Assembly: GCA_944322815.1 (NCBI GenBank)
Contig: CALUQB010000016.1
Coordinates: 1-55,233, forward strand
Source of the DNA: an uncultured Bacteroidales bacterium
GTDB lineage: Bacteria; Bacteroidota; Bacteroidia; Bacteroidales; UBA932
DNA: 55,233 nt
Reading direction: 5' to 3'
The position numbers and the translations under genes are program-made. A model generated the notes under the pieces. The model made no database searches. It saw only the letters and a list, made by a program, of their open reading frames with translations, and had not been told where the DNA came from. How positions within the stretch are numbered: position 1 is the stretch's first letter; each line of letters starts with the position of its first letter. This document shows, in pieces, positions 1 to 55,233 of the stretch.

Positions 1-299
1 GATGTCCAGATACGGCTCATCTCGCTGTCCGCTATGGTGTGCCGTCCTCCGTAGTTCGTGGTGTTCCAGCATCCCATGAGCTGCTGTGTGAAACCGTAGA
101 TGTAGTTTCTGTATATCTCCACCATGCCCAGGTCACCGTAGGTCTGCAGCTGTGCAGTGGTCAGCTGTGCATTCGGGTCGATTTCGGCGGCTTTGGAAGG
201 GTCGGTGTTCAGATCCTCCAGATATTCGTCGCTGCAGGAGAACAGGCTCAGCAGCGATGCCGTCATGAATATGAAAAGATATGATATTCTGTATTTCAT
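1..299 (-). CDS. SusD-like outer-membrane glycan-binding lipoprotein, N-terminal part (cut by window edge)
   Basis: Reading the minus strand from the ATG at 299 gives MKYRISYLFIFMTASLLSLF followed by SCSDEYLEDLNTDP, a lipoprotein signal with the lipid-acceptor Cys near residue 22. The mature start and the following NAQLTTAQLQTYGDL and WNTTNYGGRHT stretches are typical of SusD-family proteins. These sit on the outer surface, cap the SusC barrel and bind the glycan. Only about 100 residues are in the window; the rest runs off its left edge. It lies 28 bases downstream of the susC stop on the same strand, the usual susC-susD order, so the two are surely co-transcribed. The glycan cannot be read from this fragment. 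Confidence 0.88.
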   Translation of the reverse strand, partial: MKYRISYLFIFMTASLLSLFSCSDEYLEDLNTDPSKAAEIDPNAQLTTAQLQTYGDLGMVEIYRNYIYGFTQQLMGCWNTTNYGGRHTIADSEMSRIWT

Positions 300-327
300 T
301 TTGTTCTCATTTTATATGATGGACAGG

Positions 328-3300
328 TTAGAATTTGACGTTCAGGTTGAAACCGAAGCTTCTGCGTGAAGGCAGAGAACCGTATTCGAGACCCATACCG
401 GTCGTGTTGTTGTAGTTCGAGTCCGGGTCGATGTTAGGTATGTTCTTCCACACGATGAACGGGTTTCTGGCGACGAAAGACACCGTGATACCGTCTATCT
501 TTTCCTTGAACCATCTGTCAGGAAGCCTGTAGCTCAGGGTGATTTCGCGGCACTTGATGTAGGAGTTGTCGTAGATGAACATGGACGGGGCGTTTCTGCA
601 GACACTCATCCAGTAGTCCTCCGGATTTATGTAGATGTCGTTCGGCCTGTATGTCCCGTCTCCGTTGTCTATTACGCCCGGGGCGATGAATCCCCCTGTC
701 GGAGTCCAGTCTGCAGAGCCTTTCGGGATACCGGCAGCCTGGCGCTGTTCTTCGGATACATACCATGCGTCACGTCCTTCGATGGTCTCCAGGGCTTTCC
801 CGGATTCGTACGATGCACGTGCGGACATCGAGAAGAGGTCGGCGCCTACCTTTACATCGAAGAGTGCGCTGAGTGTCAGGTTCTTGTATCCGATGGTAGT
901 GGAGAGACCTCCTGTCCAGTCCCATGATGCGTTGCCCAGGACATGGTTGCTGTTGTCGTACTGTGGCAGACCGGTGGCAGGGTCTATCAGGATGTCCCCG
1001 TTCTCGTTGCGGACGAAGTCCGGACCTACTATGGCACCGAAGTCTTCACCTACCATGGCAGCTACCTGTACGTTGAGCCATGGCGCTTTCTCCAGTTCGA
1101 ACATGTCCATGCCGTCCACGAGTTCCTTTACCTTGTTGTTGTTCTTCGAGAAGTTCAGGTTTACATCCCAGAACCAGTCTTTCTTCTCTATGACTCTGGT
1201 ATTAAGTGCTATTTCGATACCGTTGTTCTCTATCTCACCGGCATTGATCAGTCTGTAGTTGTACCCGGAGGTCCAGGAACTGGCCATGCTCATGATCTGG
1301 TTCTTACTGTTCTGCATGTAGTATGTCAGGTCGAGACCTATGCGTCCGTTGAAGAACTTGGTTTCCAATCCTGCTTCGAAAGAATCTGTCATCGTAGGTT
1401 TCAGGTCCTTGTTCGGCAGGGTATTGTTGTTTATGTAGCCGATGGTGTATCCCGGGTACGAGAATTTCGATTTCGTGTAGACCAGTCCGAGCTGGTAAGG
1501 GTCAGTGTCGCTTCCGACCTGTGCCCATGACAGTCGCACCTTTCCGTAAGGGAAGATGTTTCCTGTGTCAAAGAGTTCTGTGAATACGAAGCTTCCTGAT
1601 ACTGAAGGGTACACGTAGATATTGTTTCCTGCAGGCAGAGTCGAGGACTGGTCGGCTCTGAGGGTGGCATCGAGGAAGATCATGTCTTTCCATCCTACGT
1701 TGACAGCTCCATAGGCAGAATTGATCTGCTTCCGGTAGGTGCTCTGTTCGATGCTGGTCTCATTGAAACTCATCAGAGCCACGACATCGCGTATCTGCAT
1801 GTCCTGTGCGGTGGTGATGGTAGTCTGGTTGTTTACCTTGTACATGTTCGCGCCGAGAGTGGCGTTGAAGTCGAAGTCTCCCCAGCTGTTGCTGTAAAGA
1901 GCCAGGATTTCGAAATTGAACATCCTGTTCCTGAAACTGCTGGTCTGCAGACGTCCTGCTTCGAAGCCCGGAGTGGTAGGGGCCTTGAAGTCATCGAAGC
2001 TGAACCAGTTCATTTCAGCGCCTGCGGTTCCCTGGATCTTGAAATGAGGGGTGACGTTCCAGAGGATTTTCCCGTTCAGACGGAACTGGTCCTTGGCGGA
2101 CTTGTTCCAGTTCTTGTAGAGATCCCAGTACGGATTCACATTGTAAGGGTCCATGCCGTTCCAGTTTGCATATTCTCCGTTTTCGTCCTGGTAGTTGCTG
2201 AGCCAGGCCTGGTCGTATGTGGTGGCGAGAGTCATGAGGTTCTTGCCGACATTGGCCTTGTCATCTCCCAGAGCCGGACGGTTCTTCACAGCCTCGTAGG
2301 TGTAGTTCACACTGAAGTCGAAGTCCACTTTCCCGAGCGAAGTGTTTGCGCGGAGGTTGAGGACATCCCTGCTCATGTGGGTCTGAGGTACTATATCCTT
2401 GTTCCTCATGTCCGTAAAGGTGAAACGGACGCCGGTATTGCCCTTACTGGAGCTTACTACGGCAGTGTTGGTAGCTGTCAGACCTGTCCTGAAGAAGTTG
2501 GATGTATTGTCCGGAATGATCTTATAAGGCCTGGACACTCCGTCGAAATAGGTCAGCATGTTCGTGCCGTCCGCTTTCGGTCCCCAGCTCTTGTTCGTGT
2601 TCGATACTGCGTCAATGCTGTAGGTTCCGTTGCTTCCCATACCGTAGATCTGCTGGATGTCGTCCCATTTCGCCAGCTGGGTGTCTATGGTCAGCGTACC
2701 GTTGTATTCCACGCTGAACTGGTCCTTTTCGGCTTTCTTCGTGGTGATGAGGATGACACCGTGGCTCGCACGGCTTCCGTACAGGGCTGATGCGGCAGGG
2801 CCTTTCAGCACGGACATATTCTCGATGTCATCCGGGTTGATGCTGGAAATGCCGTCTCCGAGGTCGAACCCTCCGCTGGTGCCTGCGCTGCCGAAGTTCG
2901 TGTTGTCCAGAGGCACTCCGTCGATCACATACAGAGGCTGGTTGTTCCCTGTCATTTCAGTACTGCCTCGGAGAATGACACGTGTCGAGCCGGAAGGTCC
3001 TCCTGCTGTCTGGCTGACCACCAGCCCCGGCACACGTCCTGCCATAGCATTTATGAAGTTCGTTTCCTTGGCCTTGGTGAATTCTTCACCTTTCACTTCG
3101 GCCACTCCGTATCCGAGTGCCTTGCGTTCTCGCTTGATGCCGAGAGCGGTCACCACTACCTCTTCCAGCATCTGGTTGTCTTCTTCGAGGATGATTTCAG
3201 CCGGGACACTTTCCGCAGTGAATTCCGCAGTCTTGTATCCTATGCAGATGATTTCTATTGAAGCTCCGGAAGGGACTTCGATGGAAAAGCTTCCGTCCAC

Positions 3301-3519
3301 ATCGGTGACTGTGCCGTTCGTGGTGGAACCTTTTTCTATGACTGTGGCCCCTATGACCGGGCCGATGGCATCCTTGACGATGCTTCTGACTGTCCTGACA
3401 TCCTGCCTTGCCATCGTGCTGCCCTGGCTGGCGGCAGCATATCCGTAAGGAACGGAAACAGCGAGCCCTAATGACATCAATGCACAGCATAATGCCAGTT
3501 TGCGATTACCTGTCTTCAT
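328..3519 (-). CDS. SusC/RagA-type TonB-dependent outer-membrane transporter
   Basis: A 1063-residue protein, the usual SusC size. After a signal peptide (about residues 1-28) comes a carboxypeptidase-like regulatory domain (IGATVIEKGSTTNGTVTDVD, roughly 45-115), a TonB-box-like stretch (LEEVVVTALGIKR), a plug domain (RVPGLVVSQTAGGPSG; LYVIDGVPLDN) and a long beta-barrel ending in FGFNLNVKF with the terminal Phe of outer-membrane proteins. It should import oligosaccharides into the periplasm using TonB energy. The neighbours are a GH16 lipoprotein upstream and SusD downstream on the same strand, making a small polysaccharide-utilisation locus. Its substrate is probably whatever the GH16 enzyme cuts, but that is inference. 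Confidence 0.95.
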   Translation of the reverse strand: MKTGNRKLALCCALMSLGLAVSVPYGYAAASQGSTMARQDVRTVRSIVKDAIGPVIGATVIEKGSTTNGTVTDVDGSFSIEVPSGASIEIICIGYKTAEFTAESVPAEIILEEDNQMLEEVVVTALGIKRERKALGYGVAEVKGEEFTKAKETNFINAMAGRVPGLVVSQTAGGPSGSTRVILRGSTEMTGNNQPLYVIDGVPLDNTNFGSAGTSGGFDLGDGISSINPDDIENMSVLKGPAASALYGSRASHGVILITTKKAEKDQFSVEYNGTLTIDTQLAKWDDIQQIYGMGSNGTYSIDAVSNTNKSWGPKADGTNMLTYFDGVSRPYKIIPDNTSNFFRTGLTATNTAVVSSSKGNTGVRFTFTDMRNKDIVPQTHMSRDVLNLRANTSLGKVDFDFSVNYTYEAVKNRPALGDDKANVGKNLMTLATTYDQAWLSNYQDENGEYANWNGMDPYNVNPYWDLYKNWNKSAKDQFRLNGKILWNVTPHFKIQGTAGAEMNWFSFDDFKAPTTPGFEAGRLQTSSFRNRMFNFEILALYSNSWGDFDFNATLGANMYKVNNQTTITTAQDMQIRDVVALMSFNETSIEQSTYRKQINSAYGAVNVGWKDMIFLDATLRADQSSTLPAGNNIYVYPSVSGSFVFTELFDTGNIFPYGKVRLSWAQVGSDTDPYQLGLVYTKSKFSYPGYTIGYINNNTLPNKDLKPTMTDSFEAGLETKFFNGRIGLDLTYYMQNSKNQIMSMASSWTSGYNYRLINAGEIENNGIEIALNTRVIEKKDWFWDVNLNFSKNNNKVKELVDGMDMFELEKAPWLNVQVAAMVGEDFGAIVGPDFVRNENGDILIDPATGLPQYDNSNHVLGNASWDWTGGLSTTIGYKNLTLSALFDVKVGADLFSMSARASYESGKALETIEGRDAWYVSEEQRQAAGIPKGSADWTPTGGFIAPGVIDNGDGTYRPNDIYINPEDYWMSVCRNAPSMFIYDNSYIKCREITLSYRLPDRWFKEKIDGITVSFVARNPFIVWKNIPNIDPDSNYNNTTGMGLEYGSLPSRRSFGFNLNVKF

Positions 3520-3607
3520 TTAGATGAAAATTAATGGATGATAGTGTTGGTTATTGTTATATGGATAAGTTTCCGCACCGGAAGTACCCGGCCGGAGAGA
3601 GAACCGG

Positions 3608-4435
3608 TCAATATACCTTGATCCAGTCCACGTACATGCATGCCTTTTCCCCTTCCTTGAGGGCAGTGATCCCGTCAGCATCGGTGATTCCCGGGAATGC
3701 ACCTCCCACGGCGAGATTGAAGAGCACGTAGCAGTCTCCGTGGAAGTAGTCGTACCTCCCGCTCATTTTGCTTATGTCGAAAGTGTGGAAGAGATTCCCG
3801 TCCACGCTGACAGTCAGGCTGTTTTCAGTCCAGTCGAGGGTGTAAGTGTGGTAGTTTCCGTCCTGCAGGCTGGCAGCGACATTGGCTGCATGGTATTCCT
3901 GTCTGTGGTCTTCCGGGCTGTTCCCGTAGTGTATGGCCGAGTTCATCCATGTTTCGGATGTACCGTCTGCGATACCGGCTTTTTCTCCCATCTCCATGAT
4001 GTCGATTTCGCCGCATTCCGGCCATTCCAGATCATTGTCTCCCATCATCCAGAATGCAGGCCAGAGTCCGGCATCGGTTTTCGGCAGTCTGATGCTGGCT
4101 TCCACCTTCCGGAGACTGAACTTCATTTTTCCCTTGGAATTAACGCGGCCTGATGTGATTTTCCCGTCTTTATGCTCTGCAGTCAGTATCAGCACTGTCC
4201 TGTCTCCGTCTTTTCCGACAGTCACCTGAGCCGGATCGTATGCCTGCAGTTCCTGATTCACCCATCCGGGTTCGTGGGTTTCCTTCGTCCATACCGATTC
4301 GTCGAAAGTTCCGAAATCATCGGTAAAGAATAATTTTTCTCCTTCGGACAATGCCGGTGTCCCGGAACGGTCCGATGAGCATGCTTGCGGCGCGACCAAT
4401 GCTGCAAGCAAAAACAGATAATGGATTTTTTTCAT
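3608..4435 (-). CDS. Glycoside hydrolase family 16 lipoprotein (beta-glucanase-like)
   Basis: About 275 residues from the chosen start MKKIHYLFLLAALVAPQACS, a lipoprotein-type signal with an imperfect lipobox ending in Cys19. An in-frame ATG at 4471 would add 12 residues ahead of the signal and is less likely. The GH16 catalytic motif is intact: GEIDIMEMG, with nucleophile Glu143, Asp145 and acid/base Glu148. Flanking segments fit a laminarinase-like jelly-roll (WPAFWMMGDNDLEWPECG before the motif; HTYTLDWTENSLTVSVDGN after it). It should cut beta-1,3 or mixed-linkage glucans or a sulfated galactan at the cell surface; the family covers all of these. It is transcribed with susC/susD (88 bases upstream of susC) and downstream of the sensor gene. 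Confidence 0.93.
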   Translation of the reverse strand: MKKIHYLFLLAALVAPQACSSDRSGTPALSEGEKLFFTDDFGTFDESVWTKETHEPGWVNQELQAYDPAQVTVGKDGDRTVLILTAEHKDGKITSGRVNSKGKMKFSLRKVEASIRLPKTDAGLWPAFWMMGDNDLEWPECGEIDIMEMGEKAGIADGTSETWMNSAIHYGNSPEDHRQEYHAANVAASLQDGNYHTYTLDWTENSLTVSVDGNLFHTFDISKMSGRYDYFHGDCYVLFNLAVGGAFPGITDADGITALKEGEKACMYVDWIKVY

Positions 4436-4510
4436 ATTGTGGCGATAGTTTAGTGTCATCTTCTGCCACAAAATTGAGTAAAATATCGGGAAGGGATGGT
4501 CAGAATGCTA

Positions 4511-7500
4511 TCAATCCTGGTTTGATTCCTGACATTTGTGCCGTTCATCCGCATATTTGCTCGGTTGTACTCCGAACTGTTTCTTGAAGAGTGTACTGAA
4601 ATATTTGGTGTTGGCAAACCCTGTTTCAGTCGAAGCTTCGGCCACATTCATGCCGTTTTCCAGATATTCTGCAGCTTTCTGCAGCCGTATCAGACGGATG
4701 AATTCCTGTGGTCCCTGTCCTGTCAGGGACTTGATGCGGCTGTAGAAAAGAGTCCTGCTCATGGCCATTTCATGGCAAAGCGAGGTGATGTTGAATTCAG
4801 GGTCCGATATGTGTCCCAGAACAGTTTCGGTAGCCTTGTGCACGAACTGTCTGTCGTTTTCGGAAAAGCCGTCTCCCGGTATTTCTTCCCTGGTTTCGTC
4901 TGCAGGGTTTCCTGAGTCGGCCTGTTTCAGTGCCTCACTCAGAAAATAAGCTCTCATGCGTTTCCTGTTTTCCAGAAAACCCCGGACTTTCTGTTTCAGT
5001 ACATCGGATTTGAACGGTTTCGGGATGTAGTCGTCGGCACCTTTGCGCAGGCTGTCCATCATGGAATCCTGGCTGACCTTTGCTGTCAGGAGGATGAAAG
5101 GTATTCCGGCTGTTTCCGGGTTTTCCTTGACCTGACGGCACAGATCGTTTCCCTGTATGCCGGGCATCATAAGGTCTGACAGTATGATATCGGGATAGTT
5201 TTTCTTCAGGTACGTCAGAGCTTCTTCTCCGCTGGCTGCGTCGGCTACATTGTAGTCCTGTTCGAAAATCCTGTGCAGGTACTGGCGCAGCGGATCATGG
5301 TCTTCCACGATGAGAATTGTTTCTTTCGAAGTATCTGTCTGAAGATTGTCCGCTTTCTGCCTGGCGGGTACGGAAGCGGAAGATATATTGTCCGGGGCTG
5401 CGGACGGTCCGCCGGCGGCGGAAGCCGCGTCCGTGAGTCTCAGCGACACTGTGAATTCAGTTCCCTTCCCTTCTTCGGACCTGAATGAGATCTTTCCTCC
5501 CAGTTTTTTCACTACCCTGTATACCATCAGCAGTCCGAATCCTGTTCCTATAGCTTCGTGGCGCATGGCATTTCCTGCCCGGTGGACATCCTTGAAGATG
5601 TGTTTCCGGTCTTTTTCAGGTATGCCTATCCCGTGATCCCTGACTCTGATGACAGCATATTTCCTGTCACGGGAAAGACTGAAGCGGACTGTCCCGTGAG
5701 GACTGGAGTATTTGAACGCGTTCGAGAGAAGATTGTCGCAGATGATCTCTATCAGATGTCTGTCACCAAGTACGAAAATATTGTCCTCGGGAGAGGACAC
5801 TTCGAGAGTCAGCTGTCTCTTTTCGCTGTCCGACAGGAAGGTGGCGGCCTCGTCGGTGAAAATCCCGGTCAGGTTTACAGGCGTCAGCTCTACATGCCGT
5901 CGGGAGATGTCGGAGCGTTCGAATTCGAGGAGTTTCGAGACGAGGGAATAGAGTTTCCCGGTATTGGCCCTGGCCAGGTCCAGACAGTATCTGGCCTTTT
6001 CGGAGAGCGCAGGGTCTTTTCCGAGATCATCCAGCGGAGCCATGATAAGGGTGACCGGAGTGCGGATGTTGTGCGCCGTGTCGATGAAGAAGCGGATTTT
6101 GTCTTCATCGTATTTTTTCTGCATCTGGTTTCCCTTGTAGCGCAGGCCGAAATAGAGTATCATGCCAGCTATCATGATGTATGCCGACCATGCATACCAT
6201 GAATTCCACCATGGCTGTCCTACCTTTATTTCAAGACTTTTTTCAGAAATGATGCTTCCGTCGCTGTCTCTCAGGCTTCTGACCATAAGGGTATATTTTC
6301 CCGGAGATACGTTTATGTATCTGGCCGTTCCATCGCGGGAGGGGAGATTCCAGTCGCGTTCGTAGCCTTCGAGCTTGCACTGGTAGACAATGTCCTGCTG
6401 GAAACAGTAGTTTATCGATTCGAAATCTACCGTGAAGGAGTTGCATGAATAGTCGAGACGGACTTCGCCGTCTTTCATCATACCGTATATTGCCGGGGCC
6501 AGATTCCCGGCTTCATCAGAAGAGATGTATTCGATGTCCAGTCCAGTAAATCTCAGAGGTGCATCGTATTCCGTGAATCTGATGTCTTCGGGGGAGACCG
6601 ATACGGCTCCGTCGGAACTTCCGTAGATGAACCGTCCGTCAGACAGCCTGGCTGAGGATGACTTGTTGTATTCCTTGTCTGTTTCGGGGATGTAGTTGAC
6701 AGTAAGCACCTTTCCCCGGTCAAGCAGGGCTATGCCCTTTCCAGTGCTGACCCATATTCGTCCGGAAGAGTCTTTACGGATGCTGAAAACATCGTCGGAA
6801 GGGAGGCCGTCAGCTGATGTGTATGTCCTGACTGTCCTGTCTTCCAGACTGTAGAGGTTGAGTCCGCCGCCTTCCGTGCCGAGCCATACGGTGCCGTCAC
6901 TGTTGAACAGGGTGGAGATGATGTATGCGCTGACATTCCTGTCCCTGAATTCGTCAGATGATGCATAGAGTTCGGCTTCGCCTGTCATAATGTCTACCAT
7001 CCACAGCCCGTCGACAGTGGCTATGCCCATCTGCCCTTCTCCAGCGTACTGTATGGAATTTATCCACTTGATGCCGAATGTAGTGAGCGGATTCCCGTTT
7101 CCGTCCAGTTTCTGCAGATCACCTTCCAGTCCGCCTGCCCAGATATTGCCGTCAGGATCGGAGGCGATGGCGAAAATATAGTTTGTAGTGAGTGTTCCGT
7201 CATCATGGGTGAGGTGCCTGAGCACATTCCCTTCCGGACCAAGCAGGTAAATGCCGTTCCCGTAAGTGCCTGTCCATACTTTTCCGTCATCGCTGCAGCA
7301 GAATGTCATGGCTACGGTCATGCCGAGGACATGTTTCCATCGTGATGTCCTGCGGTCCAGAATGCTGATTCCGTCATCGGTGGCAAACCACAGGTCGCCG
7401 TACGGTGTTTCCGTCACACCGTTTACATTGTTGTCGGCCAGCGACTGTGCTTTCCCTTCTGTATGGGAATATACCTCGATGGCATCGTTTTTCACTGTCG

Positions 7501-8542
7501 CGAGCGAAACGCCTCCGGTATAGCTGCCGATCCACAGGTTCCCCTCATGGTCTTTTGTCACGGCGTACACCCCGTTTCCTTTTAGAGTGATTTCCGAATC
7601 CTCGTCAGTGCTTGCAATCAGACATGCTTTCCAGGTGTCCGTATCGATGGCATAAACCCCGCCGCCGTCCACTCCTGCCAGTATGGTCTGGCTGTCATAT
7701 GCTGTCAGCGCCCTCACCGGATTTGTCAGGTCAGCGTTTTCCATGTCCACCCTGGATACATTTCCGGATGCCAGGTCAGCAGTCCAAAGCCCTTTGTTGA
7801 ATGTCCCTGCCCAGATACGGTCTTTCTCCTTTTCATACAGCAGGGAAAGGATGGAGGTGCCTTTCAACATGGTATCGTATCCGTGCGGTTCCCGGTTCCG
7901 GAATCGGACGATGCCGTCGGATGTCCCGGCCAGGATGTCCTCACCGACACTGGTGATGCAGTTTATGTAATGTCCGCCGATCACTTCCGTGACAGAGTCT
8001 CCGCCGTCAAGTCTGTACAGGCCTCCAGACAGTCCCATCCATAGCCGGTCCTCCGGGTCAATGTATATGCTGTTGAGGATGATTTCCCCTCCTATGGCTT
8101 GCTTGAGGTCCAGAATCTGTTCGAAACAGTCTCCCTCATCGGAATATCTGTAGATCCTGCCGGTATGGATATATGCCCACAGTCTGCCGCAGTAGTCGTA
8201 TTGCAGCCATATCCTCATTCCGGCCTTGTCCCCGAAATAGAGGTCGCTTGGCAGGGTGTAGTTGGCCATTTTCCGGCCGTTGTACCTGTCAATGCCGGTT
8301 TTGGTCGAGAACCACATGGCGTTGTTCCCGTCTTGAACTATGGAGAACACTCTCTGGCTGCCCAGCCCTTCGGCGTTGCCGATATGTCTTATGTTGAAAT
8401 CCAGACTGGAAAACGGTGTCGCGGAAGCCTGCTCCATACTGTCGGTTACCTTACCGGAGGTCACGGCTCCGGACAGCTCCGTACCGTTTGTGACGGAGCC
8501 GGAAAGAATGCCGGCAGCGAGTATGGCCTTGAGTATCTTCAT
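4511..8542 (-). CDS. Hybrid two-component system sensor/regulator (HTCS)
   Basis: A 1343-residue one-protein signalling system. The order is a short N-terminal signal; two seven-bladed propellers of Reg_prop repeats (motifs such as DRLWMGLSGGLYRL, GNIWAGGLEGDLQKL, GTVWLGTEGGGLNLY) forming the periplasmic sensor; a Y_Y_Y domain (YQCKLEGYERDWNLPSRDG); one membrane helix (WSAYIMIAGMILYFGLRY); HisKA with His824 in FFIDTAHNIRTPVTL; HATPase (DNLLSNAFKYSS, GTGFGLLMVYRV); a receiver with Asp1123 in IILSDLMMPG; and a C-terminal AraC-type helix-turn-helix (ITSLCHEMAMSRTLFYSRIK). Such proteins bind a degradation product in the periplasm and switch on the linked susC/susD locus. It starts 21 bases after lacI, suggesting one transcript, and precedes the GH16 gene. 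Confidence 0.96.
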   Translation of the reverse strand: MKILKAILAAGILSGSVTNGTELSGAVTSGKVTDSMEQASATPFSSLDFNIRHIGNAEGLGSQRVFSIVQDGNNAMWFSTKTGIDRYNGRKMANYTLPSDLYFGDKAGMRIWLQYDYCGRLWAYIHTGRIYRYSDEGDCFEQILDLKQAIGGEIILNSIYIDPEDRLWMGLSGGLYRLDGGDSVTEVIGGHYINCITSVGEDILAGTSDGIVRFRNREPHGYDTMLKGTSILSLLYEKEKDRIWAGTFNKGLWTADLASGNVSRVDMENADLTNPVRALTAYDSQTILAGVDGGGVYAIDTDTWKACLIASTDEDSEITLKGNGVYAVTKDHEGNLWIGSYTGGVSLATVKNDAIEVYSHTEGKAQSLADNNVNGVTETPYGDLWFATDDGISILDRRTSRWKHVLGMTVAMTFCCSDDGKVWTGTYGNGIYLLGPEGNVLRHLTHDDGTLTTNYIFAIASDPDGNIWAGGLEGDLQKLDGNGNPLTTFGIKWINSIQYAGEGQMGIATVDGLWMVDIMTGEAELYASSDEFRDRNVSAYIISTLFNSDGTVWLGTEGGGLNLYSLEDRTVRTYTSADGLPSDDVFSIRKDSSGRIWVSTGKGIALLDRGKVLTVNYIPETDKEYNKSSSARLSDGRFIYGSSDGAVSVSPEDIRFTEYDAPLRFTGLDIEYISSDEAGNLAPAIYGMMKDGEVRLDYSCNSFTVDFESINYCFQQDIVYQCKLEGYERDWNLPSRDGTARYINVSPGKYTLMVRSLRDSDGSIISEKSLEIKVGQPWWNSWYAWSAYIMIAGMILYFGLRYKGNQMQKKYDEDKIRFFIDTAHNIRTPVTLIMAPLDDLGKDPALSEKARYCLDLARANTGKLYSLVSKLLEFERSDISRRHVELTPVNLTGIFTDEAATFLSDSEKRQLTLEVSSPEDNIFVLGDRHLIEIICDNLLSNAFKYSSPHGTVRFSLSRDRKYAVIRVRDHGIGIPEKDRKHIFKDVHRAGNAMRHEAIGTGFGLLMVYRVVKKLGGKISFRSEEGKGTEFTVSLRLTDAASAAGGPSAAPDNISSASVPARQKADNLQTDTSKETILIVEDHDPLRQYLHRIFEQDYNVADAASGEEALTYLKKNYPDIILSDLMMPGIQGNDLCRQVKENPETAGIPFILLTAKVSQDSMMDSLRKGADDYIPKPFKSDVLKQKVRGFLENRKRMRAYFLSEALKQADSGNPADETREEIPGDGFSENDRQFVHKATETVLGHISDPEFNITSLCHEMAMSRTLFYSRIKSLTGQGPQEFIRLIRLQKAAEYLENGMNVAEASTETGFANTKYFSTLFKKQFGVQPSKYADERHKCQESNQD

Positions 8543-8563
8543 AGGTTTCGGTCAGGACCGGAA

Positions 8564-9631
8564 TTATTCCGCGTAAATGTCCTTGTACATCGGAAGATTC
8601 TCCTTGATGATGATGTCGGCAGGCATCAGGTGGTGCCTGTTCTTTTCCTGGATATTGTACAGCAAGGTCCTGATGGTAGCCTTGATCGCGTGGAAACCCT
8701 GCAGTTCGGGCCTCTGGCAGATGATGGCGGAAAGGGTGCCGTCCTGTATGCATCTCGTGTTGTTCTCCGTCAGGTCGAAGCAGATGATCCTTATGTCCCT
8801 GATGGCATTGGCCGACAGGATGTCGGCCAGAATATAGCCTCTGGAGTTCAGTACGGCAATGCCTTTGACTGCAGGATTGTCCTGAAGGAACTGAAGGATG
8901 TCCTTTCTCGATTCTTCCGGTTCCAGGACGGATATCTTGGACTCCTTGATGGTCCTGCGGTAGTTCAGGCCCTGGAAATATTCCGTCAGTCCGGCCATGC
9001 GGGCGAGGGAGTTGCTGGCACGTTCGTTTCCGATTCGTCTTGAACCGAAAACCGCCAGTTCCGCGTCTCTCGGGGTGAAGAGATTCAGGAGCCTTCCCAC
9101 TATCCTTCCGCATTTGTGCTGGTCGGAAGAGTAGGTGGCTGCCGGGTGGGTCCCTTCGATGACAGCGTCCACGAATATATAAGGTATACCTTTCTGGTCA
9201 AGCTTTTCGCACAGGATCATGGTTTCGGATACGAATGTGGCTCCTATGATGACTGCGCTCGGGTCCATGTCCGGAATCGCGGCGAACGAGTTCCTGCAGG
9301 AAAATATGTCGAACTGGTTGTAGTAGGCGTATTCGTATTCGATATTCACATCGGAATATTCTTCCATGGCATGTTCGATGCCGCTTTGGATGTTGCCCCA
9401 GTATTCTCCTTTCCGGGCGGTAGGGATGGCTATGATGACTTTGTATGTCCTTTTCAGGGACACTGCGGATGTGTGGATGTTGTATCTGTATCCTGTTTCT
9501 GCGAGAACACGCTCGACTGCGGCCTGACTGGCTGCGGAGACGTTCCCCCTGTTGTGCAATATCCTGTCCACAGTCCCTGCGGATACTCCGGCCATTTTGG
9601 CGATATCCTTGATCTTAACTTGTTTTGCCAT
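8564..9631 (-). CDS. LacI-family transcriptional regulator
   Basis: From the chosen start MAKQVKIKDIAKMAGVSAGT the protein has 355 residues, normal for the family. The N-terminal helix-turn-helix and hinge are clear (IKDIAKMAGVSAGTVDRILH, then NRGNVSAASQAAVERVLAET), followed by a periplasmic-binding-protein-like sugar domain. An in-frame ATG at 9694 would add 21 Lys/Arg-rich residues ahead of the conserved domain and is rejected. It faces the SDR-uxuA genes and precedes the HTCS on its own strand. The intergenic region carries an 18-bp palindrome with a central CG, the form of a LacI-family operator, so it probably represses the uronate genes in response to a uronate-derived ligand. The ligand is inferred from context. 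Confidence 0.93.
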   Translation of the reverse strand: MAKQVKIKDIAKMAGVSAGTVDRILHNRGNVSAASQAAVERVLAETGYRYNIHTSAVSLKRTYKVIIAIPTARKGEYWGNIQSGIEHAMEEYSDVNIEYEYAYYNQFDIFSCRNSFAAIPDMDPSAVIIGATFVSETMILCEKLDQKGIPYIFVDAVIEGTHPAATYSSDQHKCGRIVGRLLNLFTPRDAELAVFGSRRIGNERASNSLARMAGLTEYFQGLNYRRTIKESKISVLEPEESRKDILQFLQDNPAVKGIAVLNSRGYILADILSANAIRDIRIICFDLTENNTRCIQDGTLSAIICQRPELQGFHAIKATIRTLLYNIQEKNRHHLMPADIIIKENLPMYKDIYAE

Positions 9632-9823
9632 CTGTCTTTTCTTTTTTTTCCTTGTTTTTTTCAGGGGGAATGCGCCCCTGATGTTTCCTGCCAATTTAAA
9701 GCCGCCTCAACCGTTTTTCCGTTCTCGTTCCCGACAGTGAAATGCGATGTCCCGACTGTCTTTTTGCCGGTAAAAGCCGTAAAAAATGCGACATTTTTCT
9801 TTAATCATACAAATATTGTATTT
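9632..9823. other. Divergent intergenic region between lacI and the SDR gene
   Basis: With the promoter and operator entries that follow it, this makes a gap of about 330 bases. It holds T-rich runs next to the lacI start and a stretch rich in A/T near 9780-9830. No ORF with coding character was seen. The promoter for lacI must lie here, but no clear TAnnTTTG was recognised on the minus strand. Confidence 0.5.
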
Positions 9824-9857
9824 TTTGTTGGATAAACCAAAAATATACGTATCTTTG
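9824..9857 (+). promoter_or_regulatory. Bacteroidetes-type promoter for the SDR-uxuA genes
   Basis: TTTG at 9824-9827 and TATCTTTG at 9850-9857 are 22 bases apart, fitting the Bacteroidetes -33/-7 consensus (TTTG, about 19-22 bases, TAnnTTTG). The transcript would start near 9864, about 100 bases ahead of the SDR start. Confidence 0.75.
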
Positions 9858-9871
9858 TGCACGTACACAAA
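9854..9871. promoter_or_regulatory. Candidate LacI-family operator
   Basis: TTTGTGCACGTACACAAA is an 18-bp near-perfect palindrome (one symmetric mismatch pair) with a central ACGT. LacI-family sites are palindromes centred on CG. It overlaps the -7 element and the expected transcription start, where binding would block RNA polymerase. A LacI-family gene is the divergent neighbour. Confidence 0.7.
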
Positions 9872-9960
9872 GTAAATTGTGCCTGAAACTGTTACCGTGC
9901 ACGGCCAAAGCCGCAGCAGGCAATGTCAGGGGATGATCACATTGTAAATAACATATTATC

Positions 9961-10779
9961 ATGAAAGATTTGTTTGACATCAAAGGTAAGGTGGCAGTGA
10001 TGACCGGAGCATGCGGCATTCTCGGTACTACCATCGTCAAGTATTTCGCTGCTCAGGGAGCGAAAGTCGTACTCCTGGACCTCGAGCGCGCGGCATCCGT
10101 CGCTGACGGAATCATTTCCGAAATCAAGGCAAACGGGGGAGAGGCCATGTTCCTCCCTACGAATGTTCTTGACAAGGCTGTTCTGGAGGACAATTATGCC
10201 AGGATCATGGAGAAATACGGCAGGATCGACATCCTTCTCAATGCTGCCGGCGGCAATATGCCTGCTGCGACCGTTCCGCCTGACAAGACTATCTTCGACC
10301 TTGATATCGAGGCCGTGAAGAAGGTTACGGAGCTGAATCTTTTCGGTACCATCATTCCTACCATGGTCTTTGCAAAGGCTATGGCAGAGCAGAAGTCCGG
10401 CTCGATCATCAATTTCGCCAGCGAGTCTGCTCTCCGCCCTCTGACCAGAGTGGCCGGTTATGGTGTGGCCAAGGCTGCCGTGACTAACTGGACCAAGTAT
10501 CTCTGTGCGGAACTTGCGATGAAGTTCAGCGAGAACATCCGGGTCAACGCCATTGCTCCGGGCTTCCTGCTGACGAACCAGAACCGTACTCTGCTGACCA
10601 ATCCGGACGGCAGTCTGACTGACAGGTCGCATACCATCCTGTCCCATACTCCTATAAACAGATTCCTGGAGCCTGAGGAACTGCTCGGTACCCTGCATTG
10701 GCTGGCTTCCGATGCTTCGAAGGCCGTGACGGGTACTGTGGCTGTTGTGGACGGCGGTTTCGACGCATTCTCTATTTAA
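9961..10779 (+). CDS. uxuB: Short-chain dehydrogenase, D-mannonate oxidoreductase (fructuronate reductase) type
   Basis: A 272-residue classical SDR. The cofactor motif is TGACGILG near residues 16-23, the Asn motif is LNAAGG, and the catalytic Ser-Tyr-Lys is in NFASESALRP followed by YGVAKAA. The C-terminal VTGTVAVVDGGFDAF is the usual SDR end. Bacteroidetes commonly use an SDR rather than the larger UxuB for fructuronate to mannonate. The call rests on the next gene being uxuA (mannonate dehydratase) on the same strand. NAD(P)H preference is not assigned; an Asp after the second beta strand (LLDLERA) favours NADH. It is cytoplasmic. The symbol describes the role; this is not the E. coli UxuB fold. 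Confidence 0.82.
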   Translation: MKDLFDIKGKVAVMTGACGILGTTIVKYFAAQGAKVVLLDLERAASVADGIISEIKANGGEAMFLPTNVLDKAVLEDNYARIMEKYGRIDILLNAAGGNMPAATVPPDKTIFDLDIEAVKKVTELNLFGTIIPTMVFAKAMAEQKSGSIINFASESALRPLTRVAGYGVAKAAVTNWTKYLCAELAMKFSENIRVNAIAPGFLLTNQNRTLLTNPDGSLTDRSHTILSHTPINRFLEPEELLGTLHWLASDASKAVTGTVAVVDGGFDAFSI

Positions 10780-10987
10780 CGTCAGTTCGACGAATTATTC
10801 TGCTCTGTACCAGAGACTTCGTCGAACTGACGTTACGATTTCTTCGAAATCTCTTCCCATTTTCGTGTCACCCCTCTTAAATTCTCCCCTATCGAGGGGA
10901 GAACTTGCCTACGGATTCGTTTCCCGAATCCTCTAAAAGAGGTAGTTCGATGAAAAGAACGAAGTGAATTTCATCGAACTCACGTTA
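10777..10987 (+). repeat. Palindromic intergenic repeat element, copy 1 (MITE-like)
   Basis: It starts with a 59-bp palindrome (10777-10835; arms TAACGTCAGTTCGACGAA and its reverse complement), continues with a body of about 105 bases, and ends in a second, decayed palindrome (arms at 10944-10955 and 10969-10980, then CACGTTA). The first palindrome plus body recur in inverse orientation at 14294-14422, and the palindrome alone recurs at 26522-26580. The first bases overlap the SDR stop codon. No transposase is encoded, so it looks like a small non-autonomous element. Confidence 0.8.
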
Positions 10988-11014
10988 TTTAATTTGCATT
11001 GTATCGAAAAATTC

Positions 11015-11060
11015 ATTGCATCGTCAGATGTACTGGAAAATTTAATTGCATCGTCAGATG
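11015..11060 (+). repeat. Two 16-bp direct repeats upstream of uxuA
   Basis: ATTGCATCGTCAGATG occurs at 11015-11030 and 11045-11060, exactly 30 bp apart. Each contains a small inverted repeat (GCATC, then GATGC or a near match). They end 19 bases before the uxuA start. They may be a regulator site or a short duplication; the sequence does not decide. Confidence 0.55.
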
Positions 11061-11079
11061 CACCTAAAAAGATAAAATT

Positions 11080-12255
11080 ATGTATTTGATGAAAGAAAGC
11101 TGGCGCTGGTACGGACCGAATGATCCGGTGAGCCTGAGTTTTATCAAGCAGGCAGGCGTCACAGATATAGTACATGCGCTCCATCATATTCCGAACGGTG
11201 AGGTTTGGAGCGTGGAGGAAATTCAGAAAAGACAGGCGATGATCGCTGAATACGGCCTGACATGGAGCGTAGTGGAAAGCGTGCCTGTGCATGAGCATAT
11301 CAAGACCCAGACAGGGGATTTCCAGAAGTACATCGAGAATTACAAACAGTCCATCCGGAATCTGGCTGCCTGCGGTATAAAATGTATCACATACAATTTC
11401 ATGCCTGTGCTTGACTGGACGAGGACTAATCTGGCTTACGAAATGGCTGACGGTTCGCGGGGGCTGCGTTTCGAGAAGGATGCCTTCATGGCTTTCGACC
11501 TTTACATCCTCAAGCGCCCGGCTGCTGAAAAGGAATATACCGATGCCGAGAAAGCTCGTGCAAAGGCTCGTTTCGAGAAGATGGACGCTGCGGAAATCGA
11601 GCTGGTGACCAGAAACATGATCGCAGGTCTGCCAGGCAGCGAGGAAAGCTTTACGCTGGATCAGTTCCGGGAGGCTCTGGCCCGCTATGACGGAGTGGAT
11701 GCCGAGCAGCTCCGTGCAAATCTGATTTATTTCCTGAAGGAGATATGCCCTGTGGCAGATGAGTGCGGAGTGGAAATGGTGATCCATCCTGACGATCCTC
11801 CTTATCCTATTCTCGGCCTGCCGCGTATCCTTTCGACTGCCGAGGATTTCAGGAAACTCGTGGCTGCCGTGCCGAATGTTTCGAACGGTTTGTGTCTCTG
11901 CACCGGTTCTTTCGGTGTCCGTCCGGACAATGACATGGTTTCCATGATGTACGAGTTCGGTGACAGGGTGGGCTTCGTCCATCTGAGGAGCATCAAACGT
12001 GATGCCGAGGGCAACTTCTACGAGGCGAATCACCTGGAGGGTGACGTGGATATGTACGGCATGATGAAGGCTTTGCTGGAGGTGCAGCAGCGCAGGCATG
12101 TCTCCATACCGGTGCGTCCTGACCACGGGCACCAGATGTGCGATGACTTGAACCGCAAGAGCAATCCCGGGTATTCATACTACGGCAGGATGCGGGGTAT
12201 CGCCGAGCTGCGCGGTCTGCAGATGGGTATCGCGAAGAGTATGGGGCTGAAGTAG
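11080..12255 (+). CDS. uxuA: D-mannonate dehydratase
   Basis: A 391-residue protein of the usual UxuA length (about 394 in E. coli). It begins with the family signature [20 protein letters not shown], followed by [15 protein letters not shown] and later [20 protein letters not shown], which carries metal-binding His and Asp residues, then [13 protein letters not shown] and RPDHGHQM. It is a metal-dependent TIM-barrel enzyme that turns D-mannonate into 2-keto-3-deoxygluconate in hexuronate breakdown. It follows the SDR on the same strand, 300 bases away, with a repeat element between them, so co-transcription is possible but not certain. The KDG kinase and aldolase are not in this window. Confidence 0.96.
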
Positions 12256-12472
12256 TGCGCAGGCTCCGGCTTTTCCGCAGGGAGTTTGAAAGTGTTTTGA
12301 ATGTTGCTGCAGGCCGGTGGCACTGAGACAGGCTTTCTGCTAATAAACCGATCGGGACAGAGATTTTTCCTGACCAGATAAAACAGGTCCGGAATAAATC
12401 CTGTCCCGATTTCGTGTGTCCGGACTCATGTATCCGCGCTTGCGTGCCTGGAGTTCTTTTTTCGAATATGTG
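12256..12472. other. Intergenic region after uxuA with a large inverted repeat
   Basis: ATCGGGACAG at 12351-12360 pairs with CTGTCCCGAT at 12401-12410, and inside it GACC pairs with GGTC (12372-12389), giving a branched hairpin. It could end the uxuA transcript, although no T-run follows. No gene is seen. The 52-bp array begins at the end of this stretch. Confidence 0.55.
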
Positions 12473-12874
12473 GGACTAAGGCCATTTGGGCTCGAAAACG
12501 CGGTTAGTCCTGACAAAAACCTCCGGACTAACAACGCTACGAGCCGAAAATGCGGTTAGTCCGTGTAAAAACCTCCGGACTAACAACGCTACGTGGCAAA
12601 AACGCGGTTAGTCCTGACAAAAACCTCCGGACTAACAACGTTACGGGTCGAAAACGCGGTTAGTCCGTGTAAAAACTTCTGGACTAACAACGCTACGGGG
12701 CGAAAATGCGGTTAGTCCAGGCTAAAAACCCCGGACTAACAACGCTACGGGCCGAAAATGCGGTTAGTCCAGACTAAAAACTCCGGACTAACTGCACTAC
12801 AGGACAAATATGCGGTTAGTCCATATAAAATCCCCTGGACTAACAACGCTACGGGGCGAAAACGCGGTTAGTCC
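12473..12874 (-). repeat. 52-bp hairpin repeat array 1 (8 units)
   Basis: Eight 38-bp palindromic modules start at 12473, 12525, 12577, 12629, 12681, 12733, 12785 and 12837, with exactly 52 bp between starts and 14-base A-rich linkers. Each module opens with GGACTAAC and closes with GTTAGTCC. The first (GGACTAAG) and seventh are the most decayed. On the minus strand the module matches the units of array 2 (34989-35755), for example GGACTAACCGCATTTTCGCC then CCGTAGCGTTGTTAGTCC. The array lies between uxuA and bioA and encodes no protein. Confidence 0.95.
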
Positions 12875-12918
12875 TGACAAAAACTTCAGGCAAAATTCTT
12901 CTGATGGATATTTCCGCC

Positions 12919-12969
12919 ATGAAAAAATTGTGTATATTCGTCGGCCTGACGCTTGCCATCAGTTTCTGA
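12919..12969 (+). pseudogene. 16-residue ORF resembling a signal-peptide remnant
   Basis: MKKLCIFVGLTLAISF then a stop. It looks like the first half of a secretion signal, so it may be the stub of a lost secreted-protein gene cut off next to the repeat array, or a short leader ahead of bioA. It ends 51 bases before bioA. Its length makes the call weak. Confidence 0.3.
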
Positions 12970-13020
12970 CATGACCGACGGCAATGAGATGAATGCTTTT
13001 AACCGATAGAGAATAAACAG

Positions 13021-14295
13021 ATGAAAGACAATTTCGACAGAGAACACCTCTGGCATCCTTATACTTCCACCTCGAATCCGTTGCCGGTATATAAGGTGGA
13101 CCGGGCTGAAGGATGCGAAATAATACTCGAAGACGGACGGAGACTGATAGACGGGATGTCATCCTGGTGGTGTGCCATCCACGGCTATAATCATCCGGTC
13201 CTGAATGCGGCGGCGCAAGCCCAGCTCAGGAAGATGTCGCACGTGATGTTCGGCGGCCTGACGCACGACCCTGCAATAGAACTTGGCAGACTGCTTCTGA
13301 AGATAGCGCCTCCGTCGATGAACAAAATCTTCTATGCAGACAGCGGTTCAGTGGCCGTAGAGGTCGCCATGAAGATGGCCGTGCAGTACCAGTATTCCAC
13401 CGGTCATCCTGAAAAGACGAATTTCGTGACCATACGCCGCGGCTACCACGGAGATACCTGGAACGCGATGTCCGTATGCGATCCGGTAACTGGGATGCAC
13501 AGCCTTTTCGGAAGTGCGCTTCCGGTGCGCTTCTTCGTGCCGTCCCCTTCGTCCCGGTTTGACGGAGAATGGAATCCTCAGGATATCAAACCCCTGCAGG
13601 AAACCATCGAAACGCATCATGGCGAAATCGCAGCACTGATTCTGGAACCGGTAGTCCAGGGCGCAGGAGGCATGTGGTTCTATCATCCCGAATACCTCCG
13701 CCAGGCTGCCAGACTGTGCCGTGAGCACGGAATCCTCCTGATTTTCGATGAGATAGCCACAGGTTTCGGCCGTACCGGAAAACTTTTCGCATGGGAACAT
13801 TCAGGAGTGGAGCCGGATATCATGTGCATCGGAAAGGCATTGACCGGAGGTTACATGACCTTCTCAGCTGTCCTGGCTTCCGACAAGATCGCCGACGGCA
13901 TATCGGACAACTATCCCCACGCATTCATGCACGGACCCACATTCATGGGCAATCCTCTCGCCTGCGCTGTCGCCAAGGCTTCCACTGAACTCCTTCTGAG
14001 CCATGACTGGCAAGGGCGCGTCCGCGCAATAGAGGACCAGCTCCGCCGGGAACTTTCGCCTGCGGCAATATTTGAAGCCGTCAACGATGTGCGCGTACTC
14101 GGAACGATAGGCGTGATAGAGGTGAAGGAGCCTGTGGATATGGCGTTCATGCAGAGACGTTTCGTCGAAGAAGGCGTGTGGGTGCGGCCTTTCGGACGCC
14201 TGGTCTATGTCATGCCGCCATATATAATCACGCCGGAGCAGCTTTCCCATCTCACGGCGGCACTCGTGAAAATCGTAAGCGAACTCCGGCCGTAA
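13021..14295 (+). CDS. bioA: Adenosylmethionine-8-amino-7-oxononanoate aminotransferase
   Basis: A 424-residue class-III, PLP-dependent aminotransferase. [12 protein letters not shown] at the start is the BioA signature, [13 protein letters not shown] follows, the PLP-binding Asp lies in [15 protein letters not shown], and the Schiff-base lysine is in [11 protein letters not shown]. It makes 7,8-diaminononanoate from KAPA with S-adenosylmethionine as amino donor, the step before BioD. bioD follows on the same strand after a 145-base gap that a repeat element has invaded. Biotin is used by carboxylases and carboxyltransferases such as the one at 44358-46139. No BirA-type operator was recognised ahead of it. 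Confidence 0.97.
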
Positions 14296-14422
14296 GTTCT
14301 TTCCTCGATGGGGAGGATTTAGGTGAGGTGACACGTAAAAGGAAGGAGATTTCGCAGAAATCGTAACGTCAGTTCGATGAAATCTCTGGTACTGAGTAGA
14401 ATAATTCGTCGGACTGACGTTA
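14294..14422 (-). repeat. Palindromic intergenic repeat element, copy 2 (inverted)
   Basis: The reverse complement of the first two parts of the element at 10777-10987: body (14294-14363) and 59-bp palindrome (14364-14422, TAACGTCAGTTCGATGAA ... CGGACTGACGTTA). It overlaps the last bases of bioA and fills most of the bioA-bioD gap. A transcript through here would form a strong hairpin, which may lower bioD expression or act as a terminator. Confidence 0.8.
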
Positions 14423-14440
14423 TGCGAATTTTAAAAGACT

Positions 14441-15085
14441 ATGGAAAAGAACAACGTATATTTCGTAAGCGGCATCGATACCGGAATAGGGAAAAGCTAT
14501 GCCACCGGCTACCTGGCCAGGCTATGGAATGAAAGGGGAGTGAGGACCATCACCCAGAAACTCATCCAGACCGGCAATACCGGGCTTTCGGAGGACATAG
14601 AACTTCACCGGCGTCTCATGGGCTGCGGATTGCTGCCCGAAGACCATGAAGGGCTGACCATGCCGGAGATTTTCAGCTATCCGTGTTCGCCGCATCTGGC
14701 TGCTGAGATTGACGGCAGGCAGATAGATTTCGGAAAGATAGATAAGGCGACTGAAGAACTTTCCCGTCGCTACGATGCCGTCCTGCTCGAAGGTGCAGGA
14801 GGTCTTATGGTGCCTCTGACGAGGCAATACCTGACCATAGACTATGTTGCAGATCACGGATATCCTCTTGTTTTCGTCACCTCCGGCCGGTTGGGAAGCA
14901 TAAACCATCTGCTGCTCAGCCTCGAAGCTGTCAGAAGCCGTGGTATCAGGCTCCATACCCTCATATATAACATGTATCCCGCCGATGAAGACAAGATCAT
15001 ACAGCGGGATACCGAAAATTATGTGACTGATTATCTGTCGGAGAACTGGCCTGACACGGAATTCCTTGTTCTTCCGGTCCTTTAG
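14441..15085 (+). CDS. bioD: Dethiobiotin synthetase
   Basis: 214 residues, normal for BioD. The P-loop is the BioD variant VSGIDTGIGKSYATGYLA (residues 9-26), followed by TQKLIQTGN with the conserved Lys and Thr, and VLLEGAGGLMVPL, which carries the conserved Glu-Gly-Ala-Gly-Gly loop. It is an ATP-dependent carboxylation and ring closure of 7,8-diaminononanoate to dethiobiotin in the cytoplasm. It is the second gene of a bioA-bioD pair. bioB and bioF are not in the window. The repeat element between the two genes may partly uncouple them. Confidence 0.96.
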   Translation: MEKNNVYFVSGIDTGIGKSYATGYLARLWNERGVRTITQKLIQTGNTGLSEDIELHRRLMGCGLLPEDHEGLTMPEIFSYPCSPHLAAEIDGRQIDFGKIDKATEELSRRYDAVLLEGAGGLMVPLTRQYLTIDYVADHGYPLVFVTSGRLGSINHLLLSLEAVRSRGIRLHTLIYNMYPADEDKIIQRDTENYVTDYLSENWPDTEFLVLPVL

Positions 15086-15121
15086 TATATACTGCGGTCC
15101 TGTTCCGGCATATCAGAAAGC

Positions 15122-15592
15122 CTATCTCGACTCTCTGACGAATTCGCCGAAGGCATTGAACATGAGTTCGATGTCCGACCCGGGCTGAGGTGAGCCGGAT
15201 GGAGCCGTGATTCCCACCTCATAGCCTCCGTATTTCTTGTCTATCTTGTAGGCCTTCGATCCGGGATAGTTTTCGGTGATATACCCGGATATGGTCGGCA
15301 GGAGGGCGGCTTCAGGCAGGATGGAAAACTCGCATTCTATGCTTTCCCAGTTTCCCCGGGCATCGAATTCGATTTCCGTACCGTCTGCGAGACGTACATT
15401 GTACTGTTTCACTCCGTCCTCCCTTTCCTTTTCAGCGTTCAGGATAGTCGTGTGAGGGAAATTCTTCTGAATGAACGTCCGGGCAGTCTCGGGAAGCCTT
15501 TTCTCATTTATTTTCACTTCATCGCAGCCGGAAAGAACCCCGATTCCCGCTATGGCTGCTGCCAAAAACACAATAAACTTTTTCATATCCAT
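15122..15592 (-). CDS. PepSY-like (DUF2874-type) periplasmic lipoprotein
   Basis: 156 residues with an N-terminal lipoprotein signal (MDMKKFIVFLAAAIAGIGVL then SGCDE) and two repeated PepSY-like modules: LPETARTFIQKNFPHTTILN with GVKQYNVRLADGTEIEFDARG, then LLPTISGYITENYPGSKAYK with YGGYEVGI and SDIELMFNAFGEFV. Starting at the second Met would drop two residues. Such proteins sit in the periplasm of Bacteroidetes; their job is unclear, although many are induced by two-component systems. It converges with bioD, 36 bases apart. Its promoter region carries an 11-bp direct repeat, listed separately. Confidence 0.85.
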   Translation of the reverse strand: MDMKKFIVFLAAAIAGIGVLSGCDEVKINEKRLPETARTFIQKNFPHTTILNAEKEREDGVKQYNVRLADGTEIEFDARGNWESIECEFSILPEAALLPTISGYITENYPGSKAYKIDKKYGGYEVGITAPSGSPQPGSDIELMFNAFGEFVRESR

Positions 15593-15622
15593 CTGTTTTA
15601 ACGGTTTTCAGTTTCACTGCTG

Positions 15623-15659
15623 CAAAGTTATACCCTGAATCTGAAATGAAACTGAAATG
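15623..15659 (-). promoter_or_regulatory. PepSY-gene promoter with an 11-bp direct repeat
   Basis: On the minus strand TAACTTTG (15623-15630) is a -7 element. Just upstream, in plus-strand terms, AATCTGAAATG (15638-15648) is followed immediately by AAACTGAAATG (15649-15659). Adjacent 11-bp half-sites are the layout used by OmpR-family response regulators. The regulator itself is not in the window. Confidence 0.6.
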
Positions 15660-15711
15660 GGGTAACTCAGGAGGTAATTTCCTGCATTACGCCGATTTGA
15701 AAATCCCCATT

Positions 15712-17349
15712 TCAGCAACCCAAGGCAGCCTTTATGTTTTCTATACGGCGTGTGAACTCGTCTTTCCCGATGAGAGTCACGATATCGGCGATGCCAAGAC
15801 CGCTGGACGCACCCACCAGAGCGAGCCTAAGACAGTTCATCACCTTGCCCATAGGCCATTCATTCCCGCGGATGTACTCTTCGAGCGGACCTTCCAGCGA
15901 TTCTTTCGTGAATTCGCCCTGGAAACCCGAGATGAAGTCAGCCGTTTTAAGGGCCAGGGAATAATTCTCTTCCTTCCAGAATTTAGCCGCATCCTTTTCG
16001 GCGTATGAAACCGGGGACACGAAAAGATAGGAAGCTATGTCCCAGAAATCGGCTACGAAAACAGCCCTTTCCTTGATCAGGGAAACTATCCTGCGGACAT
16101 AGTCGCGCGTGAAGATATGATTCTTGAAATCAGCTCCCTGGACAGTCACCTCTGCACCGGCAGTCAATGCACATTTCGCGCATCCCACCACCTGCATTCC
16201 ATGCTCTTCCAGCACGGGGATGAAGAGGTCCGTCAGCTCGTCGTCGGATTTCAGCCGCAGATATTCCTTGTTGTACCATTTGGCTTTGTCCGGGTTGAAC
16301 CTCGCACCTGACTTGATCACACGTTCGAGCGAGAATGCCTCTACGAGTTCCGGCATGGTGAACAGCTCCCTGTCATCTCCAGGATTCCAGCCCAGCATGG
16401 CCAGCATGTTCACGAAGGCCTCCGGAAAATACCCGTCCTCACGATAGCCTCTCGATACTTCGCCTTCCGCGTTAGTCCATTTCAACGGGAATACCGGGAA
16501 TCCCAGTCTGTCTCCGTCTCTCTTGCTCAGTTTGCCTTTGCCGTCAGGTTTCAGCAGCAGTGACAGGTGGGCGAAGCGCGGCCGGGTCTCCTCCCATCCG
16601 AATGCTTCGTAAAGCAAATAGTGTAGAGGCAGTGAAGGCAGCCATTCCTCGCCGCGTATCACCTCCGTGATTTCCATCAGATGGTCATCCACGATGTTTG
16701 CCAGGTGGTATGTAGGGAGCTCGTCAGCCCTTTTCCAGAGCACCTTGTCATCCAGAGTGTCGGTATTCACTTCTATGTGTCCCCTGATAAGGTCATCCAT
16801 TTTCACGACTCTGTCTTCCGGCATCTTGAAACGGATGGTCCAGTCCGTGTGGCTCTCCAGCAGCGGCTTCCATTCGCTTTCAGACATGGAAAGAGAATTT
16901 CTGAGAGACTTGCGGGTGATATGGTTGTAAATGAAAGTCTGTCCTGCAGCCTCCATCTCCGATCTTTTGGCTGCCAGTTCTTCGGCAGTGTCGAACGCAT
17001 AGTAGGCATAGCCTTTTTCCACCAGCTCCTCTGCATATTTCCGGTATATGCCACGCCTCTGTGACTGTCTGTACGGTGCGTGGGGATGTCTGTCGGACGG
17101 GGTCTCCACCACATTGCCGGAGGCATCCACACCTTCGTCAGGGATGATGCCGCACCAGTTCAGAGCCTCGATGATGTATTTTTCGGCTCCGGGTACGAAC
17201 CTGTGCGAGTCCGTGTCCTCGATCCTGATGATGAAATCGCCACCGTGCTGCTTGGCATACAGGTAGTTATATAGCGCTGTCCGTACTCCTCCCATGTGAA
17301 GCGGACCTGTAGGTGAAGGCGCGAACCTTACTCTTGTCTTTCTTTCCAT
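15712..17349 (-). CDS. gltX: Glutamyl-tRNA synthetase
   Basis: 545 residues of class-I aminoacyl-tRNA synthetase. The HIGH motif is in RFAPSPTGPLHMGGVRTALY (HMGG), RIEDTD follows, and the KMSKS equivalent is KGKLSKRDG near residue 281. The C-terminal anticodon-binding region ends in ENIKAALGC. It loads glutamate onto tRNA-Glu. It lies downstream of ftsZ on the same strand, with a 48-base gap containing its own promoter, so it is probably not strictly part of the division operon. No zinc-binding or other unusual insertion was noticed. Confidence 0.97.
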   Translation of the reverse strand: MERKTRVRFAPSPTGPLHMGGVRTALYNYLYAKQHGGDFIIRIEDTDSHRFVPGAEKYIIEALNWCGIIPDEGVDASGNVVETPSDRHPHAPYRQSQRRGIYRKYAEELVEKGYAYYAFDTAEELAAKRSEMEAAGQTFIYNHITRKSLRNSLSMSESEWKPLLESHTDWTIRFKMPEDRVVKMDDLIRGHIEVNTDTLDDKVLWKRADELPTYHLANIVDDHLMEITEVIRGEEWLPSLPLHYLLYEAFGWEETRPRFAHLSLLLKPDGKGKLSKRDGDRLGFPVFPLKWTNAEGEVSRGYREDGYFPEAFVNMLAMLGWNPGDDRELFTMPELVEAFSLERVIKSGARFNPDKAKWYNKEYLRLKSDDELTDLFIPVLEEHGMQVVGCAKCALTAGAEVTVQGADFKNHIFTRDYVRRIVSLIKERAVFVADFWDIASYLFVSPVSYAEKDAAKFWKEENYSLALKTADFISGFQGEFTKESLEGPLEEYIRGNEWPMGKVMNCLRLALVGASSGLGIADIVTLIGKDEFTRRIENIKAALGC

Positions 17350-17372
17350 GATTCAAACGATAAAAACAGCCG

Positions 17373-17380
17373 CAAAGATA
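17373..17380 (-). promoter_or_regulatory. gltX: -7 element of a gltX promoter
   Basis: TATCTTTG on the minus strand, 23 bases ahead of the gltX start. A TTGACC sequence about 20 bases upstream overlaps the 3' end of ftsZ and can serve as the -33 element. Confidence 0.6.
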
Positions 17381-17397
17381 AGCAATTATTTCGAAGG

Positions 17398-18636
17398 TCA
17401 ACTTTCTTTTTTCAGTGCCCGCCTGATGGCCGCTACGGATTCCAGGTCGCTGATGCTCTGTCCGTCATGTACGATCAGTGCCGGGATTTCACCTTCGGCG
17501 AAATGGAATTTCCTCATGTTGCTGCTGTCGCTGTATCCGATTTTTATGCTTGCAGGCGGGTCCGGCAGTTCGATACCTCCGGACTGCGTGGCCTGGCGGT
17601 CATAGACGAAATCATTGTCTATCATGATCAGATTCCCGAGGTTCAGATCCGTGATGCTGCTCAGCATATTCATCTTGAAACCAGTGGCTATGACCGTGAT
17701 GCTGATCTTGTCTCCTACTTCAGGATTGTCATCCAGGATGATGCCGCGCTTGAAATTGTTCGCATTTCCGGTGTATTCGTTTATCTTCTTGTTTATCGAA
17801 TCCAGTTCCCTCATGAACAGACCCTGGCTGTTCTTCCCGACTGTGATGTTTATGAGCACGTTCTTGGCGGTCTTCAGGTCGAAGTCATTCAGAAGCGGTG
17901 ATTCCAGCGCCTCCTTGATGGCATCCTGTATCCTGTTTTCCCCGGTTCCGTGTCCGCATCCCATCAGAGCCATGCCGCTGTTCCTCATCATGGTGCTCAC
18001 GTCCTGGAAGTCCACGTTTATGTGTCCTGCCTTGGTGATGATTTCTATCACTCCCCGGACTGCAGTGGCCAGCACCTCGTCTGCTTTCGGAAAGGCATCC
18101 TGGATCAGAAGGTCTCCGTAGTAGTCGTACAGCTTCTCGTTGTTTATGATCAGCAGGCTGTCCACGCATTTCTGCAGTTCATGAATACCGTCGATGGCTT
18201 TCGAAAGAGCCTCATTCCCTTCGTTCCGGAACGGTATGGTCACAACGGCCACAGTGAGGATATCTTTCTTTTTCGCCATGTCCGCTATTACCGGAGCTGC
18301 ACCTGTACCCGTGCCGCCTCCCATACCGGCAGTGATGAACAGCATCTTCGTGCCTGACTGGATGATCGCCGCATCTATCGCATCGGCCGCTTCTATGGCG
18401 GCATTGCGGCCTTTCACAGGGTCGCATCCTGCACCGAGTCCCGCCCCGAGCTGGAGTTTTGTCGGCACTTCGCATTTCTGCAGAGCCTGGGAATCCGTAT
18501 TGCATACTATGAAGTCGCAGCCGTTGATCTTCTGTCTGTACATGTAGTCGACTGCATTGCAGCCTCCGCCGCCTACTCCGATGACCTTGATGATGGAGTT
18601 TCCCGGAGACCAGTCTTTCGGTAATATATCGCTCAT
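17398..18636 (-). CDS. ftsZ: Cell division protein FtsZ
   Basis: 412 residues. The tubulin signature GGGTGTGAAPVIAD is at about residues 105-118; nucleotide contacts are in GVGGGGCNAVDYM near the start and in IRNSYV-type switch sequences; the T7 loop equivalent is NVDFQDVSTMMRNSGMALMG. FtsZ polymerises at mid-cell and organises the septum. The C-terminal tail from about residue 330 is short for the phylum and ends in ESVAAIRRALKKES. It follows ftsA after a 153-base gap containing tandem hairpins and is the last gene of the division cluster. Confidence 0.97.
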   Translation of the reverse strand: MSDILPKDWSPGNSIIKVIGVGGGGCNAVDYMYRQKINGCDFIVCNTDSQALQKCEVPTKLQLGAGLGAGCDPVKGRNAAIEAADAIDAAIIQSGTKMLFITAGMGGGTGTGAAPVIADMAKKKDILTVAVVTIPFRNEGNEALSKAIDGIHELQKCVDSLLIINNEKLYDYYGDLLIQDAFPKADEVLATAVRGVIEIITKAGHINVDFQDVSTMMRNSGMALMGCGHGTGENRIQDAIKEALESPLLNDFDLKTAKNVLINITVGKNSQGLFMRELDSINKKINEYTGNANNFKRGIILDDNPEVGDKISITVIATGFKMNMLSSITDLNLGNLIMIDNDFVYDRQATQSGGIELPDPPASIKIGYSDSSNMRKFHFAEGEIPALIVHDGQSISDLESVAAIRRALKKES

Positions 18637-18657
18637 TTTCTGAAATTTTATCCTTTC

Positions 18658-18780
18658 TCTGTCCTTTCAGGACAATATTCTCGTTTGTCTGTCCTTTCAG
18701 GACAATATCCATGTCCTTCTGTCCTTGCGGACAATTTTCCCGTCTTCCTGCGGACGGCTTTCAAGTCCCTTTCCGGACAA
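18658..18780. repeat. 30-bp tandem hairpin repeats between ftsA and ftsZ
   Basis: GTCCTTTCAG starts at 18661 and 18691 and the variant GTCCTTGCGG at 18721, exactly 30 bp apart. Each folds as TGTCC...GGACA. Two more decayed units follow up to GTCCCTTTCCGGACAA (18765-18780). In the ftsA-ftsZ transcript this would form a row of small stem-loops directly ahead of the ftsZ start, where they could change RNA stability or FtsZ output. Confidence 0.8.
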
Positions 18781-18789
18781 TGCCGGCTC

Positions 18790-20355
18790 TCAGATTTTGG
18801 TATCTTCTTCGAAAAGCGTCCTGCAGACTTTGTTGAAGGTCGTCCAGATCACATTCGGCTTCTTCTTTTTCTCTTCTTCCTTTCTCTTCTTCTCCTCTTC
18901 CTTGCGTCTTTTTTCTTCTTCCTTCTTCTTCTCTTTTTCAGCCTTCAGATCCTCTTCCGATTTCTTCTCGATCTCATCGTCCGCGAACAGCTCCGGATTC
19001 ATGTCAGGAATCTCATTCTCCGTCCTGCCCTGTCCGTGAGTGTCCGTATCCGGTGTATCGGTTCCAGTGCGGCCGTTTTCCGTGGAGTCCGTATCTTCGA
19101 TGGAAGCGTCATGGCCGAAGGTGACGGTAGCTCCGACATGCAGCATGGTTTCGCCCTGGACGCAGTCGGCGATCTTGTCGTTCTTTGCCGCCAACAGCAG
19201 GCCGAGACACACGGCCGCATTGGTCTCACGGATACCGTCGCAGCCGGTATGTGAGACCAGCTGATATCTCGGATAGCCGTGACGGACGTTGTAGCCGGAC
19301 AATTCCTTGATGTATCCGGCGCAGTTTGTCAGGTTCGCACCGCCTCCGGTGAGAACTATTCCGTTTCGCATATTGTCGGCAAACCCGCTCTGCTCGATCT
19401 CATAGAGCATGGCTTCGGTTATCTCCTTCACCCTGTAGGTGATGATTTCGGACAGGTACTTCACAGGCAGCTGCTTGTTCGGAATGGTGCCGTTCCCGCT
19501 GTTGATCTGGATGACTTTCTCGCTCAGAGTCTGAAGCTTGTCCGGCATGCAGGCACCGTAGGCCAGCTTTATGTTCTCCGCCAGAGAGTCTGAAATCATG
19601 CTTTCATTCCGGATGTCGGTAGTGACGGACATTCCTCCGAAAGGGATGGATGCATAGTGTCTCATGATGCTCCCGTAGTAGACGGATACGGAAGTGGAGC
19701 CTCCGCCGAAATCTATCAGAGCCACTCCGTTTTCCATTTCCGACGGGGTGAGCACGGCTTTCGCCAGTACTTCGGGAGTGAAATATTTCTTGGCTATGCC
19801 GATCTTCAGATTGTTGAATGCCACATCGAGAGCCCTGAGGCTGCTTTTCTTTCCGATGAACACCTTGAAGTTCCCTTCGAGTATGTCGCTCGGTATCCCG
19901 ATGATCTGGTTTTCGACGAATTGGAAGTCCTCGCCTGTCGAGAACGACTGGGCCACAGCCCCGTAGAGCACCTCCTTGTCCGGATGCTCCAGCGGATAAG
20001 AGTCCAGAGCTTCCGTCTTGAGCGTGTTCACATTCTCTTCCGTGATGCAGTCTTCGTCCCGGATGTCCATGCAGGCCTTGCTGGTCTCCTGATAGACGTT
20101 GTACTTAGGCATGCCTACCACGGCCTGGGTGATCTTTATGTTCAGTTCGCTTTCTGCATCCTCTATCAGCTCCTGCAGAGGCTTGGTCACCTTCATGGAG
20201 TTGAATACATAGCTGTTCCTGATACCTTCGGAGCGTGCTTCCTTGTAGTAGATCACCTGTATGTCGTCTCCGTTGATCTTTGCGACCAGCAGAGCTACCT
20301 TGTATGACCCGAGGTCAATCGCTACTATGTGTTTCTCGTTCATATGTGAAATCAT
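18790..20355 (-). CDS. ftsA: Cell division protein FtsA
   Basis: 521 residues of actin-like fold. Phosphate 1 is AIDLGSYKVALLVAK near residue 12, the second phosphate loop is VALIDFGGGSTSVSVY, and the adenosine loop is GIVLTGGGANL. It ties FtsZ filaments to the membrane. The start at 20355 overlaps the ftsQ stop as ATGA; Met5 (20343) is an alternative. The protein is longer than usual: after the core there is an acidic tail, then a Lys/Glu repeat (residues about 470-500, KKEEEKRRKEEEKKRKEEE), then a C-terminal amphipathic segment (IWTTFNKVCRTLF) that should be the membrane anchor. The Lys/Glu stretch is probably a charged helix or linker. Confidence 0.96.
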   Translation of the reverse strand: MISHMNEKHIVAIDLGSYKVALLVAKINGDDIQVIYYKEARSEGIRNSYVFNSMKVTKPLQELIEDAESELNIKITQAVVGMPKYNVYQETSKACMDIRDEDCITEENVNTLKTEALDSYPLEHPDKEVLYGAVAQSFSTGEDFQFVENQIIGIPSDILEGNFKVFIGKKSSLRALDVAFNNLKIGIAKKYFTPEVLAKAVLTPSEMENGVALIDFGGGSTSVSVYYGSIMRHYASIPFGGMSVTTDIRNESMISDSLAENIKLAYGACMPDKLQTLSEKVIQINSGNGTIPNKQLPVKYLSEIITYRVKEITEAMLYEIEQSGFADNMRNGIVLTGGGANLTNCAGYIKELSGYNVRHGYPRYQLVSHTGCDGIRETNAAVCLGLLLAAKNDKIADCVQGETMLHVGATVTFGHDASIEDTDSTENGRTGTDTPDTDTHGQGRTENEIPDMNPELFADDEIEKKSEEDLKAEKEKKKEEEKRRKEEEKKRKEEEKKKKPNVIWTTFNKVCRTLFEEDTKI

Positions 20356-21140
20356 TTACATATTATCTGTCCGTCATATCTCAGATCCACTGTCCTGTAA
20401 TAGTCTTTCCCTTTCACCGGGACTATGCCCGTGTAGTAGCAGTCCATCAGACTGAATTTCTCTTCCACTCCGGATGGCTTCCCGAAGATGAACCGCTCCT
20501 TTCCCTCCCTCGGTATCAGTATCAGATCGCCGTTCTTCTCCACATGGATCTGGACTATGTTGTTCACCCATATCTGGTGTCCGTTCATATATTCCACCAG
20601 TTCCGTCATCTGCTCCAGCCAGAGTCTTTCGTCCCCTGATGTGGCCTTTCCCCTGTCCGTGTTTTCAAGATGCAGGGGTATCTCCCCGTCGATGACCACC
20701 ACATAGCTGGACTTGCCTGTCTTCATGGGGAAGATATAGCCGTGGGCATCAGCATAGAATCCCTTTGTGCCTTTCTGAAAACGCATCAGAGGTTTCCTCT
20801 GTGTGACATCTATATGCAGGACGCCGTCTTTCGTACAGTAGGCTTCGCTTTTCAGTACTGCGCTCTGCGAGTCCAGGACAGCCTCTATTTCTTTCAGGTC
20901 CAGGTCGTTTACCGGTATGCCTTCCGTCTTCCCGTAGCCTTTGTCGAGATATTCCAGGATATCTTTTCCGGAGACGAACCTGCTTTGCAGACTGTCGCGT
21001 ATCGTCACGGAGACATCGTTGCACACCGTCTTGTTCCTGGATGCCTTGCTCACGCCGAACGATGCGGCCAGACATACCAGAATGACGGCCGATGCCCCTG
21101 CGCTGAGTGCGGTCCTGATTATTTTGCCCGGCCCTTTCAT
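20352..21140 (-). CDS. ftsQ: Cell division protein FtsQ
   Basis: 262 residues, with one N-terminal membrane helix (IIRTALSAGASAVILVCLAA) and a periplasmic part with a POTRA-like region (FVSGKDILEYLDKGYGKTEG) and beta domain (LHIDVTQRKPLMRFQ; KDYYRTVDLRYDGQIICK). FtsQ recruits the FtsL-led complex to the septum. The call rests on size, topology, the final DLRYDGQI motif and position between murC and ftsA. It overlaps murC and ftsA by four bases at each end (ATGA), so translation of the three is probably coupled. Confidence 0.92.
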   Translation of the reverse strand: MKGPGKIIRTALSAGASAVILVCLAASFGVSKASRNKTVCNDVSVTIRDSLQSRFVSGKDILEYLDKGYGKTEGIPVNDLDLKEIEAVLDSQSAVLKSEAYCTKDGVLHIDVTQRKPLMRFQKGTKGFYADAHGYIFPMKTGKSSYVVVIDGEIPLHLENTDRGKATSGDERLWLEQMTELVEYMNGHQIWVNNIVQIHVEKNGDLILIPREGKERFIFGKPSGVEEKFSLMDCYYTGIVPVKGKDYYRTVDLRYDGQIICK

Positions 21141-22501
21141 TTTCCGTACCTTCTTGCCATCATTTCCGTGACAGGTCCGATGTACCTGTCAATGTTTCCG
21201 GCTCCGAATGTGACCAGAATGTCAATATCTTCGTTTTCGAGAGTGTTCATCAGTTCCTCTTTCCTGATCAGGATCTTGTCATCAAGCTTCATTCTGTCGA
21301 AGATGATTTCCGAAGTCACTCCAGGAACAGGTTCTTCCCTGGCCGGATATATGTCCAGAAGGATGAGTCTGTCCACTTTGTCCAGGGCTGCAGCGAAATC
21401 TGCAGCGAAGTCCCTCGTCCTGGTGTACAGGTGAGGCTGGAATACCGCAGTGAGTCTTCTGCCCGGAAAGATATCCCGTATGGAACTTATCGCAGCCGCG
21501 ATCTCGGCGGGATGGTGCGCGTAGTCGTCCACATACGCATGTCCCGGTTTGTTATAGTGTATGTCGAAACGTCTTTTCACCCCTGTGAATGATGCCAGAG
21601 CTTCGCGTATCTTTTCCGGAGCTATGCCGTAAACCAGTGCAATGCCGGACGCGGCTATCCCGTTTTCTACATTCACCCATCCCGGAACACCCACCGTACA
21701 GTCTTTGATCCTGCCTTCAGGATATGCGAGATCGAAAGTGAAATATCCGCATTCATCCTTCCTTATGTTTTCCGCATGGAAATCCGCACGGGGATCATCG
21801 TAGGCGTATGTCATGATTTTCGCCCCGGTGTCTTCCGGAGTGATGTCCAGACCGTATTTGATGATCACCGTTCCTGTCACCTGGGATGCGAATGCCTTGA
21901 ACGCTTCCTTCATGTGAGCCAGGTCCGAATATATGTCCAGGTGGTCAGCATCCATGGCAGTGATGGCCGCCGTTTCAGGGTGCAGCTGCAGGAATGAGCG
22001 GTCGAATTCATCGGCTTCTGCTACCACCACATCATTCATGGCGGTGAGGAGGTTGCTTCCGTAGTTTTTCGAAATCCCTCCCAGAAACGCCGAGCAGCCT
22101 TTGCCGCTGCTTTCGAATATGTGGGACAGCAGCGTGCTGGTGGTGGTCTTCCCGTGGGTGCCCGCTACGGCGAGACATCTCTGCCCCCGGGTGATCTCCC
22201 CGAGTATCCCGGACCTTTTGATGACCTTGTAGCCATGTTCCATGACATAAACCAGCTCTCCCATATCATGCGGTATGGCCGGTGTGTAGACTACCAGTGT
22301 GTCGTCTGAATTTTCCGGTACGTATTTCACGTCATCTTCATAGTGGACGGCTATGCCTTCCTTTTCCAGTTCCGCTGTCAGTTCCGATGGCGTCCTGTCG
22401 TAGCCGGAGACCTCACAGCCTTTGAATTTGAAATATCTGGCTATGGCGCTCATGCCTATGCCTCCTATTCCTATGAAATATACTTTATTGTATTTTCCCA
22501 T
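21137..22501 (-). CDS. murC: UDP-N-acetylmuramate-L-alanine ligase
   Basis: 454 residues from the chosen start MGKYNKVYFIGIGGIGMSAI. An ATG six codons upstream (22519) would overlap murG by eight bases and cannot be excluded. The UDP-binding motif is GIGGIGMSAIARYF, the ATP motif GTHGKTTTSTLL, and the Mur ligase central motif ADEFDRSFL, with VDDYAHHPAEI after. It adds the first L-Ala to UDP-MurNAc in the cytoplasm. It lies between murG and ftsQ and ends in a four-base overlap with ftsQ. Confidence 0.97.
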   Translation of the reverse strand: MGKYNKVYFIGIGGIGMSAIARYFKFKGCEVSGYDRTPSELTAELEKEGIAVHYEDDVKYVPENSDDTLVVYTPAIPHDMGELVYVMEHGYKVIKRSGILGEITRGQRCLAVAGTHGKTTTSTLLSHIFESSGKGCSAFLGGISKNYGSNLLTAMNDVVVAEADEFDRSFLQLHPETAAITAMDADHLDIYSDLAHMKEAFKAFASQVTGTVIIKYGLDITPEDTGAKIMTYAYDDPRADFHAENIRKDECGYFTFDLAYPEGRIKDCTVGVPGWVNVENGIAASGIALVYGIAPEKIREALASFTGVKRRFDIHYNKPGHAYVDDYAHHPAEIAAAISSIRDIFPGRRLTAVFQPHLYTRTRDFAADFAAALDKVDRLILLDIYPAREEPVPGVTSEIIFDRMKLDDKILIRKEELMNTLENEDIDILVTFGAGNIDRYIGPVTEMMARRYGK

Positions 22502-22511
22502 TCTTGTCTCC

Positions 22512-23636
22512 TCAATCATTCTTCAAACATAGCAAATAAATTTCCGATACTATCCTGTCTGCAGCATCCCTGCGTGCCAGAGCCGAAATATTCTTTTCCA
22601 TCATTTTGCGTTTTGCCCCGTCTTCCAGCAGCCCGCAGGCAGTCTTCATCAGTTTTTCGGGCGCTTCCGCGTCAGTCACTATCATGGCGGCGTCCTTTTT
22701 TACCAGAGCCATGGCATTGTGGGTCTGGTGATCTTCGGCTACATTCGGGGACGGTACGAATATGACAGCCTTCCCGGCGGCGCACAGTTCGGAAACGGAA
22801 CTTGCTCCGGAACGTGAAATCACCACGTCCGCCATTGCATAAGCCAGGTCCATCCTGCGTATGAAATCGGAGTAGTGTATGAAACGCATCTTGTCTCCTG
22901 CTTCCGCGGCAAACTTGTCCACGCTTTCCTTGTAGTATTTTCCGCACTGCCACAGCACCTCCACATCTTCGCCTCCCGGGCAGCCGTCCTTGATCCATTT
23001 TTTTACCGATTCGTTCAGTGTCCGGCTGCCGAGACTTCCTCCGACTATGAAGATATGCTTTTTCTCAGGATCCAGTCCGTAATATCTGACAGCCTCCTCT
23101 TTCATTGCCTGTGTGGCGGGGATGATTTCGCTTCTGATAGGGTTTCCTGTCATGACTATTTTGCCGGCAGGGAAGAACTTTTCCATACCTTCATAGGCTA
23201 CGCAGATTTTTCCGACGCGTTTGCCAAGTATCTTGTTCGTGAGACCGGCGAAGCCGTTCTGTTCCTGGATGAGTGTCGGTATCTTTTTCCGGCTTGCACA
23301 CCATAGCAGGGGAGCGCTTGCATAGCCGCCTACGCCTACCGCTATGTCGGGACGGAATTCGTCCAGGATCTTCCCTGCCATGCCCAGGCTCTTGATGATC
23401 TTGAACGGAAGCCCCAGATTCGAGAGGGTGAGTTTCCTCTGCAGTCCGGCAACCGGCAGTCCTATGATCCTGTAGCCTGCCGCAGGCACTTTTTCCATTT
23501 CCATCCTGCCTTCGGCACCCACGAACAGGATTTCAGTATCGGGATTGATCTCCTTAAGCCTGTTAGCTATGGACAGGGCGGGGAAGATATGCCCGCCTGT
23601 TCCGCCTCCGCTTATTATTACTCTCAGTGCTTTCAT
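22512..23636 (-). CDS. murG: UDP-N-acetylglucosamine-lipid I GlcNAc transferase
   Basis: 374 residues of the GT28 family (E. coli 355). The N-terminal glycine loop is ISGGGTGGHIFPALSIA, with GVGGYASAPLLWCA and a second glycine loop IFIVGGSLGSRTLNESV. The donor-binding region is ISRSGASSVSELCAAGKA. It turns lipid I into lipid II on the inner face of the membrane. The start overlaps the ftsW stop by four bases. No oddities were seen. Confidence 0.97.
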   Translation of the reverse strand: MKALRVIISGGGTGGHIFPALSIANRLKEINPDTEILFVGAEGRMEMEKVPAAGYRIIGLPVAGLQRKLTLSNLGLPFKIIKSLGMAGKILDEFRPDIAVGVGGYASAPLLWCASRKKIPTLIQEQNGFAGLTNKILGKRVGKICVAYEGMEKFFPAGKIVMTGNPIRSEIIPATQAMKEEAVRYYGLDPEKKHIFIVGGSLGSRTLNESVKKWIKDGCPGGEDVEVLWQCGKYYKESVDKFAAEAGDKMRFIHYSDFIRRMDLAYAMADVVISRSGASSVSELCAAGKAVIFVPSPNVAEDHQTHNAMALVKKDAAMIVTDAEAPEKLMKTACGLLEDGAKRKMMEKNISALARRDAADRIVSEIYLLCLKND

Positions 23637-25093
23637 ATCAAACGCTCGTTGCTGTGGTTTTCGTAATCATTGGACCGGTTTTCAATGCCGCTGTCCGCTT
23701 CCTCGCTTTCATGGTCGGTGACGGCGGCATTGTCCTGAGTATCAGGACATCCTTCAGCCTGAACCTCGGCGATCTGGGCATCGACTTTCTTGCGTGCAAG
23801 CCTGCTTATGGACAGCAGAACGCCGAAAGCTACGCTGAAACACAGGAACGAACTGCTTCCGTGGCTGATCAGAGGCAGTGTCTGTCCGGTCAGCGGGCCG
23901 ATGTTGACATTCACCAGGATGTGCATGAAGGCTTGTCCCGTGATGAGCAGGCAGAGTCCGGCTACCGCGACTTTGGCGAAACATGTGTCGCAGAACCTGA
24001 CTATCATGCATCCACGGGCCAATACGCTGAGATACAGTATCATGATGAATATGCCTCCTATCACCAACCCGAATTCTTCTATCAGGAAGGAGAAGATGTA
24101 GTCGCTGTATATCGCGTAGACTGAATATTTCTGGGTGCTGTTCCCGGGGCCTTTCCCCAAGATCCCGCCTTCCCGGATGGCCAGTTTCGCGCTTTCCGGC
24201 TGTCTGATGCGGTCTATGGCCTTTTTGTAGTCATCGCTCCAGACGTGTTTCTCGCCGCGGAGCTCTTCAAGCCGTGCTATGCGGTTTTCTTCCTCGATGG
24301 TCCTGTATTCCTGACTGAGTGTCATCCTGTCGATGGCTACACCAATACGCGGGATGAATTTCCCTTCTGTCGCGAGATGTATGCCGACGAAAAGCCCGAT
24401 GATGCTTATTCCGACCATCAGGGCGCCGAAAATCTCGCGTTTCGGCATCCCTCCCAGGAACATGACCACGAACATCAGCAGGCCTGTGAATAGGGTGCTG
24501 GAAATGCCTCCCTTGAACATGCCTGCGGCTATTATGATGACAGGCATGTAGATATAGATGATTCTTTTCCAGACAGGCCTGTCAAGAAATTCCAGTTTCG
24601 GGGAGAGTACGGCGAGTGCCTTCGGGAGTCTGAACGAGTCTTCCCTGTATGCTTCGATGGCCCAGGCCAGATACATGACCATGGCTACCTTGATGACTTC
24701 GAAAATGTATATCTGCTGTCCTCCTATCATCAGTGCCCGGGTAGCGCCGTTTACGGTGATTGCGCCGAAGCCTGTGATCAGGCAGAGCAGGAGGATGAAC
24801 GACAATGCGAATCCCAGTTTCGAACCCAGCTTGATCAGATACAGGTTCCGGAAATTGTAAATCAGTATGATGAGCAGCATACCCATGCAGGCGAGCTTGA
24901 ACTGTGAGAAGAAAATGTTCAGCCTGCTGATTTCCTTGGCTTCATCGGCAAGTCCGGATGCGGAGGCGAAGATGGTGATGAGAGAGATACTCATGAGAAG
25001 CATCACTATCATCCACAGTACCTTGTCTCCTTGGAAACTGTCGAAGAAGTTCCAGATTTTCCTGCTGGTTTTATCCGTGTTCACTGTATCCAT
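23633..25093 (-). CDS. ftsW: SEDS-family septal glycosyltransferase FtsW
   Basis: 486 residues with about ten membrane helices. It carries the SEDS motif region GGILGKGPGNSTQKYSVYAI and DYIFSFLIEEFGLVIGG, and a C-terminal GQTLPLISHGSSSFL. FtsW polymerises lipid II together with the class B PBP FtsI. The loop after helix seven is long (about residues 235-305, charged), and the cytoplasmic C-terminus is an acidic tail of about 60 residues. It is placed between murD and murG as in most dcw clusters, so FtsW rather than RodA. Confidence 0.95.
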   Translation of the reverse strand: MDTVNTDKTSRKIWNFFDSFQGDKVLWMIVMLLMSISLITIFASASGLADEAKEISRLNIFFSQFKLACMGMLLIILIYNFRNLYLIKLGSKLGFALSFILLLCLITGFGAITVNGATRALMIGGQQIYIFEVIKVAMVMYLAWAIEAYREDSFRLPKALAVLSPKLEFLDRPVWKRIIYIYMPVIIIAAGMFKGGISSTLFTGLLMFVVMFLGGMPKREIFGALMVGISIIGLFVGIHLATEGKFIPRIGVAIDRMTLSQEYRTIEEENRIARLEELRGEKHVWSDDYKKAIDRIRQPESAKLAIREGGILGKGPGNSTQKYSVYAIYSDYIFSFLIEEFGLVIGGIFIMILYLSVLARGCMIVRFCDTCFAKVAVAGLCLLITGQAFMHILVNVNIGPLTGQTLPLISHGSSSFLCFSVAFGVLLSISRLARKKVDAQIAEVQAEGCPDTQDNAAVTDHESEEADSGIENRSNDYENHSNERLI

Positions 25094-25120
25094 TGCCGTA
25101 ATGCGTCGTCTGTCGTTATT

Positions 25121-26455
25121 TTAAAGATTCCTGACAGCTTCCTTGAACTGCCGTCCTCTGTCTTCATAGTTCTTGAAGAGGTCGAAGCTGGCGCAGCAAG
25201 GCGACAGAAGTACCACATCGCCTGCCTTTGCTATTCCGGCAGCCAGTTTTACGGCTGCGTCCGCGGAAGTCACGTCATGCATTTCCGGTACGACTGCCCC
25301 GAATGATTCGTGTATCTTCCTGTTGTCCAGTCCCATGCAGATGATGGCCTTTACCTTTTCCTTCGCCAGTTCCAGAAGCGGAGCATAGTCGTTTCCCTTA
25401 TCTGTGCCTCCTACTATCCATACCACAGGTCTGGTCTGGCATTCGAGGGCATACCACGCTGCATCCACATTCGTGGCTTTCGAATCGTTTATGTACAGCA
25501 CGTCTCCCACACTGAGCACCTTTTCGAGCCTGTGTTCCACAGCCTGGAATGAGGACAGGGCCTCGCGTATGGTCTGATTGTCGATGTTCATGACCTTTCC
25601 GGCTATGGCTGCAGCCATGGAGTTGTAGACATTGTGCCTGCCTCCGAGTGCCAGTTCCTGCAGGAACATGTCGCATTCGCTGTCCTGATAGCGTACTATC
25701 ATCTTGTCATCCCTGACGAATGCACCTTGTTTCACTTCTCCTTTCTGCGTGAACGGAAGCATCTTCGCCTTCATCACTATCTTGTCCAGATGGCTGATGG
25801 TGATCTCGTCATCGGAGCAGAAGATGAAGCAGTCATCGCTGTCCATGTTCCTGGTGATGCGGAACTTGGCCTTCACGTAGTTTTCCAGTTTATGGTCATA
25901 CCTGTCCAGGTGGTCGGGGGTGATATTCGTGATGATGGCTATGTCTGCCTTGAAATCGTACATGTTGTCCAGCTGGAAGCTGCTGAGCTCCAGTACATAG
26001 ATGTCGTAGTTTTCAGTGGCTACCTGCAGTGCGTAGCTCTTTCCTATGTTGCCTCCCAGTCCGACATTGAGTCCTGCATTTTTCAGAAGATAGTAGATCA
26101 GGGATGTGGTAGTGGTCTTTCCGTTGCTTCCGGTTATGCAGATCTTCCGCGCCTTGTCGTATCTTCCGGCGAACTCTATTTCCGAAATTATGCCGATACC
26201 TGCGGCAGCTATCTTCTCCACCATCGGAGCGGTGGAAGGAATGCCCGGGCTTTTGATGACCTCGTCTGCATTTAGTATCAGCTCTTCGGTATGTTGTCCG
26301 GATTCGTATGGAATGCCCCATTTTTCGAGTTCTTCCACGTACTTGCCGGCTATATTTCCCTTGTCCGAAAGAAATACGTCGAATCCTTTTACCTTGGCGA
26401 GTACTGCGGCCCCGACTCCGCTTTCACCCCCGCCCAAAACTACTATCCTTTTCAT
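25121..26455 (-). CDS. murD: UDP-N-acetylmuramoyl-L-alanine-D-glutamate ligase
   Basis: 444 residues. The N-terminal UDP site is VVLGGGESGVGAAVLA, the ATP site ITGSNGKTTTTSLIYYLL, and the Mur ligase region LELSSFQLDNM, followed by NITPDHLDRY and INDSKATNVDAAWYAL. It adds D-Glu to UDP-MurNAc-L-Ala. The 133-base gap between mraY and murD contains a copy of the 59-bp palindrome, so an RNA hairpin separates these two genes of the cluster. Confidence 0.97.
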   Translation of the reverse strand: MKRIVVLGGGESGVGAAVLAKVKGFDVFLSDKGNIAGKYVEELEKWGIPYESGQHTEELILNADEVIKSPGIPSTAPMVEKIAAAGIGIISEIEFAGRYDKARKICITGSNGKTTTTSLIYYLLKNAGLNVGLGGNIGKSYALQVATENYDIYVLELSSFQLDNMYDFKADIAIITNITPDHLDRYDHKLENYVKAKFRITRNMDSDDCFIFCSDDEITISHLDKIVMKAKMLPFTQKGEVKQGAFVRDDKMIVRYQDSECDMFLQELALGGRHNVYNSMAAAIAGKVMNIDNQTIREALSSFQAVEHRLEKVLSVGDVLYINDSKATNVDAAWYALECQTRPVVWIVGGTDKGNDYAPLLELAKEKVKAIICMGLDNRKIHESFGAVVPEMHDVTSADAAVKLAAGIAKAGDVVLLSPCCASFDLFKNYEDRGRQFKEAVRNL

Positions 26456-26521
26456 GTCCTTTATCTTGCGGCGCGTAAAAACGGCAATCTGTCTTGACGC
26501 ACCTTGTTGATTTCATTTATC

Positions 26522-26580
26522 TTGACGTCAGTCCGACGAATCATTCCACTCAGTCCCGGGACTCCGTCGAACTCACGTTA
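26522..26580. repeat. 59-bp palindromic repeat, copy 3
   Basis: It opens with TTGACGTCAGTCCGACGAA-like sequence and ends with CCGTCGAACTCACGTTA, the same length and arms as the palindromes at 10777-10835 and 14364-14422. It stands alone here, without the body of the element, between the mraY stop and the murD start. The symmetry makes strand assignment arbitrary. Confidence 0.75.
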
Positions 26581-26588
26581 TCTTACTT

Positions 26589-27944
26589 CTATCTTACTTT
26601 GAGCAGGGCGACAGTCAGCACCGCCAGGATGACCCCCACTATCCAGAACCTCACCACTATCTTTGCCTCCGGCAATGCCCTTGCGGGTTTCATGATCACG
26701 GCCTGCACACCTTCCTTCTGGAAATGATGGTGCAGAGGTGTCATCTTGAAAATCCTCCTTCCGGCCCCGTATCTCTTTTTCGTGTATTTGAAATAGCTTC
26801 TCTGTATCATCACTGAAAGCGTCTCCACGAAGAAGACCCCGCACAATATCGGAAGCAGGAGTTCTTTTCGGATCAGTATGGCGCAGACTCCTATCAGCCC
26901 GCCTATCATCAGGCTGCCGGTATCGCCCATGAATACCTGTGCAGGATACGAGTTGTGCCACAGGAAGCCTATGAGAGCTCCGGCAAACGCAGCCATGAAC
27001 ACACCTATTTCTCCCGTTCCGGGGATATACATGATATTCAGGTATTGTGCGTTTATGATATTTCCTGAAAGATAGGCGAATATGCCCAGTACAACCACCA
27101 CTATGGTGGAAGTTCCGGTCGTCAGTCCGTCCATTCCGTCTGTCAGGTTGGTCCCGTTCGAACAGGCAGTGATCACCAGTACTATCATCAGTACGTAAAT
27201 CGCCCATTTGCAATACCATCCGAAAGTCCCTTTGAACGGTGAAAGCCATTTGTAGTCGAACTCGTGGTTCTTAATGAAAGGCAGGGTAGTCTTGGTGCTT
27301 TTCACCACGTCTTCTTCTTTCCATTCTCCTGACTTGACCTTGAATTCCGTGTCGATGTCAAGTGTCTGCGATGCCTGGACTCCGGTGGCTGCGGTATTCC
27401 GTCCGTCCTGCAAAGCGGTTTCCGTACGTGTGCTTTCCCGGGCCGCTCCGTCTTCCATCTGGATTTTCTCCCTGACCACAATGTCCGGACTGAAACATAC
27501 GGTAAGTCCCAGACCGAGGCCGAAGACTATCTGCCCCATGAGCTTGGCCTTTTCGCTGAGTCCTTCCTTGTTGTGCCGGAATACCTTTATATAGTCATCC
27601 GCGAATCCGAGTCCTGCGAACCATATCGTGGTGAAGAGAAGGATCACCGTGTATATGTTTGTCAGGTCGGCGAACAGCAGGACCGACACCATGATGGCGA
27701 TGAAGATGATGATGCCGCCCATCGTAGGAGTCCCTTTCTTCTGCATCTGCCCTTCAAGCCCGAGATCCCTGATTTCTTCACCTATCTGCTTTTTCTGCAG
27801 CCATCTGATGATCCGCTTCCCGATGATCAGTGATATGACCATGGCAGTCACACTCGCCATCATGGCCCTGAAGGTGAGGTAACTCATCAGACCCTGTCCG
27901 GGGATATCATATTCCTTTAACGCTTCAAATAAGTGGTACAACAT
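26589..27944 (-). CDS. mraY: Phospho-N-acetylmuramoyl-pentapeptide transferase
   Basis: 451 residues against about 360 in E. coli. The family motifs are GTPTMGGIIIFIAI, the Asp-rich loop GFADDYIKVFRHNKEGL, GTNLTDGMDGLTTGTS and a final HHHFQKEGV. MraY makes lipid I from UDP-MurNAc-pentapeptide and undecaprenyl phosphate, across ten membrane helices. The extra length is a hydrophilic insert at roughly residues 165-250 (for example MEDGAARESTRTETALQDGR and KSGEWKEEDVVKSTKTTLPF), between membrane segments. Bacteroidetes MraY proteins often carry an insert here; this one is fairly long and low in complexity. Confidence 0.97.
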   Translation of the reverse strand: MLYHLFEALKEYDIPGQGLMSYLTFRAMMASVTAMVISLIIGKRIIRWLQKKQIGEEIRDLGLEGQMQKKGTPTMGGIIIFIAIMVSVLLFADLTNIYTVILLFTTIWFAGLGFADDYIKVFRHNKEGLSEKAKLMGQIVFGLGLGLTVCFSPDIVVREKIQMEDGAARESTRTETALQDGRNTAATGVQASQTLDIDTEFKVKSGEWKEEDVVKSTKTTLPFIKNHEFDYKWLSPFKGTFGWYCKWAIYVLMIVLVITACSNGTNLTDGMDGLTTGTSTIVVVVLGIFAYLSGNIINAQYLNIMYIPGTGEIGVFMAAFAGALIGFLWHNSYPAQVFMGDTGSLMIGGLIGVCAILIRKELLLPILCGVFFVETLSVMIQRSYFKYTKKRYGAGRRIFKMTPLHHHFQKEGVQAVIMKPARALPEAKIVVRFWIVGVILAVLTVALLKVR

Positions 27945-27999
27945 AAGTTTTCCTTGCTTTTAATTCCGATGGAAACCGTTTTCCGTGCCTGATACGGAG

Positions 28000-29556
28000 T
28001 TAAGCTCCGGGCGCCGTTTTGTCGTGTGCCGGACTGATACTCTGCAACTCTTCAAAAATTTCGGAAACTATTTCTCTCTCATCGAAATGTCTTTTTTCCG
28101 TCCCGAGTATCTGGTATGTCTCATGTCCCTTTCCTGCCAGAAGTATCGTAGCTCCCTCGCCGGCCGTCATGATGGCTGTCCTGATAGCCTCCTTCCTGTC
28201 GGCAATGAACAGAGACCTGGCTCTTCCTTTCAGGTCCATCCCGGCCTTTATGTCTTCCATGATATCTTCAGTCCGTTCAGTCCGGCTGTTGTCTGACGTG
28301 ACGATGATCCTGTCAGCCAGTTTCTGCGCTACTGCAGCCATTTCCGGGCGTTTTGTCTTGTCTCTGTCACCTCCGCAGCCGAACAGACAGATGAGTTCAC
28401 GTTCCGGAGCTATGTCTCTCAGGGTCTTCAGTACGTTCTCCATGGCATCAGGAGTATGGGCGTAATCTATCACTGCCGAAATGTCACGCGGACCACGGAT
28501 GGTTTCCAGCCTTCCACGTGCCGATTTCAGCTTGCTGATACCGATCAGCGTCTCCTCCGTTCCGGCGCCGAGACATATGGCGGTGGTGTAGATAGCCAGA
28601 ATATTGTAGGCATTGTGCTGTCCGATAAGGCTGGTCCAGCATTCATGTCCGTCTATGTTGAGCTGCATCCCGTCGAAGCTCTCCTCGATGATTCTGCAGG
28701 TATGGTCCGCCATTGTCCGGCAGGAATAGGTCACGGTTCTGGCCTTTGTGTTCTGGACCATTACGAGTCCGTTCCTGTCATCGATATTCGTGATTGCGAC
28801 GGCATCGGCGGAGAGGCCGTCGAAGAAAAGTTTCTTGCAGCGAAGGTATTCGGCGAATGTCTTGTGATAGTCGAGGTGGTCATGGGTGAGGTTCGAGAAG
28901 ATACCGGCCTTGAATTCCAGCCCGGCCACTCTTTCCTGCTCGATGCCTATTGAGCTTACTTCCATAAAGCAGTACTCGCAGCCGGCATCTGCCATTTCCG
29001 AAAGCAGGGAGTTGATGGTCAGAGGGTCCGAAGTGGTGTTGACGGCTTCACTGCAGCGTGTCCCTACATAGTTCGCGATGGTGGAAAGAAGTCCGCATTC
29101 GTAGCCGAGACTGCGGAACAGATGGTACAGCAGGGTCACGGTCGTGGTCTTGCCGTTCGTACCGGTGATGCCGACAAGGGTGAGTTTCCTTGAAGGGTTG
29201 TCGTAGAAATTCGCCGCTATGATGGCCAGGGCATGACGGGACGAACTGACCTTGACATAAGTCACGTCCGGTTTGAGCGGCCCGGCAGCTTCCAGTGCAT
29301 CCTGATCTTCATACACTATGGCTGACGCCCCCTTTCCGATAGCGCTTCCTATATATGAGTGTCCGTCGGAAGCAAATCCTTTCACGGCCACGAACATGGT
29401 TCCCGGCCCTGCCTTTCTGGAGTCGTCCGTCACTCCCTCTATCTCTGTTTCGAGGCTGCCTGTAATCAGGACTGTTCCGCAGCCTTCGGTTATTTCTCGT
29501 ATGTTCATTTCTTTCGGTATTTCTTTGTTTGTTCCTGCCGTTATGTCGGGCATCAT
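28000..29556 (-). CDS. murE: UDP-MurNAc-tripeptide synthetase (MurE, meso-DAP type likely)
   Basis: 518 residues. The ATP site is GITGTNGKTTTVTLLYHLF, the UDP-sugar region AVKGFASDGHSYI, and a Mur ligase domain with NLTHDHLDYHKTF. The amino-acid specificity loop, usually DNPR in meso-DAP enzymes, reads VTSDNSRTERTEDI here: the Arg that holds DAP is kept and Pro is Ser. MurE adds the third amino acid to UDP-MurNAc-dipeptide; meso-DAP is likely but rests on that Arg. The stop and start of murE and ftsI overlap by four bases. Confidence 0.95.
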   Translation of the reverse strand: MMPDITAGTNKEIPKEMNIREITEGCGTVLITGSLETEIEGVTDDSRKAGPGTMFVAVKGFASDGHSYIGSAIGKGASAIVYEDQDALEAAGPLKPDVTYVKVSSSRHALAIIAANFYDNPSRKLTLVGITGTNGKTTTVTLLYHLFRSLGYECGLLSTIANYVGTRCSEAVNTTSDPLTINSLLSEMADAGCEYCFMEVSSIGIEQERVAGLEFKAGIFSNLTHDHLDYHKTFAEYLRCKKLFFDGLSADAVAITNIDDRNGLVMVQNTKARTVTYSCRTMADHTCRIIEESFDGMQLNIDGHECWTSLIGQHNAYNILAIYTTAICLGAGTEETLIGISKLKSARGRLETIRGPRDISAVIDYAHTPDAMENVLKTLRDIAPERELICLFGCGGDRDKTKRPEMAAVAQKLADRIIVTSDNSRTERTEDIMEDIKAGMDLKGRARSLFIADRKEAIRTAIMTAGEGATILLAGKGHETYQILGTEKRHFDEREIVSEIFEELQSISPAHDKTAPGA

Positions 29557-31664
29557 CTCAATGTAAACTTCACCACCGTTCCTTCCGGGGCTTTCGTTCC
29601 GGCTTTCGGACTCTGGCCTGCCACATGCCCGCTACCTTCGTATTCGAATCTGTAACCGCAGTTTTCCAGCGAATAAATCGCATCCTTGAGTCCCAGTCCC
29701 TTGATGTCCGGTATCTGGTCCAGATGGTCTGCTCCTGTTTCTATCTTATATGCGGTCATGCCCGGCACTTTCCCTGAACATTCCAGTTCGCCGTTCCATC
29801 CCGGTGTGAGGCAGTAAATGCTGTTTACTATTTCTTTCAGTACGTTGGCCGGTATGGTTCCGCCATAGAAATTTGCCCTGGAAAGTTTGGAATATACCAC
29901 GACTATGGCCGTGTATTCCGGCTCATCGGCAGGGAAGAAACCTACGAATGTGCCCTGATGCCTTTTCCTTCCTTCATCGTCCTGATAGGCTGACACTGCC
30001 TTTCCGTTTCTGGTGAAATTCACGAGTATTCTGGCAGTACCTGTCTTGCCGGCCACTTCACACTTCGCTGATTTCAGCCGTTTTCCCGTGCCGTCCGTCA
30101 CTACCGACCTCAATGCGCTTGCCAGAGAATCTGCTGTCCTGTGAGAACAGATGGACCCGTTCAGTATCACAGGCTTTATTTTCTTCTCCGCTTTCCCGTC
30201 CTTTTCGATGGATTCTACCAGGTACGGCTTCATCAGCTTTCCCTTGTTCGCTATGGCGTTGTAGAACATCGCTATGTGCAAAGGCGTTTCCCTGATGCTG
30301 TATCCGTATGATATGGTCGGCAGTGTGGTTCCGCTCCAGTTGTAGGCTCCCGGCATCGGTATTTCCGGTGAGGCCAGTCCTATGAGGTCGAAGTCGAATG
30401 TACCTCCGAGTCCGTATTCATAATATTTGTTGATGAACCTCTCCGGATCAGTATCATAGTTCGTACATGCCAGATACCTGAACACCTGGTTCGATGAGAT
30501 TTCGAGACCTTCCCGGACGGAAATCATGTCCGATTTCCAGTCTCTCAGGTACGGGTCGTCAGGCAGTTTTACCCCGTGATAGCTCATTTTCCCTTTGAAA
30601 GTAGGCACTTCCGTATCCAGGCTTACCTTGCGGTCCTCCAGCAGGGTCATCAGGGTGGCTGTCTTGAAGACCGAACCCGGCGCATCCGCACGGCCGATGG
30701 CGTAGTTGTATCTTTCCCTGGCCTTTCCGTCTGCTTCCAGTGTCAGATTCACCATAGCCCTGATGGCTCCGGTCTTGACATCCATCACCACTACGCATCC
30801 TCCTTCTATGTTCTCCTGGCCTTCGATGCCTTTTTTCAACGCTTTCTCAGCTATGTCCTGCAGTTCTATGTCCAGTGTGGTGCGTACATCCTTGCCGTTT
30901 TCCACCTGTACCATGGTGCTGTCGTAGTCCCTGATATACTCGTTGTTGTCAGTTTCCCTGAGCCATTCTATTCCTTCTTTCCCGTGGAGGACGTAGTCAT
31001 ATTTCCCTTCGATGCCGACATCGTCGTTGTTCGGGTTGTTGTCATCCAGGTGTCCGAGAACCCTTCTGGCCAGAGAACCGTACGGATATATGCGTTTGTC
31101 CTGTTTTTCGATGATGAGTCCGCCCTTGTAGGAACCTTCGTTGAACAGGGGCAGCTCTTTTATCTTCTGCATCGTGTCATGGTCTATCAGGCTGCCGATT
31201 CTTATGTACCGTCTGTCTTCCCGTCTGTACTTGGCTATCATGGAATAGTATTGCGAAGCGGTCTTGTCTCCGTATATGGCGGCCAGCCCTTTTGCGAGTT
31301 CTCTGGCTTTTTTGTGCCATTCGGCTTCCTTTTCTTCGCCCTCTTTCCTGTCTGTCATCTTGGCGAACTCCTGTTTCCTGACAGTGCAGTCCATTGCTAT
31401 CTGGTATTTCGGCGTCGATGCCGCGAGGATTTTTCCGTCGTGTGAGAGTATGGCCCCGCGTTCCGGTTCTATCACTACTTTCCTGTCTCCGGTGGTGAAT
31501 CTTTCGACATATACGTTCTCCGGCTTGTATATCAGCTGGATATAAAGAATCCTGCCCACCACTACGATGGCCAGAAGCACGAAGATGCAATACATCATGA
31601 ACAGGAGTACGTGTACCCTGTCCCTGGTCTGAGGTTTGTCTGTATTGTCTTTCCTTTCTTCCAT
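29553..31664 (-). CDS. ftsI: Class B penicillin-binding protein with PASTA domain (FtsI/PBP3)
   Basis: 703 residues: a short cytoplasmic tail, one membrane helix (VLLFMMYCIFVLLAIVVVGR), a dimerisation domain with PERGAILSHDGKILA, and the transpeptidase domain with SxxK in PGSVFKTATLM, SxN in EISSNQVFRYLA and KTG in VAGKTGTARIL. It ends in a C-terminal PASTA domain (IPDIKGLGLKDAIYSLENCG and AGTKAPEGTVVKFTL). It cross-links septal peptidoglycan with FtsW. The gap upstream to ftsL is unusually long (about 670 bases), filled by a minisatellite. Confidence 0.96.
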   Translation of the reverse strand: MEERKDNTDKPQTRDRVHVLLFMMYCIFVLLAIVVVGRILYIQLIYKPENVYVERFTTGDRKVVIEPERGAILSHDGKILAASTPKYQIAMDCTVRKQEFAKMTDRKEGEEKEAEWHKKARELAKGLAAIYGDKTASQYYSMIAKYRREDRRYIRIGSLIDHDTMQKIKELPLFNEGSYKGGLIIEKQDKRIYPYGSLARRVLGHLDDNNPNNDDVGIEGKYDYVLHGKEGIEWLRETDNNEYIRDYDSTMVQVENGKDVRTTLDIELQDIAEKALKKGIEGQENIEGGCVVVMDVKTGAIRAMVNLTLEADGKARERYNYAIGRADAPGSVFKTATLMTLLEDRKVSLDTEVPTFKGKMSYHGVKLPDDPYLRDWKSDMISVREGLEISSNQVFRYLACTNYDTDPERFINKYYEYGLGGTFDFDLIGLASPEIPMPGAYNWSGTTLPTISYGYSIRETPLHIAMFYNAIANKGKLMKPYLVESIEKDGKAEKKIKPVILNGSICSHRTADSLASALRSVVTDGTGKRLKSAKCEVAGKTGTARILVNFTRNGKAVSAYQDDEGRKRHQGTFVGFFPADEPEYTAIVVVYSKLSRANFYGGTIPANVLKEIVNSIYCLTPGWNGELECSGKVPGMTAYKIETGADHLDQIPDIKGLGLKDAIYSLENCGYRFEYEGSGHVAGQSPKAGTKAPEGTVVKFTLR

Positions 31665-31699
31665 TTTCCGAATCCTTAATATCCGGCCTTCCGGCCAAT

Positions 31700-32290
31700 G
31701 CCGTTATTCATTCTTTCCGTCTCCTGTCAGTTTCCTTCCAGTCTCCGGCTTAACTTCTTTCCGTCTCCTGTCAGTCTCCTTCCGTTTCCTGTCAGTCTCC
31801 TTCCGTTTCCGGCCAACTTCCTTCCAGTCTCCGGTCAGCCTCCTTTCCGTCTCCGGCTTGACTTCTTCCCGTCTCCTGTCAGTTTCCTTCCAGTCTCCGG
31901 CTTAACTTCTTTCCGTCTCCTGTCAGTCTCCTTCCGTTTCCGGCCAGTTTCCTTTCCGTCTCCGGCTTGACTTCTTCCCGTCTCCGGTCAGCCTCCTTTC
32001 CGTCTTCGCTCAGCTTCCTTCCGTCTCCGCTCAGCTTCCTTCCAGTCTCCTTTCCGTCTCCGGCCAGCTTCCTTTCCGTCTCCGGTCAGCTTCCTTCTCG
32101 TCTTCGGCCTGACTTTTTTCCGTCTCCGGCCAGACTTCCTTTCAGTCTCCGGTCAGCCTCCTTTCCGTCTCCTGTCAGTCTCCTTCCGTTTCCGGCCAGC
32201 TTCCTTTCCGTCTCCGGTCAGCTTCCTTTCCGTCTCCGGTCAGCTTCCTTCTCGTCTTCGGCCTGACTTCCTTCCAGTCTCCTTTCCAGA
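31700..32290. repeat. Minisatellite between ftsL and ftsI (about 21-24 bp units)
   Basis: About 570 bases of imperfect tandem units of the form CTTCCGTCTCCGGTCAGC with insertions or losses of one to four bases; roughly two dozen units. The plus strand is almost only C and T with scattered G, so the division-operon transcript (minus strand) is a long purine-rich GGAGAC/GGAAG leader ahead of ftsI. All three plus-strand frames are open in places, but translate to monotonous Ser/Phe/Pro/Leu text, so they are not genes. It fills a gap that in most dcw clusters is only a few bases. Confidence 0.9.
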
Positions 32291-32335
32291 TCGGTCCGGT
32301 GGATGCCGGTCTGTTTTATTTGGCAATGTCAACCT

Positions 32336-32716
32336 TTATTTGACGATGTACACCGCCGGGTCATCGGGGATGCCGAGATCCGACCCCGCCTTTTCAAGCA
32401 AATCCTGGACGGAACTCAGTTTCTCCAGTCCGATCAGTTCCGTATTCTTGTGCGTCAGGGCGATTTTCAGGTCATAAATCTCCTGTTTGTTCCCTTCTAC
32501 CTGAACCATGGTCTTTTCTATCAACAGGTTCATCAGCAGGACCATGAATATCAGGAAGAAAATATAGACGATATGCGGAAAGAACCGGTCAACCCGCAGC
32601 GTGAAAAGTATTTCGCCGCGTCCAAACGACTTCAGGATCCCATCCAGATTCCTTTTCCGTCTTCTGTCGTCTTCGTTTGTATGTCCTTCATTCATGTCCA
32701 TTCTTCCTTGTTCCAA
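32336..32716 (-). CDS. ftsL: FtsL-like division protein
   Basis: 126 residues (121 if started at the second ATG, 32701). A charged cytoplasmic head, one membrane helix (IVYIFFLIFMVLLMNLLIEK) and a periplasmic heptad-patterned segment (MVQVEGNKQEIYDLKIALTH and KNTELIGLEKLSSVQDLLEK). Small size, a single helix plus coiled coil and position between rsmH and ftsI identify it as the Bacteroidetes FtsL. It bridges FtsQ and the FtsW-FtsI synthase. The sequence itself is little conserved, so position carries much of the call. Confidence 0.88.
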   Translation of the reverse strand: MEQGRMDMNEGHTNEDDRRRKRNLDGILKSFGRGEILFTLRVDRFFPHIVYIFFLIFMVLLMNLLIEKTMVQVEGNKQEIYDLKIALTHKNTELIGLEKLSSVQDLLEKAGSDLGIPDDPAVYIVK

Positions 32717-32767
32717 TGTCTGCCCGGCAGGCCGTTAGTCCTTTCTTGTTCCAATGTCCGCTCTGTA

Positions 32768-34021
32768 TCATATCCTTTCGGCTATGCGCAGTTTTGCGCT
32801 GCGGGCTCTCGTATTGGCCGAAATTTCGGTCTCCGCCGGGACTATAGGTTTTCTGTTTACAGCTTTCAGAGGCGCCTTCACGTTGCCGAACATGTCTTTT
32901 TCCATATCTCCGCTGATGTTCCCGGACTTGATGAAGTTTTTCACCATCCTGTCTTCCAGCGAATGATAGGTGATGACCGCCAGTCTTCCTCCTGGCTTCA
33001 GTACAGCTGCGGCTCCGTACAGGAATTTCTCCAGAGATTTCATCTCGTGGTTCACTTCGATACGGAGCGCCTGGTAGATTTTCGCCAGTGCCTTGTGTTC
33101 CGCAAACTTCGGTAATGCCGGTGCCATGGCATTCTGCAAATCTCCGGTAGTGCTGATGGCTTTCGATTCCCTGGCCTTGCATATCAGGTTTGCCAGTTTC
33201 CTGCTGTTTTCCACCTCTCCGTACAGCCTAAGTATCTTTTCGATATCTTCTTCCTCGTATCCGTTCACGATGTCAGCGGCCGACATTCCGGCTTCGGAGT
33301 TCATCCTCATGTCCAGCGGCGCGTCAAATCTGAAAGAGAATCCTCTTTCAGCCGTGTCGAACTGATGCGATGAGACTCCCAGGTCTGCCAGTACTCCGTC
33401 CAGAAATGCGGATTGATTTGTCTTTTGTGTGTCTTTACGGCCTGTCATCAGCCGAGACTTTTCAAAAATTGCAAAATTCTCGATAAACCGGAAATTGTTT
33501 CTGACCAGTATCAGCCTGTCGTCCTTGATGCCGCAGTTCCTCACGGCGTCTTCGTCCTGGTCGAATGCCAGCAGTCTTCCATTTCCGCCCAGTCTTTCCA
33601 GAATGGCTCTGGAATGTCCTCCGCCTCCGAATGTGGCGTCAGCATAAATCCCTTCGGGATCAGTAATGAGGGCTTCGATGCTTTCATGGAGCAGGACCGG
33701 CACATGATATACGGCAGTATTGGCGCCAGCTTCGGTTCTGCCTGATGCCGCCTCGGTATTGGCGCCAGCTTCGGTTCTGCCTGATGCCGCCTCGGTATTG
33801 GCGCCAGCTTCGGTCTTTCCTGATGCCGCCTCGGTATTGGCGTTAGTTTCGGTTCTGCCTGATGCCATCTCAGTATTGGCGTTAGTTTCGGTTCTGCCTG
33901 ATGCCGCCTCGGTATTGGCGTCAGCTTCGGTCTCTGACAAGAGGCGGTTCCTGGTATCGATGTCATATTCCGGATTCAAGTCCGGATGACGGCGCCTTGC
34001 GGATTTCTGTTTTCTGGACAT
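32768..34021 (-). CDS. rsmH: 16S rRNA (cytosine(1402)-N(4))-methyltransferase with a repetitive N-terminal extension
   Basis: 417 residues, against about 300-315 for the family. The true RsmH domain starts at residue 105, YHVPVLLHESIEAL, with the AdoMet loop DATFGGGGHSRAILE, GVLADLGVSSHQFDTAERGF and SFRFDAPLDMRMN, and ends in VITYHSLEDRMVKNFI. It methylates C1402 of 16S rRNA. The first 104 residues are an extension with five copies of a 13-residue repeat (ANTEAASGRTEAG type), listed separately. No Met lies just ahead of the conserved domain, and the start is 11 bases after mraZ, so the extension appears to be translated. Confidence 0.95.
   Translation of the reverse strand: MSRKQKSARRRHPDLNPEYDIDTRNRLLSETEADANTEAASGRTETNANTEMASGRTETNANTEAASGKTEAGANTEAASGRTEAGANTEAASGRTEAGANTAVYHVPVLLHESIEALITDPEGIYADATFGGGGHSRAILERLGGNGRLLAFDQDEDAVRNCGIKDDRLILVRNNFRFIENFAIFEKSRLMTGRKDTQKTNQSAFLDGVLADLGVSSHQFDTAERGFSFRFDAPLDMRMNSEAGMSAADIVNGYEEEDIEKILRLYGEVENSRKLANLICKARESKAISTTGDLQNAMAPALPKFAEHKALAKIYQALRIEVNHEMKSLEKFLYGAAAVLKPGGRLAVITYHSLEDRMVKNFIKSGNISGDMEKDMFGNVKAPLKAVNRKPIVPAETEISANTRARSAKLRIAERI
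33716..33922 (-). repeat. rsmH: 39-bp in-frame tandem repeat inside rsmH
   Basis: Five and a part copies of a 39-bp unit (plus-strand form CGGTATTGGCGCCAGCTTCG...) encoding ANTEAASGRTEAG with variants TN for AG, Met for Ala and Lys for Arg. The unit keeps the reading frame and lies before the catalytic domain. Copy number probably varies between strains. Confidence 0.93.
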
Positions 34022-34032
34022 GGCTGTACCTC

Positions 34033-34485
34033 CTATCTGTTTTCAGGGAGACTTTCGGCGATGGAGATGAATTCTTCTCCGGAGATCCCGGATTCCTCAT
34101 AGCGCTCCTTGGCCCAGATTTCGATCTTGAAATCATTTCCGGCGAACACTACTTCCTTGTTCGCTCCGATGGTTTCCAGCATCTTTCTGGGAATGGATAT
34201 CCTGCCGATTTTCGAGTCCGGTTCCACAACGGCGCGGTTCCTCATGTATTCTCTCCAGAAGAGTGAGTGTTTCTGGTTGAAGAAGTTCAGCCTTGACTTG
34301 ACATCTTCCGACTGTCTTTCCCATTCGGCAAAAGTGTACATTTCCAGGCAGTCGGTGAAAATGTTTTTCTTCACGACGAATTTCAGTTCTTCACCGGCAG
34401 GTACGGCATTTTTGAAGGCTGATGGCAGGACCAGTCTTCCCTTGTCGTCGATTTTGACCGTGTATTCACCAATGAATTTCGTCAT
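34033..34485 (-). CDS. mraZ: Transcriptional regulator MraZ
   Basis: 150 residues with two SpoVT/AbrB-type modules: FIGEYTVKIDDKGRLVLPSA at the start and EPDSKIGRISIPRKMLETIG in the second half. MraZ binds direct repeats upstream of its own gene and controls the division cluster. It is the first gene of the dcw cluster here. Four TGGAA boxes with 10-bp spacing lie directly upstream over its promoter, fitting autoregulation. The family is widely conserved, and no oddity was seen. Confidence 0.96.
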   Translation of the reverse strand: MTKFIGEYTVKIDDKGRLVLPSAFKNAVPAGEELKFVVKKNIFTDCLEMYTFAEWERQSEDVKSRLNFFNQKHSLFWREYMRNRAVVEPDSKIGRISIPRKMLETIGANKEVVFAGNDFKIEIWAKERYEESGISGEEFISIAESLPENR

Positions 34486-34556
34486 GTTTTCTACTGATTA
34501 TGCCATGTCAGCCGTGCCTGTGTGATGGCATCTGGACTGCATGGAACTACTTGTGG

Positions 34557-34564
34557 CAAAAGTA
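34557..34564 (-). promoter_or_regulatory. mraZ: -7 element of the dcw (mraZ) promoter
   Basis: TACTTTTG on the minus strand (TAnnTTTG), about 72 bases ahead of the mraZ start. The -33 region coincides with the TGGAA boxes rather than with a separate TTTG. Confidence 0.6.
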
Positions 34565-34573
34565 CGAATTATT

Positions 34574-34620
34574 TTCCACTTTCTTCCATTATTTTCCAAA
34601 ATTTTCCACAATTTTCTCCA
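34574..34620 (-). promoter_or_regulatory. MraZ-box array upstream of mraZ
   Basis: On the plus strand TTCCA begins at 34574, 34584, 34594 and 34604, exactly 10 bp apart, with a weaker CTCCA at 34616. On the minus strand this is TGGAA N5 repeated four times. E. coli MraZ binds TGGGA-type repeats spaced by five bases (10-bp period) ahead of mraZ, so the layout matches and the last base differs. The boxes cover the -33 region of the predicted promoter. Confidence 0.8.
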
Positions 34621-34689
34621 CAGCGCAGCTCTGCTTTTCCCGTTCCATCAAGGCTTTTTGCCGCCACGTGAGTAGCGGTCAACCGCCCC

Positions 34690-34985
34690 CCCCAGGCCCC
34701 TCGCCCTCCCTCATATGTACTCCATCACTTCGTCCCTCCCTTGTCCACCCTCCCATCGTCGATCATTTGTCGTCCCTCACTTCATCTACCACTTCTCCTC
34801 CATCACTTCATCGATCATCTGTCGTCCATCACTTCGTCCCTCACTTCGTCGACCACTTGTCGTCCCCCACTTCGTCCCTCCCTTGTCCACCCTCCCATCG
34901 TCGATCATTTGTCGTCCATCACTTCATCGACCACTTCTCCTCCATCACTTATCCTCCATTATTTGTCACCTTTCACCATTCCCCG
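34690..34985. repeat. Pyrimidine-rich short repeats with an internal 50-bp duplication
   Basis: A C/T-rich block made of loose repeats of CATCACTTCGTC-like words. A 50-bp stretch beginning CACTTCGTCCCTCCCTTGTC is duplicated exactly at 34726-34775 and 34868-34917. A run of nine C lies just before (34687-34695). The ORFs across it are low-complexity and not believed. It links the mraZ promoter region to the 52-bp hairpin array. Confidence 0.8.
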
Positions 34986-34988
34986 CCT

Positions 34989-35755
34989 GGACTAACCGCG
35001 TTTTAGCCCTATATCGTAGTTAGTCCGAAGGATTTCTGCTGGACTAACCGCGTTTTTGCCCTGTAACGTAGTTAGTCCGGAGATTTTTGCCTGGACTAAC
35101 CGCGTTTTTGCCCTGTAACGTAGTTAGTCCGGAGTTTTTTGCCTGGACTAACCGCATTTCCGCCCTGTAGTGTTGTTAGTCCGGAGGATTCTTTCTGGAC
35201 TAACCGCATTTCCGCCCCGTAACGTTGTTAGTCCGGAAGATTTTGCCTAGACTAACCGCATTTTCGCCCCGTAACGTTGTTAGTCCGGAAGATTTTGCCT
35301 GGACTAACCGCATTATCGCACTGTATCGTTGTTAGTCCAGTGGTTTTCGCCTGGACTAACCGCGTTTTTGCCCTGTAACGTAGTTAGTCCGGAGATTTTT
35401 GCCTGGACTAACCGCATTTTCGGCCTGTAACGTAGTTAGTCCGGAGGATTCTTTCTGGACTAACCGCATTTTCGCCCCGTAACGTTGTTAGTCCGGAAGA
35501 TTTTGTCTGGACTAACTGCATTTTCGGCCTGTAGTGTTGTTAGTCCAGGGGATTTTATCTGGACTAACCGCGTTTTTGCCCTGTAGCGTAGTTAGTCCGG
35601 AGATTTTTGCCTGGACTAACCGCATTTTCGGCCTGTAACGTAGTTAGTCCGGAGGATTCTTTCTGGACTAACCGCATTTTCGCCCCGTAACGTTGTTAGT
35701 CCGGAGGTTTTCTGTCTGGACTAACCGCATTATCGCACTGTATCGTTGTTAGTCC
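34989..35755 (+). repeat. 52-bp hairpin repeat array 2 (15 units)
   Basis: Fifteen 38-bp palindromic modules start at 34989, 35041, 35093, 35145, 35197, 35249, 35301, 35353, 35405, 35457, 35509, 35561, 35613, 35665 and 35718: period 52 throughout, with one 53 at the end. Arms are GGACTAAC and GTTAGTCC; the sixth starts AGACTAAC. Some interiors pair further (for example GCGTT with AACGT across a mismatch). The 14-base linkers are T-rich (GGAGATTTTTGCCT). Variants recur in order: units 8-10 match 12-14, suggesting a four-unit duplication. It lies between the divergent mraZ and M23 peptidase genes. Confidence 0.96.
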
Positions 35756-35850
35756 GGTGGCGGCGTTCCGTCGGGGGCCGGAAGCCAGGGTGAAATGGAT
35801 GAAACTTCGTGACGATTCTGAAAAAACTGCGATGAAATCCGAAAAATCCG

Positions 35851-35858
35851 TAAATTTG
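35851..35858 (+). promoter_or_regulatory. Possible -7 element ahead of the M23 peptidase gene
   Basis: TAAATTTG, 90 bases before the ATG and about 95 bases after the last hairpin unit. No convincing -33 TTTG was seen, so the call is tentative. Confidence 0.4.
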
Positions 35859-35948
35859 ACCCCTGGTACGGGCAGGATATCCGGAAACCCTCGGGAACTA
35901 TCCTCCTGAATATCACCCGGAACACATCCGGAAACAGAAGCAAACACG

Positions 35949-37265
35949 ATGAAAGACATGAAAAAAACGATATACTCGGGCATTGCGCTGCTGGCTGTCA
36001 TCCTGATGGCAGCCGGCTGCGCCGGAAATCCGGGCAGGATCGGGAATCCTGCGACAGAACAAGAATCAGTTCCAGAAGACCGCATGGATCCTCTATGGGG
36101 ATTCTGTACGGACAGCCTTGAAGTGGATGAAGCCAAAGTCAGAAAAGGCGACTTCTTCGCTACCATACTGATGCGCAGCGGCCTGTCTGCCCAGGAAGCC
36201 TACAACCTTTCGGAAACCTGCGACAGCATCTTCGACCTCCGGTCCATCAGGATAGGGAACACCTACAGGACATGGACCACCAGTCGGGACACCCTCGAAT
36301 ACCTCGCATACGACATAGACCGCATCAGAAGCGTGGTTTTCCATTGCCGGGAACCCTATGACGCCTACTATGTGGAAAAACCTGTATTGACAGAGACGAA
36401 ATCCGTCGATGTCACCATAGAATCATCATTGTGGAACGACATGATCGCAGCCGATGCGCCTCCGGTACTCATACTGACGCTTTCGGACATCTATGCATGG
36501 ACTGTGGACTTCTTTGGTCTGCAGAAAGGCGATCGTTTTCAGGTAATTTATGACGAGAAGACCTGCGAAGGCGAGGTCGTGGCGGTAGACACAGTCAGAT
36601 ACGCCTTGTTTACCAGCCGCGGACGGGAATATCCGGCCATCATGTTCGACCAGCATGACGGAGGGAACATCTATTGGAACGAAAAAGGCGAGAGCATGCG
36701 CAAGGCATTCCTGAAAGCCCCCCTGCACTATTCGCGCATAAGTTCGGGATTTTCTTATGCCAGACGCCATCCGATCACCAGACGTGTTCAGCCTCATACG
36801 GGAGTGGACTATGCCGCCCCTAAAGGAACTCCGGTTGTGACCATCGGGGACGGGGTAGTGACCAGCGCGAAGAATGAAGGTGCCGGAGGCAATGTCATCA
36901 GGATCAAGCACAACTCTGTCTATTCTACCGCATATCTCCATCTTTCGAAATTCGCATCCGGAATCAGCGCAGGAAAGCGAGTGAAACAGGGTGATGTCAT
37001 AGGCTATGTGGGTTCTACAGGCCGGTCCACGGGACCGCATCTGGATTTCCGTGTATGGAAGAACGGTTCCCCGATCAATCCGCTGAAAATGGACTCTCCG
37101 CCTGCCGAGCCGTTGAAAGAGGAAAATATGGCGGCATTTTCGGAAGCCCTGGCCCGCTATCACAGCCAGGTGGCTGAAAATACAGCCGGAACTCCCGAGC
37201 GTGAAACAGGAATTGAAAACAAGAAGGAACTTGAAAATGAAAAGTATACGACCAATAACCGATGA
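35949..37265 (+). CDS. M23-family (LytM-type) peptidoglycan peptidase lipoprotein
   Basis: 438 residues. The signal is MKDMKKTIYSGIALLAVILM then AAGCAGN, a lipoprotein type. The middle is a substrate-binding, OapA-like region (VRKGDFFATILMRSGLSAQE). The metallopeptidase domain holds HTGVDYAAPKGTPVV (H-x3-D), YLHLSKF and TGPHLDFRVW. The last motif is H-x-D where textbook M23 has H-x-H, so the third metal ligand would be Asp; this form seems common in Bacteroidetes. It probably cuts or remodels peptidoglycan cross-bridges. It is divergent from the division cluster and overlaps miaB at its 3' end. Confidence 0.93.
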   Translation: MKDMKKTIYSGIALLAVILMAAGCAGNPGRIGNPATEQESVPEDRMDPLWGFCTDSLEVDEAKVRKGDFFATILMRSGLSAQEAYNLSETCDSIFDLRSIRIGNTYRTWTTSRDTLEYLAYDIDRIRSVVFHCREPYDAYYVEKPVLTETKSVDVTIESSLWNDMIAADAPPVLILTLSDIYAWTVDFFGLQKGDRFQVIYDEKTCEGEVVAVDTVRYALFTSRGREYPAIMFDQHDGGNIYWNEKGESMRKAFLKAPLHYSRISSGFSYARRHPITRRVQPHTGVDYAAPKGTPVVTIGDGVVTSAKNEGAGGNVIRIKHNSVYSTAYLHLSKFASGISAGKRVKQGDVIGYVGSTGRSTGPHLDFRVWKNGSPINPLKMDSPPAEPLKEENMAAFSEALARYHSQVAENTAGTPERETGIENKKELENEKYTTNNR

Positions 37266-38595
37266 AAGCAGGCCGAAAGTCTACATCGAGACATACGGCT
37301 GCCAGATGAATGTGAACGACAGCGAAGTCATTCTGTCCATACTCCAGGACCATGGTTATGCCTTGACCGATGATATCGGTCAGGCCAATGTAATACTGGC
37401 CAATACCTGTTCCATCAGGGACAATGCCGAGCAGAGGATATGGGGAAGACTCGACCAGTTCCGTCTCCAGAAAGAACGCCGGGACGGTGTAATAATAGGA
37501 ATAGTCGGCTGCATGGCGGAAAGATTGAAAGACAAGCTTCTGGACAGCCAAATCGTCGATATCGTGGCCGGTCCGGACTCATACAGGACCCTTCCTGAAC
37601 TGATAGAGGCAGTCACGCCGGATTCCCCGCAGATGAACGTACAGCTTTCCAGAGAAGAAACCTACTCTGACATCACACCTGTCAGGATGGACAAAAACGG
37701 AGTGTCGGCATATATTTCCATCATGAGGGGCTGCAATAACGTATGTTCCTACTGTATAGTACCTTATACCAGGGGAGTGGAGCGCAGCAGGGATCCGAGA
37801 ACCATAGTCAGGGAAGCCGTGGATCTGTATTCCAACGGCTATCGTGAGGTCAACCTGCTGGGACAGAATGTCGACTCGTATTTATGGAAAGATCCCGATT
37901 CGGCGGACAGGAATGTGAATTTCGCCCAGCTGCTTGAAATGGTGGCGAAGATAAGCCCGGACCTCAGGGTAAGATTCTCGACCTCGCATCCGAAAGATAT
38001 CAGTGACGAGGTCATCTATACCATGGCCATGTATGACAATATCTGCAAGCATATCCATTTGCCCGTGCAGTCGGGAAGCAATGCCATGCTGGAGAAGATG
38101 CGCAGGAAATACACACGCGAATGGTATCTCGAAAGGGTCAGGAAGATACGTTCCGTCATGCCCGGATGCGGACTGACGACAGATATCATAGCCGGATTCT
38201 GCGGAGAAACGGAGCAGGATCACAAGGACACCCTTTCCCTCATGGAAGAGGCAGCCTTTGATGCGGCATTCATGTTCCAGTATTCAGAGCGGCCGGGTAC
38301 ATTGGCCGCCAGAAACTATCCTGATGATGTGCCTGCCGAAGTCAAGACAGCGCGATTGAACGAAATCATTGCCCTTCAGGGCAGACTGAGCATGGAGAGC
38401 AACAGGAAGGATGTCGGAAAAAGATTCAAGGTTCTGGTCGAAGGCGTGTCGAAAAAGAACAGCGGAGAACTTTTCGGCCGGGCAAGCAACAACAAGGTCT
38501 GCGTTTTTCCGGCAGGAGGCCACGTCACCGGCGACTATGTGGAAGTAGAGGTCGTGTCCTGCACTTCGGCTACGCTGATTTCCAGACTTGTCTGA
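37237..38595 (+). CDS. miaB: tRNA-2-methylthio-N6-dimethylallyladenosine synthase
   Basis: 452 residues from the chosen start MKSIRPITDESRPKVYIETY; an ATG at 37201 would add 12 residues. The N-terminal UPF0004 domain begins with ETYGCQMNVNDSE, the radical-SAM cysteines are in GCNNVCSYCIVPYTRGVERS (C-x3-C-x2-C), and a TRAM domain closes the protein (LVEGVSKKNSGELFGRASNN). It adds the methylthio group to i6A37 of tRNAs using two iron-sulfur clusters. The start lies inside the end of the M23 gene (29-base overlap), so the two are co-transcribed. Confidence 0.97.
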   Translation: MKSIRPITDESRPKVYIETYGCQMNVNDSEVILSILQDHGYALTDDIGQANVILANTCSIRDNAEQRIWGRLDQFRLQKERRDGVIIGIVGCMAERLKDKLLDSQIVDIVAGPDSYRTLPELIEAVTPDSPQMNVQLSREETYSDITPVRMDKNGVSAYISIMRGCNNVCSYCIVPYTRGVERSRDPRTIVREAVDLYSNGYREVNLLGQNVDSYLWKDPDSADRNVNFAQLLEMVAKISPDLRVRFSTSHPKDISDEVIYTMAMYDNICKHIHLPVQSGSNAMLEKMRRKYTREWYLERVRKIRSVMPGCGLTTDIIAGFCGETEQDHKDTLSLMEEAAFDAAFMFQYSERPGTLAARNYPDDVPAEVKTARLNEIIALQGRLSMESNRKDVGKRFKVLVEGVSKKNSGELFGRASNNKVCVFPAGGHVTGDYVEVEVVSCTSATLISRLV

Positions 38596-38618
38596 TCCGG
38601 AACGATTGAGGACGGCCG

Positions 38619-40061
38619 ATGGGTATTGTTTCATTGATAGGGTATATTGTCATGGTCCTGCTGATAGTTGGGACCGTGCTGGTGATTTTGACAGACGAGG
38701 ACGGTGATTCAGGAAAGAAGATAGCATGGATCATCGTAGTGGCTCTGGTACCGGTAGTCGGGATATTGTGCTATATCGTTTTCGGCCTGAATCCGCGGAG
38801 AGACCGCAGGTATGAAAGATATGCGAAGAGATTCCACGATGCTTTCATGGAATATTCCGACCGGAAACCGTACCGCAAGCTGTTCGGAGAGACATGCAGG
38901 TCAAAGATCCGGGAAGGATACCGGGAACTTTCCATCCTGTTGTCCCATAGCAACGGGACTACGGTTTCTGACTGTAACAGCGTGGAAATCATTACGTCCG
39001 GCAAACGCAAGTTCGAGGCTCTGATACATGATCTGGAGAACGCCAGGGATCATATCCACATGGAGTACTTTTATTTCCGCAAGGACAGCGGCAGCAAGCG
39101 GATAAGGGAAATCCTCATGAGGAAAGCCCGGGAGGGAGTCAAGGTGAGGTTCATCCATGAGAACATAGCCAATATCGATATCAGCCCGTGGTATTACAGC
39201 AGGATGAAGAAAGCCGGGGTAGAGGTGGTGAAATTCACGAATGCCAGATTCAGCCTGCTCAGGCTCAGCGCCAGGCTGAACTACCGTGATCACAGGAAGA
39301 TAGTGGTCATCGACGGCAAGATAGGGTACACCGGCGGTATGAATATAGGCGATGACTATTTCGTGAGATGGAGAGATACTCACATGAGAATCACGGGGAA
39401 TGCCGTATATGCTTTGCAGTATAGTTTCCTGTATTCGTTCTGCGTATCCGGAGGCGTCCTTCCTACGGATTTCCATGCACTTTTCCCGGATCAGGAACCG
39501 GGGCAGAAGCGGAATGAACTGGTGCAGATAGTCCCGGACCAGCCGGTAGACCGCTGGCCTGTCATTCACATGGGAGCAGTGTGGACAGTCCAGCACAGCA
39601 GCAGCTATGTCTATATACAGACCCCGTATTTCGTTCCTCCCGAGCCTCTTCTCCAGGCTTTGAAATCCTCTGCCCTGAAAGGTGCGGATGTGAGAGTGAT
39701 GATCCCGCACAAAGCCGACCTGCCGTATATGAATCTTGCGAACAAGGCCTATTACAGTGCATGTCTCGAAGCCGGCGTCAGGATATTCGAAAAGCAGGGT
39801 TCTTTCATCCATTCGAAAACCATCGTTTCCGATGACTATCTTTCGGTTATCGGCTCCGCCAATATGGACTACCGCAGTCTGGAGCTGAATTATGAGATCA
39901 ATGCCTATATCTTCAACGAGCAGACGGCTGTACGGAACAGGGACATATTCCTGAAAGACCTGGAAGAATGCGAGGAAATCACGCTTGAGAGATGGTGCAA
40001 ACGTCCATGGTATTTGAAACTGGGTCAGGCCGTCATCAAATTGTTCGCTCCTCTTTTATAG
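38619..40061 (+). CDS. cls: Cardiolipin synthase (phospholipase D family)
   Basis: 480 residues. Two N-terminal membrane helices (IGYIVMVLLIVGTVLVILTD; IAWIIVVALVPVVGILCYIV) and two HKD motifs: DHRKIVVIDGKIGYTGGMN and SFIHSKTIVSDDYLSVIGSA followed by NMDYRS. It joins two phosphatidylglycerols, or phosphatidylglycerol and another head group, to make cardiolipin at the inner membrane. It starts 24 bases after miaB and may be in the same transcript. Length and topology match bacterial ClsA. Confidence 0.95.
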   Translation: MGIVSLIGYIVMVLLIVGTVLVILTDEDGDSGKKIAWIIVVALVPVVGILCYIVFGLNPRRDRRYERYAKRFHDAFMEYSDRKPYRKLFGETCRSKIREGYRELSILLSHSNGTTVSDCNSVEIITSGKRKFEALIHDLENARDHIHMEYFYFRKDSGSKRIREILMRKAREGVKVRFIHENIANIDISPWYYSRMKKAGVEVVKFTNARFSLLRLSARLNYRDHRKIVVIDGKIGYTGGMNIGDDYFVRWRDTHMRITGNAVYALQYSFLYSFCVSGGVLPTDFHALFPDQEPGQKRNELVQIVPDQPVDRWPVIHMGAVWTVQHSSSYVYIQTPYFVPPEPLLQALKSSALKGADVRVMIPHKADLPYMNLANKAYYSACLEAGVRIFEKQGSFIHSKTIVSDDYLSVIGSANMDYRSLELNYEINAYIFNEQTAVRNRDIFLKDLEECEEITLERWCKRPWYLKLGQAVIKLFAPLL

Positions 40062-40079
40062 GATATGCGAGAAATTATC

Positions 40080-40087
40080 TATCTTTG
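40080..40087 (+). promoter_or_regulatory. -7 element ahead of the LEA-SPOR-rpoN genes
   Basis: TATCTTTG, 56 bases before the next ATG and directly after cls. Its -33 region is AT-rich without a clear TTTG. Confidence 0.6.
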
Positions 40088-40142
40088 TAAAGATGTACAA
40101 GAGGGTGGCCTAAGTCTCCCGTTTGATTAAGCTTATAACAGA

Positions 40143-40637
40143 ATGCCGTTTTTTTTCAACAAGATAAGAATAATGCCGGTACTGGTTCTCGTGTCGGTAA
40201 TGCTGCTGTCCGGCTGCAATGCCTACCGTGACATCAGTGTGGATTCCTGCACGATCGAGAGTATATCGCCGTCAGGTTTCAAGGCGGTGGATGCAGGCTT
40301 TTCGATCCGCATACATAATCCGGCAAGGGAACTGGTGTTTTCAGACATTTCAGGTACGGTATATTTTGACGGGGAAGAGCTGGGATATTTCAGTTCTCCT
40401 TCAGTCACGGTTCCCGGAAAGTCCGTTTCAGAGGTCCATGTAGACGTTACCGCCACTCTTGGCCGGTCTTTCAGCCTCATGCAGCTCATGTCCATGGCTT
40501 CCGGTATGCGTCCCGAAAAATTCACCGCCGATATCTCCATGAAGGTCAAGGTGAAAGGAGGTATCAGCAAGAAAATAAATCTGGAGGGAGTGCCGGTAGA
40601 AAGCCTTTTCAGAAAAGTAAGTTATGAAAACATTTGA
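40143..40637 (+). CDS. LEA-2-like periplasmic lipoprotein
   Basis: 164 residues. The signal with lipobox is MPVLVLVSVMLLSGCNAYRD (starting at Met11 of the ORF); Met1 adds ten residues before it. The rest is a single beta-sandwich of LEA-type 2 or water-stress/hypersensitive-response form (ISPSGFKAVDAGFSIRIHNP, then SGTVYFDGEELGYFSSPSVT). The family has no firm function; similar small lipoproteins are common in Bacteroidetes. Its end overlaps the start of the next gene by 14 bases, so the two are coupled. Confidence 0.75.
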   Translation: MPFFFNKIRIMPVLVLVSVMLLSGCNAYRDISVDSCTIESISPSGFKAVDAGFSIRIHNPARELVFSDISGTVYFDGEELGYFSSPSVTVPGKSVSEVHVDVTATLGRSFSLMQLMSMASGMRPEKFTADISMKVKVKGGISKKINLEGVPVESLFRKVSYENI

Positions 40638-41316
40638 GAGAATAGCCATAGCTGTCGCAGTCCTGGCATCTTATGCCCAGCTGTCCATGGCTCAGATTCC
40701 GCCGGTGACTGCCGGTGAGGAACAGGTTCAGGATACTCTTATGATGGAACCTGTCGTGCAGATCGATTCCCTGACAGGAGAAGTCATTGTCCCGGAGGGA
40801 TACGTACTTCTGGATACCATCGTATTTGTGCCTGCAGAAAGGGTGGATACCGTTCTGGCAGGCAAGAATATCTTTTCGCTGCTGCCGTCACGAAATGCCG
40901 GAGATGATGCGGACGTGCGTGTGTATCAGTCCTCTTCCATAGTTTCCGCCATGAAGAAGACCATGGAGAGCAATCCGACACGGCAGTTTTCGGGGTACAG
41001 GGTGAGGATATTCTTCGACAACAGACAGTCCGCCAGACAGGATTCCGAAGAGATGATGAAATCTTTTGAGAACATGTATCCCGGGGTGCCGGCATACCGC
41101 AGCTATGTGAATCCTTATTTCAAGATAACCGTAGGGGATTTCAGGACCAAGTCCGAGGCCATGAGTTTCCTGCAGGACATCATTGAAGTCTTTCCTAAGG
41201 CATTTATAGTCAAGGAGCATATCGAATATCCTGTCGTGGACAGGGATTCTCTCGGACGGACTGATACTGTGAAAATACTGCGTAGACTGGCTCAAACCGA
41301 ATCATTAGCGTTGTAA
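40624..41316 (+). CDS. Exported SPOR-domain protein
   Basis: 230 residues with a Sec signal (MKTFERIAIAVAVLASYAQL then SMAQ). A linker region (about 25-110) precedes a C-terminal SPOR-like domain with YRVRIFFDNRQSARQDSEEM and YFKITVGDFRTKSEAMSFLQ, which carries the typical G-D/N-F alternation. SPOR domains bind denuded glycan strands of septal peptidoglycan. It lies between the LEA-like gene and rpoN, with a five-base gap to rpoN, so the three are probably one operon. Exact role unknown. Confidence 0.8.
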   Translation: MKTFERIAIAVAVLASYAQLSMAQIPPVTAGEEQVQDTLMMEPVVQIDSLTGEVIVPEGYVLLDTIVFVPAERVDTVLAGKNIFSLLPSRNAGDDADVRVYQSSSIVSAMKKTMESNPTRQFSGYRVRIFFDNRQSARQDSEEMMKSFENMYPGVPAYRSYVNPYFKITVGDFRTKSEAMSFLQDIIEVFPKAFIVKEHIEYPVVDRDSLGRTDTVKILRRLAQTESLAL

Positions 41317-41321
41317 TTTCT

Positions 41322-42734
41322 ATGCTTAAACAAGGACTGGAATTAAAACAGACTCAGAAGCTTTCGCCTCTGCAGATACAGACTATCAAACTGATAGAGC
41401 TGCCTACGCAGGAGCTTGAACAGCGTATACGGAAAGAACTGGAAGAAAACCCCGTACTGGAGGAGAATGCTGCATCGGAGGATGATGATGAGGACAATGC
41501 TCCTCGCGAGGTATCCCTTTCTGAATATAAGGATGATGATCCGATTCCAAGCTACAAGCTGAAAGTCAATAACTACGGAAAGGACGAACGTCCGGTATAC
41601 AACACCTTTTCCGTCAAGGAAAGTTTCACTCAGAGCCTGATGGAACAGCTTGGCTTCAGAAACCTGACGGAGCACCAGCATGCTGTCGCGGCTTTCATCA
41701 TAGGAAGTCTGGATGATGACGGCTATCTGAGACGCGATCTTGACAGCCTGACAGACGATATGGCATTCCGTGCCGGGATAGAGTCGGATGAGAAGGAGGT
41801 GGAGGACATGCTGCATGTCATCCAGGAATTCGATCCTCCCGGAGTCGGGGCAAGAGATCTCAGAGAGTGCCTTCTGCTTCAGATCAGGAATCTGAAACAG
41901 ACTCCTGACGTCAAGAATGCCACGCGGATTCTCCGTGACTATTTCAATGAATTCACCAGCAAGCATTTCACCAAGATAATTTCACGCATGGGCATATCGG
42001 AAGCCGATCTCAAGGCTGCCATCGCGAAGATAGTCAAGTTGAATCCGGCTCCCGGAGGACAGATAGATGATTCATACAGCGAACAGGCGCAGCAGATCAT
42101 ACCGGATTTCGTATTGACTCTCGAGAACGGGGAGCTTAAGCTGACCATGCCGCGTTTTTCTATACCTGAACTGAAAGTCAACAGGAAATATGCGGACATA
42201 CTGATGGATGCGGCAAACTCATCGGAACGAGAGAAAAAGGAAGCTGCGGCATTCGTGAAAAAGAAGCTTGATTCGGCCAAATGGTTTGTCGAGGCCATCA
42301 AGCAGCGTCACAATACCTTGCAAAGCACCATGCAGGCCATTATCGACTATCAGCATGACTATTTCATGGACGGGGACGAGTCCCATCTGAAGCCGATGGT
42401 CCTGAAAGATATAGCCGAACGTACAGGTTTCGATATTTCTACCATATCACGAGTGGTGAACAGCAAATACATCGAGACTCATTTCGGCATCTATTCCCTG
42501 AAATATTTCTTTTCCGAAGGGATGGAAAATGCGGAAGGTGAAGAAGTTTCCACCAGGGAACTCAAGAAGGCCCTTCAGGAATGCGTGGATGCCGAAGACA
42601 AGCGGAATCCGCTGACTGATGACCAGCTTGTGACCGAGATGACGAAACGCGGATACAAGGTGGCGCGACGCACTATCGCCAAATACAGGGATCAGCTGAA
42701 TATCCCTAAGGCAAGAATGAGAAAGGAGTTGTAA
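41322..42734 (+). CDS. rpoN: RNA polymerase sigma-54 factor
   Basis: 470 residues. Region I is MLKQGLELKQTQKLSPLQIQ with the Q-rich activator-binding helix; an acidic region II follows (EENAASEDDDEDNA); the core-binding part and the helix-turn-helix come next; and the RpoN box is ARRTIAKYRDQLNIP near the end. It directs core polymerase to -24/-12 promoters and needs an AAA+ activator. The last codons and stop lie within a perfect 49-bp palindrome that also serves the convergent upp gene. Confidence 0.97.
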   Translation: MLKQGLELKQTQKLSPLQIQTIKLIELPTQELEQRIRKELEENPVLEENAASEDDDEDNAPREVSLSEYKDDDPIPSYKLKVNNYGKDERPVYNTFSVKESFTQSLMEQLGFRNLTEHQHAVAAFIIGSLDDDGYLRRDLDSLTDDMAFRAGIESDEKEVEDMLHVIQEFDPPGVGARDLRECLLLQIRNLKQTPDVKNATRILRDYFNEFTSKHFTKIISRMGISEADLKAAIAKIVKLNPAPGGQIDDSYSEQAQQIIPDFVLTLENGELKLTMPRFSIPELKVNRKYADILMDAANSSEREKKEAAAFVKKKLDSAKWFVEAIKQRHNTLQSTMQAIIDYQHDYFMDGDESHLKPMVLKDIAERTGFDISTISRVVNSKYIETHFGIYSLKYFFSEGMENAEGEEVSTRELKKALQECVDAEDKRNPLTDDQLVTEMTKRGYKVARRTIAKYRDQLNIPKARMRKEL

Positions 42735-42760
42735 ATTTTACAACTCCTTTCTCATTCTTG
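42712..42760. terminator. Perfect 49-bp palindrome, bidirectional terminator between rpoN and upp
   Basis: The arms are 24 bp and perfectly complementary (CAAGAATGAGAAAGGAGTTG ...) around one centre base at 42736. The left arm encodes the last seven codons of rpoN and its stop. No long T-run follows on either side, so intrinsic termination would rely on stem strength. The genes converge here. Confidence 0.75.
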
Positions 42761-42790
42761 TTCAGTCATCATCTCATTATGTGACGGTTT

Positions 42791-43444
42791 TCAGTCTTTC
42801 TCCCCGTATGCCAGGTCTCCTGCATCTCCCAGTCCGGGAACTATGTATGAGTGGCTTGTGAGTTCTTCATCTATGGCTGCTGCCCATAGCGTGATATTGT
42901 CCTTTGCCAGATTCTTCTGGAGATATTCTACTGCATATACGCTGGAAATAGGACATACGAGGTGTGTGTAGGCGGGTTCTCCGTGTTCGAGCAGCTTGTT
43001 GAACGCTATTTCCAGGGAAGCCCCGGTAGCGAGCATGGTATCTGCCAGAATCAGGATTTTTCCATCGAGTTCCGGACTGCTCGCATATTCGATGTTTATA
43101 TGGAAGTCATCTCCCTTGTCGTATTTTCTGTAGGCTGCCACGAATGCATTCTGTGCATCATCGAAGATGTTCAGTATGCCCTGATGCAGCGGAACCCCTG
43201 CACGTAATATGGTGGCGGCCACTATCGCGTCATCCGGAGTGTTTACGCTGGCTATTCCAAGCGGCGTATATACCTTTTTTATGGAATAGTGCATGGTCTT
43301 GCTTATCTCGTAGGCGAAAATCTCACCGATCCGTTCCAGATTGAACCGGAAACGCATGCGGTCTTTCTGGATGTTGATGTCGCGAATCTGTGCTACAAAT
43401 TTGTTCAGAGCAGTATTGCTCTCTCCCAGGTTTATGATTTTCAT
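42791..43444 (-). CDS. upp: Uracil phosphoribosyltransferase
   Basis: 217 residues. The PRPP loop is KILILADTMLATGASLEIAF, and the uracil-binding end is LTSHSYIVPGLGDAGDLAYG (the GLGDAGD signature). It makes UMP from uracil and PRPP, the pyrimidine salvage step. It has a monocistronic look: its own strong promoter upstream and convergence with rpoN. Length matches the family (about 208-220). Confidence 0.97.
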   Translation of the reverse strand: MKIINLGESNTALNKFVAQIRDINIQKDRMRFRFNLERIGEIFAYEISKTMHYSIKKVYTPLGIASVNTPDDAIVAATILRAGVPLHQGILNIFDDAQNAFVAAYRKYDKGDDFHINIEYASSPELDGKILILADTMLATGASLEIAFNKLLEHGEPAYTHLVCPISSVYAVEYLQKNLAKDNITLWAAAIDEELTSHSYIVPGLGDAGDLAYGEKD

Positions 43445-43469
43445 GAGTATGGTGCTAATATCCGTTCTG

Positions 43470-43501
43470 CAAATATACCCTATTTTTTCTCCTGGACCAA
43501 A
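43470..43501 (-). promoter_or_regulatory. upp: Strong Bacteroidetes promoter for upp
   Basis: On the minus strand TTTG (43498-43501), exactly 20 bases, then TATATTTG (43470-43477). This matches the consensus at both boxes. It starts transcription about 20 bases before the upp ATG. Confidence 0.8.
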
Positions 43502-43521
43502 TATTTGACTGTCAACTCCAC

Positions 43522-44205
43522 TCAGTATGATATACCTTCGTCGGCGAAACTGTAATACTTCCGGTCAGCTATGATGATATGGTCGATAAGGGAGATATCA
43601 AAGGTTTCTGCAGCCTTTTTCAGTGTCATGGTCTGTTTTATGTCGCAGGAACCCGGTACGGGATTTCCTGAAGGGTGATTGTGCACCATGATGATGCCAT
43701 GGGCTTTCTTCTCCAGGGCGCGTCTGATGATTATTTTTACATCCACTACGGTAGCGGTCATTCCTCCGGAAGTCAGCATCTCTTTTCCTATGATGAAATT
43801 CGCCCTGTTCAGGAAGATGATCCAGCATTCCTCATGCGACAGTCCTTTAAGAAGCGGGAACATAAGTTCGAATATCTGTTTGGCGTTGGTGATGGAAACA
43901 TGTTTTACGGAACTGTTTTCATATATGAATCTCTTTCCTAATTCCATGGCGGCTGCGACGGTCACTGATTTGTCCGCTCCTATGCCGTTTATCTCCTGCA
44001 TTTTCTCTATCGAGAAGCCTGCGAGTTCGGACAGCCTGTTCCCTGCCGATGCCAGCAGGTCTTCCGCTATTTCCCTGGCATTTTTCTTTCCTGTCCCCGT
44101 GCGGAGAATGATTGCGAGCAGTTCTGCGTCATCCAGACTTTTCGCACCCTTTTCCATCAGTTTTTCTCTCGGCCTGTCTTCCGGCTTCATTTCTGAAATC
44201 TTCAT
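43522..44205 (-). CDS. radC: RadC family JAB-domain protein
   Basis: 227 residues. An N-terminal helix-hairpin-helix region (GFSIEKMQEINGIGADKSVT) is followed by the JAB/MPN metalloprotease-like domain with HNHPSGNPVPGSCDIKQTM (H-x-H...S...D). Despite the name, a role in DNA repair is not established; the domain is fused with or near mobile and recombination genes in many genomes. It is a single gene, divergent from nothing obvious, downstream of pycB on the same strand with a strong terminator between them. Confidence 0.93.
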   Translation of the reverse strand: MKISEMKPEDRPREKLMEKGAKSLDDAELLAIILRTGTGKKNAREIAEDLLASAGNRLSELAGFSIEKMQEINGIGADKSVTVAAAMELGKRFIYENSSVKHVSITNAKQIFELMFPLLKGLSHEECWIIFLNRANFIIGKEMLTSGGMTATVVDVKIIIRRALEKKAHGIIMVHNHPSGNPVPGSCDIKQTMTLKKAAETFDISLIDHIIIADRKYYSFADEGISY

Positions 44206-44255
44206 ATGTCACGCTGCTGTTTCTCCGGCATCAAAAATAGCCGTTCCACGGCAAT

Positions 44256-44300
44256 AAAAAAACCGGAACGGAAATGTCCGCTCCGGTTTTTTCTTTTTTT
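44256..44300. terminator. Intrinsic terminator between pycB and radC
   Basis: AAAAAACCGGAACGGA pairs with TCCGCTCCGGTTTTTT around a short loop, with A- and T-runs on both sides, so it works on either strand. It ends the carboxyltransferase transcript on the minus strand. Confidence 0.85.
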
Positions 44301-44357
44301 ATATGAAAATTTTCCTTTTTTTTATTTTACCGGGATTTTACCGGGTACAAATGAAGC

Positions 44358-46139
44358 TTATTCCACGAAAGCGAGGATTTCGCCTTTGGCGACGAAGTCT
44401 CCCTGTTTGCAGCAGACAGCTACTATTTTCCCGTCGCATACAGGTTTCACCTCTTCCATTCCATAATAAGTCTGGATGTAGCTCATAGGTGTGCCGGATT
44501 TGACTTCCGTACCTACAACAGGCGCTGTGGATGCATCGTCCACATCGATCTGCCAGAGCAGCTGGCCTTTGACAGGAGCCTGGACCGGCTTTGCGTTCGG
44601 GAATTTCCCGGCGATCTTTTCCACATCGTATTTTGGAACTTCCACGACAGGTCTCGTGATGATGACTGGTGCTCCGGCCTTTTCCTTCATGGCTTCAAGG
44701 TCTTTCATGAACCTTTCCTTGGCCACGCCGCTCTTGTAGTCCCTGTACTGTCTTTCGTGCATGGCGAATTCGAAGAGTTCTTCATCATCCTGTCCGTAGT
44801 CCCATCCTTCTTCATCCATCATCTTGCGGAAGTGGTCGAGTTCGTTAGGGAATGCATCCTGCGGGTTCCCTGTATAGAATTCAAGACCTTTTTCCTTGGC
44901 CAGTTCCACTATTTCCGGAGCGAGTTCGCCAGGGAGTTTGCCCATCTTGCCGAGAATCATGTTCCATGTATCCTTGTCGATGGTAGTCCATCTTGGTTTG
45001 CCTTTCAGGATGTTCATCAGGTTCATCAGGGCAGTGTTCTTCACATACTGGCTGAACGGTGTCACGAGTGGCGGATAGCCGAGTCGCGGCCATACGTATG
45101 CCACTTCCTGGAACAGCATGACCATGAGGTTGTCCACGCTGAGTTCATCCTTGCCCTGAGCCCTGAGGGAGGCGTTGATAGCTCCACGGAATCCTGTGAG
45201 GTCTGCCATCATGGAGCCCATCATTCCTCCAGGAAGACCGCAGCCTACAAGGAGCGAACTCATGTGGGAGTTGTTGGAGTCTATCCAGTAACCGAGGAAT
45301 TCATCAATGAATTTCTGTGTCAGACGGCGGACTTCCATATATGCGTCCATATTCAGATCCTTGACGAGGAATCCGTCAGCCTTCATCATTTCCCTGATGG
45401 TGATCACGTCCGGATGTACCTTGCCCCATGACAGCGGTTCCACTGCCACATCAAGGTAGTCGGCACCTGCCCTGGCCACCTCCAGCATGGATGCAGGTGA
45501 AAATCCCGGGCCGCAGTGACCGTGGTACTGGACTTTGATGTGCGGGTATTTGGTCTTGATGGATTTCGTGAGCTGCCCGAGCATGGTAGGGCGTCCGATT
45601 CCAGCCATATCCTTGAGGCAGATCTCGTCACATCCGTATCCTACCACCTTGTCCACTATGTCCATGTAGTATTCTACTGTATGGATAGGGGAGTTGGTTA
45701 TGGAGAGGGCTACCTGTGATATCATTCCGCCTTTCTTCGCATACTCTACGGAGAGTTTCAGGTTCCTGTGATCGTTCAGACCGCAGAAAGACCTGGAAAT
45801 GTTGGTGCCCTGTTTGCATTTTACCTTGTACATCAGTTCTCTGACATCAGCAGGAACCGGGTTCATTCTCAAAGCATTGAGACCTCTTTCAAGCATATGG
45901 GTCTGGATACCCGCCTTGTTGAACGGAGCCGTCCATTCACGGACAGCCTTGTTAGGATTCTCTCCGAAGAGAAGATTTACCTGCTCGAAGGCGCCTCCGT
46001 TGGTCTCGACCCTGTCGAAACACCCCATGTCGATGATAGCCGGAGCTACTTCTTTCAACTGGCTGACTGTCGGAACATATTTTCCTGACGACTGCCACAT
46101 ATCTCTGTAGACCAGAGAGAATTTTATTTCTCTTTTCAT
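44358..46139 (-). CDS. Carboxyltransferase subunit, pyruvate carboxylase B / oxaloacetate decarboxylase alpha type
   Basis: 593 residues. The N-terminal TIM-barrel carboxyltransferase shows FSLVYRDMWQSS, GCFDRVETNGGAFEQVNLLF, CLKDMAGIGRPTMLGQL (catalytic Lys and Asp) and VQYHGHCGPGFSPASMLEVA (metal His pair). The PYC-OADA domain follows (CGLPGGMMGSMMADLTGFRG). The C-terminus folds like a biotinyl domain (SYIQTYYGMEEVKPVCDGKI) but the place of the usual A-M-K-M reads Y-G-M-E-E, so the biotinylated Lys is missing. It probably works with a separate biotin carrier. It moves carboxyl between biotin and pyruvate/oxaloacetate or methylmalonyl-CoA. Clear promoter upstream. Confidence 0.9.
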   Translation of the reverse strand: MKREIKFSLVYRDMWQSSGKYVPTVSQLKEVAPAIIDMGCFDRVETNGGAFEQVNLLFGENPNKAVREWTAPFNKAGIQTHMLERGLNALRMNPVPADVRELMYKVKCKQGTNISRSFCGLNDHRNLKLSVEYAKKGGMISQVALSITNSPIHTVEYYMDIVDKVVGYGCDEICLKDMAGIGRPTMLGQLTKSIKTKYPHIKVQYHGHCGPGFSPASMLEVARAGADYLDVAVEPLSWGKVHPDVITIREMMKADGFLVKDLNMDAYMEVRRLTQKFIDEFLGYWIDSNNSHMSSLLVGCGLPGGMMGSMMADLTGFRGAINASLRAQGKDELSVDNLMVMLFQEVAYVWPRLGYPPLVTPFSQYVKNTALMNLMNILKGKPRWTTIDKDTWNMILGKMGKLPGELAPEIVELAKEKGLEFYTGNPQDAFPNELDHFRKMMDEEGWDYGQDDEELFEFAMHERQYRDYKSGVAKERFMKDLEAMKEKAGAPVIITRPVVEVPKYDVEKIAGKFPNAKPVQAPVKGQLLWQIDVDDASTAPVVGTEVKSGTPMSYIQTYYGMEEVKPVCDGKIVAVCCKQGDFVAKGEILAFVE

Positions 46140-46186
46140 ATCGAAGTGTTTTGTTTTATCCGTTCCGGATTTTCATTCAAATCGTA

Positions 46187-46194
46187 CAAAGATA
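46187..46194 (-). promoter_or_regulatory. -7 element of the carboxyltransferase promoter
   Basis: TATCTTTG on the minus strand, about 48 bases before the start, with TTTGG about 21-23 bases upstream as -33 element. Confidence 0.7.
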
Positions 46195-46255
46195 TAGTTT
46201 TTTTATTTCATAAGGTCCAAAATTCTTAAAAGATGATAAAATCATCAACAAACAC

Positions 46256-46285
46256 TTGACAGATTAATTATTTTATGTATCTTTG
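46256..46285 (+). promoter_or_regulatory. Promoter of tRNA-His
   Basis: TTGACA (46256-46261) and TATCTTTG (46278-46285), about 18 bases ahead of the tRNA. The two boxes are 16 bases apart. Confidence 0.65.
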
Positions 46286-46302
46286 CAGTCCCAAATGAAT
46301 AT

Positions 46303-46377
46303 GGTGCCCATAGTTCAGTTGGTTAGAGCGTCAGATTGTGGTTCTGAATGTCGTCGGTTCGAATCCGACTGGGCACC
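46303..46377 (+). tRNA. tRNA-His (anticodon GTG)
   Basis: 75 bases. The acceptor stem is eight base pairs (GGTGCCCA with TGGGCACC), including the extra G at position -1 paired with C73 that marks tRNA-His. The D arm holds AGTTCAGTTGGTTAGAGC, the anticodon loop TTGTGGT gives GTG, and the T arm is TCGGTTCGAATCCGA. CCA is not encoded (CTT follows). A hairpin terminator follows directly, then an integrase gene, so the 3' end is a likely integration site. Confidence 0.97.
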
Positions 46378-46382
46378 CTTCC

Positions 46383-46422
46383 AAAGTCCTTGAAATCACG
46401 CGGTTTCAGGGACTTTTCTTTT
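46383..46422 (+). terminator. Intrinsic terminator after tRNA-His
   Basis: AAAGTCCTTGAAA pairs with TTTCAGGGACTTT around TCACGCGG, followed by TCTTTT. If the element integrated at the tRNA 3' end, this hairpin may belong to the element side. Confidence 0.75.
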
Positions 46423-46528
46423 ATGTATAGTTTCAGAAACTCATATTGATTCACCACAAAACAAGCCTTTTTGGATGTCATTTCTGCATTTGTTTATTAA
46501 TAGTTTATTAATTTTAAACAGATGTAAT

Positions 46529-47803
46529 ATGTTGACTTTCAGGACAGAAATAATGCCTTATGAGCAGAAGTCAGACAAAACATATAACGTGAAGATAAGG
46601 ATTACCTACCAAAGGAGGATAAGGAGAATCTCTACAAGCATTTTTGTCACAAAGGATGACCTTACCAAGTCATTCAAATTGAAGAATCCACGAGTGGTGG
46701 CAGAAGCAGACAAACTAATTAAGGAGTATCAATCCATTTGCAGTAAGTTACAAGTGGAATTGAATAATTATAGCATTGATGATATAATCAATCTCCTCAA
46801 AGAGGAAAAAACGAGGGTAAAATGTGTTGATTTTCTGAAGTTCAGTTATGACTGGATAAATACGACCTCTTCAAAAGGAGCAAAAAACTATAAATCGGCA
46901 ATAAATGCTTTTGCTTCTTATTTAGGTACAAAAACATTGGATATAAACCGGATTACTTCTGATATGCTGAAGGGCTTTTCTGAATATCTTGTCATAAAAA
47001 GAGAAAATAGAATCCGTGAAATGGCTGGAGCTGGAAAGAGAATTCCCTCGGACAGAATGGTTTCACTCTATTTGGGGAGTATCAGACATCTATTCAATCT
47101 GGCAAAGAAGCAGTATAATGACTATGACAAGGGGATAATAGTTGTCAAAAACTCCCCTTTTGAACATTTTGAAGTTCCCAAACAGGAAAGCGCAAGAAAA
47201 AGAGCCTTGTCTGCTGATATTGTTTTCAAAGTGTGGACACTGCCATATGTGCTTAATTCTGACGGAAAAGAACGCAAGTGTAGATATAATCTTGCCAAAG
47301 ATTGTTTTATCTTGTCTTTCTGCTTGATTGGGATGAATTCTGTAGACCTTTATAATGCCAGTGAGATGGATGATAATACAATCATTTATAACAGGACAAA
47401 AACTGCTGAAAGAAGAAGCGACCGGGCACTGATGAAAGTGAATATACCTTTTCAGATAAGGAATCTGATTGAAAAATACAGGGATAGGACAAGTAAGAGA
47501 GTGTTTGATTTCTACCAGTTATATTCAACGGCAAGCAGTTTCAACAGGGCGATAAACTACGGTCTTAAAGAGATTGGCAGGCAGTTGGGAGTTGATGACC
47601 TCGAATATTATGCAGCAAGACATAGTTGGGCTACATTAGCCATAAATCAAGCAGGGGTAGATAAGTACACAGTCCATTCAGCATTAAATCATATAGATAC
47701 TTCGATGAAAGTCACTGATATATATATTGAAAGAGATTTCAAGATTGAGAACGAAGCGAATAGGAAAGTAGTCAATCTTGTCTTTGGAGATGAGGTGTTG
47801 TAA
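46529..47803 (+). CDS. Tyrosine recombinase (integrase), Bacteroidetes type
   Basis: 424 residues from Met at 46529 (MLTFRTEIMPYEQKSDKTYN); an ATG at 46475 would add 18 hydrophobic residues and is less likely. N-terminal arm-binding and SAM-like regions (residues about 1-200) precede the catalytic domain: FCLIGMNSVDLYNASEMDD in place of the first catalytic Arg region, AARHSWATLAI with the Arg-His pair, HIDTSMKVTDIYIERDF with the nucleophile Tyr. It lies 150 bases after tRNA-His, pointing inward to an AT-rich region, as expected for an integrated element. Closest known relatives are integrases of Bacteroides conjugative or mobilizable elements. Confidence 0.93.
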   Translation: MLTFRTEIMPYEQKSDKTYNVKIRITYQRRIRRISTSIFVTKDDLTKSFKLKNPRVVAEADKLIKEYQSICSKLQVELNNYSIDDIINLLKEEKTRVKCVDFLKFSYDWINTTSSKGAKNYKSAINAFASYLGTKTLDINRITSDMLKGFSEYLVIKRENRIREMAGAGKRIPSDRMVSLYLGSIRHLFNLAKKQYNDYDKGIIVVKNSPFEHFEVPKQESARKRALSADIVFKVWTLPYVLNSDGKERKCRYNLAKDCFILSFCLIGMNSVDLYNASEMDDNTIIYNRTKTAERRSDRALMKVNIPFQIRNLIEKYRDRTSKRVFDFYQLYSTASSFNRAINYGLKEIGRQLGVDDLEYYAARHSWATLAINQAGVDKYTVHSALNHIDTSMKVTDIYIERDFKIENEANRKVVNLVFGDEVL

Positions 47804-47809
47804 AACTGC

Positions 47810-47849
47810 ATAATCCTCTGTAGTTCAAATAGGATTATAGGGGATTTTT
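47810..47849 (+). terminator. Terminator after the integrase gene
   Basis: ATAATCCT (47810-47817) pairs with AGGATTAT (47831-47838), followed by GGGGATTTTTATT. Confidence 0.75.
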
Positions 47850-48199
47850 ATTGTGTGGAATTTCTTGGATGGAACGAATCTAAATATCATAACATAATGG
47901 ATAAGACAAGTTGAGAAGTAGTTGTTTGTTGATATTTATTGAATTTGAGTTGTTTATAAATTGTCATATTCAATTTGTTAAAATAAATTTGCTTTTTTTC
48001 GAATTTATTTCTGAATCTTTGTGAGCCGGAGTTATTCCGGCGGACATAGAGAAAATTTCTCACGGGCAACTGAGCTGCCTTTTTATAGCTTAATCCGTGT
48101 AGTGATTTCCTACAAACAGTAATGTTTCTGCATAGCGGGAACAATGTTTAACTTGAATGCCTCTTAAGTAGGCGTTCATAAAAGAAGGAGGTTCACTAT
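47850..48199 (+). promoter_or_regulatory. AT-rich leader ahead of the helicase gene with three hairpins
   Basis: About 350 bases without a believable gene. Three stem-loops stand in its second half: GCCGGA-GTTAT-TCCGGC (48025-48041), GAGAAA-A-TTTCTC (48049-48061) and GAATGCCT-CTTAAGT-AGGCGTTC (48155-48177). The last sits just ahead of AAGGAGG (48184-48190), the ribosome-binding site of the helicase, so it could control its translation. A -7-like AATCTTTG lies near 48013-48020. A minus-strand ORF here (47887-48144) has no recognisable features. Confidence 0.5.
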
Positions 48200-50228
48200 A
48201 TGGACTTTTTTTTTAAACGCCCAACAAAGGGCAGCCGTTGAATACAATGGCAAACATCTCATGGTGCTTGCAGGGGCAGGCACAGGAAAGACAAGAACAA
48301 TAGCTGCGAGAGCAGCTTATCTGATTTCTCACGGTACAGACCCGAAAAGAATACAGATTCTCTCATTCACAAGAAAATCAGCAGGAGAGATAGTCGAAAG
48401 GGTCAAGGCTATGCTTCCGGAAGCAAAGGGACTTGATGGCAGCACTTTTCATTCATGGTGCTATAGGATAATCAGGTCAAATCCGAAGATATTTCCTTTT
48501 AGCGATTTTACGATTCTTGATGAGAGTGAACAGGAAGATGTGTTCCGATTCATTTTAGGTCAAAACAGTGAGGTCGCAGAAAGGACAGGGATAAAAGCCT
48601 GGGTCTTTAAAGATGTCTATTCAAAGGTCATAAATACGTGTTGTTCATTGTCAATGGCGATAAAGGATATTGTACTTGCAGAAGAAAGAATGACCGATGC
48701 GCAGAAAGACGGATGGGTAAGAAATAACAGGAGATATTTTAAAATAGTCATCCATCAGTACATTGACTATAAAGAACAGCACAAAAAGCTTGATTATGAT
48801 GACCTTCTGTTTCAGATTATAAATGTTTTGGGAAGCAATCCCGATGCAAAGAAGCATATTGCATCAAAATACGACCATATCCTTGTGGATGAAATGCAAG
48901 ATACAAATCCTCTTCAGTGGAAATTGTTGAATCTTTTTATAGATGATTGCCACCTTTTCTGTGTCGGGGATGACGCCCAGTCAATTTATGGCTTCAGAGG
49001 TGCGGATTTTCGTAATGTCCATTCTTTCAAGGACAGAGTGCCGGAATCATCTGTAATGAAGCTTGAAGACAACTACCGCTCTACACAGGAAATTCTTGAT
49101 GTTTCAAACTGGCTTATAGCGAAGTCTCCTTTGAAATATGACAAACAGCTTAGAAGCGTACGGGGGACAGGTAGCAAGCCTGAACTTGTCCACTTTGATT
49201 CAGAGTGGGATGAAGCCGGGTGGATTGCAGATGACATAATGAAAGGAATAACCGATTCAGAAAAATCTTATAGCGACTATATGGTGCTGTCAAGGACAAG
49301 TAACGGAACAAGAACACTCCAGACTATTTTTATGAAAAGGGGTATTCCATATCAGATTTTCGGAGGGATGAAGCTTATTGAATCCGCACATATCAGAGAT
49401 GTCCTGTCAGCACTGAAAATCACTGCAAATGTAAAAGATGATTTGTCATGGATGCGGTATCTCAAATTATGGCAAGGGATAGGAAACAAGACTTCGGCTA
49501 AGTTAGTAGGAGAAATCGGAAATTGTAAAACAATGGAAGATTGCATAACAGTGTTAAAGGGGATGAAAATAAAGGATAGCGATACGATAGACACTCTTGA
49601 TGCAATAAAGGATATGAACAATAATCCGTCAAAGGCATTGGAGATTGCCGTAGCGCATATGAAAAATATGTTGTCAGCCAGATATGGGAATGATTGGGAG
49701 AGAAAATCAAAAGATTTTCCCGTACTTATTAAAGTAGCCGAATCATACTCTACTGTAACTGAGTTTCTCAGTGACTTTACATTAAATCCAATACTTGATG
49801 AAGGAAATATGATTGCAGATGATTCACCGAGGGATGTAGTCACAATATCAACAATCCATTCAGCGAAAGGGCTTGAAGCTGACACTTGCTTTGTCTTGAA
49901 TGTTTCACCCGGATTATATCCGATGGCAAGGAATATCTCCAAAGGAAGCGATGATATAGAGGAAGAAAGAAGATGTCTGTATGTTGCATTGACAAGGGCA
50001 AAAAACAGGCTTGTGGTCACTCGGAATATCAGAAGCATACAATGCTCAAATGACGCATATGACCAAGAAGTTACCGCCCAACAGAATAATGACATTTATT
50101 TCTTTAATGAACTGCCTGATAATCTGTTTGAAACAGAGTATCCGAAAGACTATTCCATTGGGCAGGATAATTCATATACAGGGTGTGCGACAACGTGGAT
50201 TCCTGCCTGTGGGTTTGACTTCAATTAA
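48200..50228 (+). CDS. UvrD/Rep-like superfamily 1A helicase, start out of frame at a T9 tract
   Basis: The body from 48207 has all SF1A motifs: LNAQQRAAV (Q motif), VLAGAGTGKTRTIAARAAYL (Walker A), VDEMQDTNPLQ (motif II), GDDAQSIYGFRGAD, DNYRSTQEILD, TISTIHSAKGLEADTC and RRCLYVALTRAKNRLVVTR. It is an ATP-driven 3'-5' DNA helicase. The only start with a good ribosome-binding site (AAGGAGG, ten bases before) is ATG 48200, MDFF, but nine T at 48206-48214 put it one base out of frame. Eight T would give one ORF of about 675 residues. The first in-frame ATG, 48261, is inside the Walker A region and would remove the Q motif. It may be a sequencing error, a mutation, slippage or phase variation. 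Confidence 0.85.
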
Positions 50229-50271
50229 AATATCGTACCGTAATGGAGAAATAAAACAGGAGGGATGGTGT

Positions 50272-51909
50272 ATGAACTGGAAGTTTTGGAAAGGATGGTT
50301 TGAAGAAAGCACAGGCCGGATTAAAGATGTGGCTTCGGAAGAATTTGGCAATATAGAAAATCCGAAGTCTAATAAACTGTTTCTTGCAATTGCTCGGAAA
50401 CATGCAGGGGACTTTGCCATGATTCCTGAAAATCTTGATTTAGACAAGCATACTGAGCAATTTCCTCTGACAAATTATAAGTTCCGGAATAAAAGAGGGA
50501 CAGATGTCATCTATTCAAAAGAAAGTATCAAGTTTGACAAAGACCGTTTGGCTTATATCATAGGCCTTATAAGTTCCATTCCTGCGTCAAATAAGGATTC
50601 TATTACTGAAGATGGCTTTGTGCCAATATACTCAAAGTATATCCAGAGATTCTTCCCGGACTACAAATGCTATCTTGATTATCTCATCAAGACTGGGGTT
50701 ATAATTCCAGACGGTTTTTATATTGAGGGCAAAAAATCAATAGGCTATAAGTTTGCTCCATTTTATGAAAATGCCGGACTGGTAAAATATGTCTATCACA
50801 GGAAAAATCAAGGAAATGAAGAATCTGCAGCTGCTGTTCCTGCACAGACATATAACAAAGATAAAAACATATTAGAGGATAACCCGCTCGTAAATATACC
50901 TTATCTCTCCTTTTGGTATAACAATAAGAAACTTACAATAAGTTCAAGTGCAAGAGAATACGCATGGCAGGTCAAGGAAAGGAAATTTGCAGCTGGTGTT
51001 TTAAGTTGGGACGACAATCACGACAAATGGGATAAAAAGAAAAAGAGGTACTTCAAGAAAAATCCAAGGTCTCAGTATAATGCAGCCATGCATAATATAG
51101 CTGCAATAGAGATGGGGGCGTACAATGCCAAGATAGATTCAAATGTCCATAGGCTTCATTCTGCAATAACCAACATGCAGAAAGATTACAGAAACTTCCT
51201 CAAATATGACGGACAGGAACTTACAGCCATAGACATTTCAAACAGCCAGCCATTCCTGCTGTGCATATTGTTCAATCCTGATTTCTGGGATAAAAGTTCT
51301 GATGCTTATATCAATATAGGTCATCTTCCGGAGAACATCCAAAGGAGATTTTCAGATGAGCTGCTGGATGAAATAAAAACTTACGTGGCTTCTATGCCAG
51401 AGGACAGTAAATCCGAATATATCATCAAGGCTTCAAGTGGAGAAGTCTATGAGTTCATGATGGATAAAGCAAATGAACAATATCCGGGCTGCTGCAAAGA
51501 GAAAAAGGATGCCAAGATAATGATGCTGATAGCATTTTTCTCGGCAAACAGTTTTCTTAACCAGGGCAAGGAAGCTGCAAAGATGAAAAGAATATTCAAA
51601 GCCACTTTCCCTGAAATATACGGACTTATTGAACTTGCCAAGACAGGCAAGAAACAAAAGAACAGGTTTGCCTGCCTCTTGCAATCAGTCGAGAGTGAAA
51701 TAATACTGCACAGGTGCTGCAAAAGAATATGGGATGAGGGAGGGCACAATGTACCTGTATTTACTATCCACGACTCAATAGCCACCACTGCGGAGAATGT
51801 AGGGTTTGTAAGAAATATAATGAATGAGGAGCTGACTAAAGCAGCAGGGGTACACCCAAGTTTCAAGACTGAACTTTGGTCTGAATCTAATTTGATGACA
51901 GAAAACTGA
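50272..51909 (+). CDS. Divergent family-A polymerase-like protein
   Basis: 545 residues from ATG 50272 (MNWKFWKGWFEESTG), which has AGGAGG eight bases ahead; a longer reading from 50011 overlaps the helicase gene and is rejected. The C-terminal half resembles the palm of family-A DNA polymerases and phage-type RNA polymerases: motif A LTAIDISNSQPFLL (Asp321), motif B KKDAKIMMLIAFFSANSF (Lys411/Lys415, Phe422-423), then FKATFPEIYGLI, CLLQSVESEIIL and motif C VFTIHDSIATTAEN (His500-Asp501-Ser502). No 3'-5' exonuclease motifs were seen. The N-terminal half (about 1-300) is unrecognised. It follows the helicase by 43 bases, so it is probably a replication enzyme of the element. DNA or RNA product is not decided. 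Confidence 0.7.
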   Translation: MNWKFWKGWFEESTGRIKDVASEEFGNIENPKSNKLFLAIARKHAGDFAMIPENLDLDKHTEQFPLTNYKFRNKRGTDVIYSKESIKFDKDRLAYIIGLISSIPASNKDSITEDGFVPIYSKYIQRFFPDYKCYLDYLIKTGVIIPDGFYIEGKKSIGYKFAPFYENAGLVKYVYHRKNQGNEESAAAVPAQTYNKDKNILEDNPLVNIPYLSFWYNNKKLTISSSAREYAWQVKERKFAAGVLSWDDNHDKWDKKKKRYFKKNPRSQYNAAMHNIAAIEMGAYNAKIDSNVHRLHSAITNMQKDYRNFLKYDGQELTAIDISNSQPFLLCILFNPDFWDKSSDAYINIGHLPENIQRRFSDELLDEIKTYVASMPEDSKSEYIIKASSGEVYEFMMDKANEQYPGCCKEKKDAKIMMLIAFFSANSFLNQGKEAAKMKRIFKATFPEIYGLIELAKTGKKQKNRFACLLQSVESEIILHRCCKRIWDEGGHNVPVFTIHDSIATTAENVGFVRNIMNEELTKAAGVHPSFKTELWSESNLMTEN

Positions 51910-51934
51910 CAACCAAAACAATAGACAGATAAAT

Positions 51935-51994
51935 TGAGTGGATTTTTGTGTGTCCTATATAGGGCTGTTCTGCAAAAAATCCACTCATTTTTTT
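51935..51994 (+). terminator. Strong terminator after the polymerase-like gene
   Basis: TGAGTGGATTTTT (51935-51947) pairs with AAAAATCCACTCA (51975-51987), followed by seven T. An inner CCTATATAGG palindrome lies in the loop. It closes the helicase-polymerase transcript. Confidence 0.88.
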
Positions 51995-52353
51995 GATATT
52001 ACACATTCATATTACAACAAATTCAGTCTGATACACATAAGGATTTTTATAAAGTCCGGCAAATTATCCTGTTAAGCATATAAGCAAACCATTTATAAAA
52101 ACCTCACCATTTGGCTTATCTCAAGTGACAAAACCACTTATGCTGCATAGGCTATTCTATGACTATTCTGTGTCATTCCTGACCATTGGGTATCTCCTCA
52201 GGAGAAATATTTTTCTGAAAAATTTTTCAAAATTTTAGAATTTTTTTGGAATCCCTGCAAGCCCGGAGTAACCCGGAGCAACCCACCCCAGCATTCAGGA
52301 GGTGGGACATCCCCCTCCTGCAACAAAGTTCAACAATAAAAACAGTTAGAGTT
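51995..52353 (+). promoter_or_regulatory. Intergenic region with a leader hairpin ahead of the small gene
   Basis: About 360 bases. The first part is AT-rich and shows nothing clear. From 52255 the composition changes to GC-rich, and CAGGAGG-TGGGACATCCC-CCTCCTG (52296-52320) forms a hairpin 33 bases before the next start. This could be an attenuator or a protein-binding leader. No ribosome-binding site is evident besides the AGGAGG within the hairpin. Confidence 0.45.
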
Positions 52354-52623
52354 ATGGAAAATCTGAGATTTGTGCGGACAATGTCCGTGGAAGACTTCAA
52401 GAAGGGTATGGGAGTGCCTGAGATTGAAGTGAAGAAGAACCCACACACAGGCAAATGCTTCTTTGTCTATGGCAATGAGGTGGGTGCAGTGAGTTCAAGG
52501 TTTGAAAGAGGAGGGATTGATATGCCTGTCATCTCACAGGTATGCTCGGCAGACACAGGGGAGCTGTTCTTTATGCTCCACCAGAGGGGTGAAGGAGGAT
52601 GCGCAACACTTGCAAGATTTTGA
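52354..52623 (+). CDS. Small protein of unknown function (element gene)
   Basis: 89 residues from MENLRFVRTMSVEDFKKGMG. An ATG at 52246 would add 36 residues rich in Gln and Pro that cover the leader hairpin, so it is rejected. It has no signal or membrane helix. The middle reads KKNPHTGKCFFVYGNEVGAV and the end GELFFMLHQRGEGGCATLAR, looking like a small beta-rich fold. I do not recognise the family. It precedes the RecA-like ATPase by 112 bases and shares its base composition, which is more GC-rich than the helicase and polymerase genes. Confidence 0.7.
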   Translation: MENLRFVRTMSVEDFKKGMGVPEIEVKKNPHTGKCFFVYGNEVGAVSSRFERGGIDMPVISQVCSADTGELFFMLHQRGEGGCATLARF

Positions 52624-52735
52624 CCTTGCACCGTCTTATATCTGGAAAGTCAGGCTGTCATCAGTCTGGCTTTTCCCCTATCAAAAATTTAAGGTTTTAC
52701 AGTTTGTCATTCGGACTAAAAATTTGAAATCAGTT

Positions 52736-53542
52736 ATGGACACAACTACACTTAGGGTATCATCAAAGAGGCAGGCCAAGATAAAGATGGCACTGCAAGG
52801 CTGTGCAGGCAGTGGCAAGACCTACTCTGCACTTCTTCTTGCCTATGGTCTTACCAAGGACTGGTCAAAGATTGCCGTAATAGATTCAGAGAATGGCTCT
52901 GCTGACCTCTATGCAAATCTGGGCAGTTACAATGTGCTGCCAATCACAGACTATTCCCCCGAAGCCTACATTGAGGCAATCAACATCTGTGAGAATGCTG
53001 GGATGGAGGTAATCATCATTGACTCAATCTCCCACTGCTGGGACTATCTCCTGGAATACCATGCAGGACTTATGGGGAACTCCTTTGTGAACTGGGGCAA
53101 GGTGACCCCAAGGCAGACAGCCTTCATACAGAGGATTCTCAAGAGCAGATGCCACATAATCTGCACAATGAGGACAAAGCAGGACTATGTTCTCAATGAG
53201 AGGAACGGGAAAATGGTTCCTGAAAAGGTGGGGCTCAAGGCAGTTATGAGGGATGGTGTTGACTATGAGTTCACAATAGTGCTTGACCTGGACCTGAAGC
53301 ACCATTCTGTTGCATCAAAGGACAGGACAGGGCTGTTTATGGGGAAACCTGAATTCACAATCACTCCACAGACTGGAGAGTCAATCCTGAAATGGTGCAA
53401 CACAAAGAGCAGACCAGATGTGGTCAGTGGTGCAGGCTTCCAGATGAGCCAGCCAGTGAACAGCCAGCCAAGAGAGTATAACAACAATCAACAAAATCAG
53501 AAATACTATGGAAACAATGTATATGCGCAGAGCAGGAACTGA
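52736..53542 (+). CDS. RecA-like P-loop ATPase of phage Sak4/AAA_24 type
   Basis: 268 residues from MDTTTLRVSSKRQAKIKMAL; a longer reading from 52502 overlaps the previous gene and is rejected. Walker A is QGCAGSGKTYSALLLAYGL (residues 21-39), Walker B VIIIDSISH (Asp96), then a motif-III-like HIICTMRTKQDYVL. The tail after 235 is Gln/Asn-rich and disordered (NNNQQNQKYYGNN). Proteins of this kind in phages and mobile elements help pair or anneal single-stranded DNA, often beside an SSB or recombinase; that role is inferred here. It overlaps the next gene by 35 bases. Confidence 0.85.
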   Translation: MDTTTLRVSSKRQAKIKMALQGCAGSGKTYSALLLAYGLTKDWSKIAVIDSENGSADLYANLGSYNVLPITDYSPEAYIEAINICENAGMEVIIIDSISHCWDYLLEYHAGLMGNSFVNWGKVTPRQTAFIQRILKSRCHIICTMRTKQDYVLNERNGKMVPEKVGLKAVMRDGVDYEFTIVLDLDLKHHSVASKDRTGLFMGKPEFTITPQTGESILKWCNTKSRPDVVSGAGFQMSQPVNSQPREYNNNQQNQKYYGNNVYAQSRN

Positions 53543-54701
53543 ACAGAGAGTGTTACTGCCGGATGAAATAAGGGACATCAACAACAGGAGGATAGGGATA
53601 AACCCTGATTCACTTGCACCAAAACTGCTGAAGCAGGCTGTGATGAATCAGATTGCTCCAGCATCAGGAGCTGTGTCAAATGTAGCCACTTCTCCTATAA
53701 TAGACAAAAGAAGTGAATACAAGCCTTATGCTGTGGTATCTCCTGAAACAGATGCCACTCCAAAAGAGAATCTGTCCTCCAAAAGACTTCCATTCATAGA
53801 AGCCAACACAAAGGAAGTGAGTGTGGGACATCTGAAGAATGACTGCATAATTCCGGTATTCTCAAAGGACAATGAGATAACCATATCCCACCATTCTTTC
53901 ATAGAAGCGGTCTATGATGCGGCAAATGAGGTATTCAGAGGAGAAAGGGTTGACAATCCGGATGTAAGAGTCAGCCACATAATAAAAGGAAGAATCCCTG
54001 AAGCGATGAATAAGCCTGTAAGTTCACTTTTGGACAGTGACAAGACCATCTATTATGAAAGGATGATGTTCTGCATGGAGATACCTACCATATATGAAGA
54101 TATAGCCGGAAACAGGCTTAATCTGACAGTAGGAGGAGTGAGGGCATACAATCAGGAGAATCTGTACAGCAGGAAGACATTCGAGAAGTTCAAGGTGTTC
54201 ATTGGCTTCAAAAATATGGTGTGCTGCAACATGTGCATATCAACAGATGGGTACAGGTCAGAGATAAGGGCAATGAGTATTGGGGAACTCTACAGAGCAG
54301 CAATAGGTCTGTTTCAGAGTTACTCAATGGACAACCATATCCAGCAGATGAGTAGGTTGCAGGAATACTCCATAAGTGAAGCCCAGTTGGCCCAGTTCCT
54401 TGGGAAGTCAAGGATGTACCAGTATCTTCCGAACAAGGAGAGAAAACAACTTCCTGAAATGCTGATGACAGACACACAGATAAACCTTGTAACAAAGGCT
54501 TACTACAATGACAGTAATTTTGGAAGAAAGCCTGATGAAAAGAAACTCTCAATGTGGAAGATGTACAATCTCCTCACAGGAGCAAACAAATCCTCCTACA
54601 TTGACAGCTTCCTTGACAGGTCATTGAATGCAGGGGAACTCTCATCAGGGATATGCAGGGCTCTCAAGGGAGATGATGAATATTCCTGGTTCATCAGGTA
54701 A
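53508..54701 (+). CDS. DUF3871-like protein
   Basis: 397 residues from METMYMRRAGTEQRVLLPDE; Met4 or Met6 are possible starts. The variable first 110 residues are followed by a conserved core with HHSFIEAVYDAANEVF, SHIIKGRIPEAMNKPVSSLL, KTIYYERMMFCMEIPTIYED and LTVGGVRAYNQENLYSRKTF. These agree with my memory of DUF3871, an uncharacterised family of Bacteroidetes mobile elements, but the family name should be checked. No enzyme motif or membrane helix was seen. It is translated in overlap with the RecA-like ATPase, so the two probably work together. Confidence 0.75.
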   Translation: METMYMRRAGTEQRVLLPDEIRDINNRRIGINPDSLAPKLLKQAVMNQIAPASGAVSNVATSPIIDKRSEYKPYAVVSPETDATPKENLSSKRLPFIEANTKEVSVGHLKNDCIIPVFSKDNEITISHHSFIEAVYDAANEVFRGERVDNPDVRVSHIIKGRIPEAMNKPVSSLLDSDKTIYYERMMFCMEIPTIYEDIAGNRLNLTVGGVRAYNQENLYSRKTFEKFKVFIGFKNMVCCNMCISTDGYRSEIRAMSIGELYRAAIGLFQSYSMDNHIQQMSRLQEYSISEAQLAQFLGKSRMYQYLPNKERKQLPEMLMTDTQINLVTKAYYNDSNFGRKPDEKKLSMWKMYNLLTGANKSSYIDSFLDRSLNAGELSSGICRALKGDDEYSWFIR

Positions 54702-54843
54702 TCATCACTCAATCTTCTCTCACATATAGCCTGTCTGTATTTATCCATTATGTTAGGATATTTTTTGAATGGCATATCTGGGCATAAACTCATAGATATT
54801 ATAATTATCTATATTATATGACTAAGTGCGCAGATATGCCAAA
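54702..54843. promoter_or_regulatory. Intergenic region with a large inverted repeat
   Basis: TGGCATATCTG (54770-54780) pairs perfectly with CAGATATGCCA (54831-54841). Between them lies the AT-rich palindrome AGATATTATAATTATCT. The right arm ends two bases before the next ATG. It may be an operator, a replication or transfer site, or a strand-exchange site. Confidence 0.55.
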
Positions 54844-54972
54844 ATGATTGATGAAATGGATGAGTTTTTTGCAGCAGCAGTCCCAGCCATACTCCAGCTG
54901 ATAACTAGTCTTGCAGTTATGTGCTGGCTGTTTGGTGGTGAGGACAGGAGAAAGGAAAACAGGAAGAAATGA
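54844..54972 (+). CDS. 42-residue single-helix membrane protein
   Basis: MIDEMDEFFAAAVPAILQLI then TSLAVMCWLFGGEDRRKENRKK. An acidic head, one membrane helix (about residues 9-31) and a basic tail: small phage-type or element-type membrane protein. The stop overlaps the start of the next small ORF as ATGA, which supports both. No family recognised; a holin-like or transfer-entry role is only a guess. Confidence 0.55.
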   Translation: MIDEMDEFFAAAVPAILQLITSLAVMCWLFGGEDRRKENRKK

Positions 54973-55106
54973 ATATAGGGGCTTGGAATGCCCCTTGTTT
55001 GTTTTTATTGTTGGGAGCCATGATCTTTTTATGGGGTTGTGGCTCTTTTATCTATACATCTGACAGAGAATATCTTGGACAGATGAAAATTAAAGCCGAA
55101 ATTTGA
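54969..55106 (+). CDS. 45-residue lipoprotein-like small protein
   Basis: MNIGAWNAPCLFLLLGAMIF then LWGCGSFIYTSDREYLGQMK and a short tail. A hydrophobic segment ending in LWGCGS looks like a lipobox. It starts inside the stop codon of the preceding gene (ATGA). The hairpin AGGGGC-GCCCCT (54977-54995) lies in its 5' end and could be RNA structure within the gene. Unknown family. Confidence 0.45.
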   Translation: MNIGAWNAPCLFLLLGAMIFLWGCGSFIYTSDREYLGQMKIKAEI

Positions 55107-55119
55107 CATTCAATACTCC

Positions 55120-55233
55120 ATGAGTGTTGTCCATTATGTCGGAAATGTTTTCTATCTTCCGGAGTTTGACACTTTGAAAGTAAGAAAAACGAAGAAAAAG
55201 TTGGCTGGAGATTGCTGCAGTGGCGATTTTCAG
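55120..55233 (+). CDS. Start of an ORF running off the window
   Basis: MSVVHYVGNVFYLPEFDTLK followed by VRKTKKKLAGDCCSGDFQ, open to the last base. It begins 14 bases after the previous ORF. Too short for a family call; the first residues look like a folded protein rather than random text. Confidence 0.35.
   Translation, partial: MSVVHYVGNVFYLPEFDTLKVRKTKKKLAGDCCSGDFQ

Follow-up and report, generated by a model that had tools for sequence, protein, structure and literature searches.

Which kind of polymerase is encoded behind a helicase gene in an uncultured gut bacterium of the Bacteroidales, and what does it do for the DNA that carries it? The first-pass annotation of this locus described a divergent family-A polymerase-like protein and left three options: an element-specific DNA polymerase, a primase-like polymerase or a single-subunit RNA polymerase. 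We analysed the protein in its window (the whole stretch of 55,233 nucleotides) together with its relatives in other genomes and in viral contigs. The reading that we favour, and hold to be rather probable, is that of a replication polymerase of a small tRNA-integrated element: a TV-Pol-like, exonuclease-free family-A DNA polymerase that is probably also a primase.

The polymerase gene and its element

Following a tRNA-His gene, the window carries genes for an integrase, a UvrD/PcrA-like helicase, the polymerase, an 89-aa ORF, a Sak4-like ATPase and a DUF3871 protein, in this order:

46304..46378, + strand: tRNA-His(gtg), probable attachment site at the left end of the element (ARAGORN; integrase 97 bases downstream)
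46475..47803, + strand: tyrosine recombinase (integrase) of the element (Pfam Phage_int_SAM_5, E 1.6e-8; PHROG integrase, 6.8e-7)
48261..50228, + strand: UvrD/PcrA/Rep-like SF1 helicase (found in L002 and L003 as well, 3 of 38 loci with the window)
50272..51909, + strand: TV-Pol-like family-A polymerase, 545 aa, with a winged-helix-like N-terminal domain and a minimal palm and fingers
50527..50769, + strand: winged-helix-like domain of the polymerase (approximately residues 86–166)
51229..51255, + strand: motif A, IDISNSQPF (D321)
51502..51549, + strand: motif B, fingers (K411...K415...F423-S-x-N426)
51766..51777, + strand: motif C, IHDS (D501)
52354..52623, + strand: short conserved ORF of 89 aa, with homologues in L002, L017 and L022
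52502..53542, + strand: AAA_24/Sak4-like ATPase, single-strand annealing type (Pfam AAA_24, 3.5e-19; PHROG Sak4-like, 3.6e-10)
53508..54701, + strand: DUF3871 protein (Pfam, 7.4e-142; relatives in 6 of 38 loci)

The polymerase ORF is intact and runs as annotated, from an ATG at 50272 through 545 codons to a stop that ends at 51909, and it does follow a helicase gene (48261–50228). Its frame is open upstream as far as a TTG at 50011. We prefer the ATG because the two closest relatives align from approximately this codon (query residues 1–543 and 1–545) and because AGGAGG lies directly 5' of it. For the Sak4-like ATPase, the true start is probably inside the ORF listed. Compared with its closest relative, that of L002, the helicase ORF begins about 19 codons further in, beside a run of T residues (48200–48261). 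Intact relatives exist, and the short ORF may reflect a frameshift, a faulty assembly or simply another start codon.

The tRNA-His gene is the probable attachment site of the element, and relatives have direct repeats that overlap a tRNA. No right attachment site or repeat pair was found in the window, where the contig ends at 55233. Positions 47980–55049 are 87.8% identical to L002. The integrase region, which lies outside this stretch, is not alike, and L002 carries a tRNA-Gly in place of the tRNA-His; integrase and target have therefore been exchanged.

Predicted fold, catalytic residues and substrate

The AlphaFold model of the polymerase has a family-A palm and fingers (pLDDT 85.7); Pol I, Taq, T7 DNA polymerase and Pol theta head its Foldseek and VIA-align rows. 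In the VIA comparison of the full model, DNA polymerases occupy all 50 rows listed. D321 is placed at the end of a strand (residues 315–322) and D501 in a hairpin turn (497–499/502–506), in a palm-like arrangement. Structure prediction against PolA had been proposed as a check of the original assignment; the predicted fold contains a family-A palm with both aspartates in palm-like elements, and we regard such a palm as nearly certain.

The three motifs reported for a family-A polymerase are present and are conserved in a clade alignment of 90 rows, which represent 89 distinct genes. The template-strand Arg R294 (90/90) and the two catalytic Asp, D321 (89/90) and D501 (90/90), are nearly invariant, as are K415 and E474 (each 90/90). 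Motif A also retains N324 (85/90) and Q326 (88/90); its conservation is partly selected because 60 of the 90 rows were fetched by the motif A pattern D[IL]xNSQPxx, the other motifs being unselected. Motif C reads HDS, as first described, with H500 in 89 rows, D501 in 90 and S502 in 87. At the place of the RxxxK sequence of TV-Pol fingers the Lys is present in every row (90/90), and the first position is Arg in 64 and Lys in 21, with Lys in the window polymerase. The absence of an exonuclease domain was borne out: none was found, no Pfam domain matches at E ≤ 10, and the model and the size of the protein agree.

The N-terminal 300 residues, previously described as unknown, are not wholly so, since they include a winged-helix-like domain. 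Foldseek returned no row at E ≤ 0.001 for the N-terminal model. At the profile level, this domain matches four TV-Pol sequences at 77.6% (E 1.9e-5). The winged helix, itself a weak match, suggests specific DNA binding.

Motif spacing and several residues were compared with those of DNA and RNA polymerases. Motifs A and C are 180 residues apart; the host PolA has 177 residues between them, T7 DNA polymerase 179 and T7 RNA polymerase 275. From A to B the distance is 94 residues, as in T7 RNA polymerase, but this is long for the clade (median 56.5, range 51–124). The B–C distance is 86 residues (clade median 79, range 73–109 in the 90 rows) against 181 in T7 RNA polymerase. The spacing had been said to fit both Pol I and phage RNA polymerases; it resembles that of DNA polymerases overall and that of phage RNA polymerase from A to B only. 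The B–C interval of T7 RNA polymerase holds the promoter specificity loop, for which 86 residues leave no room. At the fifth position beyond the motif A Asp, Gln stands in 88 of the 90 clade rows, Glu in the host PolA and Gly in T7 RNA polymerase. The eighth position beyond the fingers Lys is Phe (78/90) or Tyr (10/90) in the clade and Tyr in T7 RNA polymerase. In T7 RNA polymerase, a Tyr-to-Phe change at this site relaxes ribose selection.

Judged from these residues and intervals, use of dNTPs by the polymerase seems the likelier. A single-subunit RNA polymerase or RNA primase, using NTPs to transcribe or prime the element, is improbable: the specificity loop has no room, the position that is Gly in T7 RNA polymerase is Gln here, and the listed VIA rows are all DNA polymerases. 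Of the options offered at the outset, that of an element DNA polymerase is supported, and an RNA polymerase of the T7 type with promoter specificity is unlikely. The HMM-HMM comparison that had been suggested gave 81.0% with PolA. Comparison with a T7 RNA polymerase profile was dropped as a test; its value of 0.4% is uninformative because the control of PolA against T7 RNA polymerase likewise fails (0.7%).

Relationship to named polymerases

Searches with the polymerase alone matched no Pfam family at E ≤ 10 and no NCBIfam family at 0.001, and gave only weak chance rows in PHROGs. A PDB sequence search returned nothing useful and a PDB profile search a chance match only. When 65 clade members were scanned singly, no credible Pfam match appeared, and PF00476 (DNA_pol_A) was not among the matches at E ≤ 0.1. 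The sole PHROG matched, phrog_4756 (function unknown), matches five of these 65 members. The ordinary PolA of the host is encoded on another contig.

Profile comparison (90 clade rows, 87 used) was carried out against small target profiles of 4 TV-Pols, 6 divPolA2 and 19 PolA sequences. The clade matches TV-Pol over 342 columns (Prob 97.0, E 1e-10), and the catalytic C-terminal part alone still reaches 88.7% with the four TV-Pol sequences. Its catalytic half also matches that of divPolA2 (97.7%, E 1.5e-12), whereas the N-terminal domain does not (0.9% with six divPolA2 sequences). The match to PolA is weaker; its score of 49.8 is approximately twice that of the reversed decoy (24.4). Decoys and four unrelated profiles score far below the TV-Pol and divPolA2 matches, and the TV-Pol and divPolA2 profiles do not match each other directly (7.6%). 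In a tree of 83 rows and 228 columns, which samples three TV-Pols, six divPolA2 and five PolA, the clade forms one group (SH-aLRT 92) apart from all three. This tree comes from a quick search; it contains several long branches, lacks a known root and has the motif C column misaligned in one TV-Pol.

By these comparisons the nearest named kind is TV-Pol, with divPolA2 and, more weakly, Pol I matched by the catalytic half. TV-Pols are the transposon-virus polymerases of Iyer, Abhiman and Aravind 2008, for which both primase and polymerase activity were predicted (PMC2579912). The clade shares with them a minimal family-A core that lacks a nuclease, a conserved hairpin Arg before motif A (R294), the two Asp and the fingers Lys, an [LF]QxxE segment, an N-terminal domain common at the profile level, and hosts that are small integrase-bearing elements and viruses. 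However, the motifs differ by eye. Motif A is D[IL]xNSQP in the clade, whereas four of five TV-Pols have His at D+5; a relative from Calothrix (L217) has the Gln of the clade. Motif B ends in F[GS]xN, in contrast to Gly at K+9 in all five TV-Pols (YG in three). Motif C is HDS in place of HDG in three TV-Pols and YDG in one, L217 being cut short. Genes that accompany TV-Pols encode either a D5-like helicase or a mobility enzyme (resolvase, integrase or transposase); the window has an integrase, but its helicase is UvrD-like rather than D5-like. Because the tree separates the clade from the sampled TV-Pols, we call it a TV-Pol-like clade of its own and not a proven TV-Pol. Its kind was already predicted in 2008, and the clade is a variant of that kind rather than a new one. 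Bacteroidetes members (Cytophaga, Polaribacter, Psychroflexus) are named in the TV-Pol list of Iyer and colleagues (PMC2579912), and some of these may belong to the clade.

Further kinds were compared. CcPol-MP of SCC elements is a PolA-SSB DNA primase of proven activity (PMC7581432, PMC10061031), and CcPol without MP does no more than extend primers (PMC7581432). An OB-fold partner encoded beside the polymerase marks the PolA-SSB primases. Like the clade enzymes, CcPol is an A-family polymerase carried by an element and encoded close to a recombinase or helicase. However, CcPol keeps the equivalents of E710 and F762 (PMC7581432), whereas at the E710 column the clade has Gln (88/90) or His (2/90); the F762 equivalent is Leu in the window polymerase and Tyr or Phe in 73 of 90 rows. 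CcPol also retains part of an exonuclease domain (PMC10061031) and needs MP, in contrast to the window polymerase, for which no partner is known and which carries a winged-helix-like domain.

The divPolA2 enzymes occur in barbaviruses, ICP1 and related phages, and the barbaviral enzyme accompanies a regular family-B polymerase (PMC11348598). They resemble the clade in their small exonuclease-free A-family palm and, for the barbaviral ones, in this company, which 18 of 25 viral records with the clade gene also have. They differ in motif A and in their separate place in the tree, and their N-terminal domains gave no match in the comparison with six sequences. The divPolA2 relatives used here were taken from phage records, and a single-sequence divPolA2 scan of the viral contigs found no relative. 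DNA polymerase I (PF00476) and T7 RNA polymerase share the palm and fingers fold, but the clade, unlike DNA polymerase I, has no Pfam match and no exonuclease.

Distribution of the clade and proposed role

The clade of the polymerase is large and unnamed; its members occur in elements of Bacteroidota, on a Hymenobacter plasmid and in viral contigs of up to 735 kb. Relatives identified by direct searching lie in three distinct huge phage genomes (26–28% identity; a fourth record, LR756503, shares length and place with LR756501), the Hymenobacter plasmid (29.5%), further Bacteroidales genomes and IMG/VR. Order-level sampling with the single protein gave matches in 8 of 393 genomes, including that of the window; at least one row, L013, looks by eye like an unrelated membrane/HD-type protein. 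Phylum-level sampling with a 15-sequence alignment gave 16 of 296 genomes, again including that of the window and several weak rows. Among viral contigs scanned with an alignment, 115 relatives were confirmed and 80 of them retained. One genome (G476) has three separate loci of the clade (L262, L263 and L269). The openly accessible literature on TV-Pol, A-family polymerases of Bacteroides-type elements and phage satellites contained no description of the clade, nor did the huge-phage literature among the matches listed.

We compared 38 loci, of which 35 have a polymerase gene that was called; because L004/L017 and L023/L024 are close pairs, the counts are not entirely independent. A tyrosine integrase is present in the fetched stretch of 18 of the 35, a serine-recombinase-like gene in three more, and Sak4-like and DUF3871 genes in seven and six of the 38, respectively. 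Partnership with the helicase was rejected as a family trait, since a UvrD-like gene is present in only three of the 38. A scan of 28 loci for tRNAs and repeats found a tRNA in 15 and, in five, a tRNA-overlapping repeat pair with the polymerase between. These five elements span 6.0, 6.4, 7.2, 10.8 and 16.3 kb; the weakest of the repeat pairs is that of L270 (17 bp). In the two smallest (L005 and L273), the polymerase is the only recognisable replication gene; the others encode an integrase, an HTH_17-like protein (weak, in L273) and ORFs without replication domains.

The 6.0-kb element of Dysgonomonas (L005:6343-12446), bounded by repeats at tRNA-Ser, encodes the integrase, the polymerase and two ORFs without replication domains, one of which has a PsbP-like domain. 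The approximately 7.2-kb tRNA-Met element (L270:4440-11608) carries, between 17-bp repeats, an integrase, the polymerase and DUF5681, and one of its proteins has a weak, below-cut-off match to a terminase large subunit; for these two reasons it may be a phage satellite or remnant. In loci L257–L273 a small helix-turn-helix gene lies between integrase and polymerase (HTH_17 in L260, weak in L273), and several of them have there a protein of 300–340 aa, without Pfam match in the two scanned. This arrangement resembles an excisionase module.

When ten element proteins were tried against PADLOC models, nine matched. SIR2/ThsA-like and type I, type II and type IIG restriction proteins match clearly; the window helicase and an AAA ATPase match generically. 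Candidate defence cargo surrounds the polymerase at L022:2745-10421, namely a SIR2/ThsA-like protein, an AAA ATPase and a protein of 726 aa that no PADLOC model matched. The polymerase itself could likewise be cargo for defence or against plasmids, perhaps paired with the UvrD-like helicase, as the restriction and SIR2/ThsA-like genes of related elements would suggest. The best PADLOC rows of the window helicase, RTasHel and GajB, point the same way but are expected for UvrD helicases generally. We consider this very improbable: defence genes vary between elements while the polymerase stays, the helicase is beside it in 3 of 38 loci as against a tyrosine integrase in 18 of 35, and the clade is common in viral contigs.

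Among the viral loci (83, L019–L101), we examined 25 records of 94–735 kb with the gene, mostly picked by size. A family-B polymerase is present in 18, DnaB in 17 (14 above cut-off) and Toprim_2 in eight (six above cut-off). PolA and PolIII alpha each occur in the same two records, DNAG_N in one and Zn_ribbon_DnaG in one, below cut-off; absences are weak because some records may be fragments. A role as main polymerase of huge phages was rejected for most, given the family-B enzymes, and replacement of the primase is not claimed, since Toprim primases coexist with the gene in several records. In large viral contigs the clade enzyme thus looks like an additional polymerase. Two huge phages have two family-A polymerases side by side, a short PolA-like gene lying directly downstream of the TV-Pol-like gene (L026:8110-9396, 429 aa, and LR756511 393932-394588).

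Computation supports the family-A fold, the conservation of the catalytic residues, a two-domain layout like that of TV-Pol and the setting beside an integrase and a tRNA, and the polymerase likely replicates the element. We infer dNTP use, priming, origin binding, the roles of the helpers and the need for the enzyme in element replication. The integrase would excise the element at its tRNA site, and the N-terminal winged helix would then bring the polymerase to element DNA. An SF1 helicase would open the DNA, the UvrD/PcrA-like protein of the element here and presumably a host helicase elsewhere. On the exposed strand the palm (metal-binding D321 and D501) and fingers (K415) would synthesise DNA, perhaps starting strands without a host primer, and the Sak4-like ATPase would handle single strands. 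By analogy with CcPol-MP (PMC7581432), primase activity and origin recognition are plausible.

A rather unlikely alternative is that the element carries the DNA polymerase for repair, to fill gaps or to restart replication; it would extend primers only, and host enzymes would start element replication. CcPol without MP behaves in this way (PMC7581432), no SSB-like partner is known beside the clade gene, and viral records supply family-B polymerases (18/25) and Toprim primases (8/25, six above cut-off). However, the position of the polymerase as sole recognisable replication gene in L005 and L273 suggests more than accessory repair, and the winged helix, though a weak match, suggests specific DNA binding. 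Extending our preferred reading of a replication polymerase, we tentatively propose as a possibility that a single polypeptide acts as initiator, primase and polymerase: it would recognise the origin through the winged helix, start strands without primer or SSB partner and then extend them. Elements of 6 kb at tRNA genes would then need no other replication gene, and very large phages would have kept or captured the enzyme as an extra polymerase.

The interest of the clade lies in its size and spread without a label and in a testable single-protein replication system. As a large family-A clade that escapes Pfam (65 members) and NCBIfam (the window protein), it enlarges the thinly sampled minimal polymerases of mobile elements, and in this sample it links TV-Pol and divPolA2, which miss each other directly. 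It gives a label to a gene left unannotated in defence-carrying islands and in phages of up to 735 kb. Nearly all known primases belong to the DnaG or AEP families (PMC10061031). For this reason, an A-family enzyme that primes and replicates a 6-kb element alone would, if our reading is true, be a compact test case for the passage from polymerase to primase.
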